Shown: positions 1-32,589 of the stretch, piece by piece
Layout of the letters: each line of letters begins with the position of its first letter
How positions within the stretch are numbered: position 1 is the first letter of the stretch
Source of the DNA: Bacteroidota bacterium
GTDB lineage: Bacteria > Bacteroidota > Bacteroidia > Chitinophagales > Chitinophagaceae
Assembly (NCBI GenBank): GCA_028876495.1
Contig: JAGWRO010000073.1
Coordinates: 1-32,589 of the forward strand
Reading direction: 5' to 3'
DNA: 32,589 nt
The notes under the pieces: model-generated
Database searches by the model: none
What the model was told of the DNA's origin: nothing
What the model saw: only the letters and a program-made list of their open reading frames with translations
Position numbers and translations under genes: made by a program

Positions 1-114
1 CATGGAAAAACGCGCGGAGCGATCGGGTTTTACTTGATTTTTTTGGAACATCCCGATGTTTCGGGAGTCTTTTGTATCAAGTCAAAAGAAAGGGCAATAC
101 CGTTCATAAGCTAA
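1..114. repeat. hairpin sequence, probable dispersed repeat
   Basis: Two nested inverted repeats are visible: an inner stem TCCCGA/TCGGGA (51-56 and 61-66, loop TGTT) and an outer stem ACTTGAT/ATCAAGT (32-38 and 76-82). Frame 1 is open from base 1 to a TAA at 112-114 and would encode a short hydrophobic tail, but it has no start in the window. From memory, similar sequence recurs next to genes in many Bacteroidota genomes, so I read it as repeat DNA and not as the end of a real gene. The dispersed nature is inference. Confidence 0.45.
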
Positions 115-297
115 CAATTTTATTGCCAGGTCTCACTAAATACAGCCAGGTGATAATGATTAAGAAAGTTTTTCACAATGTCGCAAAAGATAAAGCAAAA
201 AAATATCATGCAATTAAACTCTGATCCAATAAATTAATACAAATACTATCTTTTTTATTGTATATTCAGTCCTGATTTTTACCTAATTTTTTTAAAG
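115..297. other. AT-rich intergenic region upstream of the first CDS
   Basis: No gene, RNA or convincing promoter element was recognised here. No TAnnTTTG motif was found at a suitable distance from the ATG at 298, although AT-rich sequence around 240-297 could hold a weaker promoter. Confidence 0.5.
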
Positions 298-1296
298 ATG
301 AATCATTTTACTCCCGTCGGCAAGAGCCGTTTTATTCATTTCCTTTCTAAAATTGAGAACCTCTTAAACGACGCTGCTGCTGAAGACGATCCCGGAAGGT
401 TTATCTATTCAAAAGACATGCGTACCCCTCTTTTTATGCTGGAAGCATTGAGCAGGATCTACAAAAAAATACTTGCACCTAAGAAAATAAAAAAAATAAA
501 TAAAGTCTTTAAAGACATCGAAGATTTCCTCGGACAGATTGATTATTACGACGGTTTTTATAAAGAATTTGCTGACGACAAAAAGGTACCCGGATTGATT
601 ACCCAATATGCAAAAGACCAAACAGATAAAAAAATAAAAGAATTCAACAAGCACCTTAAAAAAGAGGAATGGATTGGCAGCCATAAAAAGCAGTTGGCAA
701 ATATTTATGAAAAAATTGATTCGATAGAATGGTTTGATGAAAAAAATGACACGGTAGCTGTTCTGGAAGTATATCAAAACGATATCGAAAAGATCATTAA
801 AAAATACAAGGACAGCCAAAAAGAATTTACGGATATGGAAAAAGATGTTCACGAACTAAGGCGTGAATTGAGATGGCTGAGTATTTATCCACAGGCATTA
901 TTGGGATTGATGGAATTAAAAGCGGATGGCGACCCACCCGGATTTTTAAACAAATACCTCACTCCTGAAATCATCAATGCTCCTTACAACAAAATGCCCG
1001 ATGGAAGTGGCTTGGGAAATCATATCCTGCTCAACCAAAATTATTATTTTGGCCTTAGCTGGATGATCGCCCGGTTAGGAAAATTAAAAGACAGTGGCCT
1101 TAAGGTTGAGCTATTGGAAGAAAGCATTTCGAAGGTATATAAAGCCAAAGAGAATGTATCGCAACTGGCTTATTCCATCTGTGATGAAAACCAGCCTACG
1201 ATTTTGCAAATTCTCGAAGAAGCGCAATCTATTGCAAAGACTTTCTTTGACGAAGATATTCTTGAACACATTGTGGTTTCTGTTTTCATTTCCTAA
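298..1296 (+). CDS. hypothetical protein, possibly CHAD-like helical protein
   Basis: This 332-aa protein is highly charged and lysine-rich. It has no signal peptide or membrane segment and looks mostly alpha-helical. The segment reading VHELRRELRWLS near residues 183-194 resembles the conserved His/Arg helix of CHAD domains, which are helical bundles that bind polyphosphate, and an earlier helix around residues 38-60 could be its partner. The resemblance is weak, the usual repeated His/Arg pattern is not clear, and the function stays open. The start is the ATG at 298, preceded by T/A-rich sequence with no Shine-Dalgarno, as is normal in this phylum. The gene stands alone and converges with the efflux operon, from which it is separated by the heptamer array. 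Confidence 0.75.
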   Translation: MNHFTPVGKSRFIHFLSKIENLLNDAAAEDDPGRFIYSKDMRTPLFMLEALSRIYKKILAPKKIKKINKVFKDIEDFLGQIDYYDGFYKEFADDKKVPGLITQYAKDQTDKKIKEFNKHLKKEEWIGSHKKQLANIYEKIDSIEWFDEKNDTVAVLEVYQNDIEKIIKKYKDSQKEFTDMEKDVHELRRELRWLSIYPQALLGLMELKADGDPPGFLNKYLTPEIINAPYNKMPDGSGLGNHILLNQNYYFGLSWMIARLGKLKDSGLKVELLEESISKVYKAKENVSQLAYSICDENQPTILQILEEAQSIAKTFFDEDILEHIVVSVFIS

Positions 1297-1330
1297 AACA
1301 CAAATCTGTAGAATTTCTTTGTTTACAGCA

Positions 1331-1457
1331 ATCCAGCATCCAGCATCCAGTATCCAGTATCCAGTATCCAGCATCCAAGCATCCAGTATCCAGCATCCAG
1401 CATCCAGTATCCAGTATCCAGTATCCAGCATCCAGCATCCAGCATCCAGCATCCAGT
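1331..1457. repeat. ATCCAGY heptamer tandem array, 18 units
   Basis: There are eighteen consecutive 7-bp units ATCCAGC or ATCCAGT. Unit 7 carries one extra A (ATCCAAGC), giving 127 bp. The last base of the units reads C C T T T C C T C C T T T C C C C T from left to right. The array fills almost all the space between two converging genes and ends one base before the stop codon of the RND pump. Because 7 is not a multiple of 3, long open frames run through it on both strands; I regard those as artefacts. Confidence 0.97.
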
Positions 1458-1458
1458 A

Positions 1459-4400
1459 TCAACTCACCACCTTCTCCCTCCTCCCCTTATACAACAACCT
1501 CAACATAGAAGGAAGCACGATCAGCAACAGCGGAAGGGCAATAATAAAACCACCGATCACTGCGATGGCGAGAGGTTGATGTAATTGAGCACCCGCGCCG
1601 ATGCCCAAAGCCAAAGGCATAAGTGCGATAATGGCACCGAGTGCTGTCATTAATTTCGGGCGAAGCCTGGTGGAAATGGCATACACTACAGACTCGTCCA
1701 CACTTTTATCAGCCAGCGTTTCCTTAAACTGCAAAAAAGTAAAGATCGAATTTTCACCAATAATTCCGACGATCATGATAAGCCCGGTATAACTGCCCAC
1801 ATTGAGTGGAGTGCCGGTAATAAAAAGGCCAAGATAACTTCCCGCAATTCCTAAAACCGCAATAATTAAAATGGTAATGGCCGGCTTTATATCCCTGAAT
1901 AAAAACAGGATTACCCCAAACACAAGAATGCTTGAAGAAATCAGGATCATCAACAATTCAGAAAAAGATTTTTGCTGCTGGGCATAATCGCCACCGTATT
2001 CAATACTATATCCCTGCGGAAGATGGATATTTTTATTCATCTGGCTCTTTATATCTTTTATGGTACTGCCAAGATCCCTGTTTTCAAGGCGTGCAGAAAC
2101 GATTCCTATCGTTTGAAGATTTTCCCTGTTAATTTCAGCAGCGCCACTTTTAATGTCAATTTTAGCAAGAGAACTTACTGGTTGCAGGCTTCCGTCGGGT
2201 AAAAATATTTTAAGGTTTTTTAATTCTTCCAAAGTCCTGTTCCTGCTTCCGGGATAAATAAGCCTGATGGGATATACCATGTCCTTTTCAAAAATATTTC
2301 CGGCCACATTGCCTTCCAAAGCCGTTTGCACCTGGAACTGCAGGTTGGCAGGCGTAATACCGTATTGTGCTATTTTCTTAAAATCAGGGGTTACGGTTAA
2401 AGAAGGACCAGCTATTACAATTCCGTCAAACACATCGGCAGTACCTTTTACCTTTTCTACTATCGAACTTACCTGCCTCGAAAGTTCATGCAGTTTTTGT
2501 GCGTCATCCCCGAAAATCTTTATTTCAATGGGCTGTACAGAAGTCATTAAATCCCCCAGCATATCTCCTATTACCTGCCCGAAATCAACACGCAATTCCG
2601 GTTGGGAAGATTCGATCCTTTTGCGAATCTCTTCGATAACCTGGTCAGTACTTTTAGTACGGTTCTTCTTTAATTCGATTAAATAATCCCCCGTGTTTGG
2701 TTCTGTAATAAAAAATCCCATTTGTGTACCCGTTCGGCGTGAATAAGCAGCCACTTCAGGGGTTGAGGTAACTATTTTATCAACTGCCTGTAATTCACGG
2801 TTGGTTTCTTCGAGGGAAGTTCCGGGAATAGAACTGTAATCAAGTACAATACTTCCTTCATCCATCCTGGGAAGAAAACCGGTTTGCAGGCGTGGTAATA
2901 TTAAAATGATGGCAACTATTAAACCGGCTACAAAAATGAAACTGATCCATGGGCGCAGTATAAACCATTTTACCCATCCCTGGCGGGTTACTTTTTGTGG
3001 TTTCTCTACTTTCGCTTCTTTTTTTTCTTTCTTCGACTTTTTCTTTCCTGCAAAAAGAAGATAGATTACAGGCAAACAGATCCATGTAACAAAGAAAGAA
3101 CATACCAGGGCTATGATCATGGTATTGGTAAGCACATTGAAATACGCTCCTGCCACACCGCTCATTAAAATAAAAGGAAGAAAAATAACGATCGTACTTA
3201 TAGAAGACCCCACCATCGCGGGAAACAGGTAACGAATACCATCCTGCACTGTATGCTTATATTCTTCGTCCGGATGTTCCTCGTGCGAACGATGAATTTG
3301 TTCCATCACCACTATCGCATCATCAATGATTAAACCAATCGACGCAGCAATAGCGCCAAGGGTCATGATATTTAAGGAATAACCTACCGCATATAATACA
3401 ATCAGGGTGAGCCCAAGCGTTACCGGAATCGTGATCAGGATCGTGGCGCTGGCTTTAAAAGAACGAAGAAATATAATCGCAACAATGATAGCCAGTAACA
3501 GCCCGATCCAAAGGCTGTCTGTTACACTCCTTACAACCGTTTTTACAAAATCTGCCTGTATATAATAAGGCTTTAAAGTAACCCCTTTGGGAAGGATATT
3601 CTTCAATTGCGCTACCTTATCTTTCATCTGTGAAGAAACATCCACCAGGTTACTGTTAGGCTGTTTTACCACCGCTATCAAAACCCCTTCTTTTCCATTG
3701 GCATTTATTTTAACATACTGAACACCTTCCTCTATTTTTATATCTGAAATATCTTTAAGCAAAACTACCCGCCTGCCGTTACTGCCTATCACCATATTCT
3801 GTAAATCCTTCAAAGATTCAATTGAGGCATCCGTTAAGGTGAGATAGAGGTACCGGTAATCAGATAAATAGCCATTTGAATTAATAAAATTAGTTTTGCC
3901 AAGTGCCGCGTTTACAGAATCAGGAGTAATACCCAGCGTACTCATTTTTTGCATATTCAGCTTCACCCAAAATTCTTCATTTTTGCCGCCCATTATGGCA
4001 ATGTCTGACACGCCGGGCACCTGGCTTAAAAAAGGTTTGATGGTATACACTGCCAGTTTCTTCATTTCAATAGGAGAAAGGGTATTGCTCTCCAACGAAT
4101 AACCCATCACCGGTAAAATAGACGGGTTCATTTTCTCAACGGTAATGTTTACATTGGGCGGAAGCGTGTTTCTTATTTCGGAGATCCTTGATTCCAATCT
4201 CTGTTTGCTAAGGTCTACATCGGCTTTCCAATCTAAATAAGCAGAAATTTCACAACTCCCTCTGCTGGTGGTGCTGCGGATATCTACCAAATCGGGTATC
4301 TTTTTTATGGCCAGTTCCAATGGGCGGGTAACGGTTACCATCATCCTGTCAACCGGCTGCAGACCTGCATCAGCAATAATTTTTATTTTTGGAAACGTAA

Positions 4401-4566
4401 TTTCAGGAAATAACGCAGTCTGCAATTTGGAATAGGCAAAAAATCCGCCCAAAATCAAAACGGATATAACCACCGTAAGCGGGCTTTTATATTTGGTAAA
4501 ATATCCTTCCTTCCTCTTTGAGGATATTTGGGAAGGCTCTTCTAAAGGGTCATTTTCATTACTCAT
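1459..4566 (-). CDS. efflux RND transporter permease (HAE1-like inner-membrane pump)
   Basis: At 1035 aa this is full length for the AcrB/CzcA superfamily. A cytoplasmic N-terminus precedes TM1 (about residues 30-48) and a large periplasmic loop that begins with the family signature FPEITFPKIKI. TM4 has IGLIIDDAIVVMEQ (about 410-420), the paired aspartates of the proton relay in drug-type (HAE1) pumps; metal exporters of this family usually carry a different TM4 motif. A second periplasmic loop and a C-terminal six-helix bundle follow. TM10 is unusual, reading GIIGENSIF where many homologues have Asn-Asn. It is the last gene of a leftward operon, 44 bp after the adaptor. Proton-driven export of a hydrophobic or toxic compound is family knowledge; the substrate is unknown. 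Confidence 0.93.
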   Translation of the reverse strand: MSNENDPLEEPSQISSKRKEGYFTKYKSPLTVVISVLILGGFFAYSKLQTALFPEITFPKIKIIADAGLQPVDRMMVTVTRPLELAIKKIPDLVDIRSTTSRGSCEISAYLDWKADVDLSKQRLESRISEIRNTLPPNVNITVEKMNPSILPVMGYSLESNTLSPIEMKKLAVYTIKPFLSQVPGVSDIAIMGGKNEEFWVKLNMQKMSTLGITPDSVNAALGKTNFINSNGYLSDYRYLYLTLTDASIESLKDLQNMVIGSNGRRVVLLKDISDIKIEEGVQYVKINANGKEGVLIAVVKQPNSNLVDVSSQMKDKVAQLKNILPKGVTLKPYYIQADFVKTVVRSVTDSLWIGLLLAIIVAIIFLRSFKASATILITIPVTLGLTLIVLYAVGYSLNIMTLGAIAASIGLIIDDAIVVMEQIHRSHEEHPDEEYKHTVQDGIRYLFPAMVGSSISTIVIFLPFILMSGVAGAYFNVLTNTMIIALVCSFFVTWICLPVIYLLFAGKKKSKKEKKEAKVEKPQKVTRQGWVKWFILRPWISFIFVAGLIVAIILILPRLQTGFLPRMDEGSIVLDYSSIPGTSLEETNRELQAVDKIVTSTPEVAAYSRRTGTQMGFFITEPNTGDYLIELKKNRTKSTDQVIEEIRKRIESSQPELRVDFGQVIGDMLGDLMTSVQPIEIKIFGDDAQKLHELSRQVSSIVEKVKGTADVFDGIVIAGPSLTVTPDFKKIAQYGITPANLQFQVQTALEGNVAGNIFEKDMVYPIRLIYPGSRNRTLEELKNLKIFLPDGSLQPVSSLAKIDIKSGAAEINRENLQTIGIVSARLENRDLGSTIKDIKSQMNKNIHLPQGYSIEYGGDYAQQQKSFSELLMILISSSILVFGVILFLFRDIKPAITILIIAVLGIAGSYLGLFITGTPLNVGSYTGLIMIVGIIGENSIFTFLQFKETLADKSVDESVVYAISTRLRPKLMTALGAIIALMPLALGIGAGAQLHQPLAIAVIGGFIIALPLLLIVLPSMLRLLYKGRREKVVS

Positions 4567-4610
4567 TCAATAATCAGTTTATTTTAGAAAAATCTAAACC
4601 TGCCTCTTTC

Positions 4611-5669
4611 TCATTGGAGGATCTTTGAAGAATCAGAAACAGCTACATTGGAACCTGGAGATACAATTACCGCGGCGGTATCAGATAAGCCATAATTTCC
4701 GCCAGATAATATTTTAGTATCATTTGAAAATTGAGGGGAAAGTATTTGTATCGTATCTCCTTTTTCAATGCCTTTTTTTACAGGCACTTTTACCGCAGTA
4801 CTATCATTTATCAGTTTCATCACCCAATACATAGTTTGCGTTTGGTCTGATAAAACAGATTGCCCGGGTAATGTCTGGGCATCCTTAACTGAAGTCTTGA
4901 GAATCTTCACCTTTGCGATCAGGTTCTGTGGAATAGTATGGGGTGCGTTTACCCTTATTGAATACGACTGGGTTTGCGAAACCGAATCAACCACAGGCAT
5001 TGAAGAAGTAATCGTCCCTTCCAACACTTCATTATCAGGTAATATCAGTTGTACCGTTTTACCCACAGTAACATAGGGGTTGTCTTCATAAGGCACATTC
5101 ATCACAAACATGAAACTTTTCGAATCACTGATCACTGCCAGTTGTTCGCCATCCTGTACGTAATCCCCCTGCTGATGATTTACCTGCATCACATATCCTG
5201 ATGCATCCGACCGTATTGTATTTACCCCCGAAAATTTGAAACTTGAATCCAATTGGTTTACCACGTTTCCAATAGCACTTGCTTCCTTTGTTTTTAAAAC
5301 AAAAAGCGGTTGGCCCCTTTTCACATAATCCCCGTATTTAATATTTGATTTTTGAATGTAGCCGTTTAGATTGGATTTGATATAATTCTGTTGCATGAAA
5401 GTGGAAGTGGCATTTAGTTCAATATATTCATCCAAAGGCAGGTGAGATACGTTAGTAACGGTAACGGGCGTACGCACTTCAGAAGTATCATCTGCATCGG
5501 CGGTGGGTGCAGAATTACAACTGTAAACCAGTAAACCAACAAATAACACAAAAAACAATTTTAATCCCATGGTTGGTATCCTCACCAACCATTTAGCCAA
5601 CACCGTGGTTGGTGTCTTCACCAACCATTTAGCAAAACGCTTCATCCTTTTATTAAAATATTTTATCAT
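4611..5669 (-). CDS. RND efflux periplasmic adaptor lipoprotein (HlyD/AcrA-type)
   Basis: This 352-aa membrane fusion protein links the RND pump to the outer-membrane channel. A hydrophobic segment (about 35-50) ends in the lipobox LVYSC, so Cys51 is probably lipidated. Two half-lipoyl motifs are visible, at about 96-127 (NGYIQKSNIKYGDYVKRGQP) and 152-182 (SGYVMQVNHQQGDYVQDGEQ). Only about 24 residues lie between them, so the usual long alpha-helical hairpin is missing. A beta-barrel region follows. The start is uncertain. The ATG at 5669 is 10 bp from the tolC-like stop, but residues 13-36 are encoded by palindromic repeat DNA. The internal ATG at 5570 would give 319 aa beginning MGLKLFF, a textbook lipoprotein signal peptide. 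Confidence 0.9.
   Translation of the reverse strand: MIKYFNKRMKRFAKWLVKTPTTVLAKWLVRIPTMGLKLFFVLFVGLLVYSCNSAPTADADDTSEVRTPVTVTNVSHLPLDEYIELNATSTFMQQNYIKSNLNGYIQKSNIKYGDYVKRGQPLFVLKTKEASAIGNVVNQLDSSFKFSGVNTIRSDASGYVMQVNHQQGDYVQDGEQLAVISDSKSFMFVMNVPYEDNPYVTVGKTVQLILPDNEVLEGTITSSMPVVDSVSQTQSYSIRVNAPHTIPQNLIAKVKILKTSVKDAQTLPGQSVLSDQTQTMYWVMKLINDSTAVKVPVKKGIEKGDTIQILSPQFSNDTKILSGGNYGLSDTAAVIVSPGSNVAVSDSSKILQ
5569..5633. repeat. paired GGTTGGT palindromes inside the adaptor 5' codons
   Basis: Palindrome 1 is ATGGTTGGT/ACCAACCAT at 5569-5577 and 5584-5592 (6-nt loop). Palindrome 2 is GGTTGGTG/CACCAACC at 5607-5614 and 5619-5626 (4-nt loop). The 16-mer TCACCAACCATTTAGC occurs at 5582-5597 and again at 5618-5633, exactly 36 bp apart, so the unit is duplicated in frame as 12 codons (AKWLVKTPTTVL, then AKWLVRIPTMGL). 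It looks like a REP-type palindromic repeat that landed at the 5' end of the gene. Confidence 0.85.
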
Positions 5670-5679
5670 TGAGCTTCAT

Positions 5680-6924
5680 TTACAATTTCATGTTCCAGTA
5701 ATTAATTTGTTGGATAACCTGGTAGCGCGCAATTTGATTCTGTACCACAAGGTTTTTTGCCGTGATATAGTTATTCAATGCCAATATGTAGTCCGTAATA
5801 CGGACATCTCCGGTTTCCAATAATTTTCCATCCACCTTTATCAGGGTTTCCAGGTATCCTATTTGTTTATCGATATTATATCTCAGGTTCCCGATATCAT
5901 TAAGTTGTTGATGCAATTGTTGTAACTGCTGGTGATATTGATGATCAAAAAAATCCTGTTGTTTCTGTAAGGTCCTTTGCTGAATATCTAATTTTGAAAA
6001 TTGTAATTGCTTTTGATGCCCATCATAGATTGGAATGGTAAGATTGATACCAAAATTATAACCAAAGTTTTTATATGGGTTTAAGATGAAAGTAGATTGG
6101 TAACCGGCGTCTGCAAAAAGATTCACTTTGGGCCGGTATTGCACCCTGGTAATGGATCGCTCATTCTCAATACGCAGACTATCGATTTTATATTTTAAAA
6201 AATAGGCTGATTCAGTAGGTTGGTAATTTTGAATCACATACAGCTTAGGCTCAGAAAGAGTTTCAACGGTAGTATCTATTATTCCCGCAAGATAATTAAG
6301 CGAAGCATAATCATTTTTATATTGAACGAACAACTCGTTTCTTGCTAATTGCTGTTGCTGAAGGGTAACTAAAAAGGTTAAATAATCTGCCTGTTTATAA
6401 ACATTTTTTTGAGTAAGCTGCTTCAATAATTCTTCTTCCCTGGTTAAAAGCTGAATCAATTCGTCATTAAAATCAATCTGAAGCTGGTCGCCATAAGTAG
6501 TAATGTATTGATTGATAATTGCCTTTTTAATATCCTGTTTAGAGATAGCCGATGAATTGAATAATGAATCATTTTGTAATTGAAGGCTGTTGAACCGAAG
6601 GCTCAGATTCTTATTATTATAAATTTGTTTATTTACTGCTACCAATGCAGAAAGTTGCTGGCCGTTAGTGATTGCCATGTCATACCCCCAGCCATTTATA
6701 ATCGGGGCATAATAAGCGTTGCCGTTGCCGGCAACCTGCCATTTATTTCCTGCAACAATCAACTGGCTGTCGAGTTTGTTTTGTAAAATAAGATTTTGAA
6801 GTTCCGGAATTTTCGGATTATTCTGAAGAGATTTTTCGATAAAATAATTGAGATCTTTACTTTGTCCAAAAGATAAAAACGGTGCAAGAAATAAGGCAAA
6901 GGGTATTAGTACATTTCTAAACAT
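5680..6924 (-). CDS. TolC-family outer membrane efflux protein
   Basis: This 414-aa protein has a clear signal peptide ending around SFG-Q (residue 21). The body is long amphipathic helices rich in Gln, Asn and Leu, in two similar halves, typical of the outer-membrane efflux (OEP) fold that forms a trimeric barrel and periplasmic tunnel. Examples are the helix starting DLNYFIEKSLQNNPKIPELQ and the C-terminal helix with TGDVRITDYILALNNYITAK, a recognisable OEP ending. It is the first gene of the leftward tripartite efflux operon, with the adaptor 10 bp downstream and the pump after that. The ATG at 6924 lies 30 bp from a GC-rich inverted-repeat element. The length is normal for the family. Confidence 0.9.
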   Translation of the reverse strand: MFRNVLIPFALFLAPFLSFGQSKDLNYFIEKSLQNNPKIPELQNLILQNKLDSQLIVAGNKWQVAGNGNAYYAPIINGWGYDMAITNGQQLSALVAVNKQIYNNKNLSLRFNSLQLQNDSLFNSSAISKQDIKKAIINQYITTYGDQLQIDFNDELIQLLTREEELLKQLTQKNVYKQADYLTFLVTLQQQQLARNELFVQYKNDYASLNYLAGIIDTTVETLSEPKLYVIQNYQPTESAYFLKYKIDSLRIENERSITRVQYRPKVNLFADAGYQSTFILNPYKNFGYNFGINLTIPIYDGHQKQLQFSKLDIQQRTLQKQQDFFDHQYHQQLQQLHQQLNDIGNLRYNIDKQIGYLETLIKVDGKLLETGDVRITDYILALNNYITAKNLVVQNQIARYQVIQQINYWNMKL

Positions 6925-6953
6925 ATCTTGAGTATAATATTAGCCAGTCATTC

Positions 6954-7046
6954 AAATTGTCGCCGGTTGGTGGCAACACCTACCGGGGCAGCCCGCCGTG
7001 GGCGGCGTCCCCAACACCCACAGGCAGCATGGCAACGCGACAATTT
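6954..7046. repeat. 93-bp GC-rich palindromic element with 10-bp inverted ends
   Basis: Perfect terminal inverted repeats AAATTGTCGC (6954-6963) and GCGACAATTT (7037-7046) enclose GC-rich DNA that stands out from the AT-rich surroundings. Inside are GGTTGGTG/CACCTACC (near palindrome, 6965-6984) and CCGCC-GTG-GGCGG (6993-7005), with GGGG/CCCC flanking the latter. It sits between the PepSY-like gene and the TolC-like gene. It could be a small non-autonomous mobile or REP-like element, a transcription terminator, or both. Confidence 0.7.
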
Positions 7047-7065
7047 TAAATGCACTACAATTCGG

Positions 7066-7512
7066 TTATTCTGATTTTACAAAATTGCCATTGGCATCAA
7101 AGATTTTATCTTTGCCATTGATCTCTACTTCATAAGATGTTTTTCCCTGTGCATCCAACACTTTTCCAACATCTCCAAATTTAGCGTGTTTATAATTTTG
7201 TTTTATATAATTGCCCGCAGATTTTGGAAGTTGACTTACAGGAATTTCTTTTACAATTTCTACGAATGTACCTGAAGGAGTGTATGTGACTGAATTCGCT
7301 TCCCCGTCTTTACCTCCCCAGTTGGCTTCATAATTACCTTTTTCAGTTTCCCAGGTAATGTGATATTTATTTGATTCGGGATACTTTTTCATATTGGCTT
7401 TTTTTACAACTGCAGGAACGCTAATAGGTGCATTGCCCCCTTCATTTTCCTGTGCGAACGTTATGCTGATTACTGCAAATAATATCGCGGTTAAACCTAC
7501 AATCTTTTTCAT
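7066..7512 (-). CDS. PepSY-like periplasmic protein
   Basis: The 148-aa product has a signal peptide (MKKIVGLTAILFAVISITFA, cleaved before QEN). It is followed by a repeated pattern seen in the PepSY-like family (PF11396, once called putative beta-lactamase-inhibitor-like): two stretches of the form xxYxVEI/YHITWE around aromatic and glycine residues, with FDANGNFVKSE at the end. Such proteins are small secreted proteins common in Bacteroidota with no established biochemical role. It is encoded on the same strand as the efflux operon, with a 141-bp gap containing the inverted-repeat element, so co-transcription is possible but not shown. A -7-like TAAGTTTG lies 40 bp upstream of the start. 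Confidence 0.82.
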   Translation of the reverse strand: MKKIVGLTAILFAVISITFAQENEGGNAPISVPAVVKKANMKKYPESNKYHITWETEKGNYEANWGGKDGEANSVTYTPSGTFVEIVKEIPVSQLPKSAGNYIKQNYKHAKFGDVGKVLDAQGKTSYEVEINGKDKIFDANGNFVKSE

Positions 7513-7551
7513 AATTTTTAAATGTTTAATGTTTCTGATTTATTTATTTGG

Positions 7552-7559
7552 CAAACTTA
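7552..7559 (-). promoter_or_regulatory. candidate -7 element TAAGTTTG for the PepSY-like gene
   Basis: CAAACTTA on the plus strand reads TAAGTTTG on the minus strand, matching the Bacteroidota -7 consensus TAnnTTTG, and gives a leader of about 35 nt. No TTTG -33 box is seen at the usual spacing, so this is a candidate only. Confidence 0.35.
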
Positions 7560-7690
7560 TAAACCGAATTTGAGGGAATTTTGAAGATGGGATAGAAGAA
7601 CCAGTGAACCAACCAATATTTCGATTTTTTAATTTAGGAATATTTTTTGTACTGTATTTTCCACTTCGGAATTTTGCCAATTTTGATCTT

Positions 7691-7698
7691 TACCTTTG
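7691..7698 (+). promoter_or_regulatory. candidate -7 element TACCTTTG for panD
   Basis: TACCTTTG matches TAnnTTTG and would place a transcript start near 7705, about 24 nt before the panD ATG at 7729. TTTG at 7673-7676 is nearer than the usual -33 spacing. The element overlaps the alternative TTG start at 7696, which argues against using that start. Confidence 0.45.
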
Positions 7699-7728
7699 TC
7701 GTGGCATTTCTATCATAAAACAAAAAAC

Positions 7729-8097
7729 ATGTTGCTTCAATTATTAAGAGTAAAAATTCAACAACTTATCGTAACCGAAAGTTCGGAAAGTTATCCCGGA
7801 AGTATTGCCCTTCCTGATGATCTGCTGGAAGCTTCGGGTTTAAAATTATTTGAACAGGTTCATATAAATAATCTTACCAACGGAAACAGGATTGTTACTT
7901 ATGTGGTAAGAAGCAACAAGCCCGGTTATGTATCTCTGAATGGCGCAGCATCTAAATTGTTTAATAAGGGCGACAAGATCCACGTGCTTGCTTTTGGTTA
8001 TTTTAATGACCAGGAAGAGGCTCCGGATTTTGAGCCTACCATTGTGTATGCTGATAAAGAGAACAAACTGATCGAAGCAAAAAATTATACTTTTTAG
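7729..8097 (+). CDS. panD: aspartate 1-decarboxylase (pyruvoyl-dependent)
   Basis: PanD converts L-aspartate to beta-alanine for pantothenate and coenzyme A. From the ATG at 7729 (122 aa) the numbering matches E. coli PanD. Lys9 is present, and Gly24-Ser25 lies in YPGSIALP, the self-cleavage site that yields the pyruvoyl group. Arg54, Thr57 and Tyr58 are in NRIVTYVV, and the Asn of SLNGAAS is present, one position earlier than in E. coli. The longer frame from a TTG at 7696 would add 11 residues, shift these positions and overlap the likely -7 box, so I reject it. The C-terminal third is more diverged than usual. The next gene follows after 12 bp, suggesting one transcript. Confidence 0.88.
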   Translation: MLLQLLRVKIQQLIVTESSESYPGSIALPDDLLEASGLKLFEQVHINNLTNGNRIVTYVVRSNKPGYVSLNGAASKLFNKGDKIHVLAFGYFNDQEEAPDFEPTIVYADKENKLIEAKNYTF

Positions 8098-8109
8098 AAC
8101 CAATTTGAA

Positions 8110-9180
8110 TTGAAAAATGTAATCAGAAGATTAAGTAACTGGCAGCATTGGCCTTTTTTCCCATTTTACTTCCCTTTGTTTTTTGTATGGTCTTGGTATA
8201 TGCTGAAAAGCCGCGCTATTTGGTTCTTCAGTACTTCCAATCCTACCCTCACTTTTGGGGGTTTTGAAGGCGAAAGTAAAAAAGAGATGTACGACCTGCT
8301 TCCGGAAAAATATTTTCCAAAAACCATTTACATCAGCCCGCAACAAACATTTGACCAAGTGCTGGAGAAGGTTCGCTCCGGTTCTTTCTCCTACCCTTTT
8401 ATTGTAAAGCCTGATGTGGGAATGGAAGGAATCCTTTTCAGGAAAATCGATAATGAACAACACCTTGAAACTTATCACCGCAATATGCCGGCTCAATACA
8501 TAATCCAGGATTTTGTTGATTATCCCATGGAGATCGGGGTCTTCTATTATCGTCATCCAACAAATAATTCAGGAGTTATTACGGCATTATTCTCCAAAAA
8601 ATTACCACTAATTAAAGGCGATGGCTTTTCAACGATAAAAGAAATAGTAGAAGAAGAACAGCCTGAAATAGCAGAAGAATTATTAAAACTGGAGGAAAGT
8701 GAATTAGGTAGAGTTTTGAAAAAAGAGGAGATCATTAATTTATCGTTTATAGGTAACCGTTATCATGGCGCCACCTTTCATGATTTATCGGAGCATATAG
8801 ACGAAACACTGATGGAACTTTTTGATAGGATCAGTCATGATAGCCGGTTTTATTACGGACGGTATGATATCAAATGTTCTTCAATCGAAGATCTTAAAAA
8901 AGGAATCAACTTTTCCATTCTTGAATTTAACGGGGCCGGCTCTATTCCCAATCATATTTACACCGGCAGGCATTCTCTGATAGAAGCTTATAAAGAAATT
9001 TGCAAACACTGGAAAGTACTCTATGAAATAAGTGCCTATAATCGCCGGGAAGGTTTAGCCTATTGGAATACATTGAAAGGGTATAGATATTTGCGCAAGG
9101 CCAATAAACACTTTAGGGTTTTAAAAAAATGTGACAGTCTTATCCTTCTAAAAAACAAAAAAATTTCCACCAATCCCTAA
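8110..9180 (+). CDS. ATP-grasp superfamily protein of unknown substrate
   Basis: This 356-aa protein appears to start at TTG (8110). The next in-frame ATG would remove the aromatic N-terminal segment (about residues 11-40), which I recall as shared by relatives. That segment is followed by GGFEGESKKEMYDLLP. Residues near 97-103 (YPFIVKPDVG) look like the ATP-binding lysine strand of ATP-grasp enzymes. Further on, IIQDFVDYPMEIGVFYY and FSILEFNGAGSIPNHIY resemble the hinge and the metal-binding E-x-N region. ATP-grasp enzymes ligate a carboxylate to an amine or thiol through an acyl-phosphate. The substrate here is unknown; the link to panD, 12 bp upstream, is suggestive only. It converges with the PAP2 gene with 8 bp between stops. 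Confidence 0.75.
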   Translation: MKNVIRRLSNWQHWPFFPFYFPLFFVWSWYMLKSRAIWFFSTSNPTLTFGGFEGESKKEMYDLLPEKYFPKTIYISPQQTFDQVLEKVRSGSFSYPFIVKPDVGMEGILFRKIDNEQHLETYHRNMPAQYIIQDFVDYPMEIGVFYYRHPTNNSGVITALFSKKLPLIKGDGFSTIKEIVEEEQPEIAEELLKLEESELGRVLKKEEIINLSFIGNRYHGATFHDLSEHIDETLMELFDRISHDSRFYYGRYDIKCSSIEDLKKGINFSILEFNGAGSIPNHIYTGRHSLIEAYKEICKHWKVLYEISAYNRREGLAYWNTLKGYRYLRKANKHFRVLKKCDSLILLKNKKISTNP

Positions 9181-9188
9181 AAAAAATC

Positions 9189-10151
9189 CTATTTCCTGAA
9201 AGTATAAACCAGCCCCGGTTCATAATGACCCAGGTTATATTGAAGATGAAAAGAAATCGTGTTCCGTGGCTTTGCTGACGCTGATGTTTTTGCAAAACGA
9301 TGGTAGTTGTTTAGAATATTTTTTCCGGTTAAATAGCCTAACGCCGCACCCACAAATACATCAGTTGTCCAGTGCACATTCTCAGTAACCCTGCTTATTC
9401 CAATCAATGAAGCAACCGTATATACCAAAACAGGAATCACAGGTTTGTCTCTGTATTCAGACGCAAAAACAGTTGCAACAGCAAAAGCCACCGTTGTATG
9501 CCCTGAAGGAAAAGAACTGTATGTTTTTTTTCCATTGGCGTCTCTCTCTGCCTTGGTAAAAGGCCCCAAAAACCGTGGTGAAGCTACCTGGTCAGGCCTG
9601 TAATAAGAAGGTCGTGTTTCCCCGGTAAGAAATTTGACAACCGTAACGACAGTAGCTCCTGTAACATAAGCCTGGGAAGCTAAAAGAGTGGTGGTTACCA
9701 TTTTTTTATTATCAAAAATCAACCCATAGCCCGCCAGCCCCACTAGTGCAAATCCTTCATACACTCCCCCTAAATCAGTAACATAATGACTGATGTTTTT
9801 TACAGAAGTGCTCCTTTCAAGCAGTTTGAGTGCTTCCTGCTGAATGGGTTTATCCACCAGGAAGAGCGTCCCGGTTCCTGCAGCAAAAATTCCTAAATTT
9901 TTCCAATCTGTTCCACTCATATGAAACGGTTTGGTAAACTCCTGCTTTAAACTGTTTTGTAATAATAAGAGATACATTTTGGGTTTTAATAGTGATTTTT
10001 CATGAGAGCATGAAGAATTAACAGGATCACCCGCACTATCTTTTTTCAGGCAAAACCTGCCGGGTTTATTTACAAGCGTGTCCTGTGAAAATGCGGCAAA
10101 GTTGACAAAAAGCATCGACAGGATTAACACCCATATTTTTCGGAGTTTCAT
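9189..10151 (-). CDS. PAP2-family lipid phosphatase
   Basis: The 320-aa protein has a signal peptide (cleavage near FSQ, residue 23) and several hydrophobic helices. All three phosphatase motifs are present: KFLTGETRP (Lys173 to Arg180-Pro181), PSGH (215-218) and SRVTENVHWTTD (Ser253-Arg254, His260, Asp264). His218 and His260 would be the acid/base and the nucleophile. Members remove phosphate from membrane lipids such as undecaprenyl diphosphate or phosphatidic acid on the periplasmic side. The N-terminal region of about 70 residues beyond the signal peptide contains three cysteines and is less conserved. Which lipid is used cannot be told from sequence. It is transcribed alone, toward the ATP-grasp gene. 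Confidence 0.9.
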   Translation of the reverse strand: MKLRKIWVLILSMLFVNFAAFSQDTLVNKPGRFCLKKDSAGDPVNSSCSHEKSLLKPKMYLLLLQNSLKQEFTKPFHMSGTDWKNLGIFAAGTGTLFLVDKPIQQEALKLLERSTSVKNISHYVTDLGGVYEGFALVGLAGYGLIFDNKKMVTTTLLASQAYVTGATVVTVVKFLTGETRPSYYRPDQVASPRFLGPFTKAERDANGKKTYSSFPSGHTTVAFAVATVFASEYRDKPVIPVLVYTVASLIGISRVTENVHWTTDVFVGAALGYLTGKNILNNYHRFAKTSASAKPRNTISFHLQYNLGHYEPGLVYTFRK

Positions 10152-10211
10152 GTAACAGGATTTCTGAGTGTAGAATTCAAAGGGTTTTTATCGGTAAAAT
10201 GTAATTTTTAA

Positions 10212-11486
10212 TTATTCAATTGCTAAATCATTAAAAATGATTTCAACGATATGCTGTTCTTTTTTATAATCATAGCTAATTGAAAAACCGTAAATATCGG
10301 TAATCGTTTTCACAATTGACAAACCTAATCCCAGCGAATCACCCGAAGAAGATTCCTTTTTAAACCGCCCGATTAATTCAGCGGCATTCGTACGTAGTTC
10401 CGGCCCCGTATTACTTACCCGAAAATAGGTTTTGTTAAGTTCAACAGTAATATTGCCATTATCAATATTGTGTTTTATCGCATTGGAAATAACATTAGAG
10501 ATCAAAATTTCTGCAAGAGATTCATTCATTTGCATAATAACTTTGTCCTCTATATTTTTTAAAATTCTCAGGCCTTTGGCCTGTGCCAGTTCATCAAAAT
10601 TATCAATATAACGTTGTAACATAGACGAAAAATCAATAGTGTCAATATGGGCAAATTGAAGATTTTCAATTTTTGCCAGCAACAATAAAGATTGGTTTAG
10701 CCTTGAAAGCCTTGATGCCGCTTCATTCAGGCTTTGCAAAACATTGATCTGCGTTTCCGTTAAATTTTCTGATTGCGATAATAATTCAACTTTGTTTTTA
10801 ATTATGGCCAAAGGGGTTTGTATTTCGTGCGAAGCATTTTCCGTAAATCCTTTGAGCGTCTGGTAATCCCTGGTTACTTTTTGAGTCATAAAAAGAACCG
10901 TATCATTCAGTTCTTTAAATTCATCAATATCTGTTTTTTGAAGTGCAATTTTATTTTTTGAAAAGAAATTAAACTGGTTTAATTGCTCCAGCGTATTACG
11001 GAAAGGTTTCCAAAGGTTACTTAATAAAAACCTGTTGGAGATAAAGAGGATCAATAATAAAATAGCAATAATAAAAAAAGTGATCATCAATATCAGCCTT
11101 ACTATATCTTCTGTTTCCTGTTGCGATTTTTTAACTGTAGCAATAAAATGTTTGTCTCCCTGTATTACTAAAAAATCAATCCTTCTGAAGGATTCTCCTT
11201 CATGTTCCCTTTTATTATAAACATCCTGGGTTGAGTACCTATCTTTAAATTCAACAAGATTCGTGGGGTGAAATGATATCTGCTGATCTTTATAATCGGA
11301 GGTTTCAGGAAGCTGGCCTGTTTCTTTTAAATGCTGAAAGATCTCATTCTGCTCGACCCTGAGATCTTTATCCAACTGGTAAATCAATATCCGGTGAAGT
11401 ATAAAATAATAACCGATACTGCTTATTAAAAGAATCGCGATAATAATAGGAATCGTGACGCGGTTGTATTTTGCAATTAATTTCAT
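10212..11486 (-). CDS. two-component sensor histidine kinase
   Basis: The 424-aa membrane kinase has TM1 at about 11-31, an extracytoplasmic sensor loop of about 100 residues (30-130), TM2 at about 130-152, and a linker. The HisKA domain has FTENASHEIQTPL with phospho-acceptor His220. In the ATPase domain the N-box is LISNVISNAIKHN (Asn331 and Asn335), G1 is degenerate (SNTGPE, Asn instead of the usual Asp), and the glycine lid is GLGLSIVK (386-393). The start chosen is the ATG at 11486; a GTG 42 bp upstream would add residues unlike a membrane protein N-terminus. It lies 100 bp downstream of the response regulator on the same strand and is very likely its partner. The signal is unknown. Confidence 0.92.
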   Translation of the reverse strand: MKLIAKYNRVTIPIIIAILLISSIGYYFILHRILIYQLDKDLRVEQNEIFQHLKETGQLPETSDYKDQQISFHPTNLVEFKDRYSTQDVYNKREHEGESFRRIDFLVIQGDKHFIATVKKSQQETEDIVRLILMITFFIIAILLLILFISNRFLLSNLWKPFRNTLEQLNQFNFFSKNKIALQKTDIDEFKELNDTVLFMTQKVTRDYQTLKGFTENASHEIQTPLAIIKNKVELLSQSENLTETQINVLQSLNEAASRLSRLNQSLLLLAKIENLQFAHIDTIDFSSMLQRYIDNFDELAQAKGLRILKNIEDKVIMQMNESLAEILISNVISNAIKHNIDNGNITVELNKTYFRVSNTGPELRTNAAELIGRFKKESSSGDSLGLGLSIVKTITDIYGFSISYDYKKEQHIVEIIFNDLAIE

Positions 11487-11586
11487 CTGAAAACATTTGT
11501 TGTTTAAAACCGGGCAAATGGAACTCACCTAATGTGTAATACCGTTCTTTGCACACCTCACATAAATACCTGATCTCATCTTCGGC

Positions 11587-12258
11587 TCATTGGTCGGTAA
11601 ATTTATACCCCATTCCATAAACAGACTTAATATAATCTGCATCACCGGCATCTATTAATTTTTTGCGAAGGTTTTTGATATGGGTATAAATAAAATCAAA
11701 ATTGCCGCCCATCTCATTTCCCCAAAGATGCTCTGCTATGGCATCTTTAGAGATCAGTCTTTTTTTATTGGAAACAAAATACAAGAGCAATTCGTATTCT
11801 TTTTTGGTAAGTTCTACTGTATTATTTTCAACCGTTACCGATTTTCTTTGTGTATCTACGCAAAGGTTGCCAAACTTAATAATGCTGTTTCCATCAAAGT
11901 TTTTTCTCCTGATAATGGCTGCAATGCGGGCATTCAATTCTGAAAGATGAAAAGGTTTTGACAAATAATCATCCGCACCAAGGTTCAACCCTGTTATTTT
12001 ATCATCCAATGAATTTTTAGCAGAAATGATCAGCACACCATCGGTCTTATTATCTTCTTTTATCTGTTCAAGAATTTTTAAACCATCGCCACCTGGCAAG
12101 GTGATATCAAGAAGAATGCAATCATACGTATTGTATTCAATTTTTTCAAGGGCGTTCCGGTAGTCCGCAGCGGTTTCACAAGTGTATTCCTGTGCAGAAA
12201 GATAATCGACTATACTTTCACTTAGTGCCTTTTCATCTTCTATAATTAAGATTTTCAA
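11587..12258 (-). CDS. OmpR/PhoB-family response regulator
   Basis: This 223-aa regulator has an N-terminal receiver domain with the acidic pair Glu7-Asp8, phospho-acceptor Asp51 in DCILLDITLP, and a conserved Lys in ISAKN. It is followed by a winged-helix DNA-binding domain ending in YIKSVYGMGYKF, the typical recognition-wing ending. The start is TTG at 12258, which places the first beta strand (KILIIEDE) directly after the initiator; no ATG is nearby. It is the first gene of a leftward pair with the membrane histidine kinase. By family it acts as a phosphorylation-controlled transcription factor; its targets are unknown, though the inverted repeat at 12318-12348 upstream is a possible site. 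Confidence 0.93.
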   Translation of the reverse strand: MKILIIEDEKALSESIVDYLSAQEYTCETAADYRNALEKIEYNTYDCILLDITLPGGDGLKILEQIKEDNKTDGVLIISAKNSLDDKITGLNLGADDYLSKPFHLSELNARIAAIIRRKNFDGNSIIKFGNLCVDTQRKSVTVENNTVELTKKEYELLLYFVSNKKRLISKDAIAEHLWGNEMGGNFDFIYTHIKNLRKKLIDAGDADYIKSVYGMGYKFTDQ

Positions 12259-12317
12259 TTAATTATTTTTTTGAAAAAGTACAAAATGATTCTGAAGATA
12301 TTTTGAAGAATATTTTA

Positions 12318-12348
12318 CCTGGCTAAATACTACGGAAATTTAACCAGG
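12318..12348. promoter_or_regulatory. inverted repeat in divergent promoter region
   Basis: CCTGGCTAAAT (12318-12328) and ATTTAACCAGG (12338-12348) are 11-nt arms with one mismatch and a 9-nt spacer. The site lies between two divergent signalling genes (starts at 12258 and 12496), 60 bp upstream of the response regulator, and could be an operator or an RNA hairpin. Apart from this, the 237-bp gap shows nothing recognisable, and no TAnnTTTG box was found. Confidence 0.45.
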
Positions 12349-12495
12349 ATTATAATCTTACCTATTTCTTCATTTACTGGCTTTTAAAAAACTGACAATA
12401 AAAGATTTAGGGTAATTTATTGCAATATCAATTCTCAAACTACGTTAATAATCACTATAAATTATTCTGCCAACTAAAAAAATCTATTTTTTTAA

Positions 12496-13710
12496 ATGAA
12501 AAGTACATTTTTCCCTGTTCCTTCAAATGAGAAAAACCGTTTAAAAGCACTTTACCAGTATGATCTGCTTGATTCACTTTCAGAAAAAGAATATGATTTC
12601 ATTACCAATATAGCCACGCAAATATGCAATACACAAGCTTCTCTTATTACCTTGCTTGATGAAAAAAGGCAGTTTGTAAAATCAAGTTTTGGATTTGAAA
12701 TAAGGGAAACACCCAGGGAACTTTCTTTCTGCAATTATACCATTCTTGATCCGCATAATGTAAATGAAGTGCCTGATCTCAGGCGTGATGCACGTTATAA
12801 TTCAAACCCGTTGGTGACCGGAGATCCACATGCTGTGTTTTATGCCGGCGCGCCATTGGTAACTCCCGAAGGGTTTGTCCTGGGTTCGATTTGCGTTTTA
12901 CATCCGGAATCTAAAAAACTTACCAAAGAGCAGCAGGATGCCTTAAAAGCACTTGCCCAACAGGTAATAATAATAATAGAGTTAAGGAAGAAAAATAAAG
13001 ACCTGAAACTCGTACAGCAAAAATTAAAGAGTACCAACAGGAGCTTAAAGGAATTTACAAAATTAGTTTCGCATGATATGAAAACGCCCCTGGCTAATAT
13101 CACCATGTTGTCAAAGGGATTTAGAGGAAACTATAAAAATATCCTGGATAAAAGCGCTGATGGTTATATTGAACTGATACAAAAAAGCGCAACAGAATTG
13201 ATTGCGTTTATTGACCGGATGTTTAAAAACAGTAATAAAAAAGTGAGCAAAAAGGCAGATGAAAAAGTGGTAAATACCCGAAAAGTTTTAAACAAAGTAA
13301 TCGGCCTCCTTGCTCCACCAAAAGATATTGAAATCATTATAAAAGGAAATTTTCCTAAAGTGCCGGTTAATGAAATTGCTCTGCAGCAAGTGTTTCAAAA
13401 CCTGATAACCAATGCGATCAAATACAACGATAAACCTAAAGGAGTTATCAATATATTGGCGGACAGAGATCAGGAATATCATTATTTCTATTTCTCTGAT
13501 AACGGCTCTGGTATTGAAGAAAAAGATCTCGAAAAAATATTCCATAAACAACAAACGCTTGATAAAACAGACCGTTATGGAAATAAGGGAACAGGAATCG
13601 GGCTGGCACAGGTAAAGCGGATTATTGAATCTGCAGGAGGAAATATTTCTGTTGCTTCTACTTTAAATGAAGGAACTGATTTTAAAATTACACTTCCCCA
13701 GTATAATTAA
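12496..13710 (+). CDS. soluble GAF-domain sensor histidine kinase
   Basis: The 404-aa protein has no membrane segment. A GAF domain spans about 20-162 (for example QASLITLLDEKRQFVKSSFG and VFYAGAPLVTPEGFVLGSICVL) and is joined by a coiled-coil linker (about 163-187) to HisKA with VSHDMKTPLANI (His193). The ATPase domain has N-box VFQNLITNAIKYND (Asn302 and Asn306), G1 DNGSG (335-339) and G2 GTGIGL (365-370), all intact. GAF domains bind small molecules or chromophores; this one has no obvious bilin cysteine context and its ligand is unknown. No response regulator lies beside it on its own strand, so its partner could be the divergent regulator or one encoded elsewhere. The start is the ATG at 12496. 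Confidence 0.92.
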   Translation: MKSTFFPVPSNEKNRLKALYQYDLLDSLSEKEYDFITNIATQICNTQASLITLLDEKRQFVKSSFGFEIRETPRELSFCNYTILDPHNVNEVPDLRRDARYNSNPLVTGDPHAVFYAGAPLVTPEGFVLGSICVLHPESKKLTKEQQDALKALAQQVIIIIELRKKNKDLKLVQQKLKSTNRSLKEFTKLVSHDMKTPLANITMLSKGFRGNYKNILDKSADGYIELIQKSATELIAFIDRMFKNSNKKVSKKADEKVVNTRKVLNKVIGLLAPPKDIEIIIKGNFPKVPVNEIALQQVFQNLITNAIKYNDKPKGVINILADRDQEYHYFYFSDNGSGIEEKDLEKIFHKQQTLDKTDRYGNKGTGIGLAQVKRIIESAGGNISVASTLNEGTDFKITLPQYN

Positions 13711-13713
13711 ATC

Positions 13714-13732
13714 TTTATTCCCCGGGAATAAA
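13714..13732. terminator. hairpin between convergent genes
   Basis: TTTATTCC (13714-13721), loop CCG, GGAATAAA (13725-13732) form an 8-bp perfect stem just after the GAF kinase stop and 46 bp from the end of the convergent thioesterase gene. A-rich sequence follows on the right and T-rich sequence precedes on the left, so it may act in both directions. The stem is AT-rich. Confidence 0.45.
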
Positions 13733-13777
13733 AATATTCCATATTTATTAGTTTACTGTTGGAGTAAGTGAATACAA

Positions 13778-14188
13778 TCATTTAAAATATCCCTCCAGCT
13801 TTTCTTTTATTTTTTGGGGAATATCCAAACGTTTCTTCGTTTTAGCATCTAAGAAAAATAAAGTAACCTCTCCCACATTCAACAATTCATTTTTCTCATT
13901 ATAAATTTCATTGTGGAAAACAATCCTGGAATGCAAAGGCATTTCTTTTACCGTAGTAACCACCGTTAGCAGATCATCATATAAAGCAGGCCGCAAAAAC
14001 CGGCTGTGAATTTCGGTTACAGGCATAATCACCCCGGTCGCTTCTATTTCTTTATACGTTAAACCCAGGCTACGCAAAGCTTCTGTCCTTCCTATTTCAT
14101 AAAGCTGCGCATAATTTCCATAGTACACTACGCCCATTTGGTCAGTAAAAGCATAATGAATTCTTATTTGATTTTTGAATGTAAACAT
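13778..14188 (-). CDS. acyl-CoA thioesterase, YbgC/4HBT hotdog family
   Basis: At 136 aa the protein has hotdog-fold length. The N-terminal signature YAFTDQMGVVYYGNYAQLYE contains catalytic Asp16 and the VYYGNY segment of the 4-hydroxybenzoyl-CoA thioesterase / YbgC group, followed by EIGRTEALRSLGL. Enzymes of this type hydrolyse acyl-CoA thioesters in the cytoplasm. YbgC itself is tied to the Tol-Pal envelope system in proteobacteria, but no tol genes are seen here. The preceding gene on the same strand is a DoxX protein, 42 bp upstream, and the spacer contains short TCTAAACT-like repeats. The substrate is not predictable. Confidence 0.9.
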   Translation of the reverse strand: MFTFKNQIRIHYAFTDQMGVVYYGNYAQLYEIGRTEALRSLGLTYKEIEATGVIMPVTEIHSRFLRPALYDDLLTVVTTVKEMPLHSRIVFHNEIYNEKNELLNVGEVTLFFLDAKTKKRLDIPQKIKEKLEGYFK

Positions 14189-14230
14189 GTTCTAAACTTC
14201 TAAACTCTCTAAACTTCCAAACCTTACTAC

Positions 14231-14638
14231 CTACTTCCCGATCATTGCATCAACACTTATTTTTCCGGGCCCGCAAAATAAAATAGTGATAGTTGCTGCA
14301 AGATAGATAGCGCCACGTTCACCTGGTCCAAGTATCTGCCCGTGAGTAGCCACAAAAACAACCACGCCCATTGCAATTAAAATAGGAATACAGGCAAACC
14401 TGGTGAACAATCCCAATATTAAAAAGATGGAACAGAACAATTCTGCGAAGATGACTAATGCAAGAGAAAGGGTGGAACCCATGTGAAGAAAATTCATGAA
14501 TTTAAAACGGAGAGAATTAAAAGCAATCAATTTGCTATAACCATGGCTGGCGAGCAGAACACCCAAAACCACTCTTAAAACCAACATCCCAAAATTGAAG
14601 CCTGCATTCGAATATTTTGTGGACAGAAATTTGCTCAT
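14231..14638 (-). CDS. DoxX family membrane protein
   Basis: The 135-aa protein has four hydrophobic helices (about 14-32, 50-75, 80-100 and 108-125). The motif VLRVVLGVLLASHGYSKL near the N-terminus is characteristic of DoxX/DUF417-type small membrane proteins, as is the central FAELFCSIFLILGLFTR. DoxX-like proteins have been linked to quinone-dependent redox chemistry and oxidative-stress complexes, but for most the role is unknown. It is the first gene of a probable two-gene leftward unit with the thioesterase, divergent from the large TPR gene. The start is the ATG at 14638. Confidence 0.88.
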   Translation of the reverse strand: MSKFLSTKYSNAGFNFGMLVLRVVLGVLLASHGYSKLIAFNSLRFKFMNFLHMGSTLSLALVIFAELFCSIFLILGLFTRFACIPILIAMGVVVFVATHGQILGPGERGAIYLAATITILFCGPGKISVDAMIGK

Positions 14639-14735
14639 ATCTTTTTATAATTGTATTAACAAAGATTTGTGCAATTTAAAGTGTTTTTAATATCATTCAA
14701 ATATTTTGAAATCAAAATTAGTGAAATGGTGTTTG

Positions 14736-14743
14736 TATTTTTG
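14736..14743 (+). promoter_or_regulatory. candidate -7 element TATTTTTG for the TPR operon
   Basis: TATTTTTG matches TAnnTTTG in the 161-bp divergent gap and lies 57-80 bp upstream of the possible starts of the TPR gene. TTTG at 14705-14708 lies upstream but 27 nt away, longer than the usual -33 spacing. Confidence 0.38.
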
Positions 14744-14799
14744 CGAGAAGCAAAATCCTTTACAAGTAATAACGATTTGTTTGTTTTTTAAATTCAATA

Positions 14800-17700
14800 T
14801 TGAAAATTAAAAATATAAAGTTGATGACGCGTCTTTTTCTTCCCCTGGTGTTTATGATTCTTTCTGCTCCCTGTTTTTCTCAGGCGAATTATTTTGTAAC
14901 CGATCCGCAGAAAAATTTTAAAGAGGCCGAAGATCTGTTTATGAAAGGAGAATACAGTCTTGCCTATCCCCTGCTTAAACCTTTGCTGGATAAGTATCCT
15001 GAAAATACCAAAAGCAGTCATGCCTATTTAAACCAGGACTTGGAATATTATTACGTCGTTTGTGAACTAAAACTAAACCAGCAGGTAGCCGAAGATGCAG
15101 CCAAAAGTTTTATAGATGCGGCCAACAACGAACCGAGGCAGCAACTAATGAGTTTCCATCTGGCACAATATTATTTTACCCAAAATGATTTTGCGCGCGC
15201 GGTGGTTTATTATGAAAGAGCCGGTTACAACAACCTGAGCAATGAGCAAATTGCTGATTCAAAATTTGAACTTGCTTATTCGTATTTTAAAACAGGACAA
15301 TACACAAGCGCCAAACCATTATTTGATGAAATACATCAGCTTCCTTCCAACAAGTATTATTATGACGCTAATTATTATTATGGTTTTTTAAGTTACCGCG
15401 ATCATGATTATAATAATGCTTTGGCCTCTTTTCAAAAAGTAGAATCTATTCCAAAATACCGCGGACTGGTGCCTTACTATATTGCGCAGATCTATTATTT
15501 CCAGGGAAACAAAGACCAGGCCTTGCGTTACGGCGAAAGCAAACTTGGTCAGGATGACATTTACAACAGGAAAGATTTGAATCTCCTAATGGGACAAATT
15601 TATTTTGAGAAAAAAGATTTTGCCAAAGCGCTGCCTTTACTGGAAGCCTATGTGCAGAGCAGCGATAAAGTTTCCAAAGAAGTAATGTACGAATTAAGCT
15701 ATTGTTATTACAATGCCAACGATGTACAAAAAGCAATAGATGGATTCAAACAATTGAGTAATGAAAAAGATTCTTTAGGCCAAAATTCAATGTACCTTTT
15801 GGGAGATTTGTATTTAAAAACCGGGCAAAAAGAAAATGCACGTAATGCATTTCTTTACAGTGCTGATAATAACAGCAACCTGAAACAGCAGGAAATCTCA
15901 CGATTCAATTATGCAAAACTTTCTTATGAACTGGGTTACCAGGATGTAGCATTAAGTTCAATGAATAAATTTCTTGATCTCTATCCTCAGTCTGTTTATG
16001 CCAATGAAGGAAAAGAGATTATTATTAATCTTTTGGCCAATACCAACAATTACGATCAGGCACTTTCATTATACCAATCGTTTGGGGAACCAACGCCAAC
16101 GATGAAGAAAATTTATCCGAAAATTCTTTTTGGGCGGGCTACAGAATATATCAATGGTCAGCAATTAAATGAAGCCGATGACCTCCTCACCAAAATAATC
16201 AACGACCCGAACGCCGGCCAGGTTTTACCTTTTGCTTATTTCTGGAAAGGAGAAGTTTCGTACAGGCTTAACCGTTATGATGAAGCGGTAAAATACACAA
16301 ACGAATACCTTCGATATGGCGGCATCCAGGGAGAAGCCAGCCCTACAGATGCAAAGTATATTCTCGGGTACAGCTACCTAAACCTTGAAAACTATTCCCA
16401 ATCGCTTGCCAATTTTAAGCAGGTAGCTCCGGTTGTTTCTCCACGATCTTCTGCACTTCAACAAGATGCCTATGTAAGAGCTGCCGATAGTTACTTCATG
16501 ATGAAGAATTACAGCACAGCCAAAACCATGTATCAAAATGTAATTAATGATGGATTGGCTCAAAGTGATTATGCACTATACCAGGTAGCACTGATAAATG
16601 GTATTAATAATCCTGCTGAAAAGATCAGGACATTTAATACGCTTACAGAACGATACCCTCAAAGCGACCTGGTATCAGAATCTTACATGCAGATCGCCAA
16701 TGCCTATATGGTCCAGGAAAAATTCAGGGATGCGATTCCGTATTTAAATAAAATCTTAAACATCAAATCAGCCGCAAGTCAATATCCCAAAGTTTATTTG
16801 AAATTGGGGCTTGCCAATTACAACCTTAACAACAACCAGGAAGCATTGCAGGATTATCAAAAGCTCGTAAGCCAATATCCGCAATCTGACGAAGCGAATG
16901 AAGCCCTTGATAATATGAAGAACATTTATGTGGAAATGGGAAAGCCTAATGATTATGTAGCCTTTGTACAAAAAACAGGAAAAGTGATCAGCATTTCAGA
17001 AGCAGATTCATTAACTTATGCAGCTGCAGAATTACAATTTACCAATAACGATTGTACTGCGGCCATCAATTCATTCAATAATTATCTCAGCAAATATCCC
17101 CAGGGCGCCTATATATTGAATGCTAACTTTTATAAAAGCGAATGTTATTCAAAAAATAAAGATTGGCAAAATGCTGTAACAGGTTACGAAGCCGTTTTAA
17201 ACGAAGGCACCAGCCCTTTTGCAGAAAGGTCTGCATTTGCTGCAGCAAGGATATTCTACTTTGAGCTAAAAGATTATCAACAATCAAAAACTTATTTTTC
17301 AAAATTGCTGGAACTGGCAACCACTCCTGAAAACCAGCTTGAAGCCTTGCGTGGCCTGGTTAGAAGTTACTATCAAACCAAAGATTTTGCCGAAGCCAAT
17401 AATATTGCCAAAGAATTACTTACTAAAAAAGGCATCAGTACGGATGATAAGGCCATCGCCAATCTGGTGCTCGGCAAATCGCTCCAGGTAAACAACCAGT
17501 GTGAAGACGCTATTAAAGCCTTCAAAGAAGTTTCGGCAGTTAATAAATCAGAGTGGGGTGCAGAAGCACGTTACGAAACAGCCAATTGTTATTACACGCT
17601 TAACCAACTCAAAATAGCTGAAAAAGCAGCGCTTGATGTAATAAAAGTTACCGGCTCTTACGATTATTGGGTGGCCAAAGCCTATATTTTATTAGGTGAT

Positions 17701-17871
17701 ATTTACCTGAAGGAAAATGATTATTTTAATGCAAAAGCGACGTATAAAAGTGTAGCGGATAATGCTACCATACCTGAATTAAAAAAAGAAGCCCAGGATA
17801 AGTTGAATGCTGCTATTGCACAAGAACAACAAAATTCAAAAGTAGAAACAACCCCTTCAGACAGTAAATAA
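14800..17871 (+). CDS. large periplasmic TPR-repeat protein
   Basis: The 1023-aa protein has a signal peptide (cleavage near CFSQA, residue 29). Almost all of the rest is tetratricopeptide repeats with the helix-turn-helix pattern of Tyr, Ala, Gly and Pro. Examples are FMKGEYSLAYPLLKPLLDKYPE near the start and DCTAAINSFNNYLSKYPQGAY further on. The recurring YP at helix ends is typical of the YbgF/BamD-like TPR class found in envelope assembly proteins. The reading frame starts at TTG (14800); an ATG 24 bp downstream (14824) also gives a good signal peptide and cannot be excluded. It is the first gene of a probable operon with a beta-barrel protein (26 bp) and an HU-like protein (43 bp). It is probably a periplasmic scaffold; the partner is unknown. 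Confidence 0.85.
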   Translation: MKIKNIKLMTRLFLPLVFMILSAPCFSQANYFVTDPQKNFKEAEDLFMKGEYSLAYPLLKPLLDKYPENTKSSHAYLNQDLEYYYVVCELKLNQQVAEDAAKSFIDAANNEPRQQLMSFHLAQYYFTQNDFARAVVYYERAGYNNLSNEQIADSKFELAYSYFKTGQYTSAKPLFDEIHQLPSNKYYYDANYYYGFLSYRDHDYNNALASFQKVESIPKYRGLVPYYIAQIYYFQGNKDQALRYGESKLGQDDIYNRKDLNLLMGQIYFEKKDFAKALPLLEAYVQSSDKVSKEVMYELSYCYYNANDVQKAIDGFKQLSNEKDSLGQNSMYLLGDLYLKTGQKENARNAFLYSADNNSNLKQQEISRFNYAKLSYELGYQDVALSSMNKFLDLYPQSVYANEGKEIIINLLANTNNYDQALSLYQSFGEPTPTMKKIYPKILFGRATEYINGQQLNEADDLLTKIINDPNAGQVLPFAYFWKGEVSYRLNRYDEAVKYTNEYLRYGGIQGEASPTDAKYILGYSYLNLENYSQSLANFKQVAPVVSPRSSALQQDAYVRAADSYFMMKNYSTAKTMYQNVINDGLAQSDYALYQVALINGINNPAEKIRTFNTLTERYPQSDLVSESYMQIANAYMVQEKFRDAIPYLNKILNIKSAASQYPKVYLKLGLANYNLNNNQEALQDYQKLVSQYPQSDEANEALDNMKNIYVEMGKPNDYVAFVQKTGKVISISEADSLTYAAAELQFTNNDCTAAINSFNNYLSKYPQGAYILNANFYKSECYSKNKDWQNAVTGYEAVLNEGTSPFAERSAFAAARIFYFELKDYQQSKTYFSKLLELATTPENQLEALRGLVRSYYQTKDFAEANNIAKELLTKKGISTDDKAIANLVLGKSLQVNNQCEDAIKAFKEVSAVNKSEWGAEARYETANCYYTLNQLKIAEKAALDVIKVTGSYDYWVAKAYILLGDIYLKENDYFNAKATYKSVADNATIPELKKEAQDKLNAAIAQEQQNSKVETTPSDSK

Positions 17872-17897
17872 AAATTCAACTACAAACAATACCAGAT

Positions 17898-19544
17898 ATG
17901 TTTAAAAAATTGATGATGAGGAATTCTTTAAATAAAATAATCTTTATTTTGCCACTGTTTTTTTTGTTTACTGCATTACAGGCACAGGACACCACAAGAA
18001 GGCAAACCATACAGATTACTTCTTCTTATAAACCTTCATTGCGTAACACGGTAAAAATTAATTTATACGCCTCACCTGTTTCTCCGGATACATCACATCC
18101 ACGGCTTGCTTATTATATTCCACCCGAGAATTTATTTTTTGCCTATGAGCCCGTTTCTTTAAAGCCCCTTTCTTTACAGGCTGACACTTCATTAAAAATG
18201 GGTGAACGCAACCAGTTAAAAGTTGGGTATGGCAATTTATCTACTCCGTATGTTTCCGGCGCTTTTAGTTTTGGCGATGGCAAACATAACCTGGGTAACA
18301 TTTACGGCAATTATATTTCCTCCCGCGGCAAAATTGAAAACCAGGATTTTAGCGAATGGAATGTCAAAGGAACCGGAAGTCTTTTTTCAGATAAGAATGA
18401 AACGTATGCGGGGGTTGAATTTGCGCAACATGAACATTATTTGTATGGTTATAATCATGCAATTGACAGTTTTGCGAAATCTGATATCAGAAGAAGCTAC
18501 CAGGATTTTTCAGCAAGTGTTGGGTTTAGAAATATTGCGCATAATGATATAGGAATCAATTACGACCCTCATCTGGAAGTACATGAATTTTCAAGAGAAA
18601 ACAAAGCAACAGAAACTACATTGATGGTAAACCTCCCTGCTGAAAAAAGATTTTCTGATGCGGTTTCTTTTAAAATAGAAGCGCGCGGTAATTTTGATAA
18701 ATACCAGGTAAAAGGTTCTTCTGTTTCCGCAACCAATAACCTGTTTGAGCTGGCTCCTGAATTAGTTTATTACAGTGACATGTTTACTTTTCATGGTGGT
18801 ATTACTCCTTCATGGAATAACAATACACTTGCTGTGTTACCTAATATTTATGCAGAAGTTCAATTGCAACAAAATGCTTTGATGGTGCAAGCCGGCTGGG
18901 TTGGAAAATACATTGCGAACAGTTTTCGCACCTTAAGCAATGAGAATCCGTACATGCAGGATCCGGCTTTTTTAAATAATACCAAAGAAATACAATATTA
19001 TGGTGGCATCAAAGCCACTGTAGGTAAGCATTTTAACTTTAATGCAAGAGCGGCATTTATTTCATATACAGATACGCCCTTGTTTGTAAATGATTCTTTA
19101 GATGGAAAATCATTTGTTCTTACCAATGAAAGCAAACTCACCAACTTGCAAATTCATGGTGACATGAATTTTATCAGCCAGGATAAATTTACCGCTTCTG
19201 CAGCCCTGGATTTAAACAGTTACACTGGTTTGCATGATAATGCAAAAGCGTGGGGATTATTTCCATTAAAACTTACCGGTTCTTTAAGATGGAATGCCTT
19301 TAAAGAACTGATCATCAAAAGTGATTTGGTTGCCTTCTCAGGTGCTAAAGCCTTGTTGAAAGACGGAACCGAGAAAAACATGAAAGGTGGTACAGACCTG
19401 AGTGCCGGAGCGGAATTTAAACTGAACAAGCGATTTAGTGTATGGCTTGATTTTGATAATATTCTTAACAGCCAATATGAACGCTGGAATAATTATCCCG
19501 TTTATGGCTTCCAGGTTATCGGCGGGGTTTTAGTTCATTTTTAA
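17898..19544 (+). CDS. outer-membrane beta-barrel protein, TonB-receptor-like C-terminus
   Basis: The 548-aa protein has a signal peptide (cleavage near LQAQD, residue 30) and a long series of alternating beta strands rich in Tyr, Asn, Gly and Phe. The last strand ends in VGGVLVHF-type aromatic residues (…QVIGGVLVHF), the usual recognition signal for outer-membrane barrel assembly. The segment DFDNILNSQYERWNNYPVYG strongly resembles the ends of TonB-dependent receptors, but no plug domain or TonB box is seen and the length is well below that of a full receptor. The N-terminal TSSYKPSLRNTVKINLYASP motif is one I associate with this TPR-linked barrel type in Bacteroidota. It follows the TPR gene by 26 bp, so the two products may form a complex. 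Confidence 0.8.
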   Translation: MFKKLMMRNSLNKIIFILPLFFLFTALQAQDTTRRQTIQITSSYKPSLRNTVKINLYASPVSPDTSHPRLAYYIPPENLFFAYEPVSLKPLSLQADTSLKMGERNQLKVGYGNLSTPYVSGAFSFGDGKHNLGNIYGNYISSRGKIENQDFSEWNVKGTGSLFSDKNETYAGVEFAQHEHYLYGYNHAIDSFAKSDIRRSYQDFSASVGFRNIAHNDIGINYDPHLEVHEFSRENKATETTLMVNLPAEKRFSDAVSFKIEARGNFDKYQVKGSSVSATNNLFELAPELVYYSDMFTFHGGITPSWNNNTLAVLPNIYAEVQLQQNALMVQAGWVGKYIANSFRTLSNENPYMQDPAFLNNTKEIQYYGGIKATVGKHFNFNARAAFISYTDTPLFVNDSLDGKSFVLTNESKLTNLQIHGDMNFISQDKFTASAALDLNSYTGLHDNAKAWGLFPLKLTGSLRWNAFKELIIKSDLVAFSGAKALLKDGTEKNMKGGTDLSAGAEFKLNKRFSVWLDFDNILNSQYERWNNYPVYGFQVIGGVLVHF

Positions 19545-19587
19545 GTAAATTGTTTTTCAATTCCATCTAAATAAATTACAGATATTT

Positions 19588-20238
19588 ATGCTCACGCAGG
19601 ATCTTATTACTTCATTTATCATTCAATCAAAGGAATGCAAACTACGTGATATAGGCAGGTTTAAAGTAGTAACCACTTCTGCAGCAGTTGATATTGCTAA
19701 TAAAAAAGTAACTCCACCGGTAACAGAAATTATTTTTTCCGGAAGAGAGGAAAAAATTTCGGATGGGTTGGTAAAATACGTAGCGGATATAAAAAATATT
19801 CCTGTTGCAGAGGCCCTGGATGAACTTAAAAAATGGTGTGCCGCCTCTAAAGATAAATTGAAAGACGGCGAGGAAATTTTGCTGATGCCTTTAGGAGTAT
19901 TAAAAAAGGGAACTTCAGGAACTACCTTCGTTCAAAGTAAAAATAAGATTGAGTTTTTTGAACCTGTTGCGGCGGAACGCGTCATTCACATCAACAGTGA
20001 ACATGCGGTACTGGTTGGCGACAGGGAAACCACTTCTTCTGCCATGAACCAATATTACCAGGAAGAAGAAAGCGCTGAAAAAAGCAACAGTTGGAAGATT
20101 TTTGCAATTATTTTTTTAGCCATTGGACTCTTTCTGTTATTCCTTCATTTTTATGGAAATTCATTTTCGTTATCTACCATAGGAAATCAACATAAAATAA
20201 TTCCCGCCACAGCTCCAAACACTTATACAAACCAATAG
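19588..20238 (+). CDS. CCDC81-type HU-domain protein with one membrane helix
   Basis: The 216-aa protein begins with a divergent HU-like fold. Residues about 1-60 (LITSFIIQSKECKLRDIGRFKVV and the following PPVTEIIFSGRE) and about 61-132 look like the two bacterial CCDC81-HU domains (PF18174/PF18175). Bacteroidota proteins of this type often end in an SPOR peptidoglycan-binding domain. Here a single hydrophobic helix (about 171-189) and a tail of about 25 residues follow, with no SPOR domain. There is no N-terminal signal, so the HU part should face the cytoplasm. It is the third gene of the TPR/barrel run, 43 bp downstream of the barrel. Whether it binds DNA, a cytoskeletal partner or neither is unknown. 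Confidence 0.72.
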   Translation: MLTQDLITSFIIQSKECKLRDIGRFKVVTTSAAVDIANKKVTPPVTEIIFSGREEKISDGLVKYVADIKNIPVAEALDELKKWCAASKDKLKDGEEILLMPLGVLKKGTSGTTFVQSKNKIEFFEPVAAERVIHINSEHAVLVGDRETTSSAMNQYYQEEESAEKSNSWKIFAIIFLAIGLFLLFLHFYGNSFSLSTIGNQHKIIPATAPNTYTNQ

Positions 20239-20274
20239 CTTTTAAGATTGTTCATCCAGATTAATTTAATATAA

Positions 20275-21165
20275 ATGATTGTTTACAGATCATGCCCCAA
20301 CTGCGGTGATAAAAATATTTCCAAAGTTCTTTCTGCAAAAGATTATACGGTTTCAGGTGAAAATTTTGAAATATGGGAATGTAAAAATTGTACCCAAAGA
20401 TTTACACAAAACATTCCAGAGGTGAATGATATTGGCCGGTATTATCAATCTGAAAATTACATTTCGCATAGTGACACCTCAAAAGGTTTTGTCAACAATC
20501 TTTATCATAAAGTAAGAAAGCGGACACTCGTTAAAAAAAGAAAACTAATCGAAGAAGCCACCGGAAAAACAAAAGGAAACATCCTCGATGTAGGCGCAGG
20601 AACAGGTGCATTTTTAAACACCATGAAGAATGCAGGATGGAATTGCACAGGGATTGAACCTGACAATAACGCAAGAAAAAAAGCGCTTGAATTGTATGGG
20701 CTTGATTTAAAAGAATCAAAGAAACTTTTTTTACTTCCTTCCAAAAGCTTTGATGCCATTACGTTGTGGCATGTGTTGGAACATGTACACGAACTACATT
20801 CGTATGTTGAACAATTGAAAAATTTATTGACAACCGATGGTAAATTATTTATTGCTGTACCCAATTACACTTCTGCGGATGCAAAAATGTACGGTGAGTT
20901 TTGGGCAGCTTATGATGTGCCACGGCATCTCTATCACTTTTCGCCAAAAGCAATGAAAACTCTATTAAATGCCCATGGTTTAAAGCTTGAAACCATAAAA
21001 CCCATGTGGTACGATAGCGTATATGTAAGCCTGTTAAGTGAAAAATACAAAACCGGGAAATCAAATCCTGCAAAAGCATTTACTAACGGAATGATCTCTA
21101 ATGCTGAAACTGTTTTCAACAAAACAAAATGCAGTTCCTTAATCTATATTGCCTCACTAAAATAA
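20275..21165 (+). CDS. class I SAM-dependent methyltransferase with zinc ribbon
   Basis: The 296-aa protein starts with a zinc-ribbon-like pair CPNC (Cys7, Cys10) and CKNC (Cys36, Cys39). A Rossmann methyltransferase domain follows: motif I ILDVGAGTGAF (103-113), motif II with Glu in GIEPD, and SFDAITLWHVLEHVHEL as the motif IV region. This layout, close to the Methyltransf_23 type, is common in methyltransferases of cell-surface glycan or quinone-like pathways, but the substrate cannot be inferred. It follows the HU-like gene by 36 bp on the same strand and may be co-transcribed with it, although its function looks unrelated. The start is the ATG at 20275. Confidence 0.88.
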   Translation: MIVYRSCPNCGDKNISKVLSAKDYTVSGENFEIWECKNCTQRFTQNIPEVNDIGRYYQSENYISHSDTSKGFVNNLYHKVRKRTLVKKRKLIEEATGKTKGNILDVGAGTGAFLNTMKNAGWNCTGIEPDNNARKKALELYGLDLKESKKLFLLPSKSFDAITLWHVLEHVHELHSYVEQLKNLLTTDGKLFIAVPNYTSADAKMYGEFWAAYDVPRHLYHFSPKAMKTLLNAHGLKLETIKPMWYDSVYVSLLSEKYKTGKSNPAKAFTNGMISNAETVFNKTKCSSLIYIASLK

Positions 21166-21311
21166 GAATCCGACTTTCTTATTTGTTTACTGCGGAGAAC
21201 CCTTTCACAGAAAAAAAATGAAATAGCAAAGCAGTTTCGTTCCGAAGGAGCGGCTGGTGGAAAAAGAGATAAATAAGAAGTTATTCTTTCTGCAGGAACG
21301 TTTTGTACTGA

Positions 21312-21761
21312 TCAATTCACAGCCACAAATTTTGCAACACTTATAAATTGTCTCTGTAAAGAAAGTGTATCTTCTATTATCATGTAATGATCAGCTTTTG
21401 CAAGTGCATTTAAATATTTTTCTTCAAAATTAATTTCAGGGCACAAAATATTGGTCCTTACCATATTCCCAAAAGAAATTTCATTGTTTTTTCCAACAAG
21501 ATAAGTCCCCGAAAAATTATTGCAGCCACCGTTGCCACTAACAGTCCCGTCATCTTTAAAAACAATATACATTTCGTTCGCTGCTTTATTAACCGGAACC
21601 GGGACATTGGATAATTGAACCAGTTTCCAATGTGTTTTAGTTAACGGTGCACCAGCTCTTAGAATCAAATTTCCGCATGTTGGTTTATTACTTTTATTGG
21701 CCGGAAAATGATTCATTGATAATGTGAACCATCCAATAAAAGCAGCAAATACTATTTTCAT
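21312..21761 (-). CDS. META domain protein (HslJ-like)
   Basis: The 149-aa protein has a hydrophobic N-terminus (MKIVFAAFIGWFTLS) that is probably a signal sequence. A META domain follows: HWKLVQLSNVPVPV, then MYIVFKDDGTVSGNGGCNNF, then an NMVRTNILCPE strand and DTLSLQR at the end. This closely follows the W-L, GGCN-x-F, T-x-x-C and L-x-L landmarks of the family. HslJ of E. coli is a heat-inducible membrane protein linked to novobiocin resistance; in Bacteroidota these are small secreted proteins of unknown role. It is encoded alone between two rightward transcription units, divergent from the YfcC gene. Confidence 0.88.
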   Translation of the reverse strand: MKIVFAAFIGWFTLSMNHFPANKSNKPTCGNLILRAGAPLTKTHWKLVQLSNVPVPVNKAANEMYIVFKDDGTVSGNGGCNNFSGTYLVGKNNEISFGNMVRTNILCPEINFEEKYLNALAKADHYMIIEDTLSLQRQFISVAKFVAVN

Positions 21762-21840
21762 CTTTTATACATTTAAGTTTTTGGGGAAATATTTCCATAT
21801 TTTTTATGAATAGGTTTATATTCACTTTTAATTACGTCTT

Positions 21841-23340
21841 ATGGCAAAAAAAAGAAAGCTTCTTTCTCCCATAACTATATTGATGATTGTGATTGTAATA
21901 GCAGCAGGCGCCACCTGGTTTGTTCCTGCAGGAAAATACAACACCCTCTCTTACAATGATAATGGCTTCAAATATAATACCGATTCAGGCTCCATTAATT
22001 TGCCTTTTAACAAACAAACTCTTGACAGCCTTTCGATATTTATTTCACCGGAAAAATTTTCTTCGGGTTCTATTCGCAAGCCGGTAGCCATTCCGGGTAC
22101 TTTTCATTTGATCCCAAAAAACTCACAAGGTGCCATCGATATTCTCCAAGCCCCTTTAAAAGGAATTATTGATGCGGTAGAAATTATTTTATTCCTTTTG
22201 ATCATAGGTGGATTTATGAATGTTTTTCATGAAACCGGAGCCATTGTAAAAGGGCTAACCTCTCTTTCATACAGAATGAAAGGTAAAGAAGCATGGCTGC
22301 TCATCATTCTCACTTTCTTATTTTCGTTTGCAGGTGCTTCTTACGGAATGGCAGAAGAAGCGCTGGTTTTTTACCCGGTTTTGGTTCCTTTATTTATAGC
22401 TGCAGGCTATGACCTTTTAGTTCCTGTTATTGTGATTTTTGGAGGTACACAATTAGGTACTTTATCGTCTTTTACCAATCCTTTCTCGACAATTATTGCT
22501 TCCAATGCTGCAGGTGTAAACTGGACTGATGGCTTAACAGAGCGTATTTTAATGTTTGCTATTTCTACAGCAATTACAATCTGGTACCTGGTTCGTTATG
22601 CACAAAAAGTAAAAAAAGATCCTACCAAATCTATCGTTTACAAAGTAGATGGAATAGTAAAATCGCCGTATGAAAACATAAAAAATACAGGCGTATCTGA
22701 ACCTTTATCCGTCAGGAACAGACTTTTGCTAATGATTTTTCTATCCACCTTTTTAATTATGATTGCAGGAGTGGTTTGGTTTAATTGGTGGCTGATCGAA
22801 ATGTCGACCATGTTTTTCGGCGCTTCGCTTTTAATCGGCGTTATCACGCGCACCAAAGAAAGCGAGTTTATTAAGCAATTTATAAAAGGAGCAGAAAGTT
22901 TATTGGGGGTGGCTTTTATTGTAGGTGTGGCTCGTGGCGTAACGATCGTTTTAAATGAAGGGCATATAAGTGATTCAATTTTATTTTATTCTGCCAAATT
23001 AGTGAGTGGCATGCCTCCCACTATTTTCATTGTTGTGCTATTAATTTTGTATATGGTCTTCACCTTGTTCATTGCTTCTTCATCAGGAATGGCAGTTCTT
23101 ACGATGCCGATCATTGGCGGCCTGGCAGTAATTGTAAATGTTCCGGGAAGAGAAATTGTAAATACTTACCTATTCGGGATGGGCATTATGGGCTTTCTTA
23201 CTCCCACAGGATTGATCTTACCCTCTCTTACTTTAGTGAACGTAAGTTTAAAAGCCTGGTGGAAATTTATATATCCTTTGCTGATTATTCTTTTTATTGT
23301 TTGCTCGTTGTTTCTGATTGTTGGAATATATATGAAATAA
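21841..23340 (+). CDS. YfcC family (DcuC-like) membrane transporter
   Basis: The 499-aa integral membrane protein has about 12 hydrophobic segments. The opening SPITILMIVIVIAAGATWFVPAG, the segment GFMNVFHETGAIVKG, the conserved SFAGASYGMAEEALVFYPVLVP and the end ASSSGMAVLTMPIIGGLA are typical of the YfcC/ArcD-like branch of the C4-dicarboxylate carrier superfamily (PF03606). Substrates assigned to the family are dicarboxylates or basic amino acids; which applies here is unknown. A loop of about 70 residues after TM1 precedes the FHLIP motif. The ATG at 21841 begins MAKKRK. The following genes, from 73 bp downstream, are on the same strand but probably have their own promoter. Confidence 0.9.
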   Translation: MAKKRKLLSPITILMIVIVIAAGATWFVPAGKYNTLSYNDNGFKYNTDSGSINLPFNKQTLDSLSIFISPEKFSSGSIRKPVAIPGTFHLIPKNSQGAIDILQAPLKGIIDAVEIILFLLIIGGFMNVFHETGAIVKGLTSLSYRMKGKEAWLLIILTFLFSFAGASYGMAEEALVFYPVLVPLFIAAGYDLLVPVIVIFGGTQLGTLSSFTNPFSTIIASNAAGVNWTDGLTERILMFAISTAITIWYLVRYAQKVKKDPTKSIVYKVDGIVKSPYENIKNTGVSEPLSVRNRLLLMIFLSTFLIMIAGVVWFNWWLIEMSTMFFGASLLIGVITRTKESEFIKQFIKGAESLLGVAFIVGVARGVTIVLNEGHISDSILFYSAKLVSGMPPTIFIVVLLILYMVFTLFIASSSGMAVLTMPIIGGLAVIVNVPGREIVNTYLFGMGIMGFLTPTGLILPSLTLVNVSLKAWWKFIYPLLIILFIVCSLFLIVGIYMK

Positions 23341-23413
23341 TTTAAAAATAAATTTCACATTTATGTGTAATTTAAGGTGCAATATTTGCGGCAGTTGTTT
23401 TAAAGAAATAGTT

Positions 23414-23929
23414 ATGAAAGCAACAAAATACCAACCATTTTTCAAATTCTTTTTTCTGGGCATTTTTATCAGCCTCATCAGCACAGTTTTTTTTAGTTGT
23501 TCCTCTTCAAAAAAAGCCGCTAAATTAAATGTAGAAGATATCAGAAGCATGATCAATGCGAAACAGTTCACTTTTGTAGCTGAAAGGGTAAATCCATTAC
23601 GCGGAAGTTCCCGCATCCTTACAAGCAACTACGACGTGCAGGTGAAAAAAGATACTATTGAATGCTATCTCCCGTACTTTGGTCGGGCTTACCAGGCTCC
23701 AATTGATCCTACAAAAGGCGGCCTTGATTTTACATCCTACAAGTTTACCTATAATGTAACTTTAAACAATAACGATGAGTGGCAAGTGTACATAAACCCA
23801 AAAGATTATTCAGATGTACAACAATTATACTTTCAGATTTTCGGAAACGGCACCGCAACTTTAAATGTGGTAAATACCAATCGTGATCCTATTTCCTTTT
23901 ACGGGTACATTAAAAAAAATGACGACTAA
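23414..23929 (+). CDS. DUF4251 lipoprotein
   Basis: From the ATG at 23414 this gives a 171-aa lipoprotein with hydrophobic segment FFFLGIFISLISTVFFSC, so Cys29 would be lipidated. The mature part matches the DUF4251 pattern: FTFVAERVNPLRGSSRILTSNYDVQV, then the acidic-aromatic stretch ECYLPYFGRAY and the terminal strand NRDPISFYGYI. The function of DUF4251 is unknown; it is nearly confined to Bacteroidota. An upstream in-frame start at 23363 would add 17 residues, including three cysteines, and overlaps the AATATTTG sequence (23382-23389), a near match to the -7 consensus, so I prefer 23414. DUF2905 follows after 7 bp. Confidence 0.85.
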   Translation: MKATKYQPFFKFFFLGIFISLISTVFFSCSSSKKAAKLNVEDIRSMINAKQFTFVAERVNPLRGSSRILTSNYDVQVKKDTIECYLPYFGRAYQAPIDPTKGGLDFTSYKFTYNVTLNNNDEWQVYINPKDYSDVQQLYFQIFGNGTATLNVVNTNRDPISFYGYIKKNDD

Positions 23930-23936
23930 ATTTATT

Positions 23937-24161
23937 ATGGATCAGCAAACCGGAAAATATATTTTAATTATAGGAATCATTATTGTTGTTGTGGGAATGT
24001 TGGTTTATTTTTTTCATGATTATTTAAGGTGGATTGGCCGCCTTCCCGGCGACATAAGAATTGAAAGAGAAAATTTCCGTTTCTATTTTCCATTGACAAC
24101 AATGATCGTTTTGAGTTTGCTTGTTACACTCATCATCAATATTTTTAAACGATTTTTCTAA
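23937..24161 (+). CDS. DUF2905 membrane protein
   Basis: The 74-aa protein has two membrane helices (about 8-28 and 52-71) around a short loop RWIGRLPGDIRIERENFRFY. That loop plus the following FPLTTMIVLSLLVTLI is the DUF2905 (PF11146) signature. The role is unknown. Upstream in-frame ATGs at 23883 and 23919 overlap the previous gene; the ATG at 23937 starts directly before the first helix and leaves a 7-bp gap, so it is preferred. The tight spacing to both neighbours suggests a transcription unit with the lipoprotein and the MpaB-like gene. Confidence 0.88.
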   Translation: MDQQTGKYILIIGIIIVVVGMLVYFFHDYLRWIGRLPGDIRIERENFRFYFPLTTMIVLSLLVTLIINIFKRFF

Positions 24162-24170
24162 GTTTTTCAA

Positions 24171-24929
24171 ATGGAATATTTTGTTGAAGAAGATTCGGTG
24201 GTAAGAGAAATCTGGGGAAAAAGCGATACCATACTTTTCATTTTTGCCGGTTCTGCTGCTGAGTTTGCGCTAAACAAAGCAGTTGACTGGCTTTACTTTA
24301 CCGGGCGGCTTCCTGCCGACCCTTTGGGAAGATTATTTTCAACAGTATCTTATGCGCGAAAAATAATTTTTGCAGAAAATGAAGCAGCATTAAAGATCAT
24401 AGATTCCATTTATGGCATTCACAAAGTAGTGGAAAATAACCGCGGAAAAGCAATACCAGAATGGGCTTACAGGGATGTACTTTATATGCTTATTCATTAC
24501 TCTATCACTTCATTTGAATTGCTGGAGAGAAAATTATCTTCTGAAGAAAAAGAAGAAGTTTACGATGTTTTTTATCGCTTCGGGCAAAGAATGCAATTAA
24601 AAGGGCTTGCAATAAATCACCAAGAATGGCTTCAGCAAAGAGAAACAGATATGCAAAATGACCTGGCAAAAAGTGATTTGACTGTTGATCTTTTTAAACA
24701 ATATAAAAAGCATTTAGGCCCTTTGCGCTATTTTGTTTTAATTGAAGGAGAGAAATTAATTATGCCGAAAAGGGTAAGAAAATTATTAGGCTTCAGCAAA
24801 TTTTCGTTTCTCTCTTTTTTTGTTCCTGTTTACAAATTCAGCCGGAAAATTCATTTAGATACCTCTATTAAAAAGCTCCTTCTTCCTCAAAAGTATGCAA
24901 GGGAAATCGCTGATCTGGATATCGCTTAA
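24171..24929 (+). CDS. oxygenase MpaB family protein (DUF2236)
   Basis: This 252-aa protein has a conserved N-terminus: VVREIWGKSDTILFIFAG, then the WLYFTGRLPADPLGRLFSTVSYARKIIFA segment with an Arg-x-x-x-T-x-x-x-x motif and an Ile-His pair (GIHKVV). This is the pattern of the DUF2236 / MpaB / rubber-oxygenase catalytic domain (PF09995), whose characterised members are heme proteins that cleave isoprenoid or other carbon-carbon double bonds. His97 in IHKVV and His117 in LIHYSIT are candidate heme ligands; this is inference. The protein lacks a signal peptide and is shorter than rubber oxygenase. It lies 9 bp after DUF2905. Confidence 0.8.
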   Translation: MEYFVEEDSVVREIWGKSDTILFIFAGSAAEFALNKAVDWLYFTGRLPADPLGRLFSTVSYARKIIFAENEAALKIIDSIYGIHKVVENNRGKAIPEWAYRDVLYMLIHYSITSFELLERKLSSEEKEEVYDVFYRFGQRMQLKGLAINHQEWLQQRETDMQNDLAKSDLTVDLFKQYKKHLGPLRYFVLIEGEKLIMPKRVRKLLGFSKFSFLSFFVPVYKFSRKIHLDTSIKKLLLPQKYAREIADLDIA

Positions 24930-25091
24930 CCTTATTGTAATCATTCAATCTTTTTCGAAAATAAGAACACCTGTTCTTTGTTTGTTTACTTTTAAATTAT
25001 AAAAGATTACGCCACTCATCAAACATTTACTTTCTTTTAAAAATTGCTTTGCTACTTTTATCGTTTTTAACGAAAACTACATTTGGATTTT

Positions 25092-26993
25092 ATGAAAAGA
25101 TCTTTTTACACAACTGCTTTTTTGTTAGTTATTTCTCCTGCCCTTTTGAAGGCACAGAAATTATACATGCCGCGAAACATTACCAACGCTTATAAAAATG
25201 GAACCCGCTCTCTGCAAGGACCTCCGGGGAAAAATTACTGGCAAAACGGCGGGAAATATGATATCAACGAAACGGTAACTCCGGAAACAAAAGTGGTATC
25301 AGGAGTTGAAAACATTGTGTATTCCAACAACAGCCCTGATACGCTGAAAGTTTTGGTGATCCGGTTTGTAAACAATGTTCATAAGCCTGAATCACCGCGA
25401 ACAGGGCAAACCAATGATAATTTTTTTACTACAGGATTAGATATTACTTCTTTTTCTGTAAACAACAAGGATTATAATGTGAATAGTAAAAGTTGGGGAA
25501 CCGTGGGAGTAGTAAGATTGAAAGAACCATTACTTCCCCATTCATCAGCAAACGTAAATATTTCGTGGAATTATCCTTTATCAAAACAAGATGGGCGTGA
25601 AGGCCAGGTTGATAGCGCCACTTTTTATGTAGCCTACAGTTATCCACGCATATCGGTTTATGATGATTACAATGGTTGGGATGTACTGCCACATAATGGC
25701 GGGCAGGAATTTTACAACGATTTCAACGATTACCAACTTGCAGTAAAGGTGCCAAAGAACTATGTGGTGTGGGCTACCGGTGATCTTCAAAATCCGGATG
25801 AAGTACTACAGCCGGCTATTGCAAAGCGTTTGAAGGATTCTTATACATCGGATAAGGTAATTCACATTGCAAACCTGAAAGAAATGCTGGAGGATAAAGT
25901 AACCCAACAAAATGATTGGAACACCTGGAAATTCAATGCCTATCACATTACCGATGTTTGCTATGCTGTAAGCAATCACTATGTGTGGGACGGGGCAAGT
26001 GTGGTTGTCGATCCAAAAACCAATCGTCGTTCAAGTGTTCAGGCAGCCTATAACGACACAGCCGCAGACTTCCATCATTCAGTAGAATTTGCACAAAACG
26101 CTCTGAAATTTTTCTCCACTCAATGGCCGGGCGTTCCTTATCCATTCCCTAAAATGACAGCCTTCCAGGGCCATGCAGACATGGAATACCCGATGATGGT
26201 GAATGATGCTACAGTTAGTGATACAAGGCGGTTCGGTAAGCAAGGTTTCAAATTTGCGCAAATGGTACAAGATCATGAAATAGCCCACACGTATTTTCCA
26301 TTTTATATGGGCATCAACGAAAAAAGATATGCGTTTATGGATGAAGGCTGGGCTACCACTTACGAATACCTGATAGGCCTGGAAGAAAACGGAAAAGCGC
26401 ATACAGATTCTGTTTATAAGATGTTCCGCATCAGCCGCTATATTCATGATCCTTCAACTGACGAAGACCAGCCGATCATTACCATGTCTAACCAGGAAAG
26501 TGGCGCCGGATATGGAAACAATTCTTACGGAAAAGCTTCTCTGAGTTATCTCGCTTTAAAAGATTATTTGGGAGATGCCACTTTTAAAAAAGCCCTTCAT
26601 TTTTATATGAATGCGTGGCATGGAAAACACCCGATTCCGTGGGATTATTTCAATTGCATGAGTACCGGTTCAGGAAAAAATTTAAACTGGTTTTTTACCA
26701 ACTGGTTTTTTACCAATAATTATATTGACCTCAAAATTGACACTGTAAAAAAAGATAAAGGGTTTTATATGGTAAACATAAAAAACGTGGGCGGCTTTGC
26801 CATTCCTTTTGATGTAAAAATTGTGTATGCAGACGGACAAACTGCTATAATTCACGAAACACCTGCTGTTTGGGAAAAAAATCAGAAAGAGCAGGTATTA
26901 AAGATTTCAACCAATAAAATTATAAAATCAGTAGCATTGGATGGTGGTATTTTTATGGATTATACCCCAGAGGATAATATTTGGAAACAATAA
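25092..26993 (+). CDS. M1 family metallopeptidase
   Basis: This 633-aa aminopeptidase-like protein has a signal peptide (MKRSFYTTAFLLVISPALLKA). The N-terminal beta domain (about 30-300) is followed by a substrate-recognition motif that departs from the usual GAMEN, reading GHADMEYPMM. The zinc site is HEIAH (His395, His399), with Glu418 in MDEGWATTYEY at the expected spacing. Ser/Thr-rich and Asn-rich C-terminal strands follow (up to about 633). Secreted M1 enzymes trim peptides; the site looks active. An upstream in-frame TTG (25083) is rejected because it overlaps the -7-like TACATTTG at 25078-25085 and the ATG at 25092 starts the signal peptide. A strong terminator follows the gene. Confidence 0.9.
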   Translation: MKRSFYTTAFLLVISPALLKAQKLYMPRNITNAYKNGTRSLQGPPGKNYWQNGGKYDINETVTPETKVVSGVENIVYSNNSPDTLKVLVIRFVNNVHKPESPRTGQTNDNFFTTGLDITSFSVNNKDYNVNSKSWGTVGVVRLKEPLLPHSSANVNISWNYPLSKQDGREGQVDSATFYVAYSYPRISVYDDYNGWDVLPHNGGQEFYNDFNDYQLAVKVPKNYVVWATGDLQNPDEVLQPAIAKRLKDSYTSDKVIHIANLKEMLEDKVTQQNDWNTWKFNAYHITDVCYAVSNHYVWDGASVVVDPKTNRRSSVQAAYNDTAADFHHSVEFAQNALKFFSTQWPGVPYPFPKMTAFQGHADMEYPMMVNDATVSDTRRFGKQGFKFAQMVQDHEIAHTYFPFYMGINEKRYAFMDEGWATTYEYLIGLEENGKAHTDSVYKMFRISRYIHDPSTDEDQPIITMSNQESGAGYGNNSYGKASLSYLALKDYLGDATFKKALHFYMNAWHGKHPIPWDYFNCMSTGSGKNLNWFFTNWFFTNNYIDLKIDTVKKDKGFYMVNIKNVGGFAIPFDVKIVYADGQTAIIHETPAVWEKNQKEQVLKISTNKIIKSVALDGGIFMDYTPEDNIWKQ

Positions 26994-27013
26994 TTAATTA
27001 ACATCAACATCTC

Positions 27014-27051
27014 ACAGGCGTGCATCAAAAATGCACGCCTGTTTTGCTTTT
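27014..27051 (+). terminator. strong intrinsic terminator
   Basis: ACAGGCGTGCAT (27014-27025), loop CAAAA, ATGCACGCCTGT (27031-27042) make a perfect 12-bp stem, followed by TTTGCTTTT. It ends the M1 peptidase transcript, 21 bp after its stop. Confidence 0.9.
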
Positions 27052-27260
27052 ACATTGATAGGGAATAAAAATCTTTACAATTTGTCGATTTACTGTTCTG
27101 GCCTCAATTGTTCTTAGGGCAACAACATGATTGAAAAAAATATATTTACTTTATACCTTTCATTAAAAGGATTTTAAGACATAAACCGATTCAAAAAAAA
27201 ATCACCCTTTTATAATAACTTTTAAATTATCTACATTAACTTCGCAGCCTATTTATAAAA
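27052..27260 (+). promoter_or_regulatory. promoter region of the thr operon
   Basis: No gene is seen here. A possible -7 element TAACTTCG (27237-27244) is one base from TAnnTTTG and lies 16 bp before the leader-peptide start; no good -33 box is present. The remainder is AT-rich with short imperfect palindromes only (for example CCTTT/AAAGG near 27157-27171). Confidence 0.4.
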
Positions 27261-27344
27261 ATGAAAAGACCCATTTCTTATATAACCCTTTCTGCATTTG
27301 CAACGCTTAGCATTCCTGCAATTACCATTACTACAACCCGTTAA
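27261..27344 (+). CDS. thrL: threonine operon leader peptide
   Basis: A 27-codon frame starts with ATG at 27261 and reads MKRPISYITLSAFATLSI then PAITITTTR before TAA. Thr occurs at positions 9, 15, 22, 24, 25 and 26 and Ile at 5, 8, 18, 21 and 23, so the last seven codons are Ile-Thr-Ile-Thr-Thr-Thr-Arg. This mirrors the Thr/Ile-rich thrL peptide of E. coli (MKRISTTITTTITITT), in which uncharged tRNA-Thr or tRNA-Ile stalls the ribosome and allows operon expression. The leader ends 91 bp before thrA. The composition and place make a regulatory role very likely; sequence alignment to E. coli beyond MKR and ITITT is not implied. Confidence 0.88.
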   Translation: MKRPISYITLSAFATLSIPAITITTTR

Positions 27345-27352
27345 GGGTTGTA
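27332..27352 (+). promoter_or_regulatory. thr leader hairpin (attenuator component)
   Basis: TACAACCC (27332-27339), loop GTTAA, GGGTTGTA (27345-27352) form a perfect 8-bp stem. Its 5' arm overlaps leader codons 24-27 and its loop contains the stop codon, so a ribosome at the Thr codons would prevent it forming. An alternative partial pairing joins AAGG...TAC (27343-27353) with GTACCTT (27385-27391). No clear stem with a T tract is seen before thrA, so how transcription or translation is switched is unresolved. Confidence 0.7.
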
Positions 27353-27435
27353 CATTTCCATATCATCTATTGGGCTTTCGCTGCGTACCTTCGGAAAAAA
27401 ATAATACCATCAATAAATTTAATAGTTAGAAAAAT

Positions 27436-29883
27436 ATGCGTGTTTTAAAATTTGGCGGCTCATCTGTAGCAAACGCTGAAAATATCAACAAGATCGTTTC
27501 TATTTTGGAAGATCGTTTGAAAAATGAGAAATTAATTGTAGTGGTATCTGCTTTAGGAGGCACGACTGATGCACTTTTAACTAGCGTGGTTCTTGCTTCA
27601 GAAGGAAAAGAAAAATACAAGGAAGAACTACAAAAAATTGAAAACCGCCACCTGGAAATGACCAAACAGTTGATTCCTGTAGCGCAGCAAAGCCGTGTAT
27701 TGAGCATGGTAAAACAACATTGTAACGAAATTGAAGATATTTGCAATGGTGTATTTTTATTGCAGGAACTTACTTCGAGAACCAAAGACAGGATAATGAG
27801 TTATGGAGAATTATTATCCTCACAGATTATTGCCGCAAAATTTGAATCTACCGGGTTTAAAAATAAATGGATAGACGCCAGGAAAATAATTATCACCAAT
27901 TCCAACTTCGAAAACGCAGTAGTAAATTTCGATGTTTCCAACCCAAAAATTCATTCATGCTTTCATGATGCTGAAGAGTCCTTCTTCATTGTTCCGGGCT
28001 TCATTTCATCTGACAAAAATGGCGTAACCACTACATTAGGCAGAGGTGGATCTGATTATACAGCTTCCGTCATTGCTGCCGCAGTTGATGCTACCGCTCT
28101 TGAAATCTGGACGGATGTAAGCGGCATGATGACTGCGGATCCGCGATTGGTATCCAACGCTAAAATAATTCCAAATGTTTTGTATCGCGAAGCAATGGAG
28201 CTTTCGCATTTTGGGGCCAAAGTACTTTACCCGCCTACTATTCAGCCAGTGATGAGAAAAAATATTCCGGTTTGGGTGAAGAGCACTTTCGCGCCGGAAC
28301 ATCATGGAACTTTAATTGAAAATACTTCAGAAAAAAAAACCACAAGCAGTGTGCGGGGTATTTCAAGCATTAATAAAATAGCATTGCTAAGTCTCGAAGG
28401 AAGCGGAATGGCCGGTGTGCCCGGTTTCTCAAAAAGATTATTTGAAACCTTAGCAAACGAACAAATTAATGTGATTTTGATTACGCAAAGTTCTTCAGAA
28501 CATTCGATTTGTGTGGGTATTGAAGAAGCCGCTGCTGAAAAAGCAAAATTAGCTGTGGATGCTGCTTTTGCTTTAGAAATTGAAAGGCTTGTGGTTGAAC
28601 CGTTAATCGTGGAAAAAGATTTGGCGATCATTGCATTGGTTGGCGATAAAATGAAAAGCCATCCGGGTATCAGCGGAAAAATGTTCAGTGCTTTAGGAAG
28701 AAACGGGATCAATGTTAGGGCTATTTCACAAGGATCTTCAGAAAGAAATATTTCGGCAGTCATCTCTACCAATGATGTAAAAAAAGCAGTCAATGTACTG
28801 CATGAAGATTTTTTTGAAACCACTTATAAGCAGGTAAATTTATTTGTAGCCGGCGTAGGAAATGTAGGTTCACGGCTACTATCACAATTATTGCAACAAC
28901 AAAGTTATCTTCAAAAAAATCTGCGTTTATCCGTAAGAGTTGTAGGCATTGCCAACAGCAGGAAGATGTTATTTAATAACAATGGAATTGATTTGGAAAA
29001 TTGGAAAGAACTTTTGCAGGAAGGCGAGAAAATGAACCTTTCTGAATTTGTAAATACCATCAAATCAAAGAATCTTCGCAATTCGGTTTTTGCGGATGTA
29101 ACCGCCAACCAAGATGTGGCAAAACACTATGCTGAAATTCTCGAAAAAAGTGTTTCAGTAGTGGCCTGCAACAAAATTGCTGCGTCTTCTTCTTACAGTT
29201 ATTATGAAAAATTAAAGAATCTTGCACGTGAATTTAACGTACATTATCTTTTTGAAACCAATGTGGGTGCAGGTTTGCCCGTTATCGGCACTTTAAACGA
29301 CCTTTTGCTCAGCGGTGATAAGGTAAATAAAATTGAGGCAGTGCTAAGCGGCACATTAAACTTTGTTTTCAACAATTACGACGGCAAAAAAACATTTGCA
29401 AAAGTGGTTAAAGAAGCTCAGGATGAAGGTTTTACAGAACCCGACCCACGTCTTGATTTGAGCGGAGTGGATGTAGTAAGAAAGATCATGATACTTGCCC
29501 GCGAATCCGGTGAAAAAATTGACATGGAAGACATTACCAACAATTCCTTTATGCCTGAAGAATGTATGCAAGGCTCTGTTGAGGATTTTTATAAATGCAT
29601 GGAAAAGTATGAAGCCCATTTCAAAAGCATTTTGGATGAAGCGAACAAAGCCGGAAAGAAATTAAAATTTGTAGCTAATTATGAAAATGGAAAAGCGAGT
29701 GTTGGTTTACAACAAGTAGATTCAAGTCACGACTTTTACCATCTTTACGGGAAAGATAACGTAGTGGTTTTTTACACCAACCGTTACACCGGGCAACCAT
29801 TGGTGGTAAAAGGTGCAGGTGCCGGCGCAGAAGTAACCGCTTCCGGCGTGTTTGCTGATATCATCAGGGCGGTAAGGATCTAA
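27436..29883 (+). CDS. thrA: bifunctional aspartate kinase / homoserine dehydrogenase I
   Basis: At 815 aa this is the usual fused length. The N-terminal aspartokinase starts with KFGGSSVA (5-12) and phosphorylates aspartate. Two ACT domains follow, LSLEGSGMAG...ITQSSSEHSICV and LVGDKMKSHPGISGKMF...SQGSSERNISAV, in the ThrA pattern of threonine-sensitive feedback control. The homoserine dehydrogenase part begins with the NAD(P) motif VAGVGNVGS (about 468-476) and has GTLNFVFNNYDG and EAQDEGFTEPDPRLDLSG, the catalytic-lysine and substrate region. It supplies aspartyl phosphate and homoserine to threonine and, through shared steps, to methionine and lysine. thrB follows after 10 bp. Expression is probably controlled by the leader at 27261-27352. 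Confidence 0.97.
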   Translation: MRVLKFGGSSVANAENINKIVSILEDRLKNEKLIVVVSALGGTTDALLTSVVLASEGKEKYKEELQKIENRHLEMTKQLIPVAQQSRVLSMVKQHCNEIEDICNGVFLLQELTSRTKDRIMSYGELLSSQIIAAKFESTGFKNKWIDARKIIITNSNFENAVVNFDVSNPKIHSCFHDAEESFFIVPGFISSDKNGVTTTLGRGGSDYTASVIAAAVDATALEIWTDVSGMMTADPRLVSNAKIIPNVLYREAMELSHFGAKVLYPPTIQPVMRKNIPVWVKSTFAPEHHGTLIENTSEKKTTSSVRGISSINKIALLSLEGSGMAGVPGFSKRLFETLANEQINVILITQSSSEHSICVGIEEAAAEKAKLAVDAAFALEIERLVVEPLIVEKDLAIIALVGDKMKSHPGISGKMFSALGRNGINVRAISQGSSERNISAVISTNDVKKAVNVLHEDFFETTYKQVNLFVAGVGNVGSRLLSQLLQQQSYLQKNLRLSVRVVGIANSRKMLFNNNGIDLENWKELLQEGEKMNLSEFVNTIKSKNLRNSVFADVTANQDVAKHYAEILEKSVSVVACNKIAASSSYSYYEKLKNLAREFNVHYLFETNVGAGLPVIGTLNDLLLSGDKVNKIEAVLSGTLNFVFNNYDGKKTFAKVVKEAQDEGFTEPDPRLDLSGVDVVRKIMILARESGEKIDMEDITNNSFMPEECMQGSVEDFYKCMEKYEAHFKSILDEANKAGKKLKFVANYENGKASVGLQQVDSSHDFYHLYGKDNVVVFYTNRYTGQPLVVKGAGAGAEVTASGVFADIIRAVRI

Positions 29884-29893
29884 AAAAATAACA

Positions 29894-30820
29894 ATGAAAA
29901 AAATAAAAGTTTTGGCTCCTGCAACGATCGCGAATTTGGTTTGCGGTTTCGATATTCTTGGAATGGCATTGAAAGCGCCGTTTGATGAAATGACACTTTC
30001 TTTAACCGATGAGCCTGGAATTGTTATAAAACACACAGACGAATACAACTTGCCTGAAGAACCTGAGAAAAACGTTTCAGGCGCCGCCTTACTCGCTTTG
30101 ATGGAAGAATTTAAAAAACCGGTTGGTTTTCATTTAACAATTCATAAGCATATAAAACCCGGAAGTGGCTTGGGTTCCAGCGCTGCAAGTTCAGCAGGCG
30201 CTGTTGTTGCCGCCAACCATTTATTGGGAAATATTTTTTCAAATGAGGACCTGGTGCGCTTTGCCATGAACGGCGAAAAAATTGCCGGTGGCGTAAAACA
30301 TGCAGACAATGTTTCGCCCTGCATTTATGGTGGCGTTACTTTAATACGTTCTATTTTTCCTTTGGATATTATTCCGCTCAATGTCCCTGATCTTTTTATA
30401 ACCATCGTTCATCCGCAAATAGAAGTGCGTACTTCTGATTCACGGCAAATTTTACGCAAAGAAGTTCAGTTAAAAAATGCCATTAAACAATGGGGCAACA
30501 TAGGCGGATTGATCATGGGTTTTATGAAAAACGATTTTGATTTGATCGGCCGTTCAATGGAAGATGTAATTATTGAACCGGTGCGAAGTATTTTGATTCC
30601 GGGCTTTGATGAAGTCAAATTAAAATGTAAAGAAGCGGGAAGTATCGGCGGTGGAATTTCAGGTTCAGGGCCATCCATTTTTATGTTGAGTAAAGATGAA
30701 GAAACTGCCAATAAGATTGAAGGGATCATGAAAGATATTTATGAAAAAATCGAGGTAGATTATAAAACGTATGTAACAGCCATCAACACTGAAGGCGTAA
30801 AAATTGTGGAAGCACAGTAA
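29894..30820 (+). CDS. thrB: homoserine kinase (GHMP family)
   Basis: The 308-aa kinase converts L-homoserine to O-phosphohomoserine with ATP. The GHMP ATP-binding motif KPGSGLGSSAASSAGAVV is at about 88-105, an N-terminal substrate motif reads CGFDILGMAL, and the C-terminal loop is GGGISGSGPSIFML (about 252-265). This is the canonical family layout. The ATG at 29894 follows the thrA stop by 10 bp and the thrC start is 11 bp after its own stop, so the three genes form one operon. Confidence 0.97.
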   Translation: MKKIKVLAPATIANLVCGFDILGMALKAPFDEMTLSLTDEPGIVIKHTDEYNLPEEPEKNVSGAALLALMEEFKKPVGFHLTIHKHIKPGSGLGSSAASSAGAVVAANHLLGNIFSNEDLVRFAMNGEKIAGGVKHADNVSPCIYGGVTLIRSIFPLDIIPLNVPDLFITIVHPQIEVRTSDSRQILRKEVQLKNAIKQWGNIGGLIMGFMKNDFDLIGRSMEDVIIEPVRSILIPGFDEVKLKCKEAGSIGGGISGSGPSIFMLSKDEETANKIEGIMKDIYEKIEVDYKTYVTAINTEGVKIVEAQ

Positions 30821-30831
30821 ACGAACAAAGA

Positions 30832-32130
30832 ATGAAGTATTTTAGTCTGAATAAAACGGCTCCTGTTGCCACTTTCAAAGAAGCCACCATTAAGGGTTTG
30901 GCGCCTGATAAAGGTTTGTATTTTCCGGAAATTATTCCGAAACACGAACCCGGTTTTTATGTGGATATTCAAAAATTTTCTAACGAAGAAATTGCTTTTA
31001 AAATCATTCAACCATTTATTGGAGATGAAATTCCTGTGGCTGAATTAAAAAGAATTGTTACTGAAACGATCAATTTCGAAATTCCTTTAAAAACAATAAC
31101 AGATACTATTTCTTCATTAGAATTGTACCACGGTCCTACCCTTGCCTTTAAAGATGTTGGCGCAAGATTTATGAGCCGATGCCTCGGATATTTTGTAAAA
31201 AACAACGATAAAAAAATAACTGTATTGGTCGCCACTTCCGGCGATACAGGCGGGGCGGTTGCCAATGGTTTTTACAATGTTGACGGCGTTGAAGTAGTGA
31301 TTTTATATCCTTCCGGCAAGGTGAGCAGTGTTCAGGAAAAGCAATTAGTCACCTTAGGCAACAATATTCACGCGATAGAAGTAAAAGGAAATTTTGACGA
31401 TTGCCAGCAAATGGTGAAGCAGGCATTTTCGGATAAATATTTAAACGAAAAATTATTTCTTACCTCTGCCAATTCGATCAATGTGGCGCGTTGGTTGCCA
31501 CAACAGTTTTATTATTTATTTGCCTGGAAACAATGGACGGATAAAAACCATCCACCGGTGATCAGCGTGCCGAGCGGAAATTTTGGAAATATTTGTGCAG
31601 GAATTTTAGCGCATGTTTCAGGATTACCTGTGCAACATTTTATTGCTGCGTGCAATGCCAATAAAGTAGTTCCTGATTTTTTATCTACTGAAAAATATGA
31701 ACCGAAAAAAGCCATCGCTACCATTTCAAATGCAATGGACGTAGGCGATCCAAGTAATTTTGTAAGAATACTTGAATTATTCCATCATCAATTTGCCGAA
31801 CTAAAAAATACGCTCAGCAGCCTAAGCATTTCTGATGATGAAACAAGAAAAACGATAAAAGAAGTTTTTGAGAAAGAAAATTATTTATTAGATCCTCACG
31901 GCGCTGTGGCGTATCTCGCTTTGCAAAATTATTTACAAGAGCATCCCCAACAGAAAGGTTACCTCCTGGAAACCGCGCATCCGGTAAAATTTTATGACGT
32001 AGTAGAACCGATAATTCAGCAAAAAATTCCAATCCCCGAAAGTATTGAAGGCATTTTATCAAAAGAAAAATTAAGTACTGTAATGGAACCGGGCTTTGAA
32101 AACTTGAAAGAGTTTTTATTGAGCAGATAA
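30832..32130 (+). CDS. thrC: threonine synthase (PLP-dependent)
   Basis: The 432-aa enzyme catalyses the last step, O-phosphohomoserine to L-threonine. The PLP lysine is Lys107 in HGPTLAFKDVGARF. The glycine-rich phosphate-binding loop is ATSGDTGGAV, and the later motifs SANSINVARWLPQ and VPSGNFGNICAG are diagnostic of threonine synthase, with CxxxxK-type substrate contacts nearby (ACNANK). The N-terminus (MKYFSLN) and the length are normal. It is the last gene of the thr operon; 147 bp follow before the next gene. Confidence 0.97.
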   Translation: MKYFSLNKTAPVATFKEATIKGLAPDKGLYFPEIIPKHEPGFYVDIQKFSNEEIAFKIIQPFIGDEIPVAELKRIVTETINFEIPLKTITDTISSLELYHGPTLAFKDVGARFMSRCLGYFVKNNDKKITVLVATSGDTGGAVANGFYNVDGVEVVILYPSGKVSSVQEKQLVTLGNNIHAIEVKGNFDDCQQMVKQAFSDKYLNEKLFLTSANSINVARWLPQQFYYLFAWKQWTDKNHPPVISVPSGNFGNICAGILAHVSGLPVQHFIAACNANKVVPDFLSTEKYEPKKAIATISNAMDVGDPSNFVRILELFHHQFAELKNTLSSLSISDDETRKTIKEVFEKENYLLDPHGAVAYLALQNYLQEHPQQKGYLLETAHPVKFYDVVEPIIQQKIPIPESIEGILSKEKLSTVMEPGFENLKEFLLSR

Positions 32131-32277
32131 AAGAAAAATCGCGGAATTTTATTTGTTTACTGAATAACCGAACTGTTTGCATATACAGTTGTTTCCTGCT
32201 TCAGTGTCGCCTGCTAATATCGTAAGCGCGTGCTTTTGCCAGCAATAGCAAGCTGAAATTTCTATTATATTTGTATT
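32131..32277 (+). other. short intergenic region after thrC
   Basis: No gene is seen. AACTGT/ACAGTT (32171-32176, 32185-32190) could be a weak terminator stem, but it has no T tract. TATATTTG (32266-32273) matches the -7 consensus but ends only 4 bp before the following ATG, so it is uncertain. Confidence 0.35.
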
Positions 32278-32463
32278 ATGACAGACCTGGATACTATAAA
32301 GCAAATTCTCACTCAGTTAAAACCAGAGTTGACGGACAAATATCATGTTAGTTCAATTGGTTTATTTGGATCTGTTGTCCGCGACGATTTTAGTCCTTCG
32401 AGTGACATTGATATAATTGTAGATTTCAGTCAGCCCATCGGTATTGAATTTATTTCCTCTTAA
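32278..32463 (+). pseudogene. MNT-type nucleotidyltransferase (MntA-like antitoxin), interrupted
   Basis: Only 61 codons remain. They contain the intact active-site signature GSVVRDDFSPSSDID, that is GS-x10-DxD of minimal nucleotidyltransferases, preceded by SIGLFG. The family normally runs about 95-110 aa, with a C-terminal part containing a KVDLV-type motif. Here the frame meets a TAA exactly where an IS200/IS605 left end begins, after GIEFISS. MntA proteins act as antitoxins by AMPylating HEPN toxins such as HepT. Such a gene normally has a HEPN toxin beside it, which would lie beyond the window if present. The rest of the gene may continue on the far side of the element. Confidence 0.8.
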
Positions 32464-32589
32464 AAAACCACCGCCTTGGGCGGTGGTAATGTACTGAGGG
32501 CTATGCCTTAATTTTGTTAGATGTCAGAGAATAAATATAGGAAGCTATCGCATGTAGTGTATAAATGCGATTACCACATAGTTTGGACA
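32461..32589 (+). mobile_element. IS200/IS605-family insertion element, left end (incomplete in window)
   Basis: The element seems to begin at about 32457-32465 and includes a subterminal perfect hairpin ACCACCGCC-TTG-GGCGGTGGT (32467-32487), as required by the single-strand transposition mechanism of this family, and the beginning of a TnpA gene at 32521. The exact left edge and target tetranucleotide cannot be fixed without the right end, which is outside the window. Confidence 0.85.
32521..32589 (+). CDS. tnpA: IS200/IS605-family transposase TnpA (N-terminal fragment)
   Basis: 23 codons are visible before the window ends in frame, reading MSENKYRKLSHVVYKC then DYHIVWT. The sequence HVVYKCDYHIVW matches the start of Y1 HUH-family TnpA transposases of the IS200 type, in which it forms the first strand of the single-strand-nicking domain. 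The catalytic HUH motif and tyrosine lie outside the window. The gene has the same orientation as the interrupted MNT gene and starts 33 bp after the left-end hairpin. This ORF is short only because the window ends. Confidence 0.88.
   Translation, partial: MSENKYRKLSHVVYKCDYHIVWT

Follow-up and report, generated by a model that had tools for sequence, protein, structure and literature searches.

A divergent PanD paralogue paired with an ATP-grasp ligase in Bacteroidota: a possible two-gene unit for a beta-alanine conjugate

Described decarboxylases and ligases closest to the locus

Aspartate 1-decarboxylase (PanD; PF02261, TIGR00223) is the described enzyme nearest to the first gene considered here, and we take Lys9 to be one of its functional residues. 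Cleavage at Gly24-Ser25, the need for Thr57, and the roles of Ser25 and Tyr58 are documented in the available excerpt of PMC4410942. In the portion of PMC6969166 that concerns PanD from M. tuberculosis, Arg54 hydrogen-bonds a ligand carboxylate that overlies the gamma-carboxyl group of the analogue isoasparagine. The window, the whole 32,589-nucleotide stretch of DNA analyzed, is contig C61 of a 4.70 Mb draft genome in 99 contigs, and it encodes a PanD paralogue, PanD2. PanD2 resembles PanD in length, family, predicted self-cleavage site, and the cleavage and substrate-binding residues checked, but differs in its score against TIGR00223, at four fixed positions, and in a C-terminal tail.

The second gene encodes an ATP-grasp amino-acid-ligase-like protein. 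Two described enzymes frame its possible chemistry: D-Ala-D-Ala ligase (Ddl) ligates an amino acid through an acyl phosphate, and carnosine synthase is an ATP-grasp enzyme that joins beta-alanine and histidine. The latter would carry out the same kind of reaction as that proposed for the window ligase; it is absent from the best 50 Foldseek matches listed and from the 17 matches of the profile search. The best profile and fold matches are instead the G (ATP-grasp) domains of the cyanophycin synthetases CphA1 and CphA2, which have the Mg-ligand loop in common with the window ligase. The PDB chains of these enzymes are 629-910 aa long; the window ligase has 356 aa with no match to the Mur-ligase domain that marks cyanophycin synthetase, an N-terminal hydrophobic segment of its own, and P280 in place of Arg458. 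Glutathione synthetase GshAB and D-Ala-D-Ala ligase also have the fold in common with it, at 11-18% identity in the matches listed. In CphA1, Gly456 helps to hold the oxyanion, Arg458 contacts the incoming aspartate at its alpha-carboxylate, and Arg309 is essential, according to the available part of PMC9427784.

The window ligase also belongs to the same tree as a LysE-linked ATP-grasp family, whose other members often neighbor a LysE or Fe-S gene rather than PanD2 and nearly all carry E/D279 where the PanD2-linked ligases have I/V279. Among the literature matches listed (titles and the starts of abstracts), no paper was found on a PanD/ATP-grasp pair or on the LysE-linked ATP-grasp proteins of Bacteroidota. 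A loose precedent for linkage between ATP-grasp and exporter genes comes from the excerpted text of PMC4010436, in which a Pantoea cluster contains a transporter placed with LysE together with carB, labeled ATP-grasp, and the cluster of another strain contains an ATP-grasp/glutathione-synthase gene with an MFS transporter; the same excerpt mentions no decarboxylase.

The features of the locus are collected in Table 1. Our proposal, to which we give about an even chance, is that the two genes form an operon for a beta-alanine conjugate, in which PanD2 supplies beta-alanine to an amide-forming ligase.

Table 1. Coordinates of the gene pair, its internal features, and its neighbors in the window
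Feature	Position	Strand	Basis
PepSY-like gene, just under Pfam cut-off	7066-7512	opposite to pair	
PanD2, divergent paralogue of aspartate 1-decarboxylase, 122 aa (ATG 7729, stop 8095-8097)	7729..8097	+	PF02261 match
Gly24-Ser25, predicted self-cleavage site of PanD2	7798-7803	+	
Intergenic gap, PanD2 to ATP-grasp, 12 bp	8098..8109	+	
ATP-grasp amino-acid-ligase-like protein, 356 aa (TTG 8110, stop 9178-9180)	8110..9180	+	profile search, AlphaFold2, Foldseek
Aromatic hydrophobic helix, codons 14-32 of ATP-grasp, possible membrane-surface anchor	8149..8205	+	interface transfer sum
Presumed Mg ligands E272/N274 and loop G-A-G-S-I279-P-N-H, codons 272-282	8923..8955	+	
I279 codon	8944-8946	+	
PAP2 gene	9189-10151	opposite to pair	

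PanD2 and the gene pair

The window PanD2 matches PF02261 at 109.6 bits (cut-off 25) over profile positions 1-114 of 115. Against the NCBIfam equivalog TIGR00223 it scores 86.1 bits, under the cut-off of 106, and four further PanD2 proteins score 84.6 to 94.1, so that all five PanD2 proteins scored fall below it; the two canonical PanDs of the same genome pass at 158.7 and 166.5. Identity of the window PanD2 to these two proteins is 38 and 33%. An alignment of 10 PanD2 rows with 26 canonical rows, the latter being those from retrieved loci and not a random sample, shows K9, Y22, G24, S25, R54, T57, Y58, and N71 to be identical throughout. The same alignment reveals changes fixed in PanD2 relative to the canonical rows (H11Q, R12Q/E, T27A/G, and D29P) and a C-terminal tail, E-x-K-x-Y-x-F, that is absent from canonical PanD; its residues E116, K118, Y120, and F122 are invariant in all 10 PanD2 rows. 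Since the residues checked are identical in every row while nearby positions have changed, PanD2 resembles a functional pyruvoyl enzyme whose active-site surround has been altered. Judged by sequence, it is a subfamily distinct from canonical PanD.

The source genome contains three PanD genes, on contigs C99 (165 bits) and C22 (163 bits) and in the window (109 bits), and one copy each of panB and panC, both on contig C58. An arrangement with panB or panC adjoining panD is therefore not found in this draft assembly, and none of the window's ORFs as read is panC; an earlier note on this DNA had remarked that PanC is not nearby and had suggested looking for panB and panC elsewhere, and both points are borne out. 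The two canonical copies rule out PanD2 as the genome's only panD. Given these copies together with panB and panC elsewhere, beta-alanine for pantothenate is already provided for, and the window PanD2 is an addition and not the main vitamin enzyme of the genome.

PanD2 is narrowly distributed. A profile of six PanD2 proteins, which included the sequences of two of the high scorers themselves (the window genome and G064), gave scores of 181-242 bits in five of 394 genomes of the same family, with the next best at 100. Match counts indicate one or more additional PanDs in every one of the five, although in G064, G353, and G039 the canonical nature of the second one is inferred solely from the number of matches. 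At E 1e-40, no PanD2 was found outside the family: hits came from 3 of 298 genomes in the order sample, all of them family members, and from a single genome of 295 in the class sample, the source genome itself. Both samples include family members, and the genomes truly outside the family are fewer than these totals. A wider spread is thus ruled out in the order and class samples at this threshold.

An ATP-grasp gene lies downstream of PanD2 on the same strand in 8 of 10 distinct PanD2 loci. The spacing is 10-14 bp in five of the eight, and the genes overlap by 4 or 11 bp in the other three. Flanking genes differ among G064, G353, L039, and L098; those in G353 are a dGTPase-like gene and a gene for an RNA-binding protein (names read from the sequences). 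Near relatives are present among the eight, namely the window with L036 and L037 with L038; the latter two have flanks in common, and some flanks of L037 also occur in the window. No third gene or exporter common to the linked loci was seen in the retrieved flanks, which in L036 and L038 end right after the ligase. The two genes have dN/dS values of 0.04 to 0.14 between close relatives; comparison of the window pair with a close relative gives 0.08 and 0.11, indicating purifying selection on both. The window itself has no LysE match, which removes LysE as a candidate part of this unit, and both neighbors of the pair are on the opposite strand.

Elsewhere in the window, just behind the first gene, a 7-bp unit (consensus CAGCATC, 92% matches) is repeated about 19 times at positions 1326-1460; the array is open in several frames and is probably non-coding. 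A gene at 24171-24929 matches the mpaB/rubber oxygenase catalytic domain, PF09995 (35 bits versus 23).

The two remaining PanD2 loci, in G267 and G039, contain no ATP-grasp gene within the 10 kb retrieved around each. A decayed ligase was considered and rejected, since tblastn of these 10-kb loci returned chance matches only, at E 5 or more. The ATP-grasp relatives retrieved from the two genomes carry E279, and PanD2 there must therefore have a use on its own. These lone copies are the main evidence against an obligatory pathway. The earlier note had asked whether the pair is conserved in other genomes; it is, in eight loci, most with different flanks, but the coupling fails in two of the 10.

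The lone copies also bear on the likeliest of the alternatives, in which PanD2 is an extra source of beta-alanine for pantothenate and the ATP-grasp gene is on a common transcript but serves a different pathway. This account fits the retention of the catalytic residues checked, the occurrence of PanD2 without a ligase in G267 and G039, and the presence of panC and panB in the genome. It fits less well with a genome that already has two canonical panDs, with the recurrence of the same two genes in eight loci, overlapping in three, despite differing flanks, and with the fixed substitutions and C-terminal tail of PanD2. We consider it unlikely.

The ligase, its putative acceptor loop, and its family

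The TTG start of the ligase is plausible: the L098 homologue has its ATG at the corresponding residue, and no further in-frame ATG is available before codon 31, which already lies within a conserved segment. Pfam and NCBIfam return only sub-threshold matches to the protein: 11.8 bits against a gathering score of 21 for RimK, 15.4 against 23.2 for ATP-grasp_3, and 20.4 against a cut-off of 850 for cyanophycin synthetase TIGR02068. Its assignment comes from a profile search and from the predicted fold. A profile built from 51 relatives and searched against PDB sequences gives 17 matches, with cyanophycin synthetase 2 (7ta5) at E 2.6e-9 and cyanophycin synthetase 1 and GshAB among the others. The AlphaFold2 model has a mean pLDDT of 90.4, and the best 50 Foldseek matches listed are all ATP-grasp ligases by name, with TM-scores to the query of about 0.35 to 0.55. 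These include cyanophycin synthetases, GshAB, ArgX/LysX, and D-Ala-D-Ala or D-Ala-D-lactate ligases; among the matches listed, the nearest folds are CphA1/CphA2, GshAB, ArgX/LysX, and Ddl. By virtue of the PDB profile match and the predicted fold, and not of any library cut-off, the window protein is a member of the ATP-grasp superfamily. The earlier note's description of a panD gene followed after 12 bp by an ATP-grasp-like gene with a TTG start thus agrees with the exact coordinates, the profile match, and the modeled fold.

K100, R148, R251, D253, E272, N274, and H282 are invariant in all 51 aligned ligases, and D253, E272, and N274 are presumed by analogy to be Mg ligands. Near the N-terminus, residues 14-32 are strongly aromatic, with an interface transfer sum of -14.0 for 19 residues and a mean Kyte-Doolittle value of 1.03. 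The feature is common to the family: the mean interface sum over residues 13-42 is -13.0 (51 rows), as compared to +5.7 for random 30-mers of the remainder. The AlphaFold2 model has a helix at residues 16-34. Because the Kyte-Doolittle mean is only 1.03, this segment possibly fits a surface anchor better than a spanning helix.

The loop that follows E272 and N274 distinguishes the PanD2-linked ligases. In all eight it reads G-A-G-S-[IV]-P-N-H, whereas at position 279 the 149 other sequences have E (144), D (2), or G (1), with two unreadable; I/V is thus found in 8/8 linked ligases and 0/147 readable others. These 157 distinct sequences derive from 203 frames after merging of identical cores and removal of matches shorter than 200 residues, and they cover 80 of 119 confirmed loci plus the best-scoring part of the 394-genome sample rather than every member. 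In the profile alignment, loop 272-282 aligns to CphA1 residues 450-460, and position 279 therefore lies between the equivalents of Gly456 and Arg458. The counterpart of Arg458 is P280, nearly invariant across the whole ligase family, so the acceptor carboxylate must be held otherwise than in CphA1. R148 pairs with an arginine in CphA2 (7ta5) that we equate with Arg309 of CphA1, a residue that precedes the aligned part of CphA1 (from 313 onward). Such a pattern at 279 is what a switch of acceptor amino acid would be expected to leave. Clade and residue count as one event, since the eight linked ligases form a single clade, and counting does not separate the two.

That clade is evident in a tree of 110 of the 112 distinct rows (quick search without bootstrap; L066_10115 and L106_4938 left out as cut-off copies), where it has an SH-aLRT support of 100. 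The partner label requires one change on the tree versus an average of 7.8 for shuffled labels. One of the linked ligases, L098, has a long branch and odd composition. The window ligase falls within the LysE-linked family, whose aligned members without PanD2 are 33-54% identical to it. None of the members tested against Pfam reaches the cut-off of an ATP-grasp model. Relatives are present in 53 of 117 family genomes at E 1e-3 and in 211 of 394 at E 1e-30; in a sample of the class they are found in 24 of 99 genomes, counting the source genome. Over the 112 rows, a LysE-type gene lies within 300 bp on the same strand or is fused in 52 (36 + 15 + 1), a divergent CCG Fe-S gene is the neighbor in 65 (36 + 29), PanD in 8, and none of these in 23. 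LysE adjoins 0/8 PanD2-linked ligases versus 52/104 of the other rows, in a set where some loci stop close to the ligase. Since half of the rows lack it, LysE does not define the family. Both kinds of ligase can coexist. Behind the second copy of the source genome, on C9 (L146, 141000-150000), come a gene judged YceI-like from its resemblance to L045 and then a LysE gene, and this copy is divergent from a CCG Fe-S gene; Paracnuella aquatica N24 likewise carries both kinds (L092, L098). The earlier note held that finding the ATP-grasp gene mostly without panD would count against its reading. This is the case for the family as a whole, in which 149 of 157 have no adjoining panD, but not for the window clade, in which 8 of 8 adjoin.

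Several other arrangements were observed in the family. L034:1498-3195 is a single frame of 566 residues that opens with a LysE domain and closes with the ATP-grasp domain, which suggests that the parental ligases work together with export. Of eight long ATP-grasp frames inspected as candidate LysE fusions, it is the only one; L230-L233, from a distant ATP-grasp branch, have a TANGO2 match in their N-terminal part, and L234-L236 are separate LysE and ATP-grasp frames. At L052:8867-10658, the ATP-grasp gene lies directly behind a TANGO2 gene. Six loci (L110:2338-6133, L094, L095, L099, L103, and L115) have ATP-grasp followed by YqcI/YcgG and DUF1989 genes, with an amino-acid permease gene also behind ATP-grasp in L110 and L115; these look like a separate small metabolite cluster.

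A proposed route to a beta-alanine conjugate

In the proposed mechanism, PanD2 would self-cleave at Gly24-Ser25, form a pyruvoyl group, and decarboxylate aspartate to beta-alanine, as its conserved residues suggest. The ATP-grasp enzyme, probably translated from a transcript shared with PanD2 and predicted to sit at the membrane, would activate a carboxylate with ATP as an acyl phosphate. The amine of beta-alanine would then attack this intermediate to form an amide bond, as the fold and catalytic residues suggest; attack of a partner's amine on activated beta-alanine is less likely. The ancestry of the ligase appears to lie in a family with frequent links to a LysE-type exporter, and the acceptor pocket of the ligase may have changed, from an acidic residue at 279 to I/V, upon joining PanD2; the correlation is observed, and the association with PanD2 is its putative cause. 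The use of beta-alanine by the ligase is a step that we infer from the gene pair and the pocket. The suggestion in the earlier note that the pair makes a beta-alanine amide or peptide accordingly stands in part: the extra PanD copy, the conserved unit, and the likeness to amino-acid ligases favor it, and the ligase's use of beta-alanine is the putative part.

The order of the two reactions could also be reversed, or the substrate might not be free aspartate: an aspartyl amide made by the ligase, or some other acidic amino acid, would then be what PanD2 decarboxylates. The departures of PanD2 from the canonical sequence at positions 11 and 12, close to K9 (10/10 rows), are in keeping with this possibility, as are the scores of all five PanD2 proteins below the panD equivalog cut-off and the handling of aspartyl substrates by the best fold matches, CphA1/CphA2. 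However, the PanD pocket is small. R54 is also kept in 10/10 PanD2 rows, as expected for free aspartate from the M. tuberculosis enzyme (available part of PMC6969166), and we regard this alternative as rather unlikely. It is very unlikely that the ligase instead modifies a protein in the manner of RimK, acting on the PanD2 C-terminal tail or on another protein, and that PanD2 is a target or regulator and not a supplier. In favor are the RimK- and LysX-type entries among the weak profile matches and the fold matches, and the four invariant tail positions of PanD2. Against it, the tail is also kept in the two PanD2 proteins without a ligase (L118, L120), and a small molecule is suggested by the LysE-type exporter that often adjoins the parental family and, in L034, forms one frame with it.

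The two-gene operon for a beta-alanine conjugate admits a bolder extension, which we hold to be quite improbable. A membrane-bound non-ribosomal ligase would place beta-alanine on a membrane-held carboxylate or amine, with a purpose-built PanD as its supplier, and would represent one branch of a large unnamed Bacteroidota ligase family whose other branches make other amino-acid conjugates for LysE-type export. If so, a beta-alanyl lipid or a short beta-alanine oligomer would be a candidate product of a new class of metabolites.

An automatic pipeline could mistake PanD2 for a vitamin gene. The PanD2 pair uncouples the making of beta-alanine from vitamin B5 in a bacterium and suggests an undescribed compound derived from beta-alanine. 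Following the pair has also drawn attention to a broad family of ATP-grasp proteins, often found beside a LysE-type exporter and without a name in the Pfam copy searched, for which the two-gene unit provides a testable clue to substrate.

Follow-up and report, generated by a model that had tools for sequence, protein, structure and literature searches.

The threonine operon (thrABC) of a member of the family Chitinophagaceae (Bacteroidota bacterium, GCA_028876495.1) is preceded by a short open reading frame (ORF) that ends in threonine and isoleucine codons, and by a hairpin, P1, which holds the stop codon of this ORF in its loop. The presence of this leader and its hairpin is confirmed in the window, that is, the whole stretch of 32,589 nucleotides of contig JAGWRO010000073.1 (forward strand) that was analyzed. 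The element is probably (at a probability of about 0.65) a leader-peptide attenuator of thrABC, of the same kind as thrL, which would sense the supply of threonine and isoleucine, and would have an output other than the classical terminator. At the level of the sequence, it is the comparison with relatives, and not the single genome, that establishes the leader and the hairpin, and this comparison shows an element composed of the leader ORF, the Thr/Ile block, P1, whose loop holds the stop codon in most cases, a linker in which an AUAU motif keeps its spacing, and two further hairpins, P2 and P3 (Table 1).

In the enteric bacteria, thrL is a short ORF with many Thr and Ile codons, which is located before a fused thrA gene, with a hairpin extending over the end of the ORF and its stop codon, and leader-peptide attenuation, as presented in the textbooks, combines a terminator with an antiterminator. 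The element described here resembles thrL in the ORF of Thr/Ile codons just upstream of a fused thrA, in the thrABC gene order, and in the hairpin over the end of the leader and its stop codon, but differs from it (Rfam Thr_leader) in that neither a T-tract terminator hairpin nor an antiterminator pairing was found. To our knowledge, the module formed by AUAU, P2, and P3 is not a feature of thrL. No Rfam family, Thr_leader included, matches the window at the gathering score, and none of the four matches at E <= 10 in the region 26990-27500 is a leader family. The parallel with the thrL leader peptide that was drawn in the preliminary description is supported by the recurrence of the ORF, the Thr/Ile codons, and the compensatory changes in the hairpin.

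Table 1. Features of the thr leader region and of the operon that follows it (positions in the window).
Feature	Position	Strand	Details
Strong intrinsic terminator behind the upstream M1-peptidase gene	27014..27042	+	12-pair stem, then TTTGCTTTTA
Candidate Bacteroidota -7 box	27237..27244	+	TAACTTCG; one mismatch to TAnnTTTG
Leader ORF, 27 codons	27261..27344	+	MKRPISYITLSAFATLSIPAITITTTR; stop codon TAA at 27342-27344
Thr/Ile control codons (Ile-Thr-Ile-Thr-Thr-Thr)	27321..27338	+	Thr/Ile conservation in 180 leaders
Hairpin P1, 8 bp	27332..27352	+	5' arm formed by the last Thr codons, loop by the stop codon
G-poor linker	27353..27372	+	CATAT at 27359-27363; distances to P1 and P2 nearly constant
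Small hairpin P2	27373..27382	+	GGC-TTTC-GCT; covariation of the fourth pair in relatives
Place of hairpin P3	27383..27405	+	Marginal in the window (CC-TTC-GG at 27388-27394)
thrA, fused aspartate kinase/homoserine dehydrogenase	27436..29883	+	NF006959, 1048.8 bits (cut-off 726)
thrB, homoserine kinase	29894..30820	+	TIGR00191, 220.9 bits (cut-off 168.25)
thrC, threonine synthase	30832..32130	+	TIGR00260, 292.8 bits (cut-off 167.1)

The 27-codon ORF ending in Ile-Thr-Ile-Thr-Thr-Thr-Arg that had been claimed before thrA is present (ITITTTR*), with its stop codon 91 nt 5' of thrA, and, as in a leader-peptide attenuator, a biosynthetic operon is thus preceded by a short ORF whose codon block specifies the end product. 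When the Thr frequency of the 16 ORFs of the window is taken as the reference, the probability of four Thr in the last seven residues is approximately 3e-4, for a stretch of seven that was picked post hoc, and that of six Thr in all 27 residues is approximately 3e-3. In 180 leaders, Thr and Ile together make up 73-100% of the residues at each codon from -7 to 0, where 0 is the last codon of the block, and the ends of the peptides differ among the relatives (TTTR, TTTL, TTTP, TTTPLG, TTTPFGV, TTTLWGC, and ITTRKG), with the stem being retained. It is from the codons only that we infer a response of the thr leader to threonine. Many of the leader peptides also have a stretch resembling His-Ile-Ile/Thr-Ser-Ser ahead of the Thr block, at codons of approximately -20 to -15.

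The gene upstream of the leader encodes an M1 peptidase (Pfam PF01433), and the terminator behind it lies outside the leader, and is given here as context only. The candidate -7 box, compared with the consensus TAnnTTTG presented in PMC9723704, is found 16 nt 5' of the leader ATG. Of the 110 leaders tested, 63 have the pattern TAnnTTYR within 42 nt upstream of their ATG, in comparison with 14.7% of the shuffles, and inspection by eye revealed no clear -33 box before the leader. Given the recurrence of the -7-like box, transcription probably begins a short distance upstream of the leader, which would imply a very short 5' UTR if the candidate box is used.

Hairpin P1 had been described as a perfect 8-bp stem, with one arm on the last Thr codons and the stop codon in the loop, and this was verified, given that its arms, TACAACCC (27332-27339) and GGGTTGTA (27345-27352), form eight Watson-Crick pairs around the loop GTTAA (27340-27344), which includes the leader stop codon. 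In a single genome, this hairpin is only suggestive, because shuffling the 392-nt intergenic region 500 times yields a perfect 8-bp stem in 42 cases, and the stretch 27325-27440 folds no more stably than its shuffled versions (z -0.62). In the 80 named thrA loci, which are the best 80 of 584 by protein similarity, a Thr-rich ORF (at least four Thr in the last 12 codons) is found upstream of thrA in 55, versus 66 of 1600 shuffled regions, and 47 of these 55 ORFs have a stem of at least five Watson-Crick pairs at their last Thr codon, versus the 4.8 expected from shuffled tails. The named loci that bear the leader include Chitinophagaceae, Flavobacteriaceae, Chryseobacterium, and Cloacibacterium.

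A larger set was obtained from 230 regions, of which 43 were dropped, either as duplicates or because the script found no stem at the Thr codons (L017, which has a leader by eye, is among them). The 187 loci retained were selected for a stem near the Thr codons, and 180 of them also for an anchor resembling ATA[TC], so that the conservation of these two features, together with part of the P1 covariation, is circular, while the P1 test on the named loci, the fourth pair of P2, and P3 are free of this selection. The script took the wrong frame in five of the 187 (0 Thr), and all the counts refer to loci, with kinship being ignored, rather than to independent events.

Across the 187 loci, 43 distinct pairs of P1 arms are found, and the in-frame stop codon lies within the P1 loop in 144. 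The covariation expected of the hairpin is borne out at the inner pairs, where the changes in 150 sequences are compensatory, with CG in 133 and TA in 17 at pair j=1, AT in 122, TA in 11, and GT in 11 at j=3, and CG in 18 and GC in three at j=-3. It is hardly seen at the outer pairs (j=4 to 6), which have little or no covariation, and the conserved core is shorter than the 8-bp stem. A hairpin over the control and stop codons, typical of a leader-peptide attenuator, is thus maintained by compensatory change, at the inner pairs only. The simple count of pairs gives a less clear picture in a small MAFFT alignment, which misplaces the arms of some rows, as 82.3% of the cells are paired (80.5% when shuffled), and one pair has a two-sided change. 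Three loci that belong to one other family (L299, L309, and L315) have, by eye, a P1 of reversed G/C polarity (ACGGG-stop-CCCGT) with the stop codon still inside the loop, which indicates that P1 is kept as a structure across families.

Behind P1 lies the linker, in which G represents 3% of the bases (136 sequences), and the CATAT motif keeps a distance of 13 nt to the P1 anchor in 139 of the 180 leaders. The spacing between the start of CATAT and P2 is 13-14 nt in 130 of 155 cases, and the P2 frame, GGC...GCY, is present in 136 of the 180 leaders, with G-GGC/GCY-G being conserved around P2. The fourth pair of P2 is Watson-Crick in 78 of 134 sequences (UA in 36, CG in 19, AU in 18, and GC in five), versus 39.2 +/- 4.8 when permuted, and is absent in the window itself (T/C), while the fifth pair is not significant (10/29 vs 7.4). 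In the case of the weaker P3, whose loop is centered approximately 11 nt after P2, the own sequences outperform half-and-half chimeras (z 8.2, 127 sequences), and no signal of this type is found from +16 on in these 127 sequences. A T-rich stretch lies behind the place of P3, with T at 38-59% from +18 to +25 after P2. In many loci of the Flavobacteriaceae, another hairpin, without a T-tract, was seen by eye after the linker. A possible CCA/UGG hairpin within the linker was discarded on inspection by eye, since several sequences leave too short a loop for it.

In 27 tests of own versus swapped partners, which set the P1 3' arm, the linker, or P2 against either the leader or the sequence extending to thrA, no convincing competing or antiterminator pairing was found (best z -2.2), while the same test recovers the controls P1 (z -4.6) and P2 (z -6.0). 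The value of z -2.2, for the pairing of P2 with the leader upstream, was taken as chance, and the best of the downstream tests reaches z -1.8. The linker and P2 windows pair worse with their own downstream region than with those of others (z +2.0 to +3.6, four windows), and the complementarity of the linker to the thrA start shows no coevolution (z +0.4). The mutually exclusive antiterminator pairing of a classical attenuator is thus lacking among the pairings tested, and, as no pairing couples P1 to P2 or P3, the link from the position of the ribosome to the output is missing.

The near-constant spacing, the conserved AUAU, the G-GGC/GCY-G around P2, and the lack of an alternative pairing would also be consistent with P1, the linker, and P2 forming the binding site of a trans-acting factor (a protein or a tRNA), with the Thr-rich ORF serving only to tune or shield this site. 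This interpretation is very improbable, given that the sequence, and even the polarity, of P1 changes while its loop retains the stop codon and the Thr codons still precede it, which indicates the ribosome, rather than a trans-acting factor, as the reader of P1.

The absence of a T-tract terminator before thrA, as claimed for this DNA, holds in the window and in most of the group. The scan of 26900-27500 found no terminator-like site between the leader ORF and thrA, and recovered only that at 27014-27042; the intrinsic terminator that a classical attenuator of the thrL or trpL type has between the leader and the first gene was therefore not found. Under the definition adopted here (a hairpin of dG <= -6 and at least five T in eight, with the energies being taken from our own scan), a terminator-like hairpin with a T-tract lies downstream of P1 in 19 of the 187 thr leaders (L039, L172, L191, L214, and L229, for example), and in two of them at dG <= -10, whereas, in the same family, a terminator is found upstream of hisG in 22 of 23 regions (21 at dG <= -10) and upstream of ilvD in 16 of 30 (eight at dG <= -10), the thr set comprising Chitinophagaceae, Flavobacteriaceae, and a few others, and the his and ilv control sets being small and unfiltered for leaders.

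When P1 itself is admitted as the terminator hairpin, 66 of the 187 thr leaders pass, 20 of them at dG <= -10, which leaves room for a degenerate terminator at P1. Classical attenuation, in which P1, or P3 with the U-rich stretch, would terminate transcription on full translation of the leader, and would be prevented from doing so by stalled ribosomes, would account for these loci, for the 19 that pass downstream of P1, and for the T-rich stretch behind P3, and would be in line with the use of intrinsic terminators by the his, ilv, and trp leaders of the family. It nevertheless appears unlikely, considering the scarcity of strong hairpins downstream of P1 in comparison with hisG, the RNA downstream of P1, which is no more stable than its shuffles (mean z -0.02, n=187), and the absence of a coevolving antiterminator pairing in the tests.

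An ORF with a run of His codons is found in 20 of the 23 hisG loci (L247-L250, L252-L259, and L261-L268), and one with a run of Ile/Val codons in eight of the 30 ilvD loci (L272-L274, L276-L278, L283, and L284), in which a T-tract terminator was seen by eye. Most of the short his and ilv ORFs of the family are then followed by intrinsic terminators. In the genome under study, the scan detected neither a his nor an ilv leader ORF (L251, L288, and L294), so that the contrast in the terminators is with the family, and not within this genome. In one other genome of the family, a trp leader of the classical plan by eye, in which a run of WWW codons is accompanied by a terminator (L242, at approximately 1500-1640), is followed by an ORF which we take to be trpE. 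The thr leader is similar to Bacteroid-trp (RF01692), which is described in PMC2864571, and to the his and ilv leaders of the family, in that all of these precede amino-acid operons within one phylum and carry codons for the amino acid under regulation, but the Bacteroid-trp, his, and ilv leaders have intrinsic terminators, unlike the thr leader analyzed here. RF01692 has no match in the genome under study, and matches one of 60 genomes of the family, below the cut-off (L242). In one other family, three loci (L308, L311, and L319) have Thr-rich leaders with strong terminators, as judged by eye, upstream of thrA, which indicates that thr attenuation in the class can also be classical, and so two plans of thr attenuator coexist in the class.

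In a leader-peptide attenuator of the thrL kind, which is the preferred reading, the translating ribosome would report the supply of Thr (and Ile) through its position relative to P1. When Thr-tRNA is plentiful, the ribosome would reach the stop codon and be released, and when it is short, the ribosome would stall in the codon block and alter whether, or when, P1 folds behind the RNA polymerase. That the ribosome reads P1 is suggested by the codon content, by the position of the ORF, and by the location of the stop codon within the loop. As the sequence of P1 varies, its structure is kept across families, and there was no sign of strand exchange, P1 probably works on its own as a hairpin, for instance for pausing or synchronization, like the 1:2 hairpin of the enteric leaders. 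This role in pausing is suggested by the AUAU element, which lies about where a hairpin-stabilized pause would sit, that is, approximately at the pause distance behind P1 in the geometry of the his pause. Any premature stop may depend on a weak terminator made up of P2, P3, and the U-rich stretch, or on Rho, whose RNA-binding domain is encoded in the same genome (PF07497, 122 bits), and neither a strong T-tract hairpin nor a competing antiterminator would be used.

More tentatively, and at somewhat less than even odds, the element may belong to a class of amino-acid leaders, common in the Chitinophagaceae and Flavobacteriaceae, in which the position of the ribosome would be read without a terminator/antiterminator switch. 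The stop codon would be kept in the loop of a hairpin that is conserved as a structure, and an AUAU-P2-P3 module of fixed geometry would be read by the RNA polymerase, in the form of a hairpin-stabilized pause that feeds Rho or a weak terminator, or by some other factor.

The lack of a classical terminator, together with the distance between the leader stop codon and thrA, would also be compatible with translational attenuation, in which the translation of the leader would gate the thrA start or the stability of the mRNA, followed by Rho termination inside thrA. There is a precedent in toiL-topAI of E. coli, where a uORF senses the stalling of the ribosome, and a translation block is accompanied by intragenic termination that is Rho-dependent, rather than intrinsic (PMC12121999). 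However, toiL senses antibiotics by means of a structure that occludes the ribosome-binding site, according to the same source, and no such structure was found here. The stretch from P2 to thrA is A/T-rich (72%), and the linker, as seen above, lacks a coevolving complementarity to the thrA start, which makes this translational route quite unlikely.

With regard to the distribution of the element, a covariance model (R1) built from 31 leaders has a match in 182 of 294 genomes of the family, in 63 of 92 genera, with 112 of the 294 having none, and has one match in the genome under study. In the 130 loci taken from the matches (the 30 best and 100 from the 182 matching genomes), a thrA start lies downstream of the element in 127, the exceptions being L144, L213, and L218. 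Six genomes have two matches each. The six non-thr matches (L332, L333, and L335-L338) look unrelated by eye, with ORF tables for L333 and L335 only, and in genome G237, the weaker of the two matches, L334, is the thr leader. A pattern search of the genome under study for copies of the module found two matches besides that at thrA (L243 and L244), and the backwards control found one. The first of these was rejected as a second copy, as it lies antisense within an ORF that is presumably ribosomal protein S14, while L244 is a pattern match at 16893-16917, on the minus strand, opposite the ORF 14800-17871.

The recurrence of the leader in relatives, on which the preliminary description had staked its reading, was found in part of the loci inspected by eye, being present in 15 of the 22 loci L003-L024, and lacking in L010, L011, L015, and L022-L024. 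In L012, a remnant ORF and a hairpin-like CCC-GAAA-GGG are found at 1376-1412 before thrA, with no Thr codons. The leader was not found in 25 of the 80 named loci by the ORF-only test, and undetected by the script in 22 of the 80, with two of the latter (L076 and L080) being leader-like by eye. An ilvA-like gene lies directly upstream of thrA in seven of these 22 loci (L046, L049, L051, L053, L060, L065, and L100), and was confirmed as ilvA by family in L049 and L100, while ilvA (threonine ammonia-lyase) is also found directly upstream of thrA in L010 (by family) and L011 (by motif). In part of the cases, then, the absence of the leader accompanies a change in the operon, which suggests that the thrA genes with ilvA upstream came under the control of another operon. 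In the sample of the class, a fused thrA was found at E <= 1e-100 in only 29 of 119 genomes, and the wider distribution is thus thinly sampled.

In Flavobacterium psychrophilum, strong clues were found for leader-peptide attenuation upstream of amino-acid biosynthesis operons (PMC9723704); the word threonine does not appear in the main text of that study, although thrA may still be included in its list. Small ORFs in the 5' UTRs of B. thetaiotaomicron are the subject of PMC7366714. In 2010, the leader peptide systems known to the authors of PMC2965389 were only from the Proteobacteria and Actinobacteria, and a survey of attenuation from the same year (doi 10.1134/S0026893310010164) is cited in PMC4833913. 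By title and the opening of the abstract, no description of a thr leader in the Bacteroidota was found among the matches listed, and no priority can be claimed.

The thr operon of many Chitinophagaceae and Flavobacteriaceae thus keeps a covarying sensor half, mostly without a classical terminator, while the his leaders retain theirs. The covariance model R1 could seed an RNA family. If the response to threonine is real, a short regulatory ORF, of a type easily overlooked by gene finders, would stand before a central pathway in many genomes, and these leaders would represent a natural comparison for how, in the absence of a terminator, the position of the ribosome can be relayed to the RNA polymerase or the next ORF.
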